Shown in pieces: positions 1 through 50,892 of a stretch of DNA of 50,892 bases. Source of the DNA: a virus. Location of the stretch: positions 1 to 50,892 of IMG/VR virus record IMGVR_UViG_3300021440_000033; one strand, written 5' to 3'. A model generated the notes under the pieces. The model saw only the letters and a list, made by a program, of their open reading frames with translations, made no database searches and had not been told where the DNA came from. Position 1 is the stretch's first letter; each line of letters starts with the position of its first letter. The position numbers were made by a program, and so were the translations under genes.

Positions 1-3000
1 ATGCTGCAGTAGGATTTGTAGTTGTTCCTACCGTTATGATCGTTTTGCTTACAGTTACTTGATTTCCAAGTGAAACATTCCCGCGAAGATATGTCGACGT
101 AATTGTGGTATGTCCTAAAACTACAGTATTGTCTGTAGTAGAATAAGCATCCTTTCCTATAACAATACAATTCTCGGCACTTGTTTTTTGACTTGCATTA
201 TCCCCAGCATTTACACCTATAAAAACACAAGAAAATCCAGTTGCAAGAACATATCCAGCTCTGTATCCAATTGCAACATTCATAGATCCTGCAGTTCCAG
301 ATGATCCATTAAGATTATTTAGTGCTCTTTCTCCAATACCAATATTCTGGAATCCATGTACAGAGATATCAAGACAATGATATCCTATTGCCATATTCTG
401 ATATCCATCCGTATTAAGGCTTAATGCTGCATGTCCTATTGCAAAATTACCTTCCCCACTTGTATTTGCTTTTAAAGCTTGATAACCAATACCAACGTTG
501 ATATTCCCGGTATTGTAGTATAATGCTTCATATCCTATAGCGATACAATAATTAACCGAGGTTCCTGTATATAAAGAACTTAATCCTATGGCAATATTAT
601 ATTCTCCACCAGAATTATTGTATAAAGTATTAGCACCAATACCAATATTTCCAGACTTAATTGTATTGGAATATAAAGATTTCCATCCTATTGCAGTATT
701 ATACGATCCAGTTGTATTGGAAAGTAAAGCTTGAAATCCTATTGATGTATTTGCAGCACCAGAAGTATTCGAAAACATACCTTGATATCCAATAGCAGTA
801 AGTTCTGAATAATCGTTATTGTAAAGAGCGTTATGCCCTATTGCTACACATCCATCTTGTCCTCCTGTTTTATATAAAGCTCTATCTCCAATAGCCACAC
901 AATAATTACCATTGGAAGCAGATACTAATGTTTCTCTTCCGATTGCAACATTATATTCGCCATTTGAAAGAACATAAAGAGACCTCCATCCAATACCAAT
1001 ATTATAACTTTTTGTAATATTTTGTTTTAAGACTTCAACTCCAATTGCAATACTATATGTTCCTGTTGTTGTGTTCAACATTGCCTGGGTACCAATAGAA
1101 ATATTTGGACCACCAGATGTTGTTACAGAAAATAGTCCCTGATACCCAATTGCAACATTATGAGATATCTGAGTAGCATTTTTTAAAGCCTCTCTTCCTA
1201 TGGCTATATCATATTGTCCAGACGTGAGACTCGTTAAAGCATCATCTCCTATTCCAATATTACTATTGTTCGTTAAAGTATAGTTTCCAGCTCTTCTTCC
1301 AAGAAAGGTGTTCCCGGTTCCATATGCATGGATCCATCGATTGGAAGCCATAAATATAGAGCCTTGCGTTCCTGCGGTAGGATTTGTAGTTTCTGGGATC
1401 TTAAAAGATTCCGACAACTCAAGTTGTCTGTCTGGTGTAAGGACATTGATTCCTATGAATCTACTATTGTATTCAAAAATAGGAGATACGGTAGGGCCTA
1501 TTGTTGTCGGAGAAGTATATTTTACCACATAGTTTGTTGTTCCTGATAACCCCATTTCCGGACCCTGAGGACCCATCATTGCCAAAGAAACAATCATTTG
1601 GTTTCCTGCAGTAAGTGTTCCACCAGAACTTAATGCTACAAGAGTATTAAATTCATGTGGATTTCCACTCCAGATATTTTTTGTGATATAAACTCCAAAG
1701 TTCGCGGGATTCTGATAGTCTTCAATTTTGATGACAGAACCTATTCCATATGCCTGTAACCATCCAGAAACAGTAACCCCATCTTTATCTTGCCAGTTAA
1801 GATGAATCTTTGTTACTATTGCTGGATTTGAGCTATCAGTATAGCATGTCCCTACCGAGTTCGCATTGGTTGCAGATAATTGCCATCTACGAGAGCTTGA
1901 GCCATAAAGACCATTAAATCCTTGATTACCCTGATTACCCTGGGCTCCCTGTGGACCTTGTGCTCCCTGTATCCCAGTTCCTCCTATAGGACCATCATTT
2001 CCTTGACGACCTTGAGCTCCCTGCATTCCCTGTGAGCCTTGATTTCCCTGTGCACCTACAGTACCTACAGAACCATCATTCCCTTGTCTCCCTTGGTTTC
2101 CTTGTGGACCACGTCTACCATCTCGCTGTATAGAAATAATATAATTATTTCCTAATGTAGGTGATCCTGACAATGAAGGAGTAGTAGCTGATTGGAATCT
2201 TGTATAAGTTCCAATATGAGTTGGTTGAGTATATGTTGACATAAAATAAATAGAAGGATTCCCAACCTCTTCTATTCTTATTATGACTTGTTGATTTGCA
2301 GACTGAGTATAGGTTGCAATATTGCTGTAATCATATCCATAAAGATCATAGTCACTAACATCCATTGCAGCAAGATCATTCCAGCTTGCATATCCACCAT
2401 TTGACCCTTGAAATTGTCCAGATCCTATTGTAGTTGGGTATGTTGAAGCAAGAGTCCATACTGATGTCCATGGAGCACTATGGCCTTGTAATCCTTGGTT
2501 TCCTTGATTTCCTTGGGGACCTTGAGTTCCTTGTGTGCCTTGAGCACCTTGTGTTCCATCAAATCCTTGTCTACCCTGATTTCCTTGAGCACCAGTAAAA
2601 CCCTGAACTCCAGTATTTCCTTGATTACCTTGTGTACCTTGTGAACCCTGAGGGCCTTGAATTCCTTGCCATCCTTGCGGCCCCTGATTTCCTTGTACGC
2701 CTGCAGATCCAGCAGAACCAGTATTTCCTTGATTTCCCTGCCAACCTTGAGTACCTTGCGCACCCTGTACTCCCTGATTACCTTGGTTTCCTTGGAATCC
2801 AGTTGCTCCCGTATTTCCTTGGTTACCTTGCCATCCTTGTGTACCCTGGGTACCCTGAATACCGGTATTCCCCTGGTTCCCTTGATTACCAATAGAACCA
2901 GTATCACCTACATTCCCCTGACGACCCTGATTACCTTGATTACCCTGCCAGCCCTGTGGTCCAGTAAGTCCTTGATTTCCTTGATTACCCTGGGTACCTT

Positions 3001-5614
3001 GAGTTCCTTGTGGACCTTGCACTCCAGCTCCAACGTTGCCTTGATTTCCCTGGTTTCCTTGGTTTCCTTGTAAACCAGTGTTTCCTTGATATCCTTGAGG
3101 CCCAAGAGGTCCAGTCAAGTTTCCATCAGTTCCTGTATTTCCTTGATTGCCCTGGCGACCTTGATTACCCTGAGGTCCTTGGACACCAGCGCCAACATTT
3201 CCTTGGTTACCTTGATTACCTTGATTACCCTGCAATCCATTGGTACCAGAAGTTCCAGTATCACCAATATTCCCTTGGTTCCCTTGATTTCCTTGCGAAC
3301 CTTGCGCACCCGTATCTCCAATAGGACCTTGTCTTCCCTGGTTACCCTGATTACCTTGATTGCCTTGATAACCTTGATTCCCTTGGTTTCCTTGAAAACC
3401 TGTAGTTCCTACGTTGCCCTGATTACCCTGAGTTCCTTGAGTTCCCTGGGCTCCTTGTATTCCTGTATTACCTTGATTCCCTTGATTACCAGAAGTACCT
3501 ATATTCCCTTGGTTACCCTGATTTCCCTGAGTTCCATTTGTTCCAGATGCTCCAATATTCCCTTGATTTCCCTGTGGGCCAGCAACTCCTTGATTACCTT
3601 GCCATCCCTGGGTTCCTTGTGTGCCCTGAACGCCTTGATTCCCTTGATTACCTTGATTACCATTTGTCCCAGTAGAACCTGTCAGTCCCTGGTTGCCTTG
3701 GTTACCTTGGTTTCCTTGCCATCCTTGAGTTCCCTGAGGTCCTTGGAATCCTTGGAATCCTCTTGATCCAGTTGGTCCGATATCTCCTTGATTGCCTTGA
3801 TTACCCTGAGAGCCATCAAGAGCGAGAGGTCCTTGGCGTCCTTGGTTTCCTTGAGTCCCTTGGACTCCTTGAGTACCTTGTGTTCCATCTATTCCTTGCC
3901 TTCCTTGATTACCTTGCCATCCTTGAGGACCAAGTGGACCAGTTAAGTTCCCATCAGCTCCGGTAAGACCCTGGTTCCCTTGTCGCCCTTGATTACCTTG
4001 TGTCCCCTGAGCACCTGTATTTCCCTGCGTTCCCTGCGCTCCTTGAGCACCTTGCATACCTTGAACACCTTGCCAACCTTGTAGTCCAGTAAGCCCCTGA
4101 TTGCCCTGATTACCTTGGGTCCCATCTATACCTTGACGACCTTGATTACCCTGTACTCCCTGGTTACCCTGAGCACCAAGATTCCCAGTTGCTCCAGATA
4201 ATCCTTGATTTCCTTGGTTACCCTGACTACCCTGAACCCCCTGTCGTCCCTGATTACCTTGTGAACCTTGAACACCCTGTGGACCAGTTAATCCTTGGTT
4301 ACCCTGGTTGCCTTGTACGCCTTGTACGCCTTGATTACCTTGAGGCCCAAGTGGACCAGTAAGATTACCGTCAGCACCCGTTAGTCCTTGATTGCCTTGT
4401 CTTCCTTGATTACCTTGAGAACCTTGTACTCCTTGCGTACCTTGCACACCTTGATTACCCTGAAGACCCGTAAATCCCTGATTTCCTTGAGGACCAGACA
4501 TTCCTTGATTACCTTGTGATCCTTGGGTCCCTTGGACCCCTTGGCGTCCTTGTAATCCAACTGCATCATTCCCTTGATTCCCTTGATTTCCAATACCTAT
4601 TGGACCTTGAAGACCTTGATATCCTTCTGTTCCTCCGTCGCCTTGTACTCCACTTGGGCCAGTAACTCCACGATTTCCTTCAAAACCTTGATATCCTTGC
4701 GGACCCCAAACACCCTGTCTTCCTTGATTTCCTTGGAATCCTTGTGGACCAGGAATACCTCCGTTAGGTCCTTGTGGTCCTTGTACTCCTGGACCAGGTC
4801 CCTGCGGACCTTGTATCCCAATTGCAGATGGTCCTTGTGGGCCAGCTCCTTCTCCACTTTTTGAGAAGATGATGATATAATCAAGACCATTACCAAAGTA
4901 GATAGAAGGACTTGAAGAGAGTGGTGTAAATTGGAAAAGTCTTCGGCCAAATGATTTTGTTCCTATTGTAGTAAGACGACCGGTAAGGACTTCTTCTGGT
5001 TTTCCCCAACGTTCAATTTGAATAAAGTCATTTGGCTCCCAGATATCAAGTAAAGGATCCTGGTCAACATTATCTGCATCAATATCGTGAATCTCTATCC
5101 AGATACAAGAAGACATAAGATAGTTGGATGGGCGAAAATAAGTTGCTCCACCTGTTCCATGACATACCCAGCGTCTTCCATTACCAGCATAATGACCATG
5201 TGTTCCCTGACGACCTTGATTTCCTTGAGGACCACCAGCAGGACCTGTAGCCCCAGTAATACTTACTCCCTGATATCCCTGAGGACCTTGCGGTCCCTGA
5301 ACTCCTTGAGAACCCTGAACCCCTTCATCTCCCTTATCATTGAGAGTAAGGAGATCGTTTCCTACAAATACCCAGCCTTTACCAGACCAGTAAATGTGAT
5401 CACCTTCAACCCAAGTAGTTCCAGTATTTGTTCTAGTAGCATTGTTGTCCGTAACTGTTGTTACGGCAATTCTATAATGCCAACCTGTAATGACTTCCTT
5501 AGCCCTGGGAAACCCAAGACTACTGCTTATGCTTCCTCGATCTAAGAGCCCTAATCTCTGCTCATCTACTCCGATCCAGGACCTTTGATAACTTAATCTT
5601 TTAGGACCAGACAT
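1..5614 (-). CDS. Giant collagen-like tail-fibre protein with AIG-type head repeats (partial)
   Basis: The reading frame starts at ATG 5614 and runs off the left edge, giving at least 1,871 codons; codon register was checked at five separated points and agrees. Layout: N-terminal globular part to about residue 110; a short Gly-X-Y block; a globular insert (about 160-250); a Gly-X-Gln-rich collagen-like block of roughly 790 residues (about 255-1045) dominated by QGN, QGT and QGV triplets; a globular insert; a second short collagen block (about 1165-1225); a globular part (about 1230-1430); then about 23 copies of an 18-23-residue repeat with core N-x-A-I-G-x-x-A-L. Such proteins are trimeric phage fibres. 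The hydroxyproline-type Pro is almost absent and Gln fills the Y position. The motif TTNPTA occurs before the repeats and again at the left edge. A C-terminal intramolecular chaperone may lie outside the window. Confidence 0.85.
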   Translation of the reverse strand, partial: MSGPKRLSYQRSWIGVDEQRLGLLDRGSISSSLGFPRAKEVITGWHYRIAVTTVTDNNATRTNTGTTWVEGDHIYWSGKGWVFVGNDLLTLNDKGDEGVQGSQGVQGPQGPQGYQGVSITGATGPAGGPQGNQGRQGTHGHYAGNGRRWVCHGTGGATYFRPSNYLMSSCIWIEIHDIDADNVDQDPLLDIWEPNDFIQIERWGKPEEVLTGRLTTIGTKSFGRRLFQFTPLSSSPSIYFGNGLDYIIIFSKSGEGAGPQGPSAIGIQGPQGPGPGVQGPQGPNGGIPGPQGFQGNQGRQGVWGPQGYQGFEGNRGVTGPSGVQGDGGTEGYQGLQGPIGIGNQGNQGNDAVGLQGRQGVQGTQGSQGNQGMSGPQGNQGFTGLQGNQGVQGTQGVQGSQGNQGRQGNQGLTGADGNLTGPLGPQGNQGVQGVQGNQGNQGLTGPQGVQGSQGNQGRQGVQGSQGNQGNQGLSGATGNLGAQGNQGVQGNQGRQGIDGTQGNQGNQGLTGLQGWQGVQGMQGAQGAQGTQGNTGAQGTQGNQGRQGNQGLTGADGNLTGPLGPQGWQGNQGRQGIDGTQGTQGVQGTQGNQGRQGPLALDGSQGNQGNQGDIGPTGSRGFQGFQGPQGTQGWQGNQGNQGNQGLTGSTGTNGNQGNQGNQGVQGTQGTQGWQGNQGVAGPQGNQGNIGASGTNGTQGNQGNQGNIGTSGNQGNQGNTGIQGAQGTQGTQGNQGNVGTTGFQGNQGNQGYQGNQGNQGNQGRQGPIGDTGAQGSQGNQGNQGNIGDTGTSGTNGLQGNQGNQGNQGNVGAGVQGPQGNQGRQGNQGNTGTDGNLTGPLGPQGYQGNTGLQGNQGNQGNQGNVGAGVQGPQGTQGTQGNQGNQGLTGPQGWQGNQGNQGRQGNVGDTGSIGNQGNQGNTGIQGTQGTQGWQGNQGNTGATGFQGNQGNQGVQGAQGTQGWQGNQGNTGSAGSAGVQGNQGPQGWQGIQGPQGSQGTQGNQGNTGVQGFTGAQGNQGRQGFDGTQGAQGTQGTQGPQGNQGNQGLQGHSAPWTSVWTLASTYPTTIGSGQFQGSNGGYASWNDLAAMDVSDYDLYGYDYSNIATYTQSANQQVIIRIEEVGNPSIYFMSTYTQPTHIGTYTRFQSATTPSLSGSPTLGNNYIISIQRDGRRGPQGNQGRQGNDGSVGTVGAQGNQGSQGMQGAQGRQGNDGPIGGTGIQGAQGPQGAQGNQGNQGFNGLYGSSSRRWQLSATNANSVGTCYTDSSNPAIVTKIHLNWQDKDGVTVSGWLQAYGIGSVIKIEDYQNPANFGVYITKNIWSGNPHEFNTLVALSSGGTLTAGNQMIVSLAMMGPQGPEMGLSGTTNYVVKYTSPTTIGPTVSPIFEYNSRFIGINVLTPDRQLELSESFKIPETTNPTAGTQGSIFMASNRWIHAYGTGNTFLGRRAGNYTLTNNSNIGIGDDALTSLTSGQYDIAIGREALKNATQISHNVAIGYQGLFSVTTSGGPNISIGTQAMLNTTTGTYSIAIGVEVLKQNITKSYNIGIGWRSLYVLSNGEYNVAIGRETLVSASNGNYCVAIGDRALYKTGGQDGCVAIGHNALYNNDYSELTAIGYQGMFSNTSGAANTSIGFQALLSNTTGSYNTAIGWKSLYSNTIKSGNIGIGANTLYNNSGGEYNIAIGLSSLYTGTSVNYCIAIGYEALYYNTGNINVGIGYQALKANTSGEGNFAIGHAALSLNTDGYQNMAIGYHCLDISVHGFQNIGIGERALNNLNGSSGTAGSMNVAIGYRAGYVLATGFSCVFIGVNAGDNASQKTSAENCIVIGKDAYSTTDNTVVLGHTTITSTYLRGNVSLGNQVTVSKTIITVGTTTNPTAA

Positions 5615-5626
5615 AGGACTAGACTA

Positions 5627-6691
5627 TTAAATGATTACTTCTCTCCAGACAAAATTTAAAACGATTTCTCCTCCAGGACTTCCTCCAGATTGAGAATAGT
5701 TATCAGCTTGAGCAACGATACTATATCCAGGAGACGTATTAAGTAAATTCCCTGATGGATGAATCACATCAACTCTAACTACAGGACTTTCCATAAATCC
5801 TTTTTCAAATTCACAAATATCAGAAGATTGTCCTGCTACTCGAATATTAAGAGCAGTTCCAGACCATGTTCCAGCATAATTTTTCATGTTTTTTCCTACA
5901 ATACTAAGAAGATCAACATAAGCAGATGAGTCTGGAGTAATGATAGCAATTTCTCCACTGATTGTATTCTTAAGCATGTAGGTAGTAAGAGTAAAAGTAC
6001 CTACTTTGAATTCTGATGTATTTGATGGACCCTGTACTCCCTGGGCACCAACTGAGTTAGATCCCTGGGGACCTTGAACTCCGTCTGCGCCTGTTGTACC
6101 TTGACGCCCCTGGAAACCCTGCCATCCTTGAGGACCTTCTACGTTGTAGTTGATATTGAATGCCTTTCTGTATGTCACCCCGTTATAGACATAACGCGCT
6201 TCATACTGAGCACTTGTAGAACCGAGATCAAAGGGATCAATAGAAGAGGTAAAGTTCGTTCTCTTTCCATAAAGGCCAGGTCCTTCTGCAGACTCTGAGT
6301 GATTAAGCTCCGGACCATCAAGATGTACAATCGTTGCGATTGCTGAATTGAAAGAAATTCCTGAGATGTCTTGCTCTATTCCATTGACCCAAAAGCGGAT
6401 TACAGTATTTGCGTGGTTCCAGTCATTTCCATTTCCTGTATAAGATGCTGGTACCCATAAGGTATCATCATCTACTGTAAGATAGTTTGGAAGTGATCCC
6501 TGATTACCTTGAGTTCCAAATGATCCTTGCGGACCTTGACTTCCTTGATTTCCCTGACTTCCCTCAAGTCCCTGTGGTCCCTGAGGACCTTGGTAACCCA
6601 TAGGGCCAGAGTAGTATGGGAGCGTCTCTATAGACGAACAGTTACAACTTCCTGCAACTCCATGTAACTTCCCGCATTTTGTACAAGCCAT
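5627..6691 (-). CDS. Collagen-like fibre or fibre-adaptor protein
   Basis: A 354-aa protein starting MACTKCGKLHG. It has two Cys pairs in the first 20 residues (CTKC and CNC), a Gly-X-Gln collagen-like stretch at about 30-65, a beta-rich globular part, a second collagen-like stretch at about 190-225 and a C-terminal globular domain ending WREVII. It sits 12 bp upstream of the giant fibre gene in the same leftward operon and shares its QGPQG/QGNQG triplets. A role as a shorter fibre or as the piece joining the giant fibre to the virion is inference. The N-terminal cysteines could bind a metal or cross-link the trimer. Confidence 0.75.
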   Translation of the reverse strand: MACTKCGKLHGVAGSCNCSSIETLPYYSGPMGYQGPQGPQGLEGSQGNQGSQGPQGSFGTQGNQGSLPNYLTVDDDTLWVPASYTGNGNDWNHANTVIRFWVNGIEQDISGISFNSAIATIVHLDGPELNHSESAEGPGLYGKRTNFTSSIDPFDLGSTSAQYEARYVYNGVTYRKAFNINYNVEGPQGWQGFQGRQGTTGADGVQGPQGSNSVGAQGVQGPSNTSEFKVGTFTLTTYMLKNTISGEIAIITPDSSAYVDLLSIVGKNMKNYAGTWSGTALNIRVAGQSSDICEFEKGFMESPVVRVDVIHPSGNLLNTSPGYSIVAQADNYSQSGGSPGGEIVLNFVWREVII

Positions 6692-6692
6692 C

Positions 6693-7319
6693 TTACAATA
6701 ATTTTAGCATTTTATTTAATCGGCAGTATATGTCATCTGCCTGGTCTTCTGCCCCACATGCAACACTTTCCTGGAAAGCTCTCCAAAGGAGGAATACTGC
6801 ATAAATATCTTCGATTTTTCTATTGTCTACTTCGTTACAGAGTTCGCTGTTTACGTAGTCTACCAATAAAGAATCAATTTTGTACTGCATATTACACAGT
6901 ACGTAAAACCTTCTTTTAAGTGTAAATTCTGTCCCGTCATTGACAAGATAGAGTTCGGTCTCATAGACTCCTTCTGGAAGAGTCTCATCAACTGCTAATC
7001 CCAAGAGTACATTGGTAATCGGAAACTCAAGAAGATCTGTGGTATAATCTATGCCAAGATCTTGTTGAACCCATACTATATGCTGTACTTCATCAGGAGT
7101 AGTTATCGTAATTACCACAGAAGCATTATCAGTCCAAGCAATATCAGCATTTGGTAATCCCCAGCCAGTTAAGTTACCTGGGTCAGCGTAAGTACCGGTT
7201 GTATCGGTTAACAGAAGAGTCTTGCACCCATCTGTCACGCATTGAATCATATCTAACTCTAAGGCCATGAGATTTGAATTTGAAGTAGGGGGAACTGGGA
7301 GACACCCCAGAGCCCCCAT
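6693..7319 (-). CDS. Putative virion structural protein (208 aa)
   Basis: Not recognised with certainty. The protein is beta-rich up to about residue 140 with a DTTGTY and GWGLPNAD segment, a pattern I associate with structural proteins of Bacteroidota phages, and has a helical, Cys-containing C-terminus. It lies between a decoration-like gene and the collagen-like fibre genes, so a tail or fibre-attachment role is likely. An internal Met at residue 18 (position 7268) is an alternative start; the longer start is kept because it leaves only 12 bp to the upstream gene. Confidence 0.6.
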   Translation of the reverse strand: MGALGCLPVPPTSNSNLMALELDMIQCVTDGCKTLLLTDTTGTYADPGNLTGWGLPNADIAWTDNASVVITITTPDEVQHIVWVQQDLGIDYTTDLLEFPITNVLLGLAVDETLPEGVYETELYLVNDGTEFTLKRRFYVLCNMQYKIDSLLVDYVNSELCNEVDNRKIEDIYAVFLLWRAFQESVACGAEDQADDIYCRLNKMLKLL

Positions 7320-7331
7320 ACTTCAGGTTAA

Positions 7332-7706
7332 TTATTTAATGTACTCAACAAGAATATTGTAAGCACCAGCTGTCTGCGCACCATTAGTATTGATAGCCAA
7401 TTGACGCGGGATAGTCAGAATTGCTTTATCATTGTCGATCCGGATTCCAGTAAGAGCCGTAGCCCAATAAGCAGGATTTCCACCAGTAACACCAGTAAAC
7501 AACTGAATACCAGTTGTAACAGTGGAGTCTTTGGTAAGATATAATGCCAGGGTTTTCGTTGTGGCTGCAGCTGCGGTTACTTTCTGAAGAACTACGTTCC
7601 TCACAATTGCGCCAGCAGGAAGCCAAGCTCCCAGGTAATGCATTCCAGTTGTCCCACCATGGAGAGCGAAGGAATACTTGGTAGATTTAACTTTGTATTG
7701 TGCCAT
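7332..7706 (-). CDS. Putative head-decoration or small structural protein (124 aa)
   Basis: A 124-aa protein rich in Ala, Thr, Gly and beta-branched residues, with no Cys and no charged clusters, starting MAQYKVKSTKY. This composition is typical of capsid decoration or head-fibre proteins. It is preceded 17 bp upstream by the 346-aa structural gene and followed by other virion genes. No specific family is recognised; assignment rests on composition and position in the late operon. Confidence 0.55.
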   Translation of the reverse strand: MAQYKVKSTKYSFALHGGTTGMHYLGAWLPAGAIVRNVVLQKVTAAAATTKTLALYLTKDSTVTTGIQLFTGVTGGNPAYWATALTGIRIDNDKAILTIPRQLAINTNGAQTAGAYNILVEYIK

Positions 7707-7723
7707 TTTCTGTTCCTCCTATG

Positions 7724-8764
7724 TTAAATTGCGACACCCCATGAAGCGACCCAATCCTGCAGATCTGAAAGGATGGTTTGCCACTGGTTTGGAGTGGTCC
7801 CATATTTTACAGCGATGCAGACAGACTCGTTGGTATGAGTATTAATCGTAAGATTCGTGTCAGATGGGTGTTTCTCGTAAGTAAGCCAGATCTGATTGAA
7901 TTTGATAGAGGAATCACTTCCAACGGACCAATCATCCAGGAATGTGTCGGGAGGCCAAGCAAGTTCTGATCCAGCACCTTCGTAAGGTTTGCTAGAACGC
8001 TCAAGGTTCTTCATTTCATACCATGATCCCTTACCATAATTTGTCTCACTGGTTGTAGCAACTGTATTGACAGTAGGCACAGTTTCTACTCCTAAAGAGT
8101 CGGCATGATAGAAGAAGGTATCGAAGTCGATTTGAAAGAACTCATCTACTGTGGAAATATCCGAGGTAGTGACTTGTTTTGCTGTCAGATAGAGACCAGT
8201 TCCAGCTGTGTTTGCAAGGGCAACAACCCGAGCATCAGCATCAGCATTAATAAGGGTCTCGAACTTTTTGGCAAGAGCAGTAGATCCAGAAGCAAGACCA
8301 TACTGAGATGGGATAATTCTCCAGGTTTGGATGAATAATCCATTACTCAGTTGAACAACGTGAGGATCGATGTAGTTTACCCATACAACACTTTCTTCGT
8401 TGGCCTTAACGGTCGTAGGAAGAGTGGTTGCTGGCATAGCAATATGCTGTTTCTTTAAAACAGGAGCAACATACGTAGCGGATTCAAACTTGATTGGGTT
8501 TGTAATCGCTGGAGTTAAACGCATAGCGCGTTTCGTGTAGGTAGATTGCCCAGGGTTGTAAAAAGTCTGGGATAGTCCTACTCCGATGTAGATAACATCA
8601 GAATCGTTTTTGGAAGGAGATGGTCCTAACAGCTGCATATTCTTGTCAAGCAATACAATCTCTCCCTCAGCGAGGGTGGCACTTGCAGTTGCGGTTCCAA
8701 GAGTAACCTGGCTGGTACGGCCGATATCTTTACCGACGATCAGGTGATTTACTTTTGTGTCCAT
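7724..8764 (-). CDS. Putative virion structural protein (346 aa)
   Basis: A 346-aa protein with mixed beta structure, rich in Thr, Ser and Val, starting MDTKVNHLIVGKDIG. No catalytic motif is visible. It lies directly between the connector-like gene and the decoration-like gene of the leftward operon, with 3 bp to its upstream neighbour. A head, cargo or tail-attachment role is likely from context only; a tail-tube or sheath-like role cannot be excluded. Confidence 0.55.
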   Translation of the reverse strand: MDTKVNHLIVGKDIGRTSQVTLGTATASATLAEGEIVLLDKNMQLLGPSPSKNDSDVIYIGVGLSQTFYNPGQSTYTKRAMRLTPAITNPIKFESATYVAPVLKKQHIAMPATTLPTTVKANEESVVWVNYIDPHVVQLSNGLFIQTWRIIPSQYGLASGSTALAKKFETLINADADARVVALANTAGTGLYLTAKQVTTSDISTVDEFFQIDFDTFFYHADSLGVETVPTVNTVATTSETNYGKGSWYEMKNLERSSKPYEGAGSELAWPPDTFLDDWSVGSDSSIKFNQIWLTYEKHPSDTNLTINTHTNESVCIAVKYGTTPNQWQTILSDLQDWVASWGVAI

Positions 8765-8767
8765 TTT

Positions 8768-9499
8768 TTAAATTGAATTTTTGGTTTCTTCTTGTAAAGA
8801 GATTTTATACTTATTTACATCCCCAATCCTTGCATTAGCAAGAGTCACTGCTTTCTCTACAATCTCGTTATGAACGAGTTCGGGAAGATCACAACTGACT
8901 CCTCCTGGGAACGAAACACTGGGATAGGCTACCACTGCAGGGTTTCTTATTGCTCGAATCCTGTACTCCAAAATGGGGTACTTTCCATCCGTAATAAGCT
9001 CAACAACTCCATCAATAAATCTTCTTAACGGTTTAGCCTTTCCGAGCTTGAGCCTATGCCCAGAGAAAGGATCGGCAATCATTGAATCATAACTGTCGCC
9101 CACACACTCGGTTATACCCCAAACGATTGAATTTCCTTTGTAGGTACAGACCACTTGTTCTTCATCCACATACCTGTAGTCAACCGGAAGTATGAAATAA
9201 TATCCATTGGTTTTCTTCATGATATGTTGCATCGCAACTTCCTCTGGAGAACCAGGGACTGTTGGGAATACAATTGGACTGATCGGGTAATCCGTTAATA
9301 AGGTTCTGAGATCCTCAACACGCTTCTGATTCTGTTCGAACCCTTTGCCCTTCCATCCAAAGAAGCGTTCATTCGTAAACATACGGATAGCTTCATTGAG
9401 CCAATAGTCCACTTCAACTGGGTCCCAGTCGAGGTACATGAGGTTTTCGTATCCCTCACATTTCAGCATAAAGCTCTTATGTTGCTCCGTAATTGTCAT
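8768..9499 (-). CDS. Putative head-tail connector (adaptor) protein
   Basis: A 243-aa protein with an N-terminal helical part containing the segment VDYWLNEAIRMF, then a beta-rich central domain with ILPVDYRYV and a C-terminal helix preceded by CDLPELVHNEIVEKAV. This order (helical N-terminus, LP.DY strand, C-terminal LPE..H.EIVE.A helix) is what I expect for adaptor or ring proteins in Bacteroidota podophages. Its ATG overlaps the TGA of the upstream gene (ATGA), so the two are probably translationally coupled. It lies downstream of the capsid gene, consistent with connector placement. Confidence 0.55.
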   Translation of the reverse strand: MTITEQHKSFMLKCEGYENLMYLDWDPVEVDYWLNEAIRMFTNERFFGWKGKGFEQNQKRVEDLRTLLTDYPISPIVFPTVPGSPEEVAMQHIMKKTNGYYFILPVDYRYVDEEQVVCTYKGNSIVWGITECVGDSYDSMIADPFSGHRLKLGKAKPLRRFIDGVVELITDGKYPILEYRIRAIRNPAVVAYPSVSFPGGVSCDLPELVHNEIVEKAVTLANARIGDVNKYKISLQEETKNSI

Positions 9500-10299
9500 T
9501 CTGCATTGGCCTCAGCAGCCTTTGTGTTTCTTTTTTTCGGTTGTTGTCCCTCCAGAGATAACGCTATCCCTTGACGTGTTTCCAAATGGTTATCACTACT
9601 TAAATACGCGATACACTGTTCTGGAGTAGTTCCCAATACTTCTGCATTGTAGGTGTACACACCTTTTGTCTTTACAACTAAATTAGCACCAATAGCCTTA
9701 TGAAATAGGATGTAAGTACTCCTTTGCGGATTGTTCAGCCAGAGATCGTTAAATCTTTGTGGCTGTTGTTCCACTATCTCATCTAACTTATGGTTGCAGA
9801 CATTATTGCTAACGCCCTGTGGATTGATACCGAATAAACGGAGACAGTTTCGAACATCATCATCGCTCATATCATCAACTGATCTGAGGATTTTGCGTCT
9901 TAATTTTGCTTTCTTGTTTGCTTCTTCGGCACTCTTCTCTTCATCGATAATCACGAATACCTTGGTTGGGTCAACGCCATTCTCAGCATTGCAACCCTGA
10001 GCATGTCCAGCCATGAAAATGGATTTCAACTCGTCTTGGGGTTCGTTCTCAGGATAAAGTATAAGATCATCCTCAGCGAGAGGAATGGTGAAGAAATCCC
10101 AGAACTCAGAACGCTCAGAGAGATCGGTATGTAACTCCTTCTCTAAACGAATCCTATCTGCTTCATTCTCCTGGTTAAAGCCCGTATACCGACGACCTGA
10201 ATGCTCGTCAAGGTAGGGCCCTATATGCTTGGTACAACCTGGATATAGGGTTCTGTGAGGCCAGTCTTTGTTCTCGATTAATCTAATTGTAATAGGCAT
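9496..10299 (-). CDS. Late-operon protein of unknown function (267 aa)
   Basis: A 267-aa protein starting MPITIRLIENKDWPHR. It has a long charged helical stretch at about 115-150 (EEKSAEEANKKAKLRRKIL), a Ser/Asp-rich turn and a basic-acidic C-terminus. It lies between the capsid gene and the connector-like gene and shares an ATGA overlap with the latter. Position suggests a head-completion or assembly role; I do not recognise the family. Confidence 0.5.
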   Translation of the reverse strand: MPITIRLIENKDWPHRTLYPGCTKHIGPYLDEHSGRRYTGFNQENEADRIRLEKELHTDLSERSEFWDFFTIPLAEDDLILYPENEPQDELKSIFMAGHAQGCNAENGVDPTKVFVIIDEEKSAEEANKKAKLRRKILRSVDDMSDDDVRNCLRLFGINPQGVSNNVCNHKLDEIVEQQPQRFNDLWLNNPQRSTYILFHKAIGANLVVKTKGVYTYNAEVLGTTPEQCIAYLSSDNHLETRQGIALSLEGQQPKKRNTKAAEANAE

Positions 10300-10321
10300 T
10301 GTGTGTGGGATTAAGGATTAA

Positions 10322-11800
10322 TTAAATAACATTGTATTTAGCAACACCGCAAGTAGAAGCGTCAGCGAGCATGATACCACCTTCAGTTAAGAAGTTGACA
10401 GTATACCCATCATATCCGTTTGAACGGAGGGTGTTGACATCTTTGATCGTGTTACGATCTGGCGCAATAGAACCACCGGTATGCCAAACAAGGTTTTCAG
10501 AACCCATCTTGACAATCTTACGGAGGTTGGCTTCGCCATCACGATGACCAATATCCAGGAAGTACATATCCTGGCTAGAAGCAGGACGCCTGGTAAGTGG
10601 ATCCATGATACGGTTAAGTGAAGGATCATCTAACCAACGGAAAGGAGCTACAGTGAGTTCGATGTCATTGTATAGTTTCCAGGTAGTGAATTGTCCACCG
10701 AGGGTAAGGTTCTGGCCAGATCCGGATACGAACACGGTATCGGTCAGTTGGAAGTTTGCTGCTTTAGTCTCCAGCATCTGAGAGAAGTTACGCATTCCCA
10801 TCTCACCTGTGAGGGCCAAGAATTTCCTCTCGCCTTTTCCAAGTTTGTTATAAGAAAGGTCAGACAGCATATCCATAATGAATGACGGAGTCATCCTGGT
10901 ATATGGACGGTTGTTGGCAGGAGAGAACTGTTGGAACAGACCAGCTCCTACGTGAACTGGACGACCGTTGGTACCGAATACCTTTACGGTTCCATCAGGA
11001 CGTGTGTTGTAACGTGAGTATACGTTATAGTTGTCAAGCCTACGATACCATTCCCTCCAGGCAGTCCATTTCTGTTTGTCCGTGAAGAAATAGGATTTCT
11101 TTCCCGACTTAGGATCGATCCATTCTACAATGGTCTTTGTAGTAGCTGCAGAACGAGTGATATCATACTTCATACGAGATGTAGTAATCTTGTTCCGTAA
11201 CTTAACAGAGTTGTTGTAGTTCAGGATGTCAGCGTCGTTAGAACCTTCTTCGTAAGCTGAACCTTCACGAGCCACTCTCTTCCCAGGTACTAAATACTTG
11301 TAAGGAATATAGCTTTCCGGATTACCATCAGCCATAACAACTGAGTAGCAGGAAGATTCCCCAAACTGGAATCCTGGTGATTGAACACGTACCTGGATGT
11401 CACGATTGTCGAAAGACAGAATCGCTCCAACTCCGTAGTATGGATTCTTTACATAGAGATTAACGGTAGTATTGTTTAATCCAGCAAAGTCTGTGGATGT
11501 AACAGTTGCCCCGTTCCACTCGGCCCGAACAATCGGGTTGCTTTCGTCAAAAGCCATCTCAACGCCCCAATCATATTCGAAGGCATCGATCTCGATCTTT
11601 TGAACACGACCCAAACCACGGGTAACTGCGTCAAGGACGTTTACTTCCTCACCCTTATAGTTACCAAAAATTTGGGAGAGGATCGTTCCCATCTCGTATG
11701 GCTTGGTAGCCAGGAGATGGTCTAGAGACCTTGTCTCTACGAGTCCAGATGCATTCCTTGTGTTAATGATCTGGAGCCCTCCTAAAATGTTGTTGTTCAT
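10322..11800 (-). CDS. Major capsid protein
   Basis: A 492-aa protein placed directly after the acidic scaffold-like gene, as is usual for HK97-fold capsid genes. The N-terminus (MNNNILGGLQIINTRNAS) leads into a helical segment, then a beta-rich body with many Gly, Asn and aromatic residues and no cysteine pairs. Length matches the roughly 490-aa capsid proteins of crAss-like phages. The assignment rests on size, composition and the order terminase, portal, scaffold, capsid; no fold comparison was run. Confidence 0.75.
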   Translation of the reverse strand: MNNNILGGLQIINTRNASGLVETRSLDHLLATKPYEMGTILSQIFGNYKGEEVNVLDAVTRGLGRVQKIEIDAFEYDWGVEMAFDESNPIVRAEWNGATVTSTDFAGLNNTTVNLYVKNPYYGVGAILSFDNRDIQVRVQSPGFQFGESSCYSVVMADGNPESYIPYKYLVPGKRVAREGSAYEEGSNDADILNYNNSVKLRNKITTSRMKYDITRSAATTKTIVEWIDPKSGKKSYFFTDKQKWTAWREWYRRLDNYNVYSRYNTRPDGTVKVFGTNGRPVHVGAGLFQQFSPANNRPYTRMTPSFIMDMLSDLSYNKLGKGERKFLALTGEMGMRNFSQMLETKAANFQLTDTVFVSGSGQNLTLGGQFTTWKLYNDIELTVAPFRWLDDPSLNRIMDPLTRRPASSQDMYFLDIGHRDGEANLRKIVKMGSENLVWHTGGSIAPDRNTIKDVNTLRSNGYDGYTVNFLTEGGIMLADASTCGVAKYNVI

Positions 11801-11812
11801 AGTTTAAAAATT

Positions 11813-12916
11813 TTAATCACGTTTTTCAACCCCTCGCGCTCTGATCAAAAATTGATCTTCACCATCCCCACTGGGGTCTACCGTGGAAGTGGCTCTCTTT
11901 TTAGCGGCAATCTCCTTCTGTTTTTCTTTAAAGGTTTTTATCGCATTGTCTTTGGCTGGTTCACCCATCATCTCCAGAATCTTGTCTTTGTTCTTGTAGG
12001 CGAATGCTGTGATAACATTGTACATGTAAGGATCTGCGTAGTAGTCACGAAGCATAGGAGTAAATCCTTCTGCGTCCCTCTGTGTCATATATGGCAAGAG
12101 TTCTCTCCGATGATTATCGGTAAACTCAATTCCCATAACTGACTTCACTGACTTTACTGCAGATACAAGACCATTGTTATATTCATTGATGTCATTTTGA
12201 CGTTTCTGTTCAGCGAGTTTGGCATTTTCTACCAATTGACTCTGCTCCTGTGCTACAAGCGATTTAAGCTTTGGCATCTTCTCTGCTGCATCCTCTCTGA
12301 TTGTGTCAAGTTTTTCTGACTTCTTGATCTCGGCCTTGATTTCATCTGGATCAAGACCTTTCTTTTCCCAATACATCTGTAAGCCAAGTCTACAGTCTTC
12401 TTCGTTTTCCAAATCAAGAGCCTCTACCATTTTCTTCGCTCCAGTAGCCTGAAGAAATACCCTAGGGTCTCCTCCGTTACGTAAGAAAGAATCAAATTGC
12501 TGAGAATCTTCATTGTAATACTCATGTTTTGTATTGGCATCGATAAGTTGGTCCATGAAGTCTGAAAATTCTTCAATGGATTTTGGTTTCTTATCGTCAG
12601 GAATATCTAATCCCCATTTTTCTTGAAGTACATCGAAGAAAAGAGGGACCATCTCGTCTGTTTCCAGATCAACGGCATCTTCTGTTACGACATCATTCGG
12701 CTTATCATCGACCGATGGTTCTACAGGAGTATCATCTTTGCTCTTTGCTGGAGCAGGAGTGTCTACTGTAGGAGCTACGTAAGAATCGATGACAGGATTA
12801 CCGTCGTCATCTACATCGGGTGCTCCTGTGTCGTCACTCAAAGCTGCCATCGGATCAATATAGTCACCGTTCGCCTTCATTTCATCTTTAACTGGAGTCT
12901 GGATTGTGGGGTCCAT
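11813..12916 (-). CDS. Putative scaffolding protein
   Basis: A 367-aa, highly acidic protein. The first 110 residues are Asp/Pro/Val-rich and probably disordered; the centre is a long charged helical region (about 190-260, for example KSEKLDTIREDAAEKMPKLK); the C-terminus is basic. No catalytic motif is seen. It lies 12 bp upstream of the capsid gene and downstream of the portal, the classic scaffold position. Confidence 0.65.
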   Translation of the reverse strand: MDPTIQTPVKDEMKANGDYIDPMAALSDDTGAPDVDDDGNPVIDSYVAPTVDTPAPAKSKDDTPVEPSVDDKPNDVVTEDAVDLETDEMVPLFFDVLQEKWGLDIPDDKKPKSIEEFSDFMDQLIDANTKHEYYNEDSQQFDSFLRNGGDPRVFLQATGAKKMVEALDLENEEDCRLGLQMYWEKKGLDPDEIKAEIKKSEKLDTIREDAAEKMPKLKSLVAQEQSQLVENAKLAEQKRQNDINEYNNGLVSAVKSVKSVMGIEFTDNHRRELLPYMTQRDAEGFTPMLRDYYADPYMYNVITAFAYKNKDKILEMMGEPAKDNAIKTFKEKQKEIAAKKRATSTVDPSGDGEDQFLIRARGVEKRD

Positions 12917-12972
12917 AAAATTGTTTGTTTTAAAAGTAGTTAGTAATTAATGATTTGTTTTAAAAGGATAAA

Positions 12973-12992
12973 CATAATCTCATCTGATTATG
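12973..12992 (-). terminator. Hairpin between portal and scaffold genes
   Basis: CATAATC and GATTATG form a perfect 7-bp stem around a 6-nt loop. On the minus strand it is followed by a T-rich run (TTTATCCTTTT). It lies in the only intergenic space of note (12,917-13,004) within the late operon, so it may be a partial terminator or processing site that sets capsid versus portal expression. The stem has little GC and the termination call is weak. Confidence 0.4.
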
Positions 12993-13004
12993 CGTACTTA
13001 GGTT

Positions 13005-13055
13005 TTAACAACCTTTCTTTCCACCTTTTTTCCCGCCTTTTTTTGTGCCTTTCAT
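13005..13055 (-). CDS. Tiny Lys/Gly peptide ORF coupled to the portal gene
   Basis: The ORF encodes 16 residues, MKGTKKGGKKGGKKGC. Its ATG overlaps the portal TGA as ATGA, the same coupling used by confirmed genes here. The peptide is almost entirely Lys and Gly with one terminal Cys, and the DNA carries A-runs that could slip. It could be a DNA-binding peptide packaged in the head or only a chance ORF; the exact coupling and regular KKGG pattern argue for a real product. Confidence 0.45.
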   Translation of the reverse strand: MKGTKKGGKKGGKKGC

Positions 13056-15325
13056 GATACTTTTTGTTTTTGTTTTGCTAACTTTTCTCGTTCTAACTTC
13101 ATTTTATCTTGATGCTCTGTTTGTCTTTGTTCAAGATCGTCCATGTGTTTACGCATATCCAGATTTAATTTCTTCTCTGGTATATCGTCGGTAGCAGTCT
13201 CTACAGACTTTTCTTCTACACTGGATCCATGGTTGATGTTTGCTACGTCAATAGCTTGTTTGTATGACCACTCAATCTTCTTGTCCTCAATTCTGCTTTG
13301 TTCTGCACGAATCTTCTCAGCCGACTGGGTATTCATCTCTGCAATCTTCTGTGCCTGCTCACTCTGAGCTTTCTGAATCTCTTCTTTCTTCTGATCGATA
13401 GCTTTGAGTTTACCCATAATGTCCGCGATGTTATCAGAGATATAGATTTCACCAACTTCTCCCAGGGTAGCACCAGACTGCATGGCTGGGCCTGCGAGAG
13501 ACCTCATTGCTTCCAGTTTCTTGAGATCATCGTTTGCATCAGAGATGAAAATGTTGAGATTCTTGTAAGGGAAGTCCTGAGGAATGGTAAGGAACTCACG
13601 GGACATATCATCCAGTGCCATCATTACGGTCTCGTTCTTTCCTTGAAGCATGCGCTGTGCGCTTTCGAGAATAGCATTGTATACTCTCTTCTCGAAGAAG
13701 TTCTGTTTTGCGAACCAGGGCTCTGTGATAGTTCCTGACTGTATGATTGAACGCTCTACGTTCCCTACAAGTTCAGAAGGAGCTACCTGCCCCTGTCTTT
13801 GCTTGTTGATTCCAGACATTGTTCCGACCAACTCTTCAATCTTGTCCATTAACCCGATATACTCACGGATTACTGGAGCCATGGATAGATCTGACTGAGA
13901 AAGATGAGGAGACATGTTTGGAGAGTTCTTCCGCTGATCCCATCCTTCATCATTCTGGTGCATAAGGTTTACTCCAACGAAGGAAAGCCAGTGCATCCAT
14001 TTTTTTGTGTCAAATCCAAATTGTTTTGGGATACTCGTGATCTCAAAGTTGAGGATCTTACCCTTATCTCTTGCCAAGGTTAGTAATAGCCGCCATACAA
14101 TCTCGATATACATCGCCTGGAGTGGCCTGAGCAACTCTACCAAGGAGATATTCCTGGTATTGGTATTGTTCATGATTGTTCCAATGTAAGGAAGCTTATC
14201 GTAATCAGTAAGACGAGCATTTACGATGATGTCTTCATCTATTCTGTAAGCTTCCCAGATGGAATTACGCCAATCCCACTCAATTACGTCTCCCAGTTGA
14301 GGGATATAGGTGTCATCAACGATGTCTATGTCAATTGACTGGTCATTTTCTTTCTTAAGATATCCAATCTTCTCCCAGGACTCCCAACATACGTGATAAA
14401 CGCCAAGAACTTCACCACTGGAGTTAAAATCGTGTGTGTCGATGGGGGAAAATCTGTAAGTTGTGTCATATTCTTGGAATCCAGTGCCCCCAACGTCATA
14501 ATGTTCGGCCAATTTATTGACCTGGGCATTTGTAAGATTGAAACTATCAAGAATTTTGCCTAAAGACATGTAGAATTTACGGGCACACCATGATGCATCT
14601 TCGATATACACCAAATCCTGGTGTCTTTCGTAGTCAAACATCATCGGGTTGATGCGTTCTACCTCTGGAGAGTCGAATCCATCGCCAACAAATGCAATTT
14701 CTTCACCAGCGATGAGCGCATCCTTCCAACATTCAAGCATTTTGTCATCAATGAAGAGCTGTTTACGATATTTTGCAAGCAGAAGAGAGGCTGCGCGTTC
14801 GTAAATGTTCTTTGATGTGTAATGAATGTACTTTTGAATCTGTTCGTAGGACTGTTCTGGTAGTTTTTGTTCTCCAGAGACCTGGTTTTCGATCTGAGCA
14901 ACCATATTTTGAAGCAGCATACTCTTCTTGTAGCCCTCCATATAGGATGTCATCGCTGGTCCTACCTCTAATATCGTATAACGAAAAGGCCGCTTTATCT
15001 TTTCCCCAATAAGGAGATCGATAGGCGGTCTTATAATATTGACATTTTGTGGAATTGTAGGTAACTCAACGTCTGATTCTGGTAATCCGAAAGGATTTGT
15101 AAGATACTCTACTTCTCTTTTAAGATACTGACTATTGTACGCGTCATAATTGAGGCCCATCCTCGACAATCTGTTCAGCGGGACATCCTCATCGTCCATT
15201 GAACGATACTGTGTTGTCTCTGAAGAGATGATATTGGATTTAGTGATGATCCAGTCTACATTAGTTCCTACCCATTTCGGTGTTTTTGACGTTGACTTAA
15301 GTTTCTGGACTGGACGTGTACTCAT
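13052..15325 (-). CDS. Portal protein
   Basis: A 757-aa protein with the portal hallmark segment NIIRPPIDLLIGEKIKRPFR near residues 95-115, a long mixed alpha/beta body, a wing and stem region, and a Lys/Glu/Gln-rich coiled-coil C-terminus ending KQKQKVS. Portals form the dodecameric DNA channel at one capsid vertex and dock the terminase. Its start overlaps the terminase stop by 4 bp and it is followed by scaffold and capsid genes, the standard packaging order. Length is typical of crAss-like portals, longer than the 400-550 aa of many other phages. Confidence 0.85.
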   Translation of the reverse strand: MSTRPVQKLKSTSKTPKWVGTNVDWIITKSNIISSETTQYRSMDDEDVPLNRLSRMGLNYDAYNSQYLKREVEYLTNPFGLPESDVELPTIPQNVNIIRPPIDLLIGEKIKRPFRYTILEVGPAMTSYMEGYKKSMLLQNMVAQIENQVSGEQKLPEQSYEQIQKYIHYTSKNIYERAASLLLAKYRKQLFIDDKMLECWKDALIAGEEIAFVGDGFDSPEVERINPMMFDYERHQDLVYIEDASWCARKFYMSLGKILDSFNLTNAQVNKLAEHYDVGGTGFQEYDTTYRFSPIDTHDFNSSGEVLGVYHVCWESWEKIGYLKKENDQSIDIDIVDDTYIPQLGDVIEWDWRNSIWEAYRIDEDIIVNARLTDYDKLPYIGTIMNNTNTRNISLVELLRPLQAMYIEIVWRLLLTLARDKGKILNFEITSIPKQFGFDTKKWMHWLSFVGVNLMHQNDEGWDQRKNSPNMSPHLSQSDLSMAPVIREYIGLMDKIEELVGTMSGINKQRQGQVAPSELVGNVERSIIQSGTITEPWFAKQNFFEKRVYNAILESAQRMLQGKNETVMMALDDMSREFLTIPQDFPYKNLNIFISDANDDLKKLEAMRSLAGPAMQSGATLGEVGEIYISDNIADIMGKLKAIDQKKEEIQKAQSEQAQKIAEMNTQSAEKIRAEQSRIEDKKIEWSYKQAIDVANINHGSSVEEKSVETATDDIPEKKLNLDMRKHMDDLEQRQTEHQDKMKLEREKLAKQKQKVS

Positions 15326-17295
15326 CTAAATGTAGTTATTTCTCGTTTCTTGAAAAGATGTTTTGGCATATAGTCCAACCCATTGTATTTTTCTCCCTTA
15401 ACCTCAACATTGTAAAGCTCGGCCTCATAGATAAGTACACACATAAGCGCACGTACACGGTCAAAGTTACCTTTAGAATTGTAACTTATGAGCTCCCTAA
15501 GTAGTGGAGGACAGAATATTTTCTGATAGTTATGAATAGTATCGTCAATTCCACCTAAATACTTCTTTACCAAACGCTCCCCATAACCAACTACTTCTAT
15601 TGGCATATGAACACCTTTTGGACGCATAACTTTGGAGTTCTTAATTACGTCTTTCAGCTTAGGACTGTCAGCAAGGAGATGATACCAGTGACGTTTTACA
15701 AAATGCTTTTCAATGCCAATATTCTGATTTTCATACATTGCAATAGCATTATAGTATAAGAGTAACATCCCACAGTTATCGTAGAACTCTTCTGCTGTCG
15801 CTGGACGACCGGTATATTCTGCTACTATAAGGTTATGTTCATGCCCAGGACGGTAGAACCGTTTGTATATGAGACATGATCCCAGCGAGTCAGTATTTGA
15901 GGAGTCGTAGTCGTATGAATCGATGCCAGCAATATAGAGGTAGTCTGGGACATACCCAGTCTCCGTTGTTTCAGGATGCTCATAGATGACGATGCACCCC
16001 TCGGCATTCTTATTTCCTTCAAGTGGAAATTGAGTAATTGCCTTAAGACTCTCATCTCCGGTCCACTCTGGTATGGTCTTTCCTTTAAATGAGAGAGTTC
16101 CTTTCTGCCCAAGATTAATGTACTCAGCTTTCTGCTCAACGGCCAGGAGCTGTTCCAGGAGTTGTTTCTTTGGAAAGATATTTCCTCTGAGCTGAAGGAC
16201 GGCTTCGAAAGGATTGAACGGGTGTTCTGCAATATATTGATCGATGTTGACCGAGTCTTCAGAGGACTCTTCCTTCTGTAGGCGCATTGCTTTTTCATAT
16301 TCTATAGCTTTATCATCAAGACTTACTCCGTCATCGCCTATGAATCCCTTGAGATTCTTATAGATCGGGACAAAGAATCCAGTAGGTTTTGCATAAAGGT
16401 CATCCCAGTCATACGGAACAGGAAGACAGTTAAACGCATCTGGGTGAAAAAAGATCTTGTTCAGACCCTCGAAATCAGCACCCTGTTCTCCACCAGTACC
16501 AAAGGCGATCATCATACCAAGAACCATGTCTCCTTCCTTGATAGAGTCGGTAGCGATATTCCAGGTATTGATGAGTTCCGGGAACATACCAGCCTCTTCC
16601 AGGAGGATGAGTTTCGCAGCTTTTCCCCTGACCTTATCTGGGTTATGCCTGGCTGAGATCCCAATGATTTCGCTCTTAAATCCTTTCTCGATCCCTGTCA
16701 TCGCATCGATGTAACTCGCCCTGCGGTGCATGGATGTATTCGCTTTCTGTCTGAGTTTATTCCAGTCAGTATGCTGATCCACCCAGTCCATCGTGTTCCA
16801 GGCCTTGGTGAGAAGACCATCCTTGGTCAAGAACTCTTTTTCAAAAGCGACAGCATACGATTTGCTATTGGGAATGAGATGATAATTCCTGTCCAACATG
16901 GCCCCTCCCTTAAAAGAATACCCCTTACGTCTGGCCTTAATGACTGAAGTGAACTTTCCTGCCCGTTCGCAGGCTTCAATATGGTCAAAGTAAACCTTAT
17001 CGTAGTCCCAAAAGTCAGGGAAAGACTCCTCACGCACTGCCATTTCCCTACGTACTCCCTGTACGACAATTTCTTTTCGGAATGTATTATCAATACGTCC
17101 ATAGTTCAGATAATAGTAGAAGTACCCGGGTATCCATAACCCATCCACCTCATATCCGTACAAGCTACGCCTAGCCTCTTCAAGCCAGAACTTCTTTCTC
17201 TCTTGTGTTCCTTTTCTTAATTCGGTATAGACACCGTTCTTCTCGAAAAACTCGGCTGCGGAGCGTAATCCTCTAATCTTCTGGCTTAGAAACAT
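15322..17295 (-). CDS. terL: Terminase large subunit
   Basis: A 657-aa ATPase-nuclease that pumps DNA into the capsid. A P-loop candidate K-A-R-R-K-G-Y-S lies near residue 120; it resembles the deviant lambda gpA loop (KSARVGYS), where the lysine is at the start instead of in GKS/T. LILLEEAG is the Walker B strand with catalytic Glu. The C-terminal nuclease half begins near IAGIDSYDYDSSNTD with the expected acidic residues. Start chosen at Met 17295 (MFLSQKIRG); an earlier ATG at 17346 would add 17 residues and lengthen the overlap with the upstream gene from 23 to 74 bp. It overlaps the portal gene by 4 bp. Confidence 0.88.
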   Translation of the reverse strand: MFLSQKIRGLRSAAEFFEKNGVYTELRKGTQERKKFWLEEARRSLYGYEVDGLWIPGYFYYYLNYGRIDNTFRKEIVVQGVRREMAVREESFPDFWDYDKVYFDHIEACERAGKFTSVIKARRKGYSFKGGAMLDRNYHLIPNSKSYAVAFEKEFLTKDGLLTKAWNTMDWVDQHTDWNKLRQKANTSMHRRASYIDAMTGIEKGFKSEIIGISARHNPDKVRGKAAKLILLEEAGMFPELINTWNIATDSIKEGDMVLGMMIAFGTGGEQGADFEGLNKIFFHPDAFNCLPVPYDWDDLYAKPTGFFVPIYKNLKGFIGDDGVSLDDKAIEYEKAMRLQKEESSEDSVNIDQYIAEHPFNPFEAVLQLRGNIFPKKQLLEQLLAVEQKAEYINLGQKGTLSFKGKTIPEWTGDESLKAITQFPLEGNKNAEGCIVIYEHPETTETGYVPDYLYIAGIDSYDYDSSNTDSLGSCLIYKRFYRPGHEHNLIVAEYTGRPATAEEFYDNCGMLLLYYNAIAMYENQNIGIEKHFVKRHWYHLLADSPKLKDVIKNSKVMRPKGVHMPIEVVGYGERLVKKYLGGIDDTIHNYQKIFCPPLLRELISYNSKGNFDRVRALMCVLIYEAELYNVEVKGEKYNGLDYMPKHLFKKREITTFR

Positions 17296-17812
17296 ACTGA
17301 TCGTAAATTGATGCGTCTTGGAAATCGCTGATCTCTTGCTGTCCACGTCCCAATTGTTGGTCCATGTTCGCGTCAGCGGCTGCTTTAAACTTCTTCAATT
17401 GGTCCAGGATGCCTTTCGCTTTGGATATGTTCTCCAGGTCGTTTAGGATCTCTCCTACCTTAATAGACCTTGACTCCCAATCTATCTTGTTCAAGTGATC
17501 AACAAGTTTCTCGGCTACCGTCATGGCCGTGGTAAGTAACTTGTTGTCAGTTGTGTTATTCATCATTTTCCACTTCTCCAGTGCCCAGATGATGACCGGG
17601 TCTTCACGGTACTTTCCTTTATAGATTACCTCTTTCAGTTCCTCCATTCTCTTCGGCTCAGGAAGAACACGATATGGATTGTCGGATCGGAAAGAGTACA
17701 TGTAATAGACATACTCACAATCCATGATCGCCATTCCCTTTCCCTCAGCCCTCTTATTTCGCCTCCATAGAGTCTTAAAGGGTTCGTATTGGATAATCTC
17801 TTCTATGATCAT
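17273..17812 (-). CDS. Terminase-associated helical protein of unknown function (179 aa)
   Basis: A 179-aa, mostly helical and charged protein starting MIIEEIIQYEPFKTLWRRNK. It immediately precedes terL and overlaps it. The N-terminal half has many aromatic residues (DCEYVYYMYSF) and the C-terminal half is a predicted helical hairpin. Position upstream of terL would suit a small terminase or packaging accessory, but no helix-turn-helix is obvious, so the function is left open. Confidence 0.55.
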   Translation of the reverse strand: MIIEEIIQYEPFKTLWRRNKRAEGKGMAIMDCEYVYYMYSFRSDNPYRVLPEPKRMEELKEVIYKGKYREDPVIIWALEKWKMMNNTTDNKLLTTAMTVAEKLVDHLNKIDWESRSIKVGEILNDLENISKAKGILDQLKKFKAAADANMDQQLGRGQQEISDFQDASIYDQYVSKPED

Positions 17813-17982
17813 TTATGGTTCCATTTTCGTGCATTCTTGGCGAAGGTCTTCTGCTTAACCGTAGAAGGACTATCTCCTTTTTTGATCTGTAACATGGAGG
17901 CAGGGATCTTCTTCCCCTCGGGAACAGACAACTTCTTATGAAGCTTCCCCTTGTTTTCTGGCTTGATGTGAATCTTGCTCAT
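17809..17982 (-). CDS. Small basic conserved phage protein (57 aa)
   Basis: The product is 57 aa, starts MSKIHIKPENKGKLHKKL and ends KTFAKNARKWNHK. It has about a dozen lysines and a pI likely above 10. I recognise this as a type of very small basic protein found near packaging genes in many Bacteroidota phages (IHIKP at the N-terminus, F-A-x-N-A-x-K-W at the C-terminus). Its TGA overlaps the next ATG as ATGA. A role in the virion or in DNA binding is inference. Confidence 0.7.
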   Translation of the reverse strand: MSKIHIKPENKGKLHKKLSVPEGKKIPASMLQIKKGDSPSTVKQKTFAKNARKWNHK

Positions 17983-17993
17983 ACCATATTATA

Positions 17994-18425
17994 TTAGAAC
18001 TTCTGCAACATACGCAATCTCTCCGACTCCTCGATCTGTAGATCATCAATCATGTCTTTCGTCCCGGGGTAGTCTGGATCGACGACATAAAGATACTGCA
18101 CATTCTGGCACATAGCAATAATTGACTTATAAAGCTCTGAAATAAGCTTGATCGTGTTGGATGGATGAAGCTCTTTTCCAGATACCATCTTGAGAGTTGG
18201 GAGAACTACGGACCGTTGACATGGGATCTTGTACCATAATCTATCTCGCTTGATCCTTACCAAGGTCTTCAGAATACACTCTGGCCCCTCAGATCTTACA
18301 TACTCCACGAGATCCATCTTAGGATAATAGGGTATCCTATGAAATTCACCATAAGAATACATCGAGTCTTCACTCGGGATATAACTCGTCTCAGTGAGAC
18401 TTGGTAGTGTCTTTCTGTTTTCCAT
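17994..18425 (-). CDS. Hypothetical late-block protein (143 aa)
   Basis: A 143-aa protein starting MENRKTLPSLTETSYIP. It has an N-terminal region rich in Tyr and Pro and a helical C-terminus. No catalytic signature or membrane segment is seen. Its start overlaps the end of the HU-like gene by 35 bp. It sits in the run of small genes ahead of terL, so a packaging-related role is possible; family not recognised. Confidence 0.5.
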   Translation of the reverse strand: MENRKTLPSLTETSYIPSEDSMYSYGEFHRIPYYPKMDLVEYVRSEGPECILKTLVRIKRDRLWYKIPCQRSVVLPTLKMVSGKELHPSNTIKLISELYKSIIAMCQNVQYLYVVDPDYPGTKDMIDDLQIEESERLRMLQKF

Positions 18426-18720
18426 AATCCAGGTTGTTTAAGATGTCTTTCTTGGTGAGCTTCACGTTCGGATGAAGTCCTTTCTCTATTCTCCTCTGGT
18501 TTGTGTCCGCAAAAGGGTCGCGTCCCAGGATGATCTGTTTCTGGATATACGGTTTCGGCCGTATCTTCCCTAGGCCACGGATATCCACCGACAAAAAAGA
18601 CCCGGACCCTATGATCCTACGTATCATCCCAAGATAATGCTTCACCACTTCATCAATAATCCGAGGATCTATATGATATTCCTCCGATAACTCCTTCAAT
18701 ATTCTCTCATGCTGTGTCAT
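18391..18720 (-). CDS. Possible HU/IHF-like DNA-binding protein (109 aa)
   Basis: A 109-aa protein with two N-terminal helices (about 1-40), then the strand-turn-strand segment VDIRGLGKIRPKPYIQ, a basic arm and a helical tail. This order matches HU/IHF, where two helices precede a GFG-type beta turn and a basic DNA-clasping arm, although the arm here is short and the C-terminal helix is not typical. IHF-like proteins are known in crAss-like phages. It shares an ATGA overlap with the upstream gene. An unrelated structural protein is the main alternative. Confidence 0.45.
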   Translation of the reverse strand: MTQHERILKELSEEYHIDPRIIDEVVKHYLGMIRRIIGSGSFLSVDIRGLGKIRPKPYIQKQIILGRDPFADTNQRRIEKGLHPNVKLTKKDILNNLDYGKQKDTTKSH

Positions 18721-19310
18721 AATGCCAAATCGTCATTTGCGTTCTTAGCCTTTTCCTGGAACGCACTCTGCGTCCTCTCCAAATCTTTCATCTCAATCTC
18801 AAAACGTTCTTTAGAAACCTCCTTCAGGCAAACCCTGCACACGAAATGCCCAGAGGCAGAAGCATAGATAGCTGGAAGTTTACAAGTACAATAATCGAGA
18901 ACTCTATCCACACTCCGAACATGTTCATCATGTGATGGGAACTTCAGATAAAACACCGGTCCTCCAAACATCCCATACTCCTGAACATCCGCTTCGTCAT
19001 GCCCACGTTCCCCTGGGAACCAAACCATCGTCTCAATGTTTCTTGGGCCAAAAATCTTACTCTCTTCGTGAGGAACATTATACCCATCCAGTTTCCAGGA
19101 ATACTCCTCCTTATAATCAGGACCCTTGACTAGACAACTCGAAAGAAACTCAGCGTCCTCCTTAAGCCTCTGAGGATCGTAGTGATCTGCCCACACTGGT
19201 AGAAGATACTTTGCCACTGCCCTCATAATCTCTCTTCGAACCTGGCTTATCTCCTCAGCATAAAACCTACCATCGATGAACTCATCGAACTCTCTCTCAA
19301 AATCCGTCAT
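18717..19310 (-). CDS. Zinc-ribbon protein of unknown function (197 aa)
   Basis: Start placed at MTDFEREFDEF (19310), which gives an ATGA overlap with the methyltransferase gene; the longer frame from 19373 would overlap it by 67 bp. The N-terminal half is helical and acidic. The C-terminal third has a four-cysteine ribbon, C-T-C spaced from C-R-V-C by about 20 residues, followed by a charged helix. The ribbon probably binds zinc. A partner role with DNA or the packaging machinery is inference from position. Confidence 0.55.
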   Translation of the reverse strand: MTDFEREFDEFIDGRFYAEEISQVRREIMRAVAKYLLPVWADHYDPQRLKEDAEFLSSCLVKGPDYKEEYSWKLDGYNVPHEESKIFGPRNIETMVWFPGERGHDEADVQEYGMFGGPVFYLKFPSHDEHVRSVDRVLDYCTCKLPAIYASASGHFVCRVCLKEVSKERFEIEMKDLERTQSAFQEKAKNANDDLAL

Positions 19311-19765
19311 AACGTCCTCCTTAAAAAAACAGTAGTCCACGGTACAACCGTAGTATTTGTCCAACTCTCCCACTCCTCAGGATCAAACTTGACTCTCCCC
19401 CACCCATACCAGTCCGTCTGCGTGTCATGTGCCACCACGATATCCGTATGCTCAAAAGCCCAGTTCACACACTCAGGCCTGCTCTCCCCATGACCATCCA
19501 CGAAAATAAGATCATACCGTTCCTCCAGGTTCAAAGTACACCACAGATCCGGACCAATAGCAACCTTGATCTTCGCATGTGGAAACATCTGCGTCACCTT
19601 CATCGCCCAGTCAGGATCTTGCATCTCGATGCTCGTCACATCCGCCCCATGCGCCAGGAAGAACCCCGTACTATACTCACCACACCCAAACTCCAGAACC
19701 TTCTTAACAGGATAGTTCTTAAACATCCTGATCAAAGTACCCAAGTGACTACTGTACCTGTCCAT
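19307..19765 (-). CDS. SAM-dependent methyltransferase (class I fold)
   Basis: A 152-aa protein with the Rossmann motif I VLEFGCGEYSTGFF at about 23-36, an acidic residue at the end of strand 2 (SIEMQD) and the motif IV-like DLIFVDGHGESR near 84-95. The family uses S-adenosylmethionine to methylate a substrate not evident from sequence; the short length and VDGHGE motif suit small O-methyltransferases of sugars or small molecules more than DNA methyltransferases, since no DPPY/NPPY is present. It lies among leftward packaging-side genes and is coupled to the zinc-ribbon gene by ATGA. Confidence 0.7.
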   Translation of the reverse strand: MDRYSSHLGTLIRMFKNYPVKKVLEFGCGEYSTGFFLAHGADVTSIEMQDPDWAMKVTQMFPHAKIKVAIGPDLWCTLNLEERYDLIFVDGHGESRPECVNWAFEHTDIVVAHDTQTDWYGWGRVKFDPEEWESWTNTTVVPWTTVFLRRTL

Positions 19766-19768
19766 ATC

Positions 19769-20008
19769 CTAAAAATTACCAATTATCTCCGCACCAAAAT
19801 ACTGGGCCAGGTTCTCTACCTCAGCCTTGAACTCCTCCCTGTCATGCCGAACATTACACAAAATAACCTCAGTCCCCGTACCAAAATTCTTATGACTGCG
19901 CATTAGACAATACGCCTGCTCATCATCAGAAACATCAACACCAATACTGTACCTGTTCTCCATTGTCATCTGCTTCCGCAACAACTCCCTGTCAAATAAA
20001 TACTCCAT
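19769..20008 (-). CDS. Hypothetical protein (79 aa)
   Basis: A 79-aa alpha/beta protein starting MEYLFDRELLRKQMTM and ending YFGAEIIGNF, with the segment IGVDVSDDEQAYCLM. It lies 3 bp upstream of the methyltransferase gene. Met 14 is an alternative start. Family not recognised. Confidence 0.5.
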   Translation of the reverse strand: MEYLFDRELLRKQMTMENRYSIGVDVSDDEQAYCLMRSHKNFGTGTEVILCNVRHDREEFKAEVENLAQYFGAEIIGNF

Positions 20009-20030
20009 ATCACAAAGTTAAAATTAATAC

Positions 20031-20339
20031 TCACACAAAACCATGCCGCCTTACCTTATTACTATCCTTACCAAAATCTACCCAGTAAACAACCCGTAAC
20101 CCAACAACACTCTCATCACCTTCCCTATGCCTGTTAACAGTCGTCACAGATAAACCCTCCTCACGACATAAATCAGCCAAACTATTATAGCCCCGTAACC
20201 TACCCCCATCCCATATCAACACCTTTCTCACTATAATGGTTTGTTTGTCCCGAGCAAAATAACCACTTTTAACCCCACAAAGCAAATAATAACCAAATTT
20301 ATTATCAACACTAATCCCATACCATATATATAGTATCAC
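20031..20339 (-). CDS. Small protein with NUMOD1-like DNA-binding pattern
   Basis: The recognisable part is the C-terminal 60 residues: a strand, then GYNSLADLCREEGLS-VTTVNRH, which reads like the helix-turn-helix of NUMOD1-type modules in phage proteins (Y.sl.elc...gls..tv.rh). The first 35 residues are Tyr-rich and overlap a degenerate copy of the control-region repeat, so the true start may lie downstream, possibly at a GTG near residue 37. As the first leftward gene of the divergent junction it could be a regulator; that is inference. Confidence 0.45.
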   Translation of the reverse strand: MILYIWYGISVDNKFGYYLLCGVKSGYFARDKQTIIVRKVLIWDGGRLRGYNSLADLCREEGLSVTTVNRHREGDESVVGLRVVYWVDFGKDSNKVRRHGFV

Positions 20340-20345
20340 CCCTAC

Positions 20346-20413
20346 CCCTATACCATATATATAAACTCATAAGGTACCTCCCCTATAATATATATGCGAG
20401 ATCATAAGGTACC
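20346..20413. repeat. Two tandem 33-bp repeats in the divergent control region
   Basis: Units at 20346-20378 and 20381-20413 share CCCTATA at one end and TCATAAGGTACC at the other, separated by a 14-bp A/T-rich middle. A degenerate third copy (CCCATACCATATATATAG) starts at 20316. Period is about 35 bp, close to three to three and a half helical turns. Placed between divergent operons, these are good candidates for operator or phage-specific promoter elements. Confidence 0.7.
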
Positions 20414-20493
20414 CCACATAAACATAACGCTTCGCTGGCATGCGCCAGGTGCGGTGGGGGGTTCCCACTACCGGAGGTGCAAACCAAACTATT
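20414..20493 (+). promoter_or_regulatory. Hairpin-rich leader of the first rightward gene
   Basis: Two short hairpins lie here: CTGGC/GCCAG at 20435-20448 and a G-rich stem at 20452-20473 closed by TGGG/CCCA and CGG/CCG. GGAGGT follows at 20473-20478, a strong Shine-Dalgarno-like sequence unusual for this window, but 15 nt from the ATG at 20494, which is long. The leader probably controls translation or stability of a highly expressed early message. Confidence 0.45.
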
Positions 20494-20817
20494 ATGGCAA
20501 AAGTATCTTATGCAAAGGAGTACAACATCGACATTGACAATGTAGCAACGTTCGATTCACCTGCACCGCTGACTATTCGTGGCAAGCAGACAATTGTACT
20601 GTATGACAAAGAGGAGAATGGGATGACTACCGTCCCGCCATTTGCTGTGTTTACCAAACCTGTCACCAAGATCAGGTTTCAGGTAGACGGCAAAGGAGAT
20701 ATTCTCGAAACATTTGTTCCTAACAAACAAGTGCTTCAGACTATCCTCGACCATAACGTAGGCGATGAAATCGCTATCGTTGTGAATGAGCGTGGTCGTC
20801 TTGAGTCCGCTGTGTAA
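20494..20817 (+). CDS. First early-operon protein, unknown function (107 aa)
   Basis: A 107-aa soluble, mainly beta protein starting MAKVSYAKEYNIDIDNV, with no Cys and no membrane segment. The ATG at 20494 is chosen over an upstream in-frame ATG at 20440 because the latter lies inside the hairpin leader. It is monocistronic: repeats and a structured leader lie upstream and a very strong terminator lies 9 bp downstream. This set-up suggests strong immediate-early expression. No family recognised. Confidence 0.65.
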   Translation: MAKVSYAKEYNIDIDNVATFDSPAPLTIRGKQTIVLYDKEENGMTTVPPFAVFTKPVTKIRFQVDGKGDILETFVPNKQVLQTILDHNVGDEIAIVVNERGRLESAV

Positions 20818-20825
20818 TACAGCAA

Positions 20826-20862
20826 AGAGAGGGAAGGAGAAATCCTTCTCTCTCTCCCTTTT
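20826..20862 (+). terminator. Strong intrinsic terminator with GAAA tetraloop
   Basis: AGAGAGGGAAGGA (20826-20838) pairs with TCCTTCTCTCTCT (20843-20855): 13 base pairs including one G-U, closed by the GAAA tetraloop at 20839-20842 and followed by CCCTTTT. It ends the transcript of the 107-aa gene. Confidence 0.8.
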
Positions 20863-21238
20863 AAACCATAAGATATTGAAGGTGAGATTTATGCTCACGC
20901 ATGAGACACCTTTGAGGGTGCTTAATTGTTTATTATTCTCTATTATACTTTATTATATTCTATATAGGGTATTAATAATGAAAGGGGGTAATAGTTCGGG
21001 GTGGTTGGGGTTAGATTGGTTAAGATAGTCTTCATAGTATGCTTGTAGGGCTGTAGATATTGTACAGTTCGGGGGTATTGTGGGATAGATTTATGATAAA
21101 AACAAACAGAAGTGTGCGCTAACACACGTTGAGGATGTTCCTCAGAACCTATTAATAGGAGTCAGGCAGCAAATACAGGGAGGATAATGTTCTCCCTGTT
21201 TACTCTGAAATTAGTGTTTAACCTTTTATATATTCGAC
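20863..21238. other. Noncoding spacer: AT-rich tract, G-runs and hairpins
   Basis: No convincing gene is seen in these 376 bp. The first part has small inverted repeats (GTGAG/CTCAC near 20884). 20926-20980 is very AT-rich and could hold a promoter. G-runs follow at 20984-20988, 20998-21001, 21007-21010 and 21071-21075, all on the plus strand. The right part is a four-hairpin array, listed separately. A 45-codon frame with a hydrophobic stretch (20891-21028) overlaps the AT-rich tract and is not called. Confidence 0.5.
21112..21199 (+). promoter_or_regulatory. Array of four tandem hairpins (structured leader)
   Basis: Four consecutive perfect stems: GTGTG/CACAC (21112-21127), TGAGG/CCTCA (21130-21144), the 12-nt palindrome CCTATTAATAGG (21148-21159) and ACAGGGAG/CTCCCTGT (21175-21199). 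They end 39 nt before the ATG at 21239. The last stem is followed only by TT, so it is a poor terminator; a structured leader, processing site or small RNA is more likely. Confidence 0.5.
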
Positions 21239-21445
21239 ATGGAAGAGATTAAATTGTTGGGGGTTAAGAACCAGGTAGGTTTAGTTAACCAGGTAGTAGT
21301 TCCCGCTGCTCCCCGAAAAAGGGATGATGCATACATAGCCTTTCTTAATGATAAGAAGGAAGAGCTCTGTAAAGTTCCCGTGAACTTCGATACCATTTGG
21401 CCTGGTGGATACACTCAGTCCGAGACGGAAGGGAGGGGACAATGA
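21239..21445 (+). CDS. Hypothetical protein (68 aa)
   Basis: A 68-aa basic protein starting MEEIKLLGVKNQVGL. Its stop overlaps the next start as ATGA, marking a three-gene coupled cassette (21239-22061). No motif or membrane segment is seen. Confidence 0.55.
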   Translation: MEEIKLLGVKNQVGLVNQVVVPAAPRKRDDAYIAFLNDKKEELCKVPVNFDTIWPGGYTQSETEGRGQ

Positions 21446-21780
21446 CAGAATATGTATTACACGCAATCAGGAGAGAGCTTGCTGCTTTTCATCCTGTCAT
21501 CAAGTCCATTGAGAAGCTTGCTGTTCGCAATGGTCTGATCCTGTTCATCCGTATTGCGTTGGGAAACGCATGCCTTGACACGCGTAACACAGTGGGTTAT
21601 TCCTTTGATAAAGAGGTTGAATACATGATGGACTTTAAGAAGTTCATTGAAGAAATCCTCACATATCATAAGAATGACTCAGCTGCTACGTATATCTGTT
21701 CTGAAATCAGCATGATCATTGATGGTGCTCTTATGCAAGCTGATTATGAAGCTACCGAACAAGAAAGGAGTGCTGAATGA
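21442..21780 (+). CDS. Hypothetical helical protein (112 aa)
   Basis: Start at MTEYVLHAIRREL (21442), which gives ATGA coupling to the upstream gene; an ATG at 21397 would overlap more. The protein is almost entirely helical, with one Cys in ALGNACLDTR and one near the C-terminus. It is coupled again by ATGA to the next gene. Family not recognised. Confidence 0.55.
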   Translation: MTEYVLHAIRRELAAFHPVIKSIEKLAVRNGLILFIRIALGNACLDTRNTVGYSFDKEVEYMMDFKKFIEEILTYHKNDSAATYICSEISMIIDGALMQADYEATEQERSAE

Positions 21781-22061
21781 TACAGATGGATGAATTGATT
21801 GCTATGGCTGCTGGGAATCCAGGAGCTGCTTCCTTTCTTTCGGTATTACGTAGTTCCCCTATCCTTGAGACCGCTTTCAGGAAGCTCCAGAGATTAGGCA
21901 TTAAAGGAACAGATCTTTATGTACTCTGGAATGACTTAGCTAGAAGAGACATTATGAATGTAGCTATAATTATGGCTACTGTTCCCGACAACATCTTAAT
22001 TGATGCTTGTTCAAGACAAGATTATTCAGGTAGGACTCTTGTAGATCCTTATCTTGAATAG
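21777..22061 (+). CDS. Hypothetical helical protein (94 aa)
   Basis: A 94-aa helical protein starting MIQMDELIAMAAGNPG, third gene of the ATGA-coupled cassette. It ends at a TAG and is followed by a hairpin array, so it likely closes its transcript segment. No family recognised. Confidence 0.55.
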   Translation: MIQMDELIAMAAGNPGAASFLSVLRSSPILETAFRKLQRLGIKGTDLYVLWNDLARRDIMNVAIIMATVPDNILIDACSRQDYSGRTLVDPYLE

Positions 22062-22065
22062 TCAT

Positions 22066-22229
22066 GAGAGTTCCCGGTGTTTCCATGGTAAGTTACCCGG
22101 GACTCTCTCCTTATCTATTCCCTTTAGGTCCGAAGTTAAGCCTTATCTCTGTGTGATAAAGCTTATATGATAATAAAATACACAGGTTAGGCTGGTTTGG
22201 AACAGAATCTATAGGGACCGATACCCTAT
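22066..22229 (+). promoter_or_regulatory. Three tandem hairpins in an intergenic spacer
   Basis: Stem 1 (22066-22107): GAGAGT/ACTCTC and CCCGG/CCGGG with one bulged T. Stem 2 (22138-22164): AAGC/GCTT and TTATC/GATAA with one C-A mismatch. Stem 3 (22211-22229): ATAGGG/CCCTAT. The 196-bp spacer has no gene. Stem 1 could act as a terminator but its T-tract is poor, so the array is better read as structured RNA. Confidence 0.45.
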
Positions 22230-22257
22230 CAGCCTACAAACCTTAAACATAAGTAAT

Positions 22258-22329
22258 ATGGAACTTGCTGTATTAATAATGGTCTTCGGAGGAATACTCT
22301 GTCTGGCCGTAGAAGGGATGGACTCATGA
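22258..22329 (+). CDS. 23-aa single-span membrane peptide
   Basis: The frame encodes MELAVLIMVFGGILCLAVEG plus MDS. Residues 3-17 form one hydrophobic span. Its TGA overlaps the next ATG as ATGA, the arrangement used by the surrounding genes, which supports expression. Confidence 0.45.
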   Translation: MELAVLIMVFGGILCLAVEGMDS

Positions 22330-22520
22330 CACAATTAATGGGATTCATGTCTCTTCTTATCACTATTGGGCTCGTAGTTTTACTACTTGTAGCCCTTGTT
22401 GTTATGCCCACAAGAGAAGAAAAGATCAATATCTCTATTGCTATTGGTCTGTATCTTATCTATTATGGTACTTGTACCTGGATCTATTATCATCCTAAGA
22501 AATTTAATCTTGAACCCTAA
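22326..22520 (+). CDS. Small membrane protein (64 aa)
   Basis: Two hydrophobic spans, about 5-28 (LLITIGLVVLLLVALVVM) and 36-55, separated by a charged turn TREEKIN. Coupled by ATGA to the 23-aa membrane peptide upstream. Probably an inner-membrane protein; function unknown. It belongs to the group of small membrane proteins between 22 and 30 kb. Confidence 0.6.
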   Translation: MTQLMGFMSLLITIGLVVLLLVALVVMPTREEKINISIAIGLYLIYYGTCTWIYYHPKKFNLEP

Positions 22521-22531
22521 TACACAACACA

Positions 22532-22918
22532 ATGAAACAATTAGTAATTACCTCTCCGAACATCGGATTCGGTGAACCATTTACAGGTTATCCTGGTGTT
22601 CCATGTCCACCCTTCATCAAATCAACAGGAAAAAATGAAGGATCATTTCTCTCTCTCCAGCTTGTAGGAGCATTAAAAACTCGTGCTTATGCTGATGAAC
22701 CTATTCTCCTTGATGGAGATGTCCCTTCTGAAACAGGTGTTTATCCTATTACTTACATGCCTGGTAATGTGGAATGTGAAATGGATTTTCTCGTTGTTAA
22801 GTATCAAGGTGCTTTGATGTACCATGGTGCTATTTATCTTAAAGGAGATCTTTCTGATCAGTTTTCTTGCAAACTGACACATAAAATCATGGCTGAAAAA
22901 TATGCTGACAATGAGTAA
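22532..22918 (+). CDS. Conserved hypothetical protein, paralog A (128 aa)
   Basis: A 128-aa soluble protein. Its core (DEPILLDGDVPSETGVY, then MPGNVECEM) matches the protein encoded at 24206-24583 (DDPIFLEGDFPEENGVY, then IPGNLACKL), so the two are paralogs within this phage. The core looks like a small beta domain with an acidic loop. It overlaps the next gene by 8 bp. Function unknown. Confidence 0.6.
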   Translation: MKQLVITSPNIGFGEPFTGYPGVPCPPFIKSTGKNEGSFLSLQLVGALKTRAYADEPILLDGDVPSETGVYPITYMPGNVECEMDFLVVKYQGALMYHGAIYLKGDLSDQFSCKLTHKIMAEKYADNE

Positions 22919-23414
22919 GAAACGAATAGTTAACGTGAGTGCAGCCATTCTAGTTGTTCTTGGTTTTGCTGTTGGAGTTATATCCTGTATCTATCAAATA
23001 GATCACTGGAAATGGATCTGTGGGATTGGAATGTTTGCTATTGTTGTTGGCGCCTTTATCTGGGGTATCAATACCGATGAAGAGCCAAACGAAAAGGCTT
23101 TTTATGATGACATTCCTGACAATTTACGCTTTAACCCAGAGAAAGGACTTCTTGCCTGGGAATATAAAGGTTATGGTACTTACGATGATGAATATGATAC
23201 TGGCATGATGTACTATTTTGATAAAGACATCAATGTAAAGCCTATTTTACACCAGGCTGGTATTCATGTATCAATGTGGCATGATTCGGGCCACTTACGT
23301 AATGAAAATGGGGTTGTTCATGGTTATTCACCTGAACACGCCCGGTTCCTTCTTGATAAGCATGCACTTCGTTATCCTGTAATAGCAAAAAGAGATGGGA
23401 CACGCAGCATTTAA
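22911..23414 (+). CDS. Two-span membrane protein with cytoplasmic domain (167 aa)
   Basis: Start at MSKKRIVNVSAAI (22911). Two hydrophobic spans at about 7-29 and 36-55 are followed by a soluble domain of about 110 residues that contains YGTYDDEYDTGMMYYFD and several His residues. Likely an inner-membrane protein with a functional soluble tail; family not recognised. Confidence 0.6.
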   Translation: MSKKRIVNVSAAILVVLGFAVGVISCIYQIDHWKWICGIGMFAIVVGAFIWGINTDEEPNEKAFYDDIPDNLRFNPEKGLLAWEYKGYGTYDDEYDTGMMYYFDKDINVKPILHQAGIHVSMWHDSGHLRNENGVVHGYSPEHARFLLDKHALRYPVIAKRDGTRSI

Positions 23415-23598
23415 CTCAGACTATGCCTTCTTCACTAAGAAGAGTGACGAAGAGCTTATTCGTCTATCCATATCCTGCAGAAATCAGAAACATGATAGGA
23501 TTATTACCGGTCTTCTTGTTAAGAGAGGATTGTGGACAAAAGACGATTACGATTTCTATTGGGGATTGATCAATGAGCCAGAACTGATCTATGAATAA
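23395..23598 (+). CDS. Hypothetical protein (67 aa)
   Basis: A 67-aa helical protein starting MGHAAFNSDYAFFTKK with a KSDEELIRLSISCRNQ helix and a WTKDDYDFYWGLI segment. It overlaps the upstream gene by 20 bp and the following lipoprotein by 8 bp. Family not recognised. Confidence 0.5.
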   Translation: MGHAAFNSDYAFFTKKSDEELIRLSISCRNQKHDRIITGLLVKRGLWTKDDYDFYWGLINEPELIYE

Positions 23599-23746
23599 GC
23601 ATAGGCTCGTTGTATTTATGGTGATACTGTTAACATGTCTGTTGGCAGTATCACTATTCTCTTGTCAGAAAAAGGAGATTGATAACGTATATCTATTACC
23701 CGAGAATACCGAATTGAAATACAAAGATAATTGGGTGCCTATTTAG
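23591..23746 (+). CDS. Small lipoprotein (51 aa)
   Basis: The frame starts MNKHRLVVFMVILLTCLL, a basic n-region and hydrophobic core, followed by AVSLFSC, a lipobox-like LFSC with Cys at about residue 25, then a short polar mature part ending DNWVPI. After lipidation only about 27 residues remain. Small phage lipoproteins often block superinfection or modify the envelope; that role is inference. Confidence 0.6.
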   Translation: MNKHRLVVFMVILLTCLLAVSLFSCQKKEIDNVYLLPENTELKYKDNWVPI

Positions 23747-23794
23747 GGGGGGCTCAAATGGTACTGTAAAAATGGCTTGCCCTATTGCAGTAAA

Positions 23795-23851
23795 GGGATT
23801 GCTGCATTTTGGTGGCAGATATTTGATATTGGGTTCGAATCCCACAATCCT
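23795..23851 (+). tRNA. Truncated tRNA-like element, isotype not assignable
   Basis: GGGATTG (23795-23801) pairs with CAATCCT (23845-23851) as a 7-bp acceptor-like stem. TGGG-TTCGAAT-CCCA forms a canonical T-loop with a 4-bp stem. CTGC/GCAG closes a D-arm-like or anticodon-like hairpin. Only about 12 nt (GATATTTGATAT) remain where a 17-nt anticodon arm plus variable loop should be, so the element is about 57 nt. It may be a decayed tRNA, a tRNA mimic, or part of a longer tRNA that I cannot fold. Confidence 0.4.
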
Positions 23852-23964
23852 ACAACCCTGTCGAAAAGGTTAATTACTATTATCACGTATCCCGTCTAAG
23901 CCTCTGAGGTTGTAAGGAGGCTTGGATGGGGATGCAAATTATTCACACAATAAAAGCAAACACA

Positions 23965-24204
23965 ATGAAAACATTTCAAGACTACCTCGACGCTATTGAG
24001 GATAAAGAAATAGCCAAAGCCTATGAAAAGGCTTTCAAAAACGATCCCATCAGAAAACAAGTAAAGAAAACAGATCTTTCAAAAGAACCATGTCGTGATT
24101 GGGCTGACTTCTGTAATGCAGGATTCATCCATGTCGCTGCTGATGACAATATTAATTGGGATACTGTTCTCGAAACGATGTTAACCAACAAATCCCTGGA
24201 ATAA
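23965..24204 (+). CDS. Small acidic phage protein (79 aa)
   Basis: Start at MKTFQDYLDAIEDKEIA (23965), preceded by ACACA-rich sequence as in neighbouring genes; an upstream ATG at 23926 is less likely. It shares the pattern of a Leu-rich first helix, then CRDWADFCNAGFIH, then a Trp segment (NWDTVLE) with the larger protein at 24837-25649, so the two may be related. Function unknown. Confidence 0.55.
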   Translation: MKTFQDYLDAIEDKEIAKAYEKAFKNDPIRKQVKKTDLSKEPCRDWADFCNAGFIHVAADDNINWDTVLETMLTNKSLE

Positions 24205-24205
24205 C

Positions 24206-24583
24206 ATGAAAAAGCTTCTTTTTACCGTAAACAATCCTGCTCACAGACAAGATCTGATTGACAACTACAATCTGATGAATGTTGAACATCCCAAATGGCC
24301 TGCCAGTAATCCTAGGGGACTAAATGGAATCTCTATTATGGGTCAACTTAAAGAAACTGCAGGCAATGACGATCCAATCTTCCTGGAAGGAGACTTCCCA
24401 GAAGAGAATGGAGTTTATGACTGTACGTACATTCCCGGGAACTTAGCCTGTAAGCTCTATCTTCAATATGTTAAGGCAGAGATGTTCCCAGTCCCCTGCG
24501 GATACCTTGTATTGGCTGAGGTAGAAATTGATAACCAAGTGTCTGAAAAGGCCATAGAGACATCAAAATGCATCGGATTATAA
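24206..24583 (+). CDS. Conserved hypothetical protein, paralog B (125 aa)
   Basis: A 125-aa protein related to the one at 22532-22918 through the GQLKETAGNDDPIFLEGDFP core and the IPGNLACKL strand. The N-terminus differs. It starts 1 bp after the preceding stop and overlaps the next gene by 16 bp. Function unknown. Confidence 0.6.
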   Translation: MKKLLFTVNNPAHRQDLIDNYNLMNVEHPKWPASNPRGLNGISIMGQLKETAGNDDPIFLEGDFPEENGVYDCTYIPGNLACKLYLQYVKAEMFPVPCGYLVLAEVEIDNQVSEKAIETSKCIGL

Positions 24584-24825
24584 TTTCTTGTATCGTAGTC
24601 ATGGGTCTTATCGTAGGCATCTTTACTTGCGTTGACTCTATCATCTGGGCATCAATAACTGGTGAACATCCAGGCCCGTACATCTTCCTTACTTTCCTTT
24701 TTGGAATATTCCTCTATCCAGCCGTCCTTTGTACTGGGTTTCTGATTAAAGATAACCGTCTCTCTCACAGGAGACGTCAACGCTGCCGAGCGAATACGGG
24801 AAACAAATCAATCATTCATCCCTAA
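24568..24825 (+). CDS. Small membrane protein (85 aa)
   Basis: Two hydrophobic spans, about 3-28 and 39-62, followed by a basic tail (RLSHRRRQRCRANTGNK) that would stay in the cytoplasm by the positive-inside rule. Overlaps the upstream gene by 16 bp. Function unknown. Confidence 0.55.
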   Translation: MHRIIISCIVVMGLIVGIFTCVDSIIWASITGEHPGPYIFLTFLFGIFLYPAVLCTGFLIKDNRLSHRRRQRCRANTGNKSIIHP

Positions 24826-24836
24826 AAACAACAACA

Positions 24837-25649
24837 ATGGGACAAACATCGAAATCATTCGTTGAGTGGTATAACACTCTCGAAGAGCCAATGCGCTCAC
24901 AAGCAATCGCGAACTTCAACAAACCAACTGAAGATCGTCAACTCCAACTCACCAGGGAACTTTCACAGCCTCGTTATCTTGCTGAGGCCATCGAAAAAGG
25001 ATTCTGCTTTGGCTGTGCTCCTGAGGGTAAAGAGTACTGGGAAAATGTTGTAAAAGATGCTTTTGAACATGCGGGGTTCCCGACAATTCGTGAACAGCTG
25101 TCTTCATTCGAGGACAAGGACATTGCTGCTAAAGCAATTGCCAACTATGATGCAAACCTGGCAATGAACAGTGATGCTATCCGTGCAGAGCGTGAGAAAG
25201 AAGTAGCCCCGCTGAGAAGTATGGCAATGGAAGTTTCCTTCAACCCTTCTCAGACTTCTGAAGGAAAAGATTTCTGGCAGAATGTTTATACCCAGGAACA
25301 GGAAAAAGAGAATACGGACATCACTCCTACTCCTGAGCAGAAGAGGGAACTGGATATCCTGCTGCGTGAAGAAGCCAAGGCTATGCTCATTGCCAACGGT
25401 GCTCCCGGGTTCATGATCAAAGCCATCCTGGATGGACATTTCCCTGACATTGCGGATGTTCCTTATACCACAGATGATGGTAAGGAACTGGATTCAGAGA
25501 AAGCTGATGACGGTATTGCTGAAATGCTGTCTGCCATGTTCGGGACTGCTGGCTCTGATCAGCCTGACGATCTGAAAGAGGAAGCTCCCGATGATGTCAT
25601 GTCTGAACTTGAGAAGGACATGGACGATCAATCCGCTGACTCCAATTAA
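24837..25649 (+). CDS. Phage protein with repeated EGK-YW motif (270 aa)
   Basis: A 270-aa acidic protein. It begins with a W-Y-N-T-L-E-E-P segment (residues 10-18) and carries two copies of a motif: APEGKEYWENV near 60-70 and TSEGKDFWQNV near 138-148, each followed by a helix. This layout (W..LEE, A..GF.FG.APEGK.YW) matches a phage family I have seen widely in Bacteroidota and other phages, of unknown function. The C-terminal 60 residues are very acidic. A DNA-mimic or host-protein-binding role is possible but speculative. Confidence 0.65.
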   Translation: MGQTSKSFVEWYNTLEEPMRSQAIANFNKPTEDRQLQLTRELSQPRYLAEAIEKGFCFGCAPEGKEYWENVVKDAFEHAGFPTIREQLSSFEDKDIAAKAIANYDANLAMNSDAIRAEREKEVAPLRSMAMEVSFNPSQTSEGKDFWQNVYTQEQEKENTDITPTPEQKRELDILLREEAKAMLIANGAPGFMIKAILDGHFPDIADVPYTTDDGKELDSEKADDGIAEMLSAMFGTAGSDQPDDLKEEAPDDVMSELEKDMDDQSADSN

Positions 25650-25818
25650 AAAATAATGATCAAGGTATGCGTATAGAAGAGGTAAGCATTTAAATCGATA
25701 CCTGTCTGGCAAATGTCGAGAGAAGCACCCTCTACTCGGCCTGTAAAAGGATCTATCTCCATGAGTAGATTTAGTGAGCCTGATAAACAAAGCCTTGATC
25801 ATTTTTATTCTCATCATT

Positions 25819-25980
25819 ATGAACAAACAACACAGACTTATTTTTGCAATAATCCTGTTCCTGATCTCCACTGTGTTTGTACCAATTATCTTTAATCATA
25901 TCAACCCATGGCTTGGAATCATAAGTGGACTTGTATTGTTGTATTTCTTCATTCGTGAAATCATTAAATTCGTAAAATAA
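25819..25980 (+). CDS. Small membrane protein (53 aa)
   Basis: Start at MNKQHRLIFAIILFL (25819). Two hydrophobic spans, about 7-24 and 28-47, with a basic tail IREIIKFVK. It ends 1 bp before the SPFH lipoprotein start, so the two are probably co-expressed. The 169-bp spacer upstream (25650-25818) holds no gene I can support; a 60-codon frame at 25713-25895 overlaps and is rejected. Confidence 0.55.
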   Translation: MNKQHRLIFAIILFLISTVFVPIIFNHINPWLGIISGLVLLYFFIREIIKFVK

Positions 25981-25981
25981 C

Positions 25982-26788
25982 ATGAAAAAACTATTCTCAT
26001 TACCATTGATTATTATCTCGATTGTTCTTCTTTCGAGCTGTTCCCGCGTTGCCCCCAATTTCTATGGTGTTCTCATGGAGAACTATGGCAAAAACGGAAA
26101 ATCTGACTATACTCGTTGTTCAGGACGTGTCTGGACAGCATCACCAGGCACTGAGCTCTTCCAAGTTCCTGCCTTTGAGCAGAGAGCTGATTTCGAAAGT
26201 CGTGTACTACATTTAAAAGCTGCTGATAATACAGAATTTACAGCCAGGCCGTTATATAGTTACGAAGCTATCCCTGATCGTGTTGTTGATCTTGTATTCC
26301 AGAATGCTCGATTATCCGATGGAGACACTAGTGGATCATTTATGCGAGCCCTGGAAAATAACATTCTTGAACCACATATATACGATATTATCAAAGAAGC
26401 ATCCAGAAGTTATCCAACTGATACACTTATGGCAGAAGGTGGTTCTCTTCGATTTGAACGTCATGTAGAAGCTATTGTCCGGGAATCCTTTAAAGCAAGT
26501 GGCCTTGAACTAAAAACGTTTTCAGCTAATCTTGATTTTACTGATAAGGTCAAGGCTAAGATTGATAGCAGAAATGAGGTCAATACCAATATTTCTGTTC
26601 TTGATCAGCAGATTATGGAGCAACGAAAACGAAACGAATTAGCTGCCCTAAAAGCTCAGGAAAACATTATTCTATCCAAGGGTATTACCCCTGAAATTTT
26701 AAAGCAACAGTTCATTGATAAATGGGACGGAGCTACGCCTTTGTATGGTACCATGCCAGTATCTCTGTTCAAAACAGTAGATAAGTAA
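25982..26788 (+). CDS. SPFH (band 7)-like lipoprotein
   Basis: A 268-aa protein with a lipoprotein signal: basic MKK start, hydrophobic core, lipobox LSSC with Cys at residue 20. The mature part has an SPFH-like order: a beta-rich domain (AADNTEFTARPLYSYEAI near 80-97), then helices and a charged coiled coil (about 195-235, EQRKRNELAALKAQENI). SPFH proteins such as HflK/HflC, stomatin and prohibitin form membrane rings that regulate proteases; they are usually anchored by a TM helix, so lipid anchoring is notable. It sits 2 bp upstream of a membrane protein. Confidence 0.65.
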   Translation: MKKLFSLPLIIISIVLLSSCSRVAPNFYGVLMENYGKNGKSDYTRCSGRVWTASPGTELFQVPAFEQRADFESRVLHLKAADNTEFTARPLYSYEAIPDRVVDLVFQNARLSDGDTSGSFMRALENNILEPHIYDIIKEASRSYPTDTLMAEGGSLRFERHVEAIVRESFKASGLELKTFSANLDFTDKVKAKIDSRNEVNTNISVLDQQIMEQRKRNELAALKAQENIILSKGITPEILKQQFIDKWDGATPLYGTMPVSLFKTVDK

Positions 26789-26790
26789 TC

Positions 26791-27297
26791 ATGAACTGGT
26801 ATAAATTATTCTATTGGCTTACTGTAGCCGACAATGCGAAGGTTTTCTTTATTGTATTTATTGTCATCTTCACACTTATTTCAGCTGTATCGTGGATCAT
26901 TTGGTTCGCGTCTTTTGATGATACCCGTAATGATGACAAGAGACGGGCAGAAAGAAAGACAATGCTTAAATGGATATTCTGGAGTACACCCATGATGGTG
27001 TTATTCTGGTCTCTGTTCGTATTCACACCTAGCAAAAGAGATTCTCTCCTTATTATTGCTGGAGGTGGAGCAATGAACTTTCTTACTCAGGATTCAGCTT
27101 CAAAACAGATCCCAAAAGAGTTATCCAATTTTGTTTTAGGAGAACTTAAAACTATGTCTCAGGATGTTAAGGTAAAACTTGGCGTTCAGACGCAAAAAGA
27201 GAAGATCCTGGATGAGGCAAAAAAGATGACTACGGATCAATTACTTGAGAAGATGAAGCTTGATTCGAATTTTGCTAAGATCATATTGAAAGAATAA
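26791..27297 (+). CDS. Two-span membrane protein, likely partner of the SPFH lipoprotein
   Basis: A 168-aa protein starting MNWYKLFYWLTVADNAKVFF. Two hydrophobic spans (about 17-40 and 58-75) are followed by a soluble segment with GGGAMNFLTQDSASKQIP and a charged helical tail (KEKILDEAKKMTTDQLLEK). It starts 2 bp after the SPFH gene. The adjacent lipoprotein and membrane protein probably form one envelope complex; that is inference. Confidence 0.6.
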   Translation: MNWYKLFYWLTVADNAKVFFIVFIVIFTLISAVSWIIWFASFDDTRNDDKRRAERKTMLKWIFWSTPMMVLFWSLFVFTPSKRDSLLIIAGGGAMNFLTQDSASKQIPKELSNFVLGELKTMSQDVKVKLGVQTQKEKILDEAKKMTTDQLLEKMKLDSNFAKIILKE

Positions 27298-27375
27298 ATG
27301 AAATTGTCTGGTTACATAAAACAGAGAAACAGACGGGACCTGAGTCCTTTGCCAAAGGATGTTGTTTTATTGTAA
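27298..27375 (+). CDS. Possible 25-aa peptide
   Basis: Begins immediately after the preceding TAA and encodes MKLSGYIKQRNRRDLSPLPK plus DVVLL. It is basic. The frame contains the hairpin TCCTTT-GCC-AAAGGA (27352-27366 region), followed by T-rich sequence, so the locus could instead be a weak terminator. Kept as a low-confidence gene. Confidence 0.3.
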   Translation: MKLSGYIKQRNRRDLSPLPKDVVLL

Positions 27376-27449
27376 GATGGTGAGGTAATCCCTCGGCAAG
27401 TGACGCCTTAGTGTGTCAGCTATTCCACTTGGCAGTGGTCAGACAATAT

Positions 27450-27523
27450 AGGGATGTAACTCAATTGGTAGAGCAGGTACTTATCCATAGTCCTAGTTAC
27501 ATGTTCGAGTCATGTCGTCCCTG
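27450..27523 (+). tRNA. tRNA with an unusual anticodon arm, isotype uncertain
   Basis: Acceptor AGGGATG (27450-27456) pairs with CGTCCCT (27516-27522); TA follows, then the D-arm ACTC-AATTGGTA-GAGC, and ACATG-TTCGAGT-CATGT is a perfect T-arm. Discriminator G; CCA is not encoded. The anticodon arm is 18 nt instead of 17. The best fold is GG(T)ACT-tatccat-AGTCC: 5 bp with a bulged T and a 7-nt loop whose second base is A instead of the near-universal U33. That loop would read TCC (glycine), but the isotype is uncertain. Confidence 0.75.
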
Positions 27524-27549
27524 CAAATAATCACCAAATACACACACAA

Positions 27550-27807
27550 ATGAAACACAAATCAGTTTTATGGGAGCTATGGTTGATAATCATGCTCTTA
27601 TCCTTACGTCCTGCATTTCGGATACTTACTTGTAAGCTGTCCCGAACATTCTGGGGGAATGCTGGTGTCTATAAATTCTATGAGTACTGGGCTTATACTG
27701 ATCGAGTAGCCAAGGAAAATATAGAACCAGATCCTTATTTTTCTAGTCCTGCTTGGTTAGAATTTGAAGAAAAGAGAAACAATGAAGCCCAAAAAGAGAA
27801 TGCTTAA
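27550..27807 (+). CDS. Hypothetical protein with one membrane span (85 aa)
   Basis: Starts MKHKSVLWELWLIIMLLSL: one hydrophobic span at about 6-22 after a basic start, then a basic and aromatic region and a charged C-terminus (EEKRNNEAQKENA). It overlaps the next gene by 26 bp. Function unknown. Confidence 0.5.
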   Translation: MKHKSVLWELWLIIMLLSLRPAFRILTCKLSRTFWGNAGVYKFYEYWAYTDRVAKENIEPDPYFSSPAWLEFEEKRNNEAQKENA

Positions 27808-28153
27808 AGACATGTTCCTCAAAGGATTCTGCAAGATTATGCCTATATATCGAAAAGCCAAAGAGCGTGAACTTAAACTTTACCGATCAATGCTGCGTGA
27901 CTATAGGAATTATCACAAAAAGTATGGACGAGGTACCGATAATCTCAAGTTCGGATTCTACTACTATCTGTTTTTTCAGCATGGTATCAATGTATGCGAA
28001 GATGACTTTCAGAGAATGAAGCATATTCCAGTATTGTTAGCGTTACGGCCACCTAATATTGAAACAGATCATTGGTTTACTCCAGCTGATCTTAAGCCAA
28101 GAATAGGAATATTAAGAATGGCTATAAAGATTCTTGAAAGAAGATTAGAATGA
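27782..28153 (+). CDS. Basic helical protein (123 aa)
   Basis: Start at MKPKKRMLKDMFLKGFC (27782), six codons downstream of the first in-frame ATG at 27764, to reduce overlap. The protein is strongly basic and helical at both ends, with a Phe/Tyr-rich centre (FGFYYYLFFQHG). Possibly nucleic-acid binding or membrane-associated; family not recognised. Confidence 0.5.
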   Translation: MKPKKRMLKDMFLKGFCKIMPIYRKAKERELKLYRSMLRDYRNYHKKYGRGTDNLKFGFYYYLFFQHGINVCEDDFQRMKHIPVLLALRPPNIETDHWFTPADLKPRIGILRMAIKILERRLE

Positions 28154-28172
28154 TCACATTATACACACCGCA

Positions 28173-28649
28173 ATGAAAACAAAATTCATCACATTCATCA
28201 TTTTGCTCATTATTCTTCTTATCATGAGCTTTATGATTGATTACGGGATATTATCTCGTACCATGGGCACTTATGTCTCTATTATTCTCTCATCTATCGT
28301 AGGAGTCATGTTTTATGACTATTACTACAATTTCAAGATGGAAAATTATCGAAGACTACCAAAGAATAACTATATCTTCAACGCTAAGGGATATAGAAGT
28401 GCTCAATGGGGATATGATACCCGATTACAGATCGTTACCTTCGACGAACTTCATCATGATCATCCTGTTCTTAAAGAACACTGTATTACGATAGAAATTC
28501 TTGAAGGATTCTCAGATTTACACATCATTGTTCGAAGAGATTGCGATACAACACATGAAGTTGTTGGAATTATAAAATCACATTCTCATTCCACTGCTTA
28601 TGAGCAGACCGTTATGTATTGCCAGGCTTATAAAGTACCCGAGATATGA
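28173..28649 (+). CDS. Membrane-anchored protein (158 aa)
   Basis: Two N-terminal hydrophobic spans, about 4-22 and 32-52, followed by a soluble domain with many His (FDELHHDHPVLKEHC and KSHSHST). It could bind a metal ion, which is inference. The next gene starts within its last codons. Confidence 0.55.
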   Translation: MKTKFITFIILLIILLIMSFMIDYGILSRTMGTYVSIILSSIVGVMFYDYYYNFKMENYRRLPKNNYIFNAKGYRSAQWGYDTRLQIVTFDELHHDHPVLKEHCITIEILEGFSDLHIIVRRDCDTTHEVVGIIKSHSHSTAYEQTVMYCQAYKVPEI

Positions 28650-28822
28650 AGTTTCGGGTACGTAGCCCTTACATAGGGAAAATCAAACAGCGGTTCATCT
28701 TTGTTGAACGTAAGATTGAGATTACCACAAACAATATCAAAGAAGACGTTGAGGAACTTATAGATCCTTACTGTACTATTGAAGTTGTAGAGGTAGTCAT
28801 CAATGACCTTGCACATTTTTAA
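28646..28822 (+). CDS. Small protein (58 aa)
   Basis: The frame encodes 58 residues starting MKFRVRSPYIGKIKQRF and ending VVINDLAHF. It is an alternating beta/helix fold of small size with no Cys-pair. The ATG overlaps the end of the upstream gene by 4 bp, as do most real genes here. Function unknown. Confidence 0.5.
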   Translation: MKFRVRSPYIGKIKQRFIFVERKIEITTNNIKEDVEELIDPYCTIEVVEVVINDLAHF

Positions 28823-28843
28823 CACACACTAATATTCCCAACA

Positions 28844-29281
28844 ATGGAAAAAGTTAATGGCACCACGCTCCCCGGTCTTAATGATCAACGCAAAGATATT
28901 CTTTGTGATGGTCTTACCAAACGAAAGATCGATTTCGAATTTAAGAAGGATGATGTTATCAAGATAGAGAATCGTTGCTATCAGATAAAGAAATCCTGGT
29001 TATCCGCACTAACACAGCAGGAGTACGAAGATCAACTCACTGAAAAAGAGAAGAGAAACGCACTCATTGCTAAAGCAAAAAAGCTGGGATTTAAAGAACC
29101 AGCCGACATCAAAACCGTCAGCAATCGCTCACTGCAGTCTTTCATCAGATATCGGACCAAGCTTGTTCTAGAAGTAGAACTTGCACCCATGTCAGGTGAT
29201 GTAGTCCTCCCGAAACACGAGTACCTATCAGAAATAGTCTTAAAGGCTTCTCTGTTCAAAATGTTCAAGACTGTACAATAA
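28844..29281 (+). CDS. Hypothetical protein (145 aa)
   Basis: A 145-aa basic protein with a small N-terminal beta region (RKIDFEFKKDDVIKIE), a long charged helix (about 62-85) and a C-terminal part ending FKMFKTVQ. It is the last gene before a strong terminator, so it likely ends the transcript. Family not recognised. Confidence 0.55.
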   Translation: MEKVNGTTLPGLNDQRKDILCDGLTKRKIDFEFKKDDVIKIENRCYQIKKSWLSALTQQEYEDQLTEKEKRNALIAKAKKLGFKEPADIKTVSNRSLQSFIRYRTKLVLEVELAPMSGDVVLPKHEYLSEIVLKASLFKMFKTVQ

Positions 29282-29300
29282 GTGTGTTTCATTGTTGTGT

Positions 29301-29348
29301 GCCAGCCTTCCTTCCCCAGATCATCGGGGAGGGGAGATCCTGGCTTTT
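29301..29348 (+). terminator. Strong two-stage intrinsic terminator
   Basis: GCCAG/CTGGC forms an outer 5-bp stem. Inside it TTCCTTCCCC pairs with GGGGAGGGGA (10 bp, two G-U) around a short loop. The outer stem is followed at once by TTTT. It separates the membrane-protein segment from the genes starting at 29360. Confidence 0.75.
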
Positions 29349-29359
29349 ACCTCGACATT

Positions 29360-29566
29360 ATGACAAACAACATCAAAGACTTACTTAAATATTTATTCTT
29401 CTGTCAAGTTCTTCTGGCGTTCTCATTGATAGCAGTAGTATTGGCGGTTGTAACAGAGAATATGTATTATCTCTCTGCTTCATTTGCCATCATTGCTATT
29501 GAGGAATATATTGAACATCAGATTAAGAAAAAGATAGACGAACTTCATAACAATAGAAATGGCTAA
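29360..29566 (+). CDS. Small membrane protein (68 aa)
   Basis: Start at MTNNIKDLLKYLFF (29360), just after the terminator; an earlier in-frame ATG lies inside the terminator stem region. Hydrophobic spans at about 11-32 and 37-50, then a charged tail HQIKKKIDELHNNRNG. Overlaps the next gene by 8 bp. Confidence 0.55.
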   Translation: MTNNIKDLLKYLFFCQVLLAFSLIAVVLAVVTENMYYLSASFAIIAIEEYIEHQIKKKIDELHNNRNG

Positions 29567-29843
29567 ACCAGATTGTTATACCTGTGTATATCGTAAAGAG
29601 ATACCAGGTGACGCTCATAGTCAGTGTAATCATCCTGACAACCAAGAACTATTATCAGATCCTCTCGCCTCTCTGGTTATGATACTAGGAAAGAGATCAG
29701 GGATTAAATCAGATCAAGAATTTGGAACCAAACTCAATGTCACAGGGAACCCACACGGGATAGCAAACGAATGGTTTATATGGCCTTTTTCGTATGACCC
29801 AATCTGGTTATTAAGCTGTGATGGATATACCCCAAAATCATGA
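29559..29843 (+). CDS. Cys-rich conserved phage protein (94 aa)
   Basis: Contains CYTCVYRKEIPGDAHSQC near residues 6-23 and LLSCDG at the C-terminus: four Cys and His suited to zinc binding. The pattern C..C.yr..pGdaHs.C, then GNPHGI, W.fWP and C.G is shared by a phage family I recognise, of unknown function. Its stop overlaps the next start as ATGA. Confidence 0.6.
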   Translation: MAKPDCYTCVYRKEIPGDAHSQCNHPDNQELLSDPLASLVMILGKRSGIKSDQEFGTKLNVTGNPHGIANEWFIWPFSYDPIWLLSCDGYTPKS

Positions 29844-29950
29844 CAAGACAAGACAAAAAGATAGCAATTCTACTCAGTGGAGCTGTTATTGGGCTCGTTG
29901 CAATTGCAGGATTCTTAGGTTATTGTGCTTGTTTTTTCGGACTCTTTTAA
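29840..29950 (+). CDS. 36-aa single-span membrane peptide
   Basis: The frame encodes MTRQDKKIAILLSGAVIGLV and continues hydrophobic to the end at FFGLF, with two Cys near the C-terminus. A basic N-terminus and one span of about 27 residues. Coupled by ATGA to the Cys-rich gene upstream. Confidence 0.5.
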   Translation: MTRQDKKIAILLSGAVIGLVAIAGFLGYCACFFGLF

Positions 29951-29959
29951 CACAACAAC

Positions 29960-31243
29960 ATGAAATACCTTAAAATCAGCAATGCTGGAGAAATTGAGAA
30001 TGCTGCTCTTTATCTCCTCGCATCAACGAAACGCGGACAGTCTGGAAAGATTGGACAGTTCGGATCAGGCAACAAGTATCAATTGTGCTTCTTTGCCAGA
30101 AATCACTATGATTATAAAGTCTTTGCGGGTACCCGGGAAATCGAGATATCTACAGTTCCTACCCAGTTAAGAGACCAAACAGTAAATGTCATCTACATTG
30201 ACGGAAAAGAAACATCCCTGACTGATCAGATGGGTCCCTCCTGGAAGTTATGGCAAGCAATCAGAGAAATCTATTGCAATGCCATTGATGAAGGAGGGCA
30301 GCGTATCGAAGTTGTTGATGAAATCGTTCCTGTTCATGGAGAGACGCAATTCTACATAGGCTTTAATGCTAGTATCCAAGATTTTATGGACAATTTCCAT
30401 CAGTATTTTGCCAACGATGAAGATGTCATATTCTCCTGTTCTGTAGGACGTATTCTTCGTAAAAGAGGAGACAAGAGAGCCAATATCTATCGTAAAGGTA
30501 TTAAGTGCTATGATGCCAGTAAAGACAGTGTGTTCGATTATGATCTGTATGATATCGAAATAAACGAGTCTCGGACCATTGAACGTGACTGGCAACTCTA
30601 TGAAGGGATCTGGAAGCTCATTCAAAGTTGTACGGATGAAGAGATTATCTTCCAAATCTTTAGCAAACTCCTTAAGGATGATGTTCTCGAAGGAGAGACA
30701 GGATTCTTGTGTACTCTTCGTAATACCTTCTTTCAGTCTGAAGAGTTTAAAAGGTTCCTATCTGAACGCAGAATCATTCCAATCACTTACGCGTCTTTCT
30801 TGACTGTCGAAGAACTCGCAAACTATATTGTAATTCCCCAAAAGATCTATAGTGAGTTTAAGATCCAAATTAAGAAGGATAAAGTATTTGATGACGTAAA
30901 ATCAAAAGGCAATGTTCTATATCGTACAGTAATACCAAGCCCAATGATTGAAGCCACTCTTAATCGTGCTCTAGAGTTCTTTAAAGAGTGTGATCTTGAA
31001 ATTCCATATGATATCCAGGTTGCTAAATTCGAAGATCGCAAAATATATGGAACTACTGATGATAATATTATCGTGCTATCTGATATTGGTATTGAAAGAG
31101 GAATTCAAGAAACGATAGATAGCATCATCGAGGAGTACATTCATATCAAATACAATTGCTTTGACAAGACCCGGGAAATGCAATCAGCCATTATCCGTGA
31201 ATGGATCGGGTACATGAAGAAGAAGAATACCTATCTGATATGA
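29960..31243 (+). CDS. GHKL-like ATPase-type protein with degenerate peptidase-like C-terminus
   Basis: A 427-aa protein, the largest in the early block. Residues 32-40 (GQFGSGNKY) look like a GHKL G2 loop and residues 102-112 (REIYCNAIDEG; E103, N107, D110) look like the N-box, but the order is G2 then N-box, the reverse of HSP90, MutL or histidine kinases, which suggests circular permutation. The C-terminal part has SIIEEYIHIKYNCFDKTRE, resembling an HExxH-type helix in which the first His is replaced. This combination matches a family of phage proteins I recognise as GHKL-like, function unknown. It is coupled by ATGA to the next gene. Confidence 0.65.
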   Translation: MKYLKISNAGEIENAALYLLASTKRGQSGKIGQFGSGNKYQLCFFARNHYDYKVFAGTREIEISTVPTQLRDQTVNVIYIDGKETSLTDQMGPSWKLWQAIREIYCNAIDEGGQRIEVVDEIVPVHGETQFYIGFNASIQDFMDNFHQYFANDEDVIFSCSVGRILRKRGDKRANIYRKGIKCYDASKDSVFDYDLYDIEINESRTIERDWQLYEGIWKLIQSCTDEEIIFQIFSKLLKDDVLEGETGFLCTLRNTFFQSEEFKRFLSERRIIPITYASFLTVEELANYIVIPQKIYSEFKIQIKKDKVFDDVKSKGNVLYRTVIPSPMIEATLNRALEFFKECDLEIPYDIQVAKFEDRKIYGTTDDNIIVLSDIGIERGIQETIDSIIEEYIHIKYNCFDKTREMQSAIIREWIGYMKKKNTYLI

Positions 31244-31464
31244 GAACCCAGGATGTAAGAGTTGGCGTTGAATATCTCTATCGTGGAAATGTCGTAACTG
31301 TCATCCAACGCATAAGAGGAGGAGAAACAAGCCAGCGAGAAATGCAAAGTGGGCAACTCTTTACAGGTTACAAACACAAACAGAAACGCTTTCTTCTCAG
31401 TAATGGGAAGGAAGTATATGCAAATTCACTATCAACCCTTAATACAAACAACAATGGCCTCTAA
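31240..31464 (+). CDS. Hypothetical basic protein (74 aa)
   Basis: Start at MRTQDVRVGVEYLYRG (31240) from the ATGA overlap with the GHKL-like gene. Small beta-rich protein with several Gly and basic residues; possibly an SH3-like barrel judged from G-V-E-Y-L-Y-R-G-N-V-V-T-V. Function unknown. Confidence 0.5.
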   Translation: MRTQDVRVGVEYLYRGNVVTVIQRIRGGETSQREMQSGQLFTGYKHKQKRFLLSNGKEVYANSLSTLNTNNNGL

Positions 31465-31759
31465 AACCATTCTCGTGGTCTATACTGACCGCAAAATCAC
31501 TCAGAAAGCTGAGATCACCAAGATGAAGAAGTATTCCTTCAACACCGAAGCTGACCTCAAAGTAGGAGACATGCTTTCATCCAGTGCTTACTCAACCAAT
31601 CTCCAGGTTGTTCGTGTTACCGAGTCTGCGTTCAAATACCACAACCCAGCAACCGGTGAAATGTCGAACTCATTCAACTCATCCAACCAGTCAGAGATCA
31701 AGAATCTCATTATCCGCGAGGATGATGAAGATACTGTCTATGCCTCAATCGTTGAGTAA
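31454..31759 (+). CDS. Conserved phage protein (101 aa)
   Basis: Start at MASKTILVVYTDRK (31454); the earlier in-frame ATG at 31349 lies inside the upstream gene. It contains KKYSFNTEADLKVGDML and TGEMSNS, features of a small family common in Bacteroidota phages (y.F.t...lk.GD..), unknown function. Overlaps the upstream gene by 11 bp. Confidence 0.6.
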   Translation: MASKTILVVYTDRKITQKAEITKMKKYSFNTEADLKVGDMLSSSAYSTNLQVVRVTESAFKYHNPATGEMSNSFNSSNQSEIKNLIIREDDEDTVYASIVE

Positions 31760-31766
31760 TACTATT

Positions 31767-31964
31767 ATGGATCCAGTATCCTATAAAGAAATCCCCACGG
31801 AGAAGCTCTCAGAGCTCCTCTGTGAGGGTTTTGATTTGTCTTATCAGCATGGTACCACACTATTATCGTCTCCGCTTACAGGGGTCGTAATAGACCTCGA
31901 ACACGAGAACGTAAAAGCCATCAGGATTAAAGACGAAGAAATCCATTTTTTTTACAATAAATAA
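31767..31964 (+). CDS. Hypothetical protein (65 aa)
   Basis: Start at MDPVSYKEIPTEKLSELL (31767). A 65-aa acidic alpha/beta protein ending IHFFYNK. The gene precedes the four-member paralog array by 13 bp. Family not recognised. Confidence 0.5.
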   Translation: MDPVSYKEIPTEKLSELLCEGFDLSYQHGTTLLSSPLTGVVIDLEHENVKAIRIKDEEIHFFYNK

Positions 31965-31977
31965 ATTTTTTACAACA

Positions 31978-32358
31978 ATGAAAAACAACGTATTAAGAAG
32001 TGAAGATCACTGGGAAGAACAGGAAATAGCTTCCTGGAAAACAGATCCTATTGATCCTAAAGTCTTCATCGAACAAGTAGCAGATCTTACTGGAAGATTA
32101 AACCCCAACAAAGATTATGCAAGTATGACAATTTGCGTAATCACCGAAGGCGACCTAACTACAGTACATTGCCCAATAAGTGGAAATATGGGCCTTATTG
32201 CAAGAGCAATAGTAAGAAGCATCATGACTGATGAGGATTTTGAGAAAATAATGCTCACAGCAATTGGATCGTTATGTGGAGAAGATCCTACGTATTTCGA
32301 CAAAATTAAAGACATCGCTAACGATTACCATAAATTCAAACAAAATGGCGGATTTTAA
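31978..32358 (+). CDS. Tandem paralog 1 (126 aa)
   Basis: First of four consecutive related proteins. Shared layout: N-terminal helix, two strands (ASMTICVITEGDLTTVH), a helix with small residues (IARAIVRSIM), an acidic turn (TDEDFEKIM) and a final helix (LTAIGSLCGEDPTYFDKI). It overlaps member 2 by 14 bp. Function unknown; tandem expansion points to a diversifying interaction role. Confidence 0.55.
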   Translation: MKNNVLRSEDHWEEQEIASWKTDPIDPKVFIEQVADLTGRLNPNKDYASMTICVITEGDLTTVHCPISGNMGLIARAIVRSIMTDEDFEKIMLTAIGSLCGEDPTYFDKIKDIANDYHKFKQNGGF

Positions 32359-32656
32359 AGTAGAGAATGCCTATGAGCATTTCAATGCAATAAAAGAAGG
32401 GATGCCAAAAGATGGCTCTGCAGTTCTTTTAGGAGTATATAAACCTCCTGATAATGAACGAAGGATGGTAATGACATTGGTAGGAGACACTATCACTCTT
32501 GGGAAAGTATTAATAGGATGTATGTTAGAGAACGAAGAAGTTCGTAAGGCAATGGTTATCGCCAATGCTTATGTATACGCCAACGATCCCGAGTATCAAG
32601 CCTTGACCAATATCGCTTTAAAACATTCAGACCAACTTCACAATGGAGAGGATTGA
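32345..32656 (+). CDS. Tandem paralog 2 (103 aa)
   Basis: Start at MADFKVENAYEHF (32345). Same layout as its neighbours: AVLLGVYKPPD strand, LVGDTITLGKVLIGCMLEN and then EEVRKAMVIANAYVYANDPE. The acidic turn before a helical NAY..YANDPE resembles D.DFEKIMLTAIGSL and NDP-like C-termini in the other members. Overlaps member 3 by 14 bp. Confidence 0.55.
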   Translation: MADFKVENAYEHFNAIKEGMPKDGSAVLLGVYKPPDNERRMVMTLVGDTITLGKVLIGCMLENEEVRKAMVIANAYVYANDPEYQALTNIALKHSDQLHNGED

Positions 32657-32996
32657 TCTTGCCCCATACAAAGAAAAGCTGAAGATTATAATGAATGATC
32701 TTCAAAGAGAAATGCCTACGGATATTTCTTTTTTTGCTTTACTCAATGACGACCAGGACGATATCACCGATAATCTTCTTCTTGCAGCATATGGGTCACA
32801 GCAACTATTATCACGATCATTTGTCAGGATTCTGGAAGATGATAATCTACGCAATTGCCTTGCTGTTACTATTGGAGCATGGGTTAGGACAAGACCTATA
32901 GAAGGACTACAATTCTTAGACAAAGTAAAAAAGATGGTAGAAGATCCTGATATTACAGATTTTATTAAAAATCGTGAAGAAAACGAACCAGAATAA
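32643..32996 (+). CDS. Tandem paralog 3 (117 aa)
   Basis: A 117-aa member: helical N-terminus with an acidic bend, ISFFALLNDDQDD strand, SQQLLSRSFVRILEDDNLRN helix pair and a helical end (AVTIGAWVRTRPIEGLQFL). The pattern F/V-R-I-L-E-D-D-N-L-R matches M-L-E-N-E-E-V-R of member 2. It is followed 11 bp later by member 4. Confidence 0.55.
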   Translation: MERIDLAPYKEKLKIIMNDLQREMPTDISFFALLNDDQDDITDNLLLAAYGSQQLLSRSFVRILEDDNLRNCLAVTIGAWVRTRPIEGLQFLDKVKKMVEDPDITDFIKNREENEPE

Positions 32997-33007
32997 TTAC
33001 TATCTTT

Positions 33008-33301
33008 ATGAAAAAATCACTCGAAGAATGTCAAGAAATGCTTCATGAATTAGGCAAATCAGTATCAACAGATATGGGTTTTGTCGGAATACTGTTTGAT
33101 CCGATAAGTCATGCATTATGCACATCTCTTACAGGATATGGAAATACCATTTCTTGTGGTGTGCTTGGAGGCATGTCAAAAGACACCAAACTTAGGGATG
33201 TTATGTTCACTGCCTTTGCAGCATATCTTAACGAGAACCCTGACGACAAAGATCTTCTAAAACATTTAATGGAGAACATTGAAGTCAGTGTCATTCCGTA
33301 G
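33008..33301 (+). CDS. Tandem paralog 4 (97 aa)
   Basis: A 97-aa member with an N-terminal helix, then FVGILFDPISH, the loop CTSLTGYGNTIS, GVLGGMSKDTKLRDVMFTAF and AAYLNENPDDKDLL. The final A-A-Y-L-N-E-N-P segment parallels A-Y-V-Y-A-N-D-P of member 2. It ends with TAG. Function unknown. Confidence 0.55.
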   Translation: MKKSLEECQEMLHELGKSVSTDMGFVGILFDPISHALCTSLTGYGNTISCGVLGGMSKDTKLRDVMFTAFAAYLNENPDDKDLLKHLMENIEVSVIP

Positions 33302-33327
33302 CTTTGCAATCAACAAAAACCTATAAT

Positions 33328-33918
33328 ATGAAAGCTAAATTAAAATCATTTTCTCCCACAGGTGAATCCTGGGAAGGAAAGGCAGATGCTCCAGGCGGAG
33401 CTGTAACCTATTACGTCCAGAACGTCGCGTTCGAAGACGGAACTAAGGGCAAAGCGAACGCCAAAAGTCAAACACCAAACTGGTCCATTGGGGCTGAGTA
33501 TACCTTTGATGTCGTAACAGACCAAAAAGGTAATGTTCAGATCAAGAAGATGAGCAAGGTTATGAATCAAGGAGGAGTTCCTGCTCGTTCAGGAGGATAT
33601 GATGATCCTAAAGTGCAGAAGAGAATGTGTGCGGCCGCTTCTGCTCATTGTGCCGTAAGTTTCGCCAAACAAATCATCGCCAGGCGGAGGAATGTTGGGA
33701 ATACTGAAGAGTATGACAATTCACTCACCATGCGTCTTGCCAAGAAGTTCTTTCATTGGACTTACGTGGAAGGACAGACTACTGATGATATGTTTAACAA
33801 AAAGTCAGCAATTGCAATCTCTATCGAAGAGATGGATATCAATGCGACTATCAACACATCCGATGATGTTCTCGCCAGAGCCGAACTCTGGTTGGAATAC
33901 ATCAATACACTCGAATAA
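33328..33918 (+). CDS. OB-fold-like, possible ssDNA-binding protein (196 aa)
   Basis: Start at MKAKLKSFSPTGESWEGK (33328). The first 75 residues look like an OB-fold strand set: W-E-G-K, YYVQNVAFEDGTKGKA, QTPNWSIGAEYTFDV. The rest has a helical domain with CAAASAHCAVSFAKQIIARR and an acidic C-terminus. The next two genes include a nuclease, a grouping that suits replication or recombination. A separate DUF3127/SSB-like protein lies at 44117, so this may be a recombination-specific binder. Assignment rests on pattern only. Confidence 0.5.
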   Translation: MKAKLKSFSPTGESWEGKADAPGGAVTYYVQNVAFEDGTKGKANAKSQTPNWSIGAEYTFDVVTDQKGNVQIKKMSKVMNQGGVPARSGGYDDPKVQKRMCAAASAHCAVSFAKQIIARRRNVGNTEEYDNSLTMRLAKKFFHWTYVEGQTTDDMFNKKSAIAISIEEMDINATINTSDDVLARAELWLEYINTLE

Positions 33919-34176
33919 ATGTTATCTATCCACAAATTCACTTTTCAGCTGTCTGATGAGCCAGTTGTAATGATGCCTGTCAATGCTAAGATTCTATGTG
34001 TTCAGACACAGAATGGAATCCCCTGTATATGGGCAATGGTAGATCCTAGTGACGAGATCTTTGGCCGTACCTTACGCCTTTTTGGAACTGGGCATCCAAT
34101 TCCCGATGATTTCACCGGGAACTATATTGGGACATTCCAGACTCCAATGGGTCTTGTATTTCATCTTTTTCAATAA
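33919..34176 (+). CDS. DUF7352-like phage protein (85 aa)
   Basis: The pattern MPVNAKILCVQTQNGIPC, then WAMVDPSDE, FGTGHPIPDD, YIGTFQ and VFHLF fits a small conserved phage domain I recognise as DUF7352-like. It starts at the base after the upstream TAA and is followed by the nuclease gene after 2 bp. Function unknown. Confidence 0.65.
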   Translation: MLSIHKFTFQLSDEPVVMMPVNAKILCVQTQNGIPCIWAMVDPSDEIFGRTLRLFGTGHPIPDDFTGNYIGTFQTPMGLVFHLFQ

Positions 34177-34178
34177 CT

Positions 34179-35012
34179 ATGTACACTCTCAATCAGTCCC
34201 TAATTAAGGAAATGTTTTTCAAACTCACTCCTAAGGAATATTGTCCCAGGCGTGTGTACGAAAAATATTTCCTTTTGAAGGATTGTATGATCACCAGCGA
34301 GGCCCAGAATAAGGGGAACTATTTTGAAGCTCTCCTTACTGGGGTTCCTCCTCCTCCAGTTAAGACTCGTGGAAAAGGAAAAGGGAACTTACCCGTTGAC
34401 TATATCCGCTTACAAGAACAAGCAGAGATAGGAAGGGCTATGTTTCCTCAAAAGCTGATGTTCGTATATCCTGGCATCAATACTCAAGTCATCATAAAGA
34501 AACAATGGAGTCCGGATGTAATGCTGATCGGAACACTCGATCTCTTCCCTACGTTATTCCAGATTGAAGATGAACTCAGAGTTGCTATTATCGACTTTAA
34601 AACCACCAAGGACCTTAACTCTACTTGGGGTCCTTATGGATGGGGTGACTATCAGAATATGGACTGGTTACAAGGAGCTTACTATCATGAGCTTGTTCGT
34701 AACATAGACTGGAGACTGAATAATCATCTCAATCCTATTACCGTAAAACTTATCAAGAACTTTGAATGGATGCTCAATAATGATGAGGTTCATTTCTTCT
34801 TCTGGGTATTCGATATGAAGCCCATTTATGAGAATAAGTTCCTGGAGGTTAACTACGACTACAACAAACAACTTTACTTAACACGATCAATAGATTTCGC
34901 AGTGGCCGAACTGGATCACCAAAGAGAACTTGGATTTCCTCCGCAACCAGGCAATCACTGCTTTGAATGTCTTCTTGATTGCGATGTACGTCAAATAATA
35001 AAAACTCAGTAA
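34179..35012 (+). CDS. PD-(D/E)XK nuclease, Cas4/RecB-like, probably with an iron-sulfur cluster
   Basis: A 277-aa protein. GTLDLF near residue 121 gives the catalytic Asp, AIIDFKTTK near 135-143 gives the D-x-K motif, and QGAYYHEL near 164-171 gives the Q-x-x-Y motif of the RecB nuclease family. A cysteine at EYCPRR near the N-terminus plus three C-terminal cysteines (CFECLLDC) is the four-Cys arrangement of Cas4/AddB-type Fe-S nucleases. It probably acts as an exonuclease in phage recombination or DNA-end processing. Confidence 0.8.
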   Translation: MYTLNQSLIKEMFFKLTPKEYCPRRVYEKYFLLKDCMITSEAQNKGNYFEALLTGVPPPPVKTRGKGKGNLPVDYIRLQEQAEIGRAMFPQKLMFVYPGINTQVIIKKQWSPDVMLIGTLDLFPTLFQIEDELRVAIIDFKTTKDLNSTWGPYGWGDYQNMDWLQGAYYHELVRNIDWRLNNHLNPITVKLIKNFEWMLNNDEVHFFFWVFDMKPIYENKFLEVNYDYNKQLYLTRSIDFAVAELDHQRELGFPPQPGNHCFECLLDCDVRQIIKTQ

Positions 35013-35341
35013 TGGATACTTTTCTTAAAAAATTAGAAACATTTAAACAAAAAGGAGTATACGCTGTCTCTGTTTATTATGGAGAAGGAGAGGGTGCAGA
35101 TGATTCTGATATCCCTGTTTTAGAACGGAATATTCAGATCGTGGGAACTCCTGTTGGATATCTTGGGTCAGTAAGAGTTCTTATAAGAACAACTGTTCAA
35201 GGATTTCTTGATATGGATTTTAATTCTCCTTTAACTCAGTTACCAAATCCTCTAAAGGAAATCCCCAAAGAAGGATACTATTACTGGGGGACAGAATCTG
35301 CTCTTGACGGGGTTACTCCAACTACAGTATTTAAAATGTAA
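35012..35341 (+). CDS. Hypothetical protein (109 aa)
   Basis: Start at MDTFLKKLETFKQKGV (35012), overlapping the nuclease stop by one base (TAATG). A 109-aa beta-rich protein with an acidic loop (YGEGEGADDSD). No motif recognised. Confidence 0.5.
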   Translation: MDTFLKKLETFKQKGVYAVSVYYGEGEGADDSDIPVLERNIQIVGTPVGYLGSVRVLIRTTVQGFLDMDFNSPLTQLPNPLKEIPKEGYYYWGTESALDGVTPTTVFKM

Positions 35342-35346
35342 CTATT

Positions 35347-35637
35347 ATGGCACATTATAAATCAAAGTATGGGAACGAAGTAATCACCGACTTCCAGTAC
35401 ATGCGCCTTGATACCGAGGAGCAAAAACAATGGGTACTTGATGAAAAACCTATGCCTAAGCTTAGGAAAGATCCGAATTTTAAAACAGGACTTGTTACCT
35501 GTTCTGAATGTGGAGGATCTAATGTTCAGGAAGAGGCTTGGGTAAATGCCAATACTCATAAATATATTGACAGTATGGACAGTGATTATGGTTATTGCGA
35601 AGACTGTAGAGATTCCGTTGAACTTAATTACAATTAA
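35347..35637 (+). CDS. Zinc-ribbon protein (96 aa)
   Basis: Two Cys pairs, TCSECGG near residue 52 and YCEDCRD near 84, separated by about 30 residues, form a zinc ribbon after a basic N-terminus (MAHYKSKYGNEVI). Probably binds nucleic acid or protein. It ends just before the next gene. Confidence 0.6.
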   Translation: MAHYKSKYGNEVITDFQYMRLDTEEQKQWVLDEKPMPKLRKDPNFKTGLVTCSECGGSNVQEEAWVNANTHKYIDSMDSDYGYCEDCRDSVELNYN

Positions 35638-36153
35638 ATGATGAAATACTTTATCAAACAAACCCATCTTAACATGATCGATGTTGGATGGGGAAACGGA
35701 TATGTATGTATCCCCAATGGACATCCTATGTACGGTGTTCCTTACGATGACATTCCTGTGGATGTTCACGGAGGATTAACATTTTCTAACTACTCCAATG
35801 AGATTGATTGGCCCGAGGTACCCAAAGGGGACTTCTGGGTGGTTGGGTTTGATTGTGCTCATTTAGGAGACAACAAAAGCAATTGGCCTGAGTCTCGGGT
35901 GCTCTCTGAAACTCAGCAACTCGAACAACAACTTACCAATCTTAAGGTTGTCGACCGTGAAGATCCTGATGAAGATGAAGAATCTTCTGAATTAGGAGAT
36001 GTCGCTGTAGGCATAGGACTTGGTATTCTTGTTGATTCTATCTTCAGTGATTCAGATTCTTCCGATAGTCCTGATACATCTTCCGACTCTTCCTCAGATG
36101 TTGATTTTGGAGGGGGAGATTTTGGTGGAGGTGGTGGAGGAGGAGATTGGTAA
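35638..36153 (+). CDS. Phage VDVHGGLT-type domain fused to a Ser/Asp/Gly-rich tail (171 aa)
   Basis: Residues 1-85 match a small phage domain I recognise (GNGYVCIPNGHPMYG, VDVHGGLTFS, FDCAHLGD). Residues 85-125 are acidic and helical. Residues 125-171 have a hydrophobic stretch (VAVGIGLGILVDSIF), then DSDSSDSPDTSSDSSSD and a tail of glycines ending GGGDW. The tail resembles C-termini of TPM-type or other bacterial membrane proteins, so this looks like a fusion. The next gene is a membrane peptide, overlapping by one base. Confidence 0.55.
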   Translation: MMKYFIKQTHLNMIDVGWGNGYVCIPNGHPMYGVPYDDIPVDVHGGLTFSNYSNEIDWPEVPKGDFWVVGFDCAHLGDNKSNWPESRVLSETQQLEQQLTNLKVVDREDPDEDEESSELGDVAVGIGLGILVDSIFSDSDSSDSPDTSSDSSSDVDFGGGDFGGGGGGGDW

Positions 36154-36266
36154 TGGATCCTAGTGAATACCAAAAAGAGTTAATGCGAGCGATTCTTATA
36201 GCATTTATTGTTGTTTGTATAGGGTTCGTAGTAACTGCAATAGTAGTATATATCCAAACACACTAA
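36153..36266 (+). CDS. 37-aa membrane peptide
   Basis: The frame encodes MDPSEYQKELMRAILIAFIV and a second half VCIGFVVTAIVVYIQTH. One span at about 13-34. Its ATG shares a base with the preceding TAA. Confidence 0.5.
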   Translation: MDPSEYQKELMRAILIAFIVVCIGFVVTAIVVYIQTH

Positions 36267-36269
36267 ACA

Positions 36270-36704
36270 ATGATAAAACTTAAAAAATACGAGATCGATG
36301 CACTTGTCGATACCGTAGTTGATGCTCTCATCAAGAAAGCAAAAGACAAAGCTCCAAGTACATTTAAGCTCGAACAAGCTGCTATGATTGTTGATGTTGT
36401 CCACAAGATTCGTTCTCTGGACAAACAAAAAGAAGAGATGATCGAGCTTCTTAAAACTCTACCTGGAGTAAAGACTGTAGGATATGGGTTTACTGGAAAA
36501 GACAGTTGTTATAATTCTGTTGAAAGCTTAATGGCTGCAGCATTGAAAGATCATATCAACAATATGTCAAGCTCTTACTCTGACTGGGGAGTTCGTGGCA
36601 AGATTCAAACTAAGATCATTACAGCCAACATCAGCAGTGATGCTGATATTGCAGCCCTGATCGACGCCTTAATTGAAGAATTTTCAAAAGATGTCGAGAT
36701 ATAG
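36270..36704 (+). CDS. Hypothetical protein (144 aa)
   Basis: A 144-aa helical protein starting MIKLKKYEIDALVDTVV, with charged coiled-coil helices, a Gly-rich turn (VGYGFTGKDSC) and a C-terminal acidic helix. It overlaps the next gene by 14 bp. Not recognised. Confidence 0.55.
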   Translation: MIKLKKYEIDALVDTVVDALIKKAKDKAPSTFKLEQAAMIVDVVHKIRSLDKQKEEMIELLKTLPGVKTVGYGFTGKDSCYNSVESLMAAALKDHINNMSSSYSDWGVRGKIQTKIITANISSDADIAALIDALIEEFSKDVEI

Positions 36705-36942
36705 GTGTATTATACAGAAGCCAGGAGAACGTGATACTATCCTTCATTGGGGATGGGATCACGCCCTTGGTTTCTGGATCGATGAAGGGTTCCTGAAGCC
36801 CACAGATGACGAAGATGAGATTATCTGGGAATCATCTGAAACTTTCGATGGATTTAAGAAGACTCTCGAACTATTCGAGAAATTCGAAGAGTTCATTCCT
36901 GAAAGACACATACAATTGATAAATCGTAAAATTCCTTTTTAA
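36691..36942 (+). CDS. Hypothetical protein (83 aa)
   Basis: Start at MSRYRCIIQKPGERDTI (36691). Small acidic protein with Trp-rich beta segments (LHWGWDHALGFWID) and a C-terminal helix. It shares one base with the next gene (TAATG). Not recognised. Confidence 0.5.
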   Translation: MSRYRCIIQKPGERDTILHWGWDHALGFWIDEGFLKPTDDEDEIIWESSETFDGFKKTLELFEKFEEFIPERHIQLINRKIPF

Positions 36943-37235
36943 TGGCACGAGCAAAGTATCATTATAATATTGAGGAGTATCGGGGTCGCGAAATCCTGGT
37001 AGTCTATGATGATTTTGACGGGAACAACCCTACTATGACTGTAACAAATGACATGGAAGCTGTTCTTTCTGAGATCAAAGAAAAAGAAGGAGGAATACTT
37101 CCTTCTACTATTATCTATAGGGATACGGAAGGCATCTTTGATGGAGTTCGGTTCTCCAGTGGTATCGCTAGTTTTTACAATCTGGGTGACGGAGACCTGG
37201 AAGATGCAATGCCTGCAGCTCTCAAGTACAACTAA
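36942..37235 (+). CDS. Hypothetical protein (97 aa), last gene before the control region
   Basis: A 97-aa protein starting MARAKYHYNIEEYRG with a beta-rich core (GREILVVYDDFDGN). It is the last gene before the 37236-37504 control region, and the 12-bp hairpin that follows probably affects the 3' end of its mRNA. Not recognised. Confidence 0.5.
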   Translation: MARAKYHYNIEEYRGREILVVYDDFDGNNPTMTVTNDMEAVLSEIKEKEGGILPSTIIYRDTEGIFDGVRFSSGIASFYNLGDGDLEDAMPAALKYN

Positions 37236-37238
37236 AAA

Positions 37239-37285
37239 AGAGTAACCCCTTAGTACTCTTCTATAAAGTTTTCCTAGGGGGTTAC
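37239..37285 (+). promoter_or_regulatory. Mutually exclusive hairpins
   Basis: GTAACCCCTTAG (37242-37253) pairs with CTAGGGGGTTAC (37274-37285) in a 12-bp stem with one G-U around a 20-nt loop. AGAGTA/TACTCT (37239-37244 with 37254-37259) is a competing 6-bp hairpin sharing GTA. The long stem is not followed by a U-run, so it may stabilise the mRNA end or act as a switch instead of a terminator. Confidence 0.5.
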
Positions 37286-37369
37286 CGGTATTCCGCGCAT
37301 CAAGATACAGCAAAGATACGTTCATTATCAGTGCCTTGTCAAATAATTTAGCATTTTTAACAAAAAAAC

Positions 37370-37400
37370 TTGCATTGTGTGACTTTTTGCCCTATATTTG
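37370..37400 (+). promoter_or_regulatory. Bacteroidota-type promoter with an inverted repeat over -7
   Basis: TTG (37370-37372) and TATATTTG (37393-37400) with a 20-nt spacer match the -33 and -7 boxes (TAnnTTTG) of the Bacteroidota housekeeping sigma factor. The inverted repeat TTGCC-CTATATTT-GGCAA covers the -7 box and is a candidate operator. Confidence 0.75.
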
Positions 37401-37436
37401 GCAAGAGAGTTTTCATTGTTGCGAGTGTGTTTTTAG

Positions 37437-37470
37437 GAGGCGGGTTAGATTGATTTCCCGCCTCTTTTTT
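37437..37470 (+). terminator. Intrinsic terminator downstream of the promoter
   Basis: GAGGCGGG (37437-37444) pairs with CCCGCCTC (37457-37464) in a perfect 8-bp, mostly GC stem with a 12-nt loop, followed by six T. It lies about 30-60 nt after the expected start site and before the gene at 37505, so it could terminate a short leader RNA or act as an attenuator. Confidence 0.75.
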
Positions 37471-37504
37471 CGTCTAAACTCCTCACCTTTAATAATATAT
37501 CGTA

Positions 37505-37900
37505 ATGGATAAATCCCCTACAGACATGGATTATAAGGACTTGATCCTTCTACTCTACACTAACTATGATGTCGATGGGAGACTGCTCGTTTATGACTAC
37601 CGGTTAATCTACTGTGTATGGCTCATAAAAGTGCATGCAGTTCAACCCCAAGTACTCTTCAAGAACTGGATGGCCTACAACTCTCAAACCTGGTACATGA
37701 CTTTTACCAAGGATATGCTTGATGGGAAAGTTCCCATTAAAGGTATAGAAAGAGCTGCTCGTAAAGTTCGGGAGGACAACCCCCACTTCCGCCTCAACAG
37801 AGATGAGAAGATCGCCAAATATGCTAAGATTTGGGCTAGGAACCCAGACCTCTTTGCAGTATCACCACATGTTACAAACCCTCAGCTAACGTTATTCTAA
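37505..37900 (+). CDS. Hypothetical protein (131 aa), first gene after the attenuator
   Basis: A 131-aa protein starting MDKSPTDMDYKDLILLLY. The N-terminal half is aromatic and hydrophobic, the C-terminal half basic (KGIERAARKVREDNPH). No catalytic motif. As the first gene beyond the promoter and terminator it is the one most directly controlled by them. Its stop shares one base with the next ATG. Confidence 0.55.
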   Translation: MDKSPTDMDYKDLILLLYTNYDVDGRLLVYDYRLIYCVWLIKVHAVQPQVLFKNWMAYNSQTWYMTFTKDMLDGKVPIKGIERAARKVREDNPHFRLNRDEKIAKYAKIWARNPDLFAVSPHVTNPQLTLF

Positions 37901-38283
37901 TGGACCATACTTTTGACGAAATATGGGAATTGAATCCGAATGGAGATAAGGAAAGAACTCGATCTACATTCAACGCATCCTGCATGTTTGACCATACATT
38001 AACATCAGACCTCCTATATGCATCGTATAGGAGCTATCTTAATTATTGGCAAACAAAGTTCGGAGACAGAGAGCTTAAATACGTGGCCGCTAAAGACCAA
38101 CTAAGGCCGCTGATAGACTTTATCGACGAACGATTATACCACAACGTTTACAGAATCCCAAGAAACAACAGAGATACCTACTTATATGGAAACGAAAAAT
38201 CGGAAGACTTGGCAAAATACTTCGAGGATTTTAAACGACTGGAACCAACTTGGAAAGCTTCCACCGAACGACATCAAGATTGA
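37900..38283 (+). CDS. Hypothetical protein (127 aa)
   Basis: A 127-aa helical protein starting MDHTFDEIWELNPNGD. It overlaps the helicase gene by 98 bp in a different frame, which is long even for this phage. It could be a helicase-associated or loader protein, judged only from position. Confidence 0.5.
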   Translation: MDHTFDEIWELNPNGDKERTRSTFNASCMFDHTLTSDLLYASYRSYLNYWQTKFGDRELKYVAAKDQLRPLIDFIDERLYHNVYRIPRNNRDTYLYGNEKSEDLAKYFEDFKRLEPTWKASTERHQD

Positions 38284-39607
38284 GGAGGGTCTTATTTCTA
38301 CCCTCATCAATTATCCGACATCCATATTTCAGATCATCAACAACTTCAAGCCAGAACATTTCTATAACCAACGATGTCAACTCTTGGCTCAGACAATACT
38401 TCATTGTGTAGAGCACGGAATTCCCATTGATCTCATCTCTATCTGCCATGAAGCAAGAGTTCTCGATCTTCAGGATTTAATAGGCGTCAATGCTAGCCCT
38501 GAATACGAGATTAGCAGGATAGTAAGCACGTACTCTTCCCAAGCTATGCTGGAATATTATCATAAGATTCTATTTCAGCTGTTCCTGAAGCGTCAGTTTA
38601 TTATTCTCGGTAACGAGATGCAGACAATGGGTTATGACATCACCACAGACATCTTTGACATCATTGATGAAACTATAGAAAAGATCAATAAATATGGAGA
38701 ATTTTTTATCAACGAAGACAAACAGCACATGGAGAGCGTTTCCGGGAACACTATTGATGCTATCGTCTCTCAACAGACAGACCCAATATCATTACATAAG
38801 ACTGACATCATCAAAGTGGATGCTCTTATTCAGTTTCGTGCTGATGAGATAATCCTTATGGGAGGAAAGTCAGGATCAGGAAAGACCAAGTTCATCATCT
38901 TATTAATGTCTCAGTTGCTTAAAAGTAACCCAGACGTTTCTCTTTGTTGGTATGCGATGGAGGATCCCCCAGATAAGATTACCAGGGCGTTTATCTCCCA
39001 AGCCACACATTTAAGTGATTCCCAGTTGCTGGGCAATGATTATGTCATTGACCCAGAGATTATCTCTATGATCGTCGATCTCAAGAAGAACCTGTTTGAC
39101 ACATGGGATATTGAGTTCGTTAACAGACCATCCAGGATAACACACATAAAAAGACATTTCGAGCAATTCGTAAAGCATCGCCCAGGAAGACTGTGCCTGC
39201 TAATTATTGACAATATCATGCTCATTGAAGACAACTTCGACAATGATGCACAAACCAAAATTGATGATAAGATCGCTGGAGAGGTCAAGAAGATCTCCAT
39301 CTTAACCCATCAACCTATTATACTGGTTCATCACTTTACCGATGCCCAGTTAGAGAAAAGTAATCTGAGTTCGGCCTATAGACCACGGGAATCAAATCTT
39401 AAGGGCTCAACTCGGTATAGAGATATCTCTACTCAGATCATTTTATGGAACAATCCAGCTCAGTATCCAGATCTCATCGAACAATATAAGGATTCTCCCT
39501 GGTTAGATGCAATGTTCATTGCTGATGTAACCAAGAATCGTAATAATAAGACAGGTATCATCCGATTTTTCGGGAACCTGGCAACCAATAATTTCTATAC
39601 AATTTGA
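38186..39607 (+). CDS. Replicative DNA helicase, DnaB family
   Basis: A 473-aa protein with the DnaB N-domain signature KLPPNDIKIEEGLISTLINY near the start, then a linker and RecA-like core: Walker A GGKSGSGKT at about 226-234, Walker B LCLLIIDN near 335-342, then HHFTDAQLEKSN and a PRESNLKGSTRYRD segment typical of DnaB motif H4. Unwinds DNA at the replication fork. No later in-frame ATG precedes the N-domain, so the ATG at 38186 is kept despite overlapping the upstream gene by 98 bp. Confidence 0.85.
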   Translation: METKNRKTWQNTSRILNDWNQLGKLPPNDIKIEEGLISTLINYPTSIFQIINNFKPEHFYNQRCQLLAQTILHCVEHGIPIDLISICHEARVLDLQDLIGVNASPEYEISRIVSTYSSQAMLEYYHKILFQLFLKRQFIILGNEMQTMGYDITTDIFDIIDETIEKINKYGEFFINEDKQHMESVSGNTIDAIVSQQTDPISLHKTDIIKVDALIQFRADEIILMGGKSGSGKTKFIILLMSQLLKSNPDVSLCWYAMEDPPDKITRAFISQATHLSDSQLLGNDYVIDPEIISMIVDLKKNLFDTWDIEFVNRPSRITHIKRHFEQFVKHRPGRLCLLIIDNIMLIEDNFDNDAQTKIDDKIAGEVKKISILTHQPIILVHHFTDAQLEKSNLSSAYRPRESNLKGSTRYRDISTQIILWNNPAQYPDLIEQYKDSPWLDAMFIADVTKNRNNKTGIIRFFGNLATNNFYTI

Positions 39608-39608
39608 T

Positions 39609-39908
39609 ATGGGACGCGTAAAAGAATATTTCATCGATCAAATAAATCAGGGGCCCTCAGATCTTGCATTTGAGGACCCTTATGATGAGTGGATGTACCG
39701 TATGGCACATTTCCCAGTGGCTATTATTGATGATAATGGCGAGCCCTATGATGTCCAGATAGACCTTAACAAACATCCGGACATAATCTTCCAGTTCGAC
39801 ATTGCTAATACAGATGATGGATTCTATGTCTCCTGTACTGACGACACTCAGTTTATTGCTGACAAAAAAATCGAACTCTACGTAAACGTAAAAGAACGAC
39901 AAACCTAA
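39609..39908 (+). CDS. Hypothetical protein (99 aa)
   Basis: A 99-aa acidic protein starting MGRVKEYFIDQINQGPSD, beta-rich in the second half. It follows the helicase stop after 1 bp. Not recognised. Confidence 0.5.
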   Translation: MGRVKEYFIDQINQGPSDLAFEDPYDEWMYRMAHFPVAIIDDNGEPYDVQIDLNKHPDIIFQFDIANTDDGFYVSCTDDTQFIADKKIELYVNVKERQT

Positions 39909-39912
39909 TATT

Positions 39913-40482
39913 ATGGCACGAACAATTAAAGAGTCTTATCACAACAAAGTAAAAGCTTTGCTTGACGATATGTACGAACGCAAAACATTTCATGGTATGG
40001 AGACGTGTGCAGCACATGAAATTAACATGGGATTTACTAATATCATGGTTGAGCTTGGAAGAGCAAAACCATCTGGCCTATCTGATGGGAGATTCTTCTG
40101 GAAAGGAGCAAAGCCATCTGATGCACTGACTGACGATGCTATTATGATTGCCAGGAAAAAGGCTACTGATTCCAAAAAGAAGAGAGATGCAAAACTCAGG
40201 GAGCAGTTAGCAAATGAGATCTTAGTTGACATTAAGATGAGAGAAGAAGAACAAGCGTCTGCTTGTGTTCCTGAGCCTGAATTTGACTCTGCAGGATTTA
40301 CTTCCGCTGACCAACCTATTCCTTTTGACATTCGTGACCAGAGGGTCCAGAATGCTATACTCGACTCTCCATTCAATGAATATAGCGATGAGCAGATTGA
40401 CATGATGGCTGTTATTGTCCGGAACTCAAAACGCTACAAGGTATACAGAATTGTGATCAAGGAGGATCTTGAGGAGATATGA
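39913..40482 (+). CDS. Hypothetical protein (189 aa)
   Basis: A 189-aa protein with an N-terminal helical part, a basic coiled-coil segment (ARKKATDSKKKRDAKLREQL) near 80-100 and an acidic C-terminus. It could bind DNA or a replication protein. Coupled by ATGA to the next gene. Family not recognised. Confidence 0.55.
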   Translation: MARTIKESYHNKVKALLDDMYERKTFHGMETCAAHEINMGFTNIMVELGRAKPSGLSDGRFFWKGAKPSDALTDDAIMIARKKATDSKKKRDAKLREQLANEILVDIKMREEEQASACVPEPEFDSAGFTSADQPIPFDIRDQRVQNAILDSPFNEYSDEQIDMMAVIVRNSKRYKVYRIVIKEDLEEI

Positions 40483-40703
40483 GGAAGTCAACAATAAAGC
40501 TTGCTTTTGAGATAGGAGTAATTCCTTTTACTATCATGCATGAACTTACACCTGAAGACCTCAATGCTGTTATTCAGCTATGGACAATGAAGACCCGTAA
40601 GTTTACGGAGACTAATCTTGTCGCATTTATCAATAAACACGTTAAAGGTACCAGGGCTTATACCGTCCAAGGATACCAGAAAATGAAAAACTACAAACCA
40701 TGA
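40479..40703 (+). CDS. Hypothetical protein (74 aa)
   Basis: A 74-aa basic helical protein starting MRKSTIKLAFEIGVIPF with the segment LTPEDLNAVIQLW. Coupled by ATGA at both ends. Not recognised. Confidence 0.5.
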   Translation: MRKSTIKLAFEIGVIPFTIMHELTPEDLNAVIQLWTMKTRKFTETNLVAFINKHVKGTRAYTVQGYQKMKNYKP

Positions 40704-41038
40704 CAAATTCAATATTCACAATTCATGTCTACAAACACGGGAAACAATGGGTATTCGATGACGTACTGCGCGGCTTGGACAAGGAAGCTCTTGTCGGAGG
40801 TACGGACGCTATCATCGATAAGCTCGTCGGCAAGAAAAAAGAAGTCACTATTGTCTTCTCAGACATTGCGTTCCCGGGACATACACTCACTTGCGTTAAA
40901 GCTACCGAAGACCTCCAGGGACCTGTAGGTACATACTATTATTGTAATGAACTTGGGATGCAGTTCTGGCTCTGTCCAGCACTCCTGAAGTTCTTTGACA
41001 CACCGCCAGAGATGTTTTATGCCGCTTATACCGTATAG
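40700..41038 (+). CDS. DUF6717-like phage protein (112 aa)
   Basis: The pattern HGKQWVFDD, LDKEALVGGTDAIIDKL, FSDIAFPGH and FWLCPALLKFFDTPPEMFY is the layout of the small family I recognise as DUF6717: W-V-F-D-D, G-x-D-x-I-I-D, F-P-G and W-L-C-P-A-L. It is found across phages and bacteria and has no known function. Overlaps the next gene by 20 bp. Confidence 0.65.
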   Translation: MTNSIFTIHVYKHGKQWVFDDVLRGLDKEALVGGTDAIIDKLVGKKKEVTIVFSDIAFPGHTLTCVKATEDLQGPVGTYYYCNELGMQFWLCPALLKFFDTPPEMFYAAYTV

Positions 41039-41324
41039 ACCAGCCAATCCTTATACTCGGGGACTCTTCTTATCAGGGGTCCCCGACTATAACCTTGATC
41101 CTCCAGAGGACAAGATAGAAGAACCGCATGCTTGTGATTATTGCGGAGAGATTGTAGAATTTGATGATTTAAGAAAGACTGATGATGGAGATCTCGTCTG
41201 TGACTATTGCTGGGAACATTGTAAATGTACCTATTGCGAGAATCATATGCCTAATCACATGCTTAAATATCATAATGATGGAAGCATAACTTGCGAAGAC
41301 TGTAATGATGACGTTTATGGATAA
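41019..41324 (+). CDS. Zinc-finger protein with four CxxC motifs (101 aa)
   Basis: Start at MPLIPYRPANPYTRG (41019). CDYCGE, CDYCWE, CTYCEN and CEDCND, with His between, form a double zinc ribbon, probably a nucleic-acid or protein-binding adaptor. It overlaps the DUF6717-like gene by 20 bp and the membrane gene after it by 8 bp. Confidence 0.65.
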   Translation: MPLIPYRPANPYTRGLFLSGVPDYNLDPPEDKIEEPHACDYCGEIVEFDDLRKTDDGDLVCDYCWEHCKCTYCENHMPNHMLKYHNDGSITCEDCNDDVYG

Positions 41325-41493
41325 ACAAAAACATATGGGAACAATGTTGTATTTATTCCTCATTTGCTGGTTAGCGGTTGGGGTCTGGCTCTTTATTGAG
41401 CTTTGTACTTATTATCGTGGCCTTGGATGGGAGGATCATAAGAAGTCCGAACATACTGCTATGTACGATTCAAATGTAACTTATAAGCCATGA
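41317..41493 (+). CDS. Single-span membrane protein (58 aa)
   Basis: Start at MDKQKHMGTMLYLFL (41317; an earlier ATG at 41305 is possible). One span at about 9-29, then a polar tail. Coupled by ATGA to the next gene. Confidence 0.5.
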   Translation: MDKQKHMGTMLYLFLICWLAVGVWLFIELCTYYRGLGWEDHKKSEHTAMYDSNVTYKP

Positions 41494-41801
41494 CAACCCA
41501 AGAACAGCAAGTCTACACCCTTGTACATGAGTGGTGCGAGGGGCAATCCTCAGAGATTCCCGACATGAATCGGAGGGCTTTGATGGATAGGATTATGGAA
41601 GTGGTTAAGCCTCAATGGATACCGATTTCGAGTTATGATGAATTGCCTGATGATAAGATTTGGCTTACCTCAATTAACGGAAATATTTCAATCACTAGTG
41701 GGGCTAATGGAAGATGGAGTTATTTAAAGGATGAAAAACCTTTTTATATCGCCTACCTCCCCTACGTTGAACCTGAACCTTATAAAACAGAAATAAAATG
41801 A
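41490..41801 (+). CDS. DUF551-like protein (103 aa)
   Basis: QWIPISSYDELPDD near residue 42 and FYIAYLPYVEPEPY at the end match the DUF551 layout (W.P.s..LP, then a strand ending P.P). N-terminal helix with MNRRALMDRIMEV. Function unknown. Coupled by ATGA to the next gene. Confidence 0.5.
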   Translation: MTTQEQQVYTLVHEWCEGQSSEIPDMNRRALMDRIMEVVKPQWIPISSYDELPDDKIWLTSINGNISITSGANGRWSYLKDEKPFYIAYLPYVEPEPYKTEIK

Positions 41802-42163
41802 CACTATTAGAATTTAAAGACCATGTAGCATCGCTTCCTAATGGGGCAAAGTTTGACTATTCAATAAGTAATCCATTTTCTTGGAGAGGAATTTATGCTG
41901 AAGTAGCGTTCAGTATTGAAGATATTCCGTGTACTAAAAAGGATATTCTTGACAAAATTGAAATGGCTTATAATGAGACATTCCAAGGATATAAAGGGGG
42001 TGATTTCCAATACAATGATTATACGGAAATACATTTTGAAGAGAGTATTGGAAGTTATACCGATGGTGATTACTGTGTAAATAAAATTGCAGAAATTGCC
42101 AAGGAAGAAGTCCCACACGATAACGAAGAAAGACTTGTTAAATTAATTTTTGTGAAGCTATGA
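41798..42163 (+). CDS. Conserved phage protein (121 aa)
   Basis: A 121-aa alpha/beta protein starting MTLLEFKDHVASLPNGAKF. It belongs, by pattern, to small proteins shared among Bacteroidota phages; unknown function. Linked by ATGA at both ends. Confidence 0.5.
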   Translation: MTLLEFKDHVASLPNGAKFDYSISNPFSWRGIYAEVAFSIEDIPCTKKDILDKIEMAYNETFQGYKGGDFQYNDYTEIHFEESIGSYTDGDYCVNKIAEIAKEEVPHDNEERLVKLIFVKL

Positions 42164-42876
42164 AAGAACAAATCGAAAAAGCAAAGCAGAAGGTAGCTGA
42201 CAAAAGAGGCGAGGAAAGTTTTGAGGAAATGATGAAAAGGTCACTTACTTATAATGAGTGCTATCCCATAAGAGATATTTACGAAGAAGTCCTCGCCCTC
42301 CTTGAGCAGCAGGAGCAGCCTGAGCCTAAATTCTACAATTTAGGTGCAAACATGAAGCCTATGCCTTGGAGTGGGGCTTACAAGCAACCTGAGCCGAGTA
42401 AGACGGCTGAAACTGATTGGTTGATTCCAGAAAAGCCTATTGGCGATTTCGTGCTTAACAATGCTAAACATTGGATTGAAAAGAGCGATGGGAACTACTA
42501 CCATTATTCAGAAGTATGCCAATTACTAAGAAAGTATGCAGCCCAATCCCGACCTTCTTCTGCTGAACCGAGTAAGACGGCTGAGGAAGTGCTTTCTGAA
42601 CATTCGGGAATATCAATTGAGCATTTTGAGGATAGTAGAGTTAGTATAGAAAACGCTTTGCTTGCAATGAGAGCCTACGCAGCCCAATCCCGCCCTTCTG
42701 ATACCGTTGAGTGTTTAGAATGGATGCTGAAAAACGGATACTATCGTTCATCCATGATTATTGACCATAATCTTGTGAAGGGTTGGGATAATTCAGTACA
42801 TCAAACAAAATTAGTTGACACATCGCAAGGAGTTTACGATAAATTCCTGCAAGAAAAGAAGGGAGGGGAGAAATGA
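42160..42876 (+). CDS. Repeat-containing accessory protein (238 aa)
   Basis: A 238-aa protein with repeated segments: EPSKTAE at about residues 78 and 136, and YAAQSRPS at about 126 and 173. The repeats separate Trp/Tyr-rich blocks. The pattern is common in Bacteroidota mobile elements. Function unknown; repeats suggest variable copy number. Confidence 0.5.
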   Translation: MKEQIEKAKQKVADKRGEESFEEMMKRSLTYNECYPIRDIYEEVLALLEQQEQPEPKFYNLGANMKPMPWSGAYKQPEPSKTAETDWLIPEKPIGDFVLNNAKHWIEKSDGNYYHYSEVCQLLRKYAAQSRPSSAEPSKTAEEVLSEHSGISIEHFEDSRVSIENALLAMRAYAAQSRPSDTVECLEWMLKNGYYRSSMIIDHNLVKGWDNSVHQTKLVDTSQGVYDKFLQEKKGGEK

Positions 42877-43097
42877 CAAGAACATTTGGAGCAGACAATG
42901 ACGACAGATTTTGGATTGACAAACCTATCAAGGAAGGTCATCCAAAGTTTAAGCGCAAAACTAAGTGGTATCATATCCATATTTACAACAATTTCAGTTA
43001 CATTAAGCATATATCTGTCGATGGATTTATTGAAGAATATATTAAATGTTGCATTTGGAAGTGCAGATGTGGTAAAATAAAAGGAGAAAAATCATGA
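42873..43097 (+). CDS. Small basic protein (74 aa)
   Basis: A 74-aa basic protein starting MTRTFGADNDDRFWIDK. Ends with CCIWKCRCGKIKGEKS, containing four Cys, possibly metal-binding. Linked by ATGA at both ends. Not recognised. Confidence 0.5.
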   Translation: MTRTFGADNDDRFWIDKPIKEGHPKFKRKTKWYHIHIYNNFSYIKHISVDGFIEEYIKCCIWKCRCGKIKGEKS

Positions 43098-43309
43098 AAC
43101 TACATGGAGTAGAGCTTACCCAAGCTCAAACAAAACATATTGCCAATGTCTACAAGAAAGGAATTGGTTCGGCTGAAAGAAAAGGAGAAGATCGATTTAT
43201 TATCGAGGGCCATGAGGTTCTCGTTGCTTATGCAAAGTATGTTTATGAATACTTAACAGGAAAGAAATATGCCGCGATACCTAAAACAGAACGGAAAGAA
43301 AGTTCCTGA
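43094..43309 (+). CDS. Small basic helical protein (71 aa)
   Basis: A 71-aa protein starting MKLHGVELTQAQTKHIANV with two helices and a Tyr-rich second helix (YAKYVYEYL). The C-terminus is basic. Overlaps the next gene by 41 bp. Not recognised. Confidence 0.5.
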   Translation: MKLHGVELTQAQTKHIANVYKKGIGSAERKGEDRFIIEGHEVLVAYAKYVYEYLTGKKYAAIPKTERKESS

Positions 43310-43481
43310 TGTTAAAATAAAGCATTCCTGGATAGTGGTGCCAGTTAGGTCCAGATCGTCTGCTATAGACGCTCCTCTTAATACAGAGACCTATCTTGTA
43401 CCATCCAGGGTTGCTGACTACATAGAACGTCTCGAAAATGCAATAGGAGAGACGATTATGTTACCCAAGAGAAGAAAGTAG
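43269..43481 (+). CDS. Small basic protein (70 aa)
   Basis: A 70-aa protein starting MPRYLKQNGKKVPDVKIK and ending IMLPKRRK. Beta-rich centre (HSWIVVPVRSRS). The 41-bp overlap with the previous gene is longer than usual, so the exact start is uncertain. Confidence 0.45.
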   Translation: MPRYLKQNGKKVPDVKIKHSWIVVPVRSRSSAIDAPLNTETYLVPSRVADYIERLENAIGETIMLPKRRK

Positions 43482-43507
43482 TATTTTTGTATCTCAATCC
43501 CCCTATA

Positions 43508-43756
43508 ATGACTGATTTTGAACGAGGTATGCGCCAGGGATTCCTGGACCTCCTTAAACTTTACAACGCCCGTCTTTATGAACTTCAGGGTAAACTATAT
43601 CATTCAACTACCATTCCTTGTCAACTTGGCCTCACTGGAAAAATCAATGAGGTCAAGTCTATTATTAAAACCCTCGAATATCAAAAAAATGAATTACAGA
43701 AAGGAAACTACGAAACACCAACTAAAGGAGCAACTCTTCCCCCTGGATGCCAGTAA
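43508..43756 (+). CDS. Helical protein (82 aa)
   Basis: Start at MTDFERGMRQGFLDLL (43508); an upstream TTG at 43487 is less likely. A helical hairpin (FLDLLKLYNARLYELQGKL, then KSIIKTLEYQKNELQ) with no catalytic signal. Overlaps the DnaA-domain gene by 68 bp, which is long. Confidence 0.5.
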   Translation: MTDFERGMRQGFLDLLKLYNARLYELQGKLYHSTTIPCQLGLTGKINEVKSIIKTLEYQKNELQKGNYETPTKGATLPPGCQ

Positions 43757-44096
43757 TAGTTTTGCTTATGTCTTGCCCGGGATAACAGTAGTACGTAATC
43801 CTAACATCTCTCACATCATACAGTATGTTGCCAAATTACAACATGTGACCGTGGAAGAGATGATGGGCGAAGATAGACATCAGGAATTTGTAGATGGGCG
43901 TAAGCTAGTAAGCCTATTCGCATCTGATCATAGGTTCCTAAATATGTCCTTAAGAATTGTGGGAGAACTCTTCAAACCTTTTAAGGATCATGCTACTGTT
44001 CTTCATGCAAAACGTTCGGCTTGGATCTTAATTGAAACAAATCATGTATTTCGTGAAAAATATCTTGCCGTAAAAGATTATTTCTTTATATCTTAG
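43689..44096 (+). CDS. Stand-alone DnaA domain IV-like protein (origin binding)
   Basis: A 135-aa protein starting MNYRKETTKHQLKEQL (43689). Residues 38-112 match DnaA domain IV: HVTVEEMMGEDRHQEFVDGR in the helix-turn-helix region, MSLRIVGELF, and the signature KDHATVLHA at 99-107 (RDHTTVLHA in bacterial DnaA). The AAA+ core is absent. The protein should bind DnaA-box-like sites without ATPase activity. Neighbours (helicase, SSB-like, HNH) suggest origin recognition, or sequestration of host origin sites. An alternative is a MarR-like or other HTH. Confidence 0.7.
   Translation: MNYRKETTKHQLKEQLFPLDASNSFAYVLPGITVVRNPNISHIIQYVAKLQHVTVEEMMGEDRHQEFVDGRKLVSLFASDHRFLNMSLRIVGELFKPFKDHATVLHAKRSAWILIETNHVFREKYLAVKDYFFIS
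44065..44096 (+). promoter_or_regulatory. Possible Bacteroidota-type promoter for the SSB-like gene
   Basis: TTG at 44065-44067, then a 21-nt spacer and TATCTTAG at 44089-44096, similar to but weaker than the TAnnTTTG -7 box. It lies in the end of the DnaA-domain gene, 20 bp upstream of the ATG at 44117. Confidence 0.35.
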
Positions 44097-44116
44097 CACT
44101 TTAAAACCCACATAAT

Positions 44117-44530
44117 ATGTACCTATTTGGAAGACTAAACAAGGTATGGGTGATCTCTAAAGAATACAAGGGAGAGACCTACAATACTTACAAAATGAAT
44201 GTCAATATTGACGCTAAAGTTGATGTTGACGTGGAGTTAATGAAGGGTCAGTACGACGTGCTATCCGTCAGGGCAACACCTGGAACTATTATCAAATTCA
44301 ATTATGTCCTGGCTGGAAGAAACTATGAAAAGGACGGAGAATTACGAAATATGACCTGGGCTAAATGTACAGAGATATCTGTTGAACTCTCGGAAGTTTC
44401 TGTCTCTTCTTATGTAGGCGTAGGACAAGAGCCTCCAATGAAGCATACTCCTAATCAGGGATTGCCAATGGATGAAGGGCCAAGGCCTCCAAGGATTCCT
44501 CTAGAACAAGACGATGATCTTCCATTTTAA
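44117..44530 (+). CDS. DUF3127/SSB-like protein with an acidic SSB-type tail
   Basis: A 137-aa protein. Residues 1-100 show an OB-like strand series (MYLFGRLNKVWVISKEYKGE, NYVLAGRNYEKDGE) as in DUF3127 proteins, which replace or assist SSB in Bacteroidota phages. A Pro-rich linker ends with DDDLPF, the acidic tip that SSBs use to recruit partners. Probably binds ssDNA at the replication fork. Its stop overlaps the next ATG. Confidence 0.65.
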   Translation: MYLFGRLNKVWVISKEYKGETYNTYKMNVNIDAKVDVDVELMKGQYDVLSVRATPGTIIKFNYVLAGRNYEKDGELRNMTWAKCTEISVELSEVSVSSYVGVGQEPPMKHTPNQGLPMDEGPRPPRIPLEQDDDLPF

Positions 44531-45234
44531 TGAAACCCAGGAAGCCAATTAATAAGGTATCTACCAAACAGAAGATACGCAATACGGACCTTAAAGTAAT
44601 CAAAAGTGAAATCATCAGAGACCAACAATCTATCTGCTACTGTTGCGAGACCAAGCAAGTATTGGATGGAGCCCATATTATACGGAGAACAGCCAATCTG
44701 GAGTTCTATGTGGATAGGCGCAATCTCGTGGGCTTATGCCGCAGATGCCACGTACTATTTGACGATGGACCTCTTGTTCAGTTCTTAAAGCTCCCTAATA
44801 GCGAGAAAATCCTTCAGAGAATGAAGGAGCTTGATGAACTATACTTTAACCGTTACCTTGATTTATCTAAAAGTATGACAGCACAAATAATTTTTATTAC
44901 CCAGTATCGAAAGATAGCACCGGGGACTCTTTTTAACGCAGAAATACACCAATTCTCTGATAAATTAGGATTCCAGGCCTTTTCGATACAAGGACATGAT
45001 GGACACCACTTCCATATCGGCAGGGTGGATGTTCGAGAAATCTTTGATATTATCCAATTTGTCAATAGTGACGAAGCAGAATCATTCAGACTACGGTACC
45101 AGGATTTTATTCCTCACGATCTTAAAATATGCTATTCCTTGCCTCATGATGATGTTGCTCCTAATGAAGGGTATGACGAAATTGTGTCTGATGAAGCAAT
45201 TATAATTTCTGAAGAAGAAGATCTTCCATTATGA
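44530..45234 (+). CDS. HNH endonuclease-like protein with acidic tail
   Basis: A 234-aa protein. Zinc-binding C36-x2-C39 and C70-x2-C73 frame the HNH motif: H49 in DGAHII, N65 in RRNLVGLC and H74 in CRRCHVLFDD. The basic N-terminus (KPRKPINKVSTKQKIR) binds DNA. The domain ends by about residue 90; the remaining 140 residues have no recognised motif and finish EEEDLPL, similar to the DDDLPF tail of the SSB-like protein upstream. HNH nucleases nick or cut DNA in packaging, recombination or homing. Coupled by ATGA to the next gene. Confidence 0.7.
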   Translation: MKPRKPINKVSTKQKIRNTDLKVIKSEIIRDQQSICYCCETKQVLDGAHIIRRTANLEFYVDRRNLVGLCRRCHVLFDDGPLVQFLKLPNSEKILQRMKELDELYFNRYLDLSKSMTAQIIFITQYRKIAPGTLFNAEIHQFSDKLGFQAFSIQGHDGHHFHIGRVDVREIFDIIQFVNSDEAESFRLRYQDFIPHDLKICYSLPHDDVAPNEGYDEIVSDEAIIISEEEDLPL

Positions 45235-45932
45235 TAGTAGACGTAGTAATGCTTAGTGATGGTAAGACTCTAGAACTAAGACAAATGACACAAAACGCCA
45301 TTGACAGTATTCATGCAAGCAATTGCTCCGGTATTGTCTTTAATGTCACAGTATTTGAGAAGCAGTTCGGCATAGCTCCTAGCGGACAGACTGTTGTTTT
45401 TGTATGCCCTGAATTAGGACAATATGCTGGATATTTTAGAGCTACTACGTATCTTCAAGTAGGAGAATTTAACTACAATCGGTACATGAACGAAGGGACC
45501 AGGATGGGGTCAGCTGAATGGGTTGTCTGGGCCAATAATGACATTCGTGCAGAGAATGATTTCATGTCTCACATCATCTATGCAAGTGATCTTCTCGGGA
45601 TAAGTTCCTGGTGTTGTTACGATCCTAAATGTCATGATAAGCAGTATCCTTTAGAAAATCGTCCAGCAACAGATGAGGGGTTTACTATTAGGAGACAGAT
45701 ATGTGGATGGTTTATTGTAGCTCGCAGAATCATCTGGGATATCATTGGAGGACTTGATGAATCTCATTCTTTCTGGTATTCAGATAACTCTTACGCCGAA
45801 CAGCTTCAGAGATACAATTTCAGACATGCTCTTAACTTGGAAGCAGTTGTAAAGCATCTACATTCCAAGACCCTATTCACACTACCACTAGAACAGCAAC
45901 TTAAATTTACAGAAGGAACAATCCCAGAATGA
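45231..45932 (+). CDS. Glycosyltransferase-like protein 1 (GT-A type)
   Basis: A 233-aa protein with a Rossmann-like start (VDVVMLSD), NYNRYMNEGTRMG and the acceptor or nucleotide region WVVWANNDIRAEND, where NND replaces the usual DxD. GWFIVARRIIWDIIGGLDE followed by FWYSDN is the GT2 layout. It transfers a sugar from a nucleotide sugar to an acceptor that sequence alone does not reveal. Starts within the end of the HNH gene (ATGA). Confidence 0.65.
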   Translation: MIVDVVMLSDGKTLELRQMTQNAIDSIHASNCSGIVFNVTVFEKQFGIAPSGQTVVFVCPELGQYAGYFRATTYLQVGEFNYNRYMNEGTRMGSAEWVVWANNDIRAENDFMSHIIYASDLLGISSWCCYDPKCHDKQYPLENRPATDEGFTIRRQICGWFIVARRIIWDIIGGLDESHSFWYSDNSYAEQLQRYNFRHALNLEAVVKHLHSKTLFTLPLEQQLKFTEGTIPE

Positions 45933-46129
45933 GCACAAAAGTTTCATCTCTACTCAAGGTAGAGGATCATATTATCGAAGTCTCCGTGGAGGAGAACGAA
46001 ATGTACCAACCAGCTTATCGTCTTATCATTTCTACATCAGGAAAAGAAGAAGAGGTAGAGGTTGTAATGACCAAGGAAGAGGTACGTATTTTACATGACA
46101 TGCTAAAGTTAGCATTTAACACCCAATAA
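45929..46129 (+). CDS. Small acidic protein (66 aa)
   Basis: A 66-aa protein starting MSTKVSSLLKVEDHIIEVSV, with two acidic strands and a helix (KEEVRILHDMLKLAF). Coupled by ATGA to the glycosyltransferase gene. Not recognised. Confidence 0.5.
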   Translation: MSTKVSSLLKVEDHIIEVSVEENEMYQPAYRLIISTSGKEEEVEVVMTKEEVRILHDMLKLAFNTQ

Positions 46130-46131
46130 TT

Positions 46132-46347
46132 ATGTATACAATAGTAATCAAGAGAACTGGAAAACAATACATGGCCTCCATTATGAATGGAGTAGAGATC
46201 GTGTGGACTTCTGAAGCAAGAAAGAACCGCAAAGATGTCTGGAAAACTGCCATCAATACAATCAAAAAAATGCATGGAGCCAAGATTGATGACCAGACAG
46301 GTCTAAAACTTCCTCCAGGAATAAATGCTGCTGAGTATGCAAAATAA
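46132..46347 (+). CDS. DUF1508-like protein (71 aa)
   Basis: MYTIVIKRTGKQYMAS, NGVEIVWTSEA and KTAINTIKKMHGAK resemble the DUF1508 layout (strand, G-x-Y, N-G-x-x-I-x-x-S-E, helix). Such proteins are small and of unknown role. Overlaps the next gene by 11 bp. Confidence 0.45.
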   Translation: MYTIVIKRTGKQYMASIMNGVEIVWTSEARKNRKDVWKTAINTIKKMHGAKIDDQTGLKLPPGINAAEYAK

Positions 46348-47200
46348 AGAGCTATTTATTGGGACGGTAACTTATGGAGATCGCTGGCAGTATCTCAATG
46401 AAACCATTCAGTCTTTTATGGAGAATACCGATCTCTCCTATCTGAATTGGAAATGGATCATCTATGGAAATAATCCCAGTCCTGACTCAATGCGCTACCT
46501 CAGAGAGTTAGAAGACTTGGATAAGCGATTCTATGTCGTTCTCGATCCCAACAACATTGGAATAGGCCCAGCTATGGACTGGATCAGGAATCACATCATA
46601 AAGATGTCTTATGACTTTAATTCAGGGTCTTTTGATCTGAATACTCCTCTTCCGTATCTATTCCTGGAAGATGACTGGGTGTGTCTGCCAAGCAAGCTCA
46701 CTGGAGTAAAAGACACTTGGCTAAATTCTGCCGTCGATCAGATGATGGAGAAGAACATAGACATCGTATATTTCAGACGCTATGTAGACATCTTTGACGC
46801 CAAGAAGCATTTCTGGCATGATAAACGCCAGGAATATACTTTCGCTCCTGAACCAAGAGATGTTTACTTTGATGGAATGAGATGCATTCGCTTGAACCCT
46901 ACCTTCTGGAATAATCCTCATCTTATGAATCTTCGCGCTTCCTATGATATCTACCCGCTTGTCCGGGAAGATAGAATTGGAGTGGCTGAGACCAAAGACT
47001 CGACTACCTGGGGAGCTTCAGAAAACCAAGCTACGTTCAGAGTTACCAATGGCCCAATGAAAGCTTATTATGCTTTCAATGGAATCTTTGCGCACTATGA
47101 TTATCTCTTGTATCATTACAAGACCGAGAACAACCGGTTTGTCTATGATCATGAGTTCGATAAAAACCAGTATAATTATATTTCAAATTGTGGATTATGA
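46337..47200 (+). CDS. Glycosyltransferase-like protein 2 (GT-A, family 2)
   Basis: Start at MQNKELFIGTVTYGDRW (46337). Rossmann start IGTVTYGDRW, GNNPSPDS, NNIGIGPAMDW, and LFLEDDW at about 114-120 as the metal-binding DxD-like motif. The C-terminal half is aromatic and His-rich. Probably inverts or retains a sugar from a nucleotide donor. Part of a group of three glycosyltransferases (45231, 46337, 47682). Confidence 0.7.
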   Translation: MQNKELFIGTVTYGDRWQYLNETIQSFMENTDLSYLNWKWIIYGNNPSPDSMRYLRELEDLDKRFYVVLDPNNIGIGPAMDWIRNHIIKMSYDFNSGSFDLNTPLPYLFLEDDWVCLPSKLTGVKDTWLNSAVDQMMEKNIDIVYFRRYVDIFDAKKHFWHDKRQEYTFAPEPRDVYFDGMRCIRLNPTFWNNPHLMNLRASYDIYPLVREDRIGVAETKDSTTWGASENQATFRVTNGPMKAYYAFNGIFAHYDYLLYHYKTENNRFVYDHEFDKNQYNYISNCGL

Positions 47201-47685
47201 AAGATCAACAGTTAAGGACAGTACTTGGGATTTTAGCAGAGGAGGCTCCTCTAAATGGAAAGCCTTTTGTTGATGAAATTCGAACAAGAGTAACCTCTAT
47301 TCTTGACGAAATCAATCACGATAGAGTTTGCATAATTGGAACTCATGTAAAAGATCTTCAAGGTCAGTATATAAGTTTCCAAGGATATCCTTCCTATAAA
47401 GGAACTATTCTTCAAAGACTCGAATTACTTGAGAAGAAACAGGAAGTAGATCGGGATACTATTTCTTCTGCTCAGAATCATATCAACAGATTAGTAGGAG
47501 ATGTTGAGGCCTATAAGACTATGGTCAATGAAAACAATGTTCTGCTTAGGAAATCTGTTGAACTCATGAATAAGCAGGGAGAGGAGATTAATATCCTCAC
47601 CAAAAAACTTGATTGTCTTCTTGATTATTCTGATCTCAAAATTGAGTGGAAAGAAGGGCACTATGAAGTGGAGGATAAAGTATGA
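47197..47685 (+). CDS. Coiled-coil protein (162 aa)
   Basis: Start at MKDQQLRTVLGILAEEAP (47197). A short globular part is followed by a long heptad-rich region from about 70 to 145 (ILQRLELLEKKQEVDRDT, then LRKSVELMNKQGEEINIL). It sits between two glycosyltransferase genes and is coupled by ATGA to the second. A scaffold for the transferases is one possibility. Confidence 0.55.
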   Translation: MKDQQLRTVLGILAEEAPLNGKPFVDEIRTRVTSILDEINHDRVCIIGTHVKDLQGQYISFQGYPSYKGTILQRLELLEKKQEVDRDTISSAQNHINRLVGDVEAYKTMVNENNVLLRKSVELMNKQGEEINILTKKLDCLLDYSDLKIEWKEGHYEVEDKV

Positions 47686-48311
47686 AACTGATATTCGTAA
47701 CACCATGTTCTCGGGTATTTAATCTACCCCTTATCTGCAACGAACTTGAGAACATGAGAGGACTTGATTGGGAATGGGTAATCATTCTTGACAAGGCTGC
47801 ACCCGAATATTTTGCTGCAGAAAGAATTATCTCTAATCTTCCTACCGATTCAAGACTCCATATCTTACGTCCAGACATCACCAAGAGCTTCGTAGGCCAC
47901 TCTCTTCGTAATGTAGCTTTAGAATATATTGAGAAGACTATTTTAGAACCTCACTATATTTATCAACTTGATGATGATACTATTCCTCATGAAGACTTTG
48001 ATTTGCTATCCCGTATTCTCAATGATTACTACCCAAAGACTATTGTCTTCAACCAGGCATATAGAGATGGAGGATTACGTTTGTTTGTAGATATAGTTCC
48101 TGTCTTTGGTAGATGTGATACTGGAACATTCCTAGTCTCTCGTCATCATGCCCAAGGATTACGTTACAACGAAAATGAGTATGCAGGAGACTACCTCTAT
48201 ATTAAAGAACTCTACGATAAATTCCCGGATTTTGTCAAACCTACTGAAGACAAGCTTGGGTACTATAATTGGATTACTGACGAAGACTTAACATTTAACA
48301 GACGATCATAA
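47682..48311 (+). CDS. Glycosyltransferase-like protein 3 (GT-A type)
   Basis: A 209-aa protein: VTPCSRVFNLPLICNEL start, WVIILDKAAPEYF, YQLDDDTIPHEDF at about 87-100 as DxD motif, and DTGTFLVSRHHAQGLRYNE. The layout matches small GT2 enzymes. Coupled by ATGA upstream and sharing one base with the next gene. Confidence 0.7.
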   Translation: MKLIFVTPCSRVFNLPLICNELENMRGLDWEWVIILDKAAPEYFAAERIISNLPTDSRLHILRPDITKSFVGHSLRNVALEYIEKTILEPHYIYQLDDDTIPHEDFDLLSRILNDYYPKTIVFNQAYRDGGLRLFVDIVPVFGRCDTGTFLVSRHHAQGLRYNENEYAGDYLYIKELYDKFPDFVKPTEDKLGYYNWITDEDLTFNRRS

Positions 48312-48736
48312 TGGTTGAACAAGCAATTGCTCAAAACATCCCTGAAGAAGGGAGACTGGATTACATTCGCAATAACTGCGACGGAGTAGAGGTATTCGGA
48401 TATTCCCGATCCTTTACATACGAAGAACTAATATCAATGAAAGATCAGCTTTCAGAGATCTCTATCACCCTTGATGAGATCGAACAACAGAAGAAACAGG
48501 TAACTGATAGGTTTAAGGAAATGTCCAAAGAACCTAAAGCTACCCTGGGAGCACTCCTTGACAAGATTCGGACAAAGTCTGAGTTCGTAAAAGAACAGTG
48601 CTATCTCTATCGTGATGATGAAGCCCATCAGATCGCTTACTATAATTCAGAAGGAATCCTGGTCCATAATAGACCTATGCGTCCTGACGAGATGCAGAAG
48701 ACCATCCAGTTCCGTCAAACAGCTCAACTTAAATAG
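48311..48736 (+). CDS. Coiled-coil-containing protein (141 aa)
   Basis: A 141-aa protein with a central coiled coil (LSEISITLDEIEQQKKQVTD) and a basic helical tail. Unknown function. It shares one base with the glycosyltransferase stop. Confidence 0.5.
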   Translation: MVEQAIAQNIPEEGRLDYIRNNCDGVEVFGYSRSFTYEELISMKDQLSEISITLDEIEQQKKQVTDRFKEMSKEPKATLGALLDKIRTKSEFVKEQCYLYRDDEAHQIAYYNSEGILVHNRPMRPDEMQKTIQFRQTAQLK

Positions 48737-48741
48737 TAATT

Positions 48742-49005
48742 ATGTTACACGCACGTAAAGATTATGATAGGATTCAGGATCCTGAGAATAAAATTCCCAA
48801 CGACGAACCTGTATTCTTGCTAAGGGGACAAGACATACTTGCTCCCGAACTACTTGAAATATGGGCCAATGCCTTACTCAGAAATCATGGAGATCCCAAG
48901 ATGGCTGAGATGGTATTCCAACATGCAGAAAAAATGAAACTATGGCAAGCTCGGCATACCGTTAAACTACCCGATCTTCCAAAATCCGATTCCGTAACCT
49001 TTTAA
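48742..49005 (+). CDS. Helical protein (87 aa)
   Basis: An 87-aa protein starting MLHARKDYDRIQDPENKIP. FLLRGQDILAPELLEIWANAL is helical. Unknown function. Confidence 0.5.
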   Translation: MLHARKDYDRIQDPENKIPNDEPVFLLRGQDILAPELLEIWANALLRNHGDPKMAEMVFQHAEKMKLWQARHTVKLPDLPKSDSVTF

Positions 49006-49017
49006 AACCACACAATT

Positions 49018-49728
49018 ATGTCAGAAAAACAAAATCTGATCCAAGTCGGTCCAGGGACTCAAGTACTGGAAATTAGAGAAGGCGCAGCCTCTATTATTCG
49101 TGAACCAAGGAATATCGACATCACCGGTGCTATCGGGACTGTCGTTGAATGGCTCACCAAGAGAGCAGCAACCCATGATCTCAAAAGAACCCATATCCTG
49201 GTAGACAGGGAGGGTATGGCTATCAATCTCATTCTCGATGAGACAAACTATTCTACCACTGAAGTTCGCGGTGGCCTGACTGTACATCCTATCCTGGCTA
49301 CTTTCGGAATCAACTCATCCAAATACAGGACGGCATTCCAAATGGCCGAGTTCTTTAAGATGAATCGTTTCTGGTTCGAGAACAAACAGGTTGCCATGGA
49401 ACTCATCACTCAACTGATGGGATTCAAAGCAAAGGTGGATAAAGAAGTTGAGAAACTCGAAGGAAACCGCGGAGACCGCAGACACTTGGTAGAACAAGTT
49501 GTGAAGACCAACGTTCCAGAGAAATTCAATCTCCTGGTTCCTATCTTCAAAGGCGGGAAACGTCAGCTGATCGAGGTAGAGATCTACTTCAACCCAGACG
49601 ACATGACTTGCTGCCTGGTATCTCCAGTTCTCAACGAAGAGATCCTGAAAGCTGTCGATGAGAAAGTCGATGCTGAATTGGTACAGGTTCGTAAGAACTG
49701 GCCAGAAATTGCCATCGTTGAGGTATAG
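49018..49728 (+). CDS. Conserved phage protein (236 aa), probably DNA metabolism
   Basis: A 236-aa protein: REGAASIIREPRNIDITG, HILVDREGMAINLIL, KYRTAFQMAEFFKMNRFWF, LITQLMGFKAKVDKE, then LEGNRGDRRHLVEQVV and a strand-rich C-terminus FNLLVPIFKGGKRQLIE. I recognise the layout as a conserved family in Bacteroidota phages, without known function. The ordered K-Y-R-T-x-x-x-M-A-E-x-F-K-M and N-R-G-D-R segments are the best markers. Confidence 0.6.
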   Translation: MSEKQNLIQVGPGTQVLEIREGAASIIREPRNIDITGAIGTVVEWLTKRAATHDLKRTHILVDREGMAINLILDETNYSTTEVRGGLTVHPILATFGINSSKYRTAFQMAEFFKMNRFWFENKQVAMELITQLMGFKAKVDKEVEKLEGNRGDRRHLVEQVVKTNVPEKFNLLVPIFKGGKRQLIEVEIYFNPDDMTCCLVSPVLNEEILKAVDEKVDAELVQVRKNWPEIAIVEV

Positions 49729-49730
49729 TC

Positions 49731-50051
49731 ATGAAGATCCAACTCGACACAGTCGCTAAGACCATCAAACTTGATGAGTCTGTAAATGTTGGTGAGTTTA
49801 TGGAAACTCTAAGAAGGCTCCTTCCAGATAATCTCTGGAGGGAGTTCTCCTTGGAGACTCATACTATCATCAATAACTGGACGAATCCCTACGTCGTCCC
49901 TATATTCCCTTATTATTCTCCAGGAGTTAGAGGTACTCAGCCTTTTAATACGCCTTTTAGTGACCCTTATCCCTGGTATACCCAGACCTCTCCTACTGAT
50001 GAAATCCAATATTCTCTTAACCAGGGAGTATTTAATATTGAAATACCATGA
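49731..50051 (+). CDS. Hypothetical protein (106 aa)
   Basis: A 106-aa protein starting MKIQLDTVAKTIKLDESVN. The C-terminal half is Pro- and Tyr-rich (YVVPIFPYYSPGVRG). Starts 2 bp after the previous stop and is coupled by ATGA to the next gene. Not recognised. Confidence 0.5.
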   Translation: MKIQLDTVAKTIKLDESVNVGEFMETLRRLLPDNLWREFSLETHTIINNWTNPYVVPIFPYYSPGVRGTQPFNTPFSDPYPWYTQTSPTDEIQYSLNQGVFNIEIP

Positions 50052-50254
50052 GTAACAAAATCACACCAGAATTTATAGAAGTCTTTCGTATGGCTCTTGC
50101 CATGGGAGGTCTTCAGATGAACACCCCAACTGCTGAACTTGTTGTCATGCTTTATGATGGAGCAAGTGAACTTGGAGATAGTTTCTCTATTAAGGATGTA
50201 GCAAAGATACTTGCTTTTATTTCCGAGAAGTACCCATCAACACCTGAAAAGTAA
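50048..50254 (+). CDS. Small helical protein (68 aa)
   Basis: A 68-aa helical protein starting MSNKITPEFIEVFRMALAM. It shares its TAATG with the next gene. Not recognised. Confidence 0.5.
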   Translation: MSNKITPEFIEVFRMALAMGGLQMNTPTAELVVMLYDGASELGDSFSIKDVAKILAFISEKYPSTPEK

Positions 50255-50637
50255 TGGAAGGGCCTCAAGGAGATAGTAGATACTATAAGAATGGGAAATA
50301 CTATCCTTATGGAGATGCTTTAAGTGGCTCTCAAGGTGGTCCTGGACAACAAGATGGGTATTCGCTTCATAATATGTCTACATTGGGAGTCAATGTTCCC
50401 TATCCTTCAACGTTTAAAAAAACAAGAGAGTTCCAAGATCTTACTTATAAAGGAGGTATTGCAGAAGTGAGGCATTCTGTTGGAGCCACTTATATAGCAG
50501 GAACTGATCCTCCTTCAGATACACCATCCTATAGTATAGGGACTGATGAGTTTGGAGTTCGGGGGAATCACATGCATGATATCTTCAAAAAGGTTTCTTT
50601 CAAAGAACGATTAAAACGATTTTTTTATGCCAAATAA
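50254..50637 (+). CDS. Gly-rich protein (127 aa)
   Basis: A 127-aa protein starting MEGPQGDSRYYKNGKYY. A Gly-rich start with the collagen-like flavour GPQG and GSQGGPGQQDG, then a beta-rich part and a basic C-terminus (KVSFKERLKRFFYAK). Its Gly/Gln-rich start recalls the fibre proteins, so it may be virion-associated, although it is in the rightward block. Confidence 0.45.
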   Translation: MEGPQGDSRYYKNGKYYPYGDALSGSQGGPGQQDGYSLHNMSTLGVNVPYPSTFKKTREFQDLTYKGGIAEVRHSVGATYIAGTDPPSDTPSYSIGTDEFGVRGNHMHDIFKKVSFKERLKRFFYAK

Positions 50638-50892
50638 ACCCGTAGTTTTTATTTACAGCAACCAGCAATTCGAAGACCCAGAGACACTCGACACCGGGTT
50701 ATGGGAATGTCACGATTTTGAAATTCATAGGTTTGGTTCTTCAGTAGATTGTGACAGACACATCGCATTGCACAGTCCTCATGTAATAATTACAACCGGG
50801 TTAATGAGTGAGTGGGGGGAGCTTTATGCTCTTCCCTACTTCATTCGTACTAGGTGGTTACATTGGGACGATATTACAGTTCATTCTAAGTA
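50627..50892 (+). CDS. Possible partial glycosyltransferase
   Basis: The frame opens at ATG 50627, overlaps the previous gene by 11 bp and runs off the right edge: 88 complete codons. It starts MPNKPVVFIYSNQQFEDP and contains HSPHVIITTGLMSEWGE and LPYFIRTRWLHW. The pattern of a strand, an acidic loop and R-T-R-W-L-H resembles N-termini of GT4-like enzymes, a fourth transferase. Confirming it needs the sequence beyond 50892. Confidence 0.4.
   Translation, partial: MPNKPVVFIYSNQQFEDPETLDTGLWECHDFEIHRFGSSVDCDRHIALHSPHVIITTGLMSEWGELYALPYFIRTRWLHWDDITVHSK

Follow-up and report, generated by a model that had tools for sequence, protein, structure and literature searches.

A stand-alone DnaA domain IV protein in a crAss-like phage is a divergent member of a common phage protein type

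What might a phage gain from the DNA-binding domain of DnaA when the ATPase core is missing? We asked this of an open reading frame (ORF) for a 135-aa protein in a viral stretch of 50,892 bases, a whole IMG/VR record and hereafter the window (Table 1). A preliminary description made from the sequence had called it a stand-alone DnaA domain IV protein without an ATPase core, and profile and structure evidence confirmed this. Pfam family Bac_DnaA_C (PF08299) matched residues 41–108 with E = 1e-9 and a score of 38.7 bits (curated cut-off 31.5 bits), and phmmer matched the DnaA structures 2hcb, 1l8q and 1j1v (E of about 6e-4 to 1e-3). The alignment to the DnaA model TIGR00362 covered the C-terminal 91 model positions only and scored 42.4 bits, against a cut-off of 343.9 bits for a full-length equivalog, and a profile search for the DnaA AAA+ domain III (PF00308) found no match in the whole record. 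The AlphaFold2 model, built on an alignment of 40 sequences, had a mean pLDDT of 82.9, with means of 92–98 in the ten-residue blocks from residue 41 onward. Its helices span residues 38–50, 55–58, 65–79, 88–92, 101–117 and 119–134, preceded by a poorly ordered N-terminal tail (pLDDT below 50 at residues 11–20 and 23–30). When this model was compared with the PDB by Foldseek, complexes of DnaA domain IV with DnaA-box DNA ranked first, 3pvp and 1j1v matching with probability 1.00, a target TM of 0.85–0.87 and an rmsd of 1.3–1.5; a fold unlike domain IV, named beforehand as a refuting outcome, did not appear. The exact start of the ORF is unsure because its first 68 nt overlap a small ORF that has no family match in Pfam or PHROG, an uncertainty that leaves domain IV untouched.

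Table 1. Features of the DnaA domain IV locus, with positions in the window
Feature	Position	Strand	Basis or remark
DnaB-type replicative helicase	38186..39607	+	Pfam DnaB and DnaB_C above cut-off; phrog_19 E = 3e-36
Small ORF, 89 aa, other frame	43487..43756	+	ORF list and sequence; overlaps first 68 nt of the DnaA domain IV ORF
Stand-alone DnaA domain IV protein, 135 aa	43689..44096	+	PF08299 score, AlphaFold2 model, PDB fold matches 1j1v/3pvp
Tail motif NSFAYVLPGI, aa 23–32, in poorly ordered tail	43755..43784	+	Resembles NPF[VIA][IL]PG[IL] of Bacteroidota DnaA domain II; low pLDDT
Folded domain IV, aa 37–135, six helices	43797..44093	+	AlphaFold2
Recognition-helix signature DHATVLHA, aa 100–107 (E. 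coli D433–A440)	43986..44009	+	phmmer alignment to 1j1v, family columns, host DnaA
137-aa protein, SSB-like acidic tail DDDLPF, SSB identity putative	44117..44530	+	Sequence
HNH endonuclease-like protein, acidic tail ending EEEDLPL	44530..45234	+	PHROG 7370/5956/589 HNH matches, E 1e-6 to 2e-5

The residues through which domain IV contacts DNA are largely retained. Aligned to E. coli DnaA, R63, R71, D100, H101, T103 and H106 of the 135-aa protein correspond to R399, R407, D433, H434, T436 and H439, with departures at Q408 (K), R401 (Q) and T435 (A), the last of which is also the form found in Rikenellaceae DnaA. In E. coli, it is R399 that reads TTA within the DnaA box (PMC5742627). Among the matches listed, this position is R in 67 of 68 nonredundant phage domains, an observation new here, and position 407 is R or K in 67 of 68; in the 135-aa protein both are R. 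Conservation at 399 and 407 is independent evidence because both columns lay outside the pattern used to search for relatives, whereas that of DHATVLHA is not, because the search fixed those columns. Bacteroidota host DnaA has in common with the 135-aa protein the domain IV fold and all six contact residues listed above; the phage protein differs in lacking domain I and the AAA+ domain III and in carrying K for Q408 and Q for R401. Our strongest inference is duplex DNA binding of the DnaA-box type, within a phage replication module.

By its major capsid protein (MCP), the phage is crAss-like (Crassvirales). This protein showed 46–50% identity over 95% to MCPs of Suoliviridae crAss phages and qualifies as a crAss-type MCP, and the terminase showed 40–46% identity to those of two contigs from marine crAss-like relatives (L018 and L020). 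The host is apparently a member of the Bacteroidota. The record is probably a fragment, since the crAss-like genomes compared measure about 93–104 kb. A further contig, L007, has a structural block in common with the window (98% capsid-protein identity in the best segment) and gave no PF08299 match. The proteins encoded at 29960–31243 and 49018–49728 have relatives in non-crAss phages (Pseudomonas YuA-like phages; Bacteroides LoVEphage, DUF2303), and because of these the early region is mosaic; there is a residual chance that the record is a chimeric assembly.

The preliminary description implied that a phage protein of this kind is rare, which did not hold up. A protein-level search of IMG/VR with the 135-aa sequence alone returned no relative, and the alignment made from mixed relatives proved too diverse for use as a query; a DNA pattern back-translated from DHATVLHA was used instead and matched at least 120 IMG/VR contigs. 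Among the matches listed, 118 of 123 genes read (including the window's own and three copies of Gundel_1) were stand-alone (<260 aa), one was long and four ran off the contig start; clustering at 70% identity left 69 nonredundant phage proteins from these matches. Three phage-collection matches (H1, H10 and H12) were rejected as stand-alone candidates, being full-length bacterial-type DnaA genes. BFVD has dozens of entries under 'DnaA C-terminal' from uncultured Caudovirales phages and also lists those of Tenacibaculum phage Gundel_1 (gp36) and Cellulophaga phage phi19:3 (gp013); in public phages and BFVD such proteins are already named DnaA-like. Like the 135-aa protein, they consist of about 100–190 aa with one domain IV, no AAA+ domain and replication-module neighbours, but they are only about 20–30% identical to it, their N- and C-terminal tails differ and most are without the tail motif described below. 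Among the PF08299 matches listed from 148 Bacteroidota genomes, all lie in open frames of at least 411 aa. Two matches occur in nine of the 148 (G005, G049, G084, G089, G095, G122, G130, G139 and G151), several of the listed second copies being in full-length frames. The 135-aa protein forms a very divergent branch, with a best identity of 34% to any row of the domain IV tree set, and the tree, which has too few columns and is poorly resolved, does not fix its nearest relative. It is a divergent member of an already known phage protein type, one that is common yet patchy among crAss-like phages: the gene is present in L018 and L020 and missing from eight reference crAss or crAss-related genomes. 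The literature on crAss phages and DnaA made no mention of the 135-aa protein. Stand-alone DnaA DNA-binding domains are thus widespread in phages, apparently those of Bacteroidota, and we came across no study of what such a domain does in the replication module of a phage.

The preliminary description had named three neighbours in the window. The helicase is a real DnaB-type enzyme by Pfam, but it lies 4.1 kb upstream rather than beside the gene. The HNH protein was borne out by its PHROG matches. The SSB-like assignment of the 137-aa protein was not: its basis is size and the DDDLPF tail, and Pfam, PHROG, PDB and phage comparisons gave no match of note. The tails of the 137-aa and HNH proteins resemble each other, and the 3' ends of their two genes have a 24-nt repeat in common. 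No iteron-like repeats were found near the DnaA domain IV gene in the window.

The preliminary description had suggested that the protein may mark a phage origin, recruit the helicase or block host initiation by occupying DnaA boxes; of these, a role in replication draws its one line of support from the gene neighbourhood across many phages. We compared 142 proteins encoded on the same strand within 1 kb of 63 nonredundant viral copies, among the matches listed, with 140 proteins encoded 3.5–9 kb away. DUF3799 PDDEXK nucleases made up 14 of the 142 near proteins against two of the 140 far ones, and DnaB_C helicases eight against two, a contrast that the differing strand rule of the far set may inflate. 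The near set also holds primase, toprim, DEAD/ResIII and DNA polymerase A proteins. This placement of carrier-phage genes among helicase, primase and recombination genes is a pattern new here. In L018 and L020, the DnaA domain IV gene overlaps the end of a gene for about 630 aa, a probable DNA polymerase A as read from its sequence, and a helicase-like gene then follows. Four isolated phages, Gundel_1, phi19:3, Arctus_1 and N28_2, have an initiator-like gene (O-, DnaD- or DUF1376-like) no more than about 2 kb from the DnaA domain IV gene, and all but N28_2 also have a DnaC-like loader gene at that distance. Direct repeats lie inside the initiator-like gene of Gundel_1 (three copies, L002:6870-6936) and of phi19:3 (six, L009:7169-7240), which is the arrangement of lambda O. 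These repeats, in initiator-like genes adjoining DnaC-like genes, are candidate phage origins. Because such initiator-like genes carry their own internal repeats, the case for domain IV as the sole mark of an origin is weakened.

We also looked for the sites that a DnaA-type domain might bind, counting the box TTATCCACA with six Bacteroidota genomes as the positive control. Two of these had more than a two-fold excess (77 vs 35 and 55 vs 20), and the other four had little or none (13/22, 9/9, 50/39 and 42/53). The window contains no exact TTATCCACA and 19 sites with at most one mismatch against 17 expected, with no cluster beyond shuffles, and 45 carrier records contain 18 occurrences against 22 of the reversed-pattern control, for a box that is no reliable marker in these hosts. 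The box search therefore cannot decide the matter, because TTATCCACA is without clear excess in four of the six host-type genomes.

The N-terminal tail offers a second point of likeness to host DnaA, where a similar motif lies in the linker before domain III. Among the matches listed, 7 of the 69 nonredundant phage proteins have PG[ILMVF] ahead of domain IV, against a shuffle expectation of 0.46 (at most 4 in 500), and in those seven it always stands 64–70 residues before DHAT. In hosts, NPF[VIA][IL]PG[ILV] immediately precedes domain III in all 28 Rikenellaceae DnaA segments found, and the PG motif is present in 23 of 30 readable Bacteroidota DnaA proteins (20 of 27 without Rikenellaceae). 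Scanning 25 Bacteroidota genomes with an exact DNA version of the motif gave ten matches, eight of them at the expected distance upstream of a dnaA domain IV match. Across the Bacteroidota dnaA loci L215-L247, NPF[VIA][IL]PG[IL] forms a short conserved stretch within an otherwise variable domain II. For the 135-aa protein alone, the chance of PG[ILMVF] arising in the tail is an estimated few percent, and on the poorly resolved domain IV tree about five changes are required to explain the PG label. The strict motif NPFV.PG matched viral contigs in unrelated or improbable frames, none of them a replication protein. The likeness of the tail motif to that of Bacteroidota DnaA is new here, and we offer it as a lead, not a result. 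It raises the rather doubtful idea that a subset of these proteins, including ours, amounts to DnaA minus its ATPase, with domain IV and a short NPF.IPG[IL]-like motif. Such a protein would attach both to the sites of DnaA and to its partner, and in that way would divert host initiation or shut it down. If functional, the NPF.IPG[IL] motif of Bacteroidota DnaA points to a further partner of host initiation.

The fold, the conservation of residues that contact DNA, the missing AAA+ domain and the replication neighbourhood across carrier phages are computed results; which site is bound, which partner is contacted and which way the effect runs are inferred. The residue pattern and the neighbourhood are what may separate a replication factor from a host-replication blocker and from a GafY-type activator. 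Our ranking puts first, as a tentative preference, an accessory role in the module that initiates phage replication, played by binding duplex DNA in the manner of DnaA at its boxes. Domain IV would dock on a site resembling a DnaA box, probably one in the phage's own DNA, and the flexible N-terminal tail would contact a replication partner. Having no ATPase core, the 135-aa protein can neither form DnaA filaments nor open DNA, and strand opening and helicase loading would have to be supplied by other phage or host proteins. Several findings count against this proposal: there is no DnaA-box cluster in the window and no TTATCCACA excess in the 45 carriers, for a box of doubtful value in these hosts; the separate candidate initiators with gene-internal repeats in Gundel_1 and phi19:3 mean that the domain IV protein need not be the origin binder; eight reference genomes do without the gene; and the near/far contrast is perhaps inflated by the strand rule. 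The absence of a box excess from phage genomes is one point in favour of competition against host DnaA, which we place second and consider somewhat unlikely. At the host oriC, or at DnaA-controlled promoters, the protein would fill DnaA boxes without initiating, turning host replication off so that DnaB and other factors become available to the phage. The protein keeps recognition residues of the host type, down to the Rikenellaceae-type A at T435; a bound protein without AAA+ would be inactive; the neighbourhood implies expression alongside replication genes; and the PG motif held in common with host DnaA could add rivalry for a partner. The host target of such a competitor is nevertheless left undefined by canonical boxes that show no clear enrichment in four of six Bacteroidota genomes, and K for Q408 and Q for R401 also count against this reading.

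A role in transcription has the only experimental precedent that we found, and we rank it third, as unlikely. The stand-alone DnaA domain IV proteins that we found with experiments, GafY (formerly HdaB; PMC9632790) and the GafA N-terminus, activate transcription of alphaproteobacterial gene transfer agents (GTAs; PMC9632790, PMC9638019, PMC11150451). By analogy, domain IV of the phage protein might sit on phage promoters and bring or retain RNA polymerase. In GafY and GafA, too, the DNA-binding domain is like DnaA domain IV and either stands alone or is fused (PMC9632790, PMC9638019), but these proteins work with the sigma-like GafZ or a C-terminal half, and GafA has E8 in the place of R399 (PMC9638019), the residue that is R in all but one of the phage domains listed. 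The sigma-like family PF08281 had no match in the window and none above the cut-off in 38 carrier records including it, a search that a GafZ outside the Pfam model or in a missing part of a genome could escape. The neighbours, too, are replication and recombination genes. Regulation in the manner of GafY loses weight because no sigma-like partner passed the cut-off in the 38 carriers and R399 is retained. That the gene is instead a decayed or neutral fragment captured from a host, with no function, would suit its very divergent branch and best identity of 34%, but the intact predicted fold, the contact residues kept throughout a phage family that is both large and diverse and the recurrent neighbourhood indicate selection and make this very improbable.

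Elsewhere in the window, a structural block running leftward and an early block running rightward diverge at 20297–20440, a switch close to the minimum of GC skew. Imperfect tandem repeats of 35 bp and 31 bp occur there, and the stretch is a candidate origin or promoter region. Collagen-like 9-bp repeats (Gly-X-Gln type) recur in long runs on the minus strand at 1901–6691, probably in tail-fibre genes, and two or three glycosyltransferase-like genes occupy 45231–48311 in the early region.
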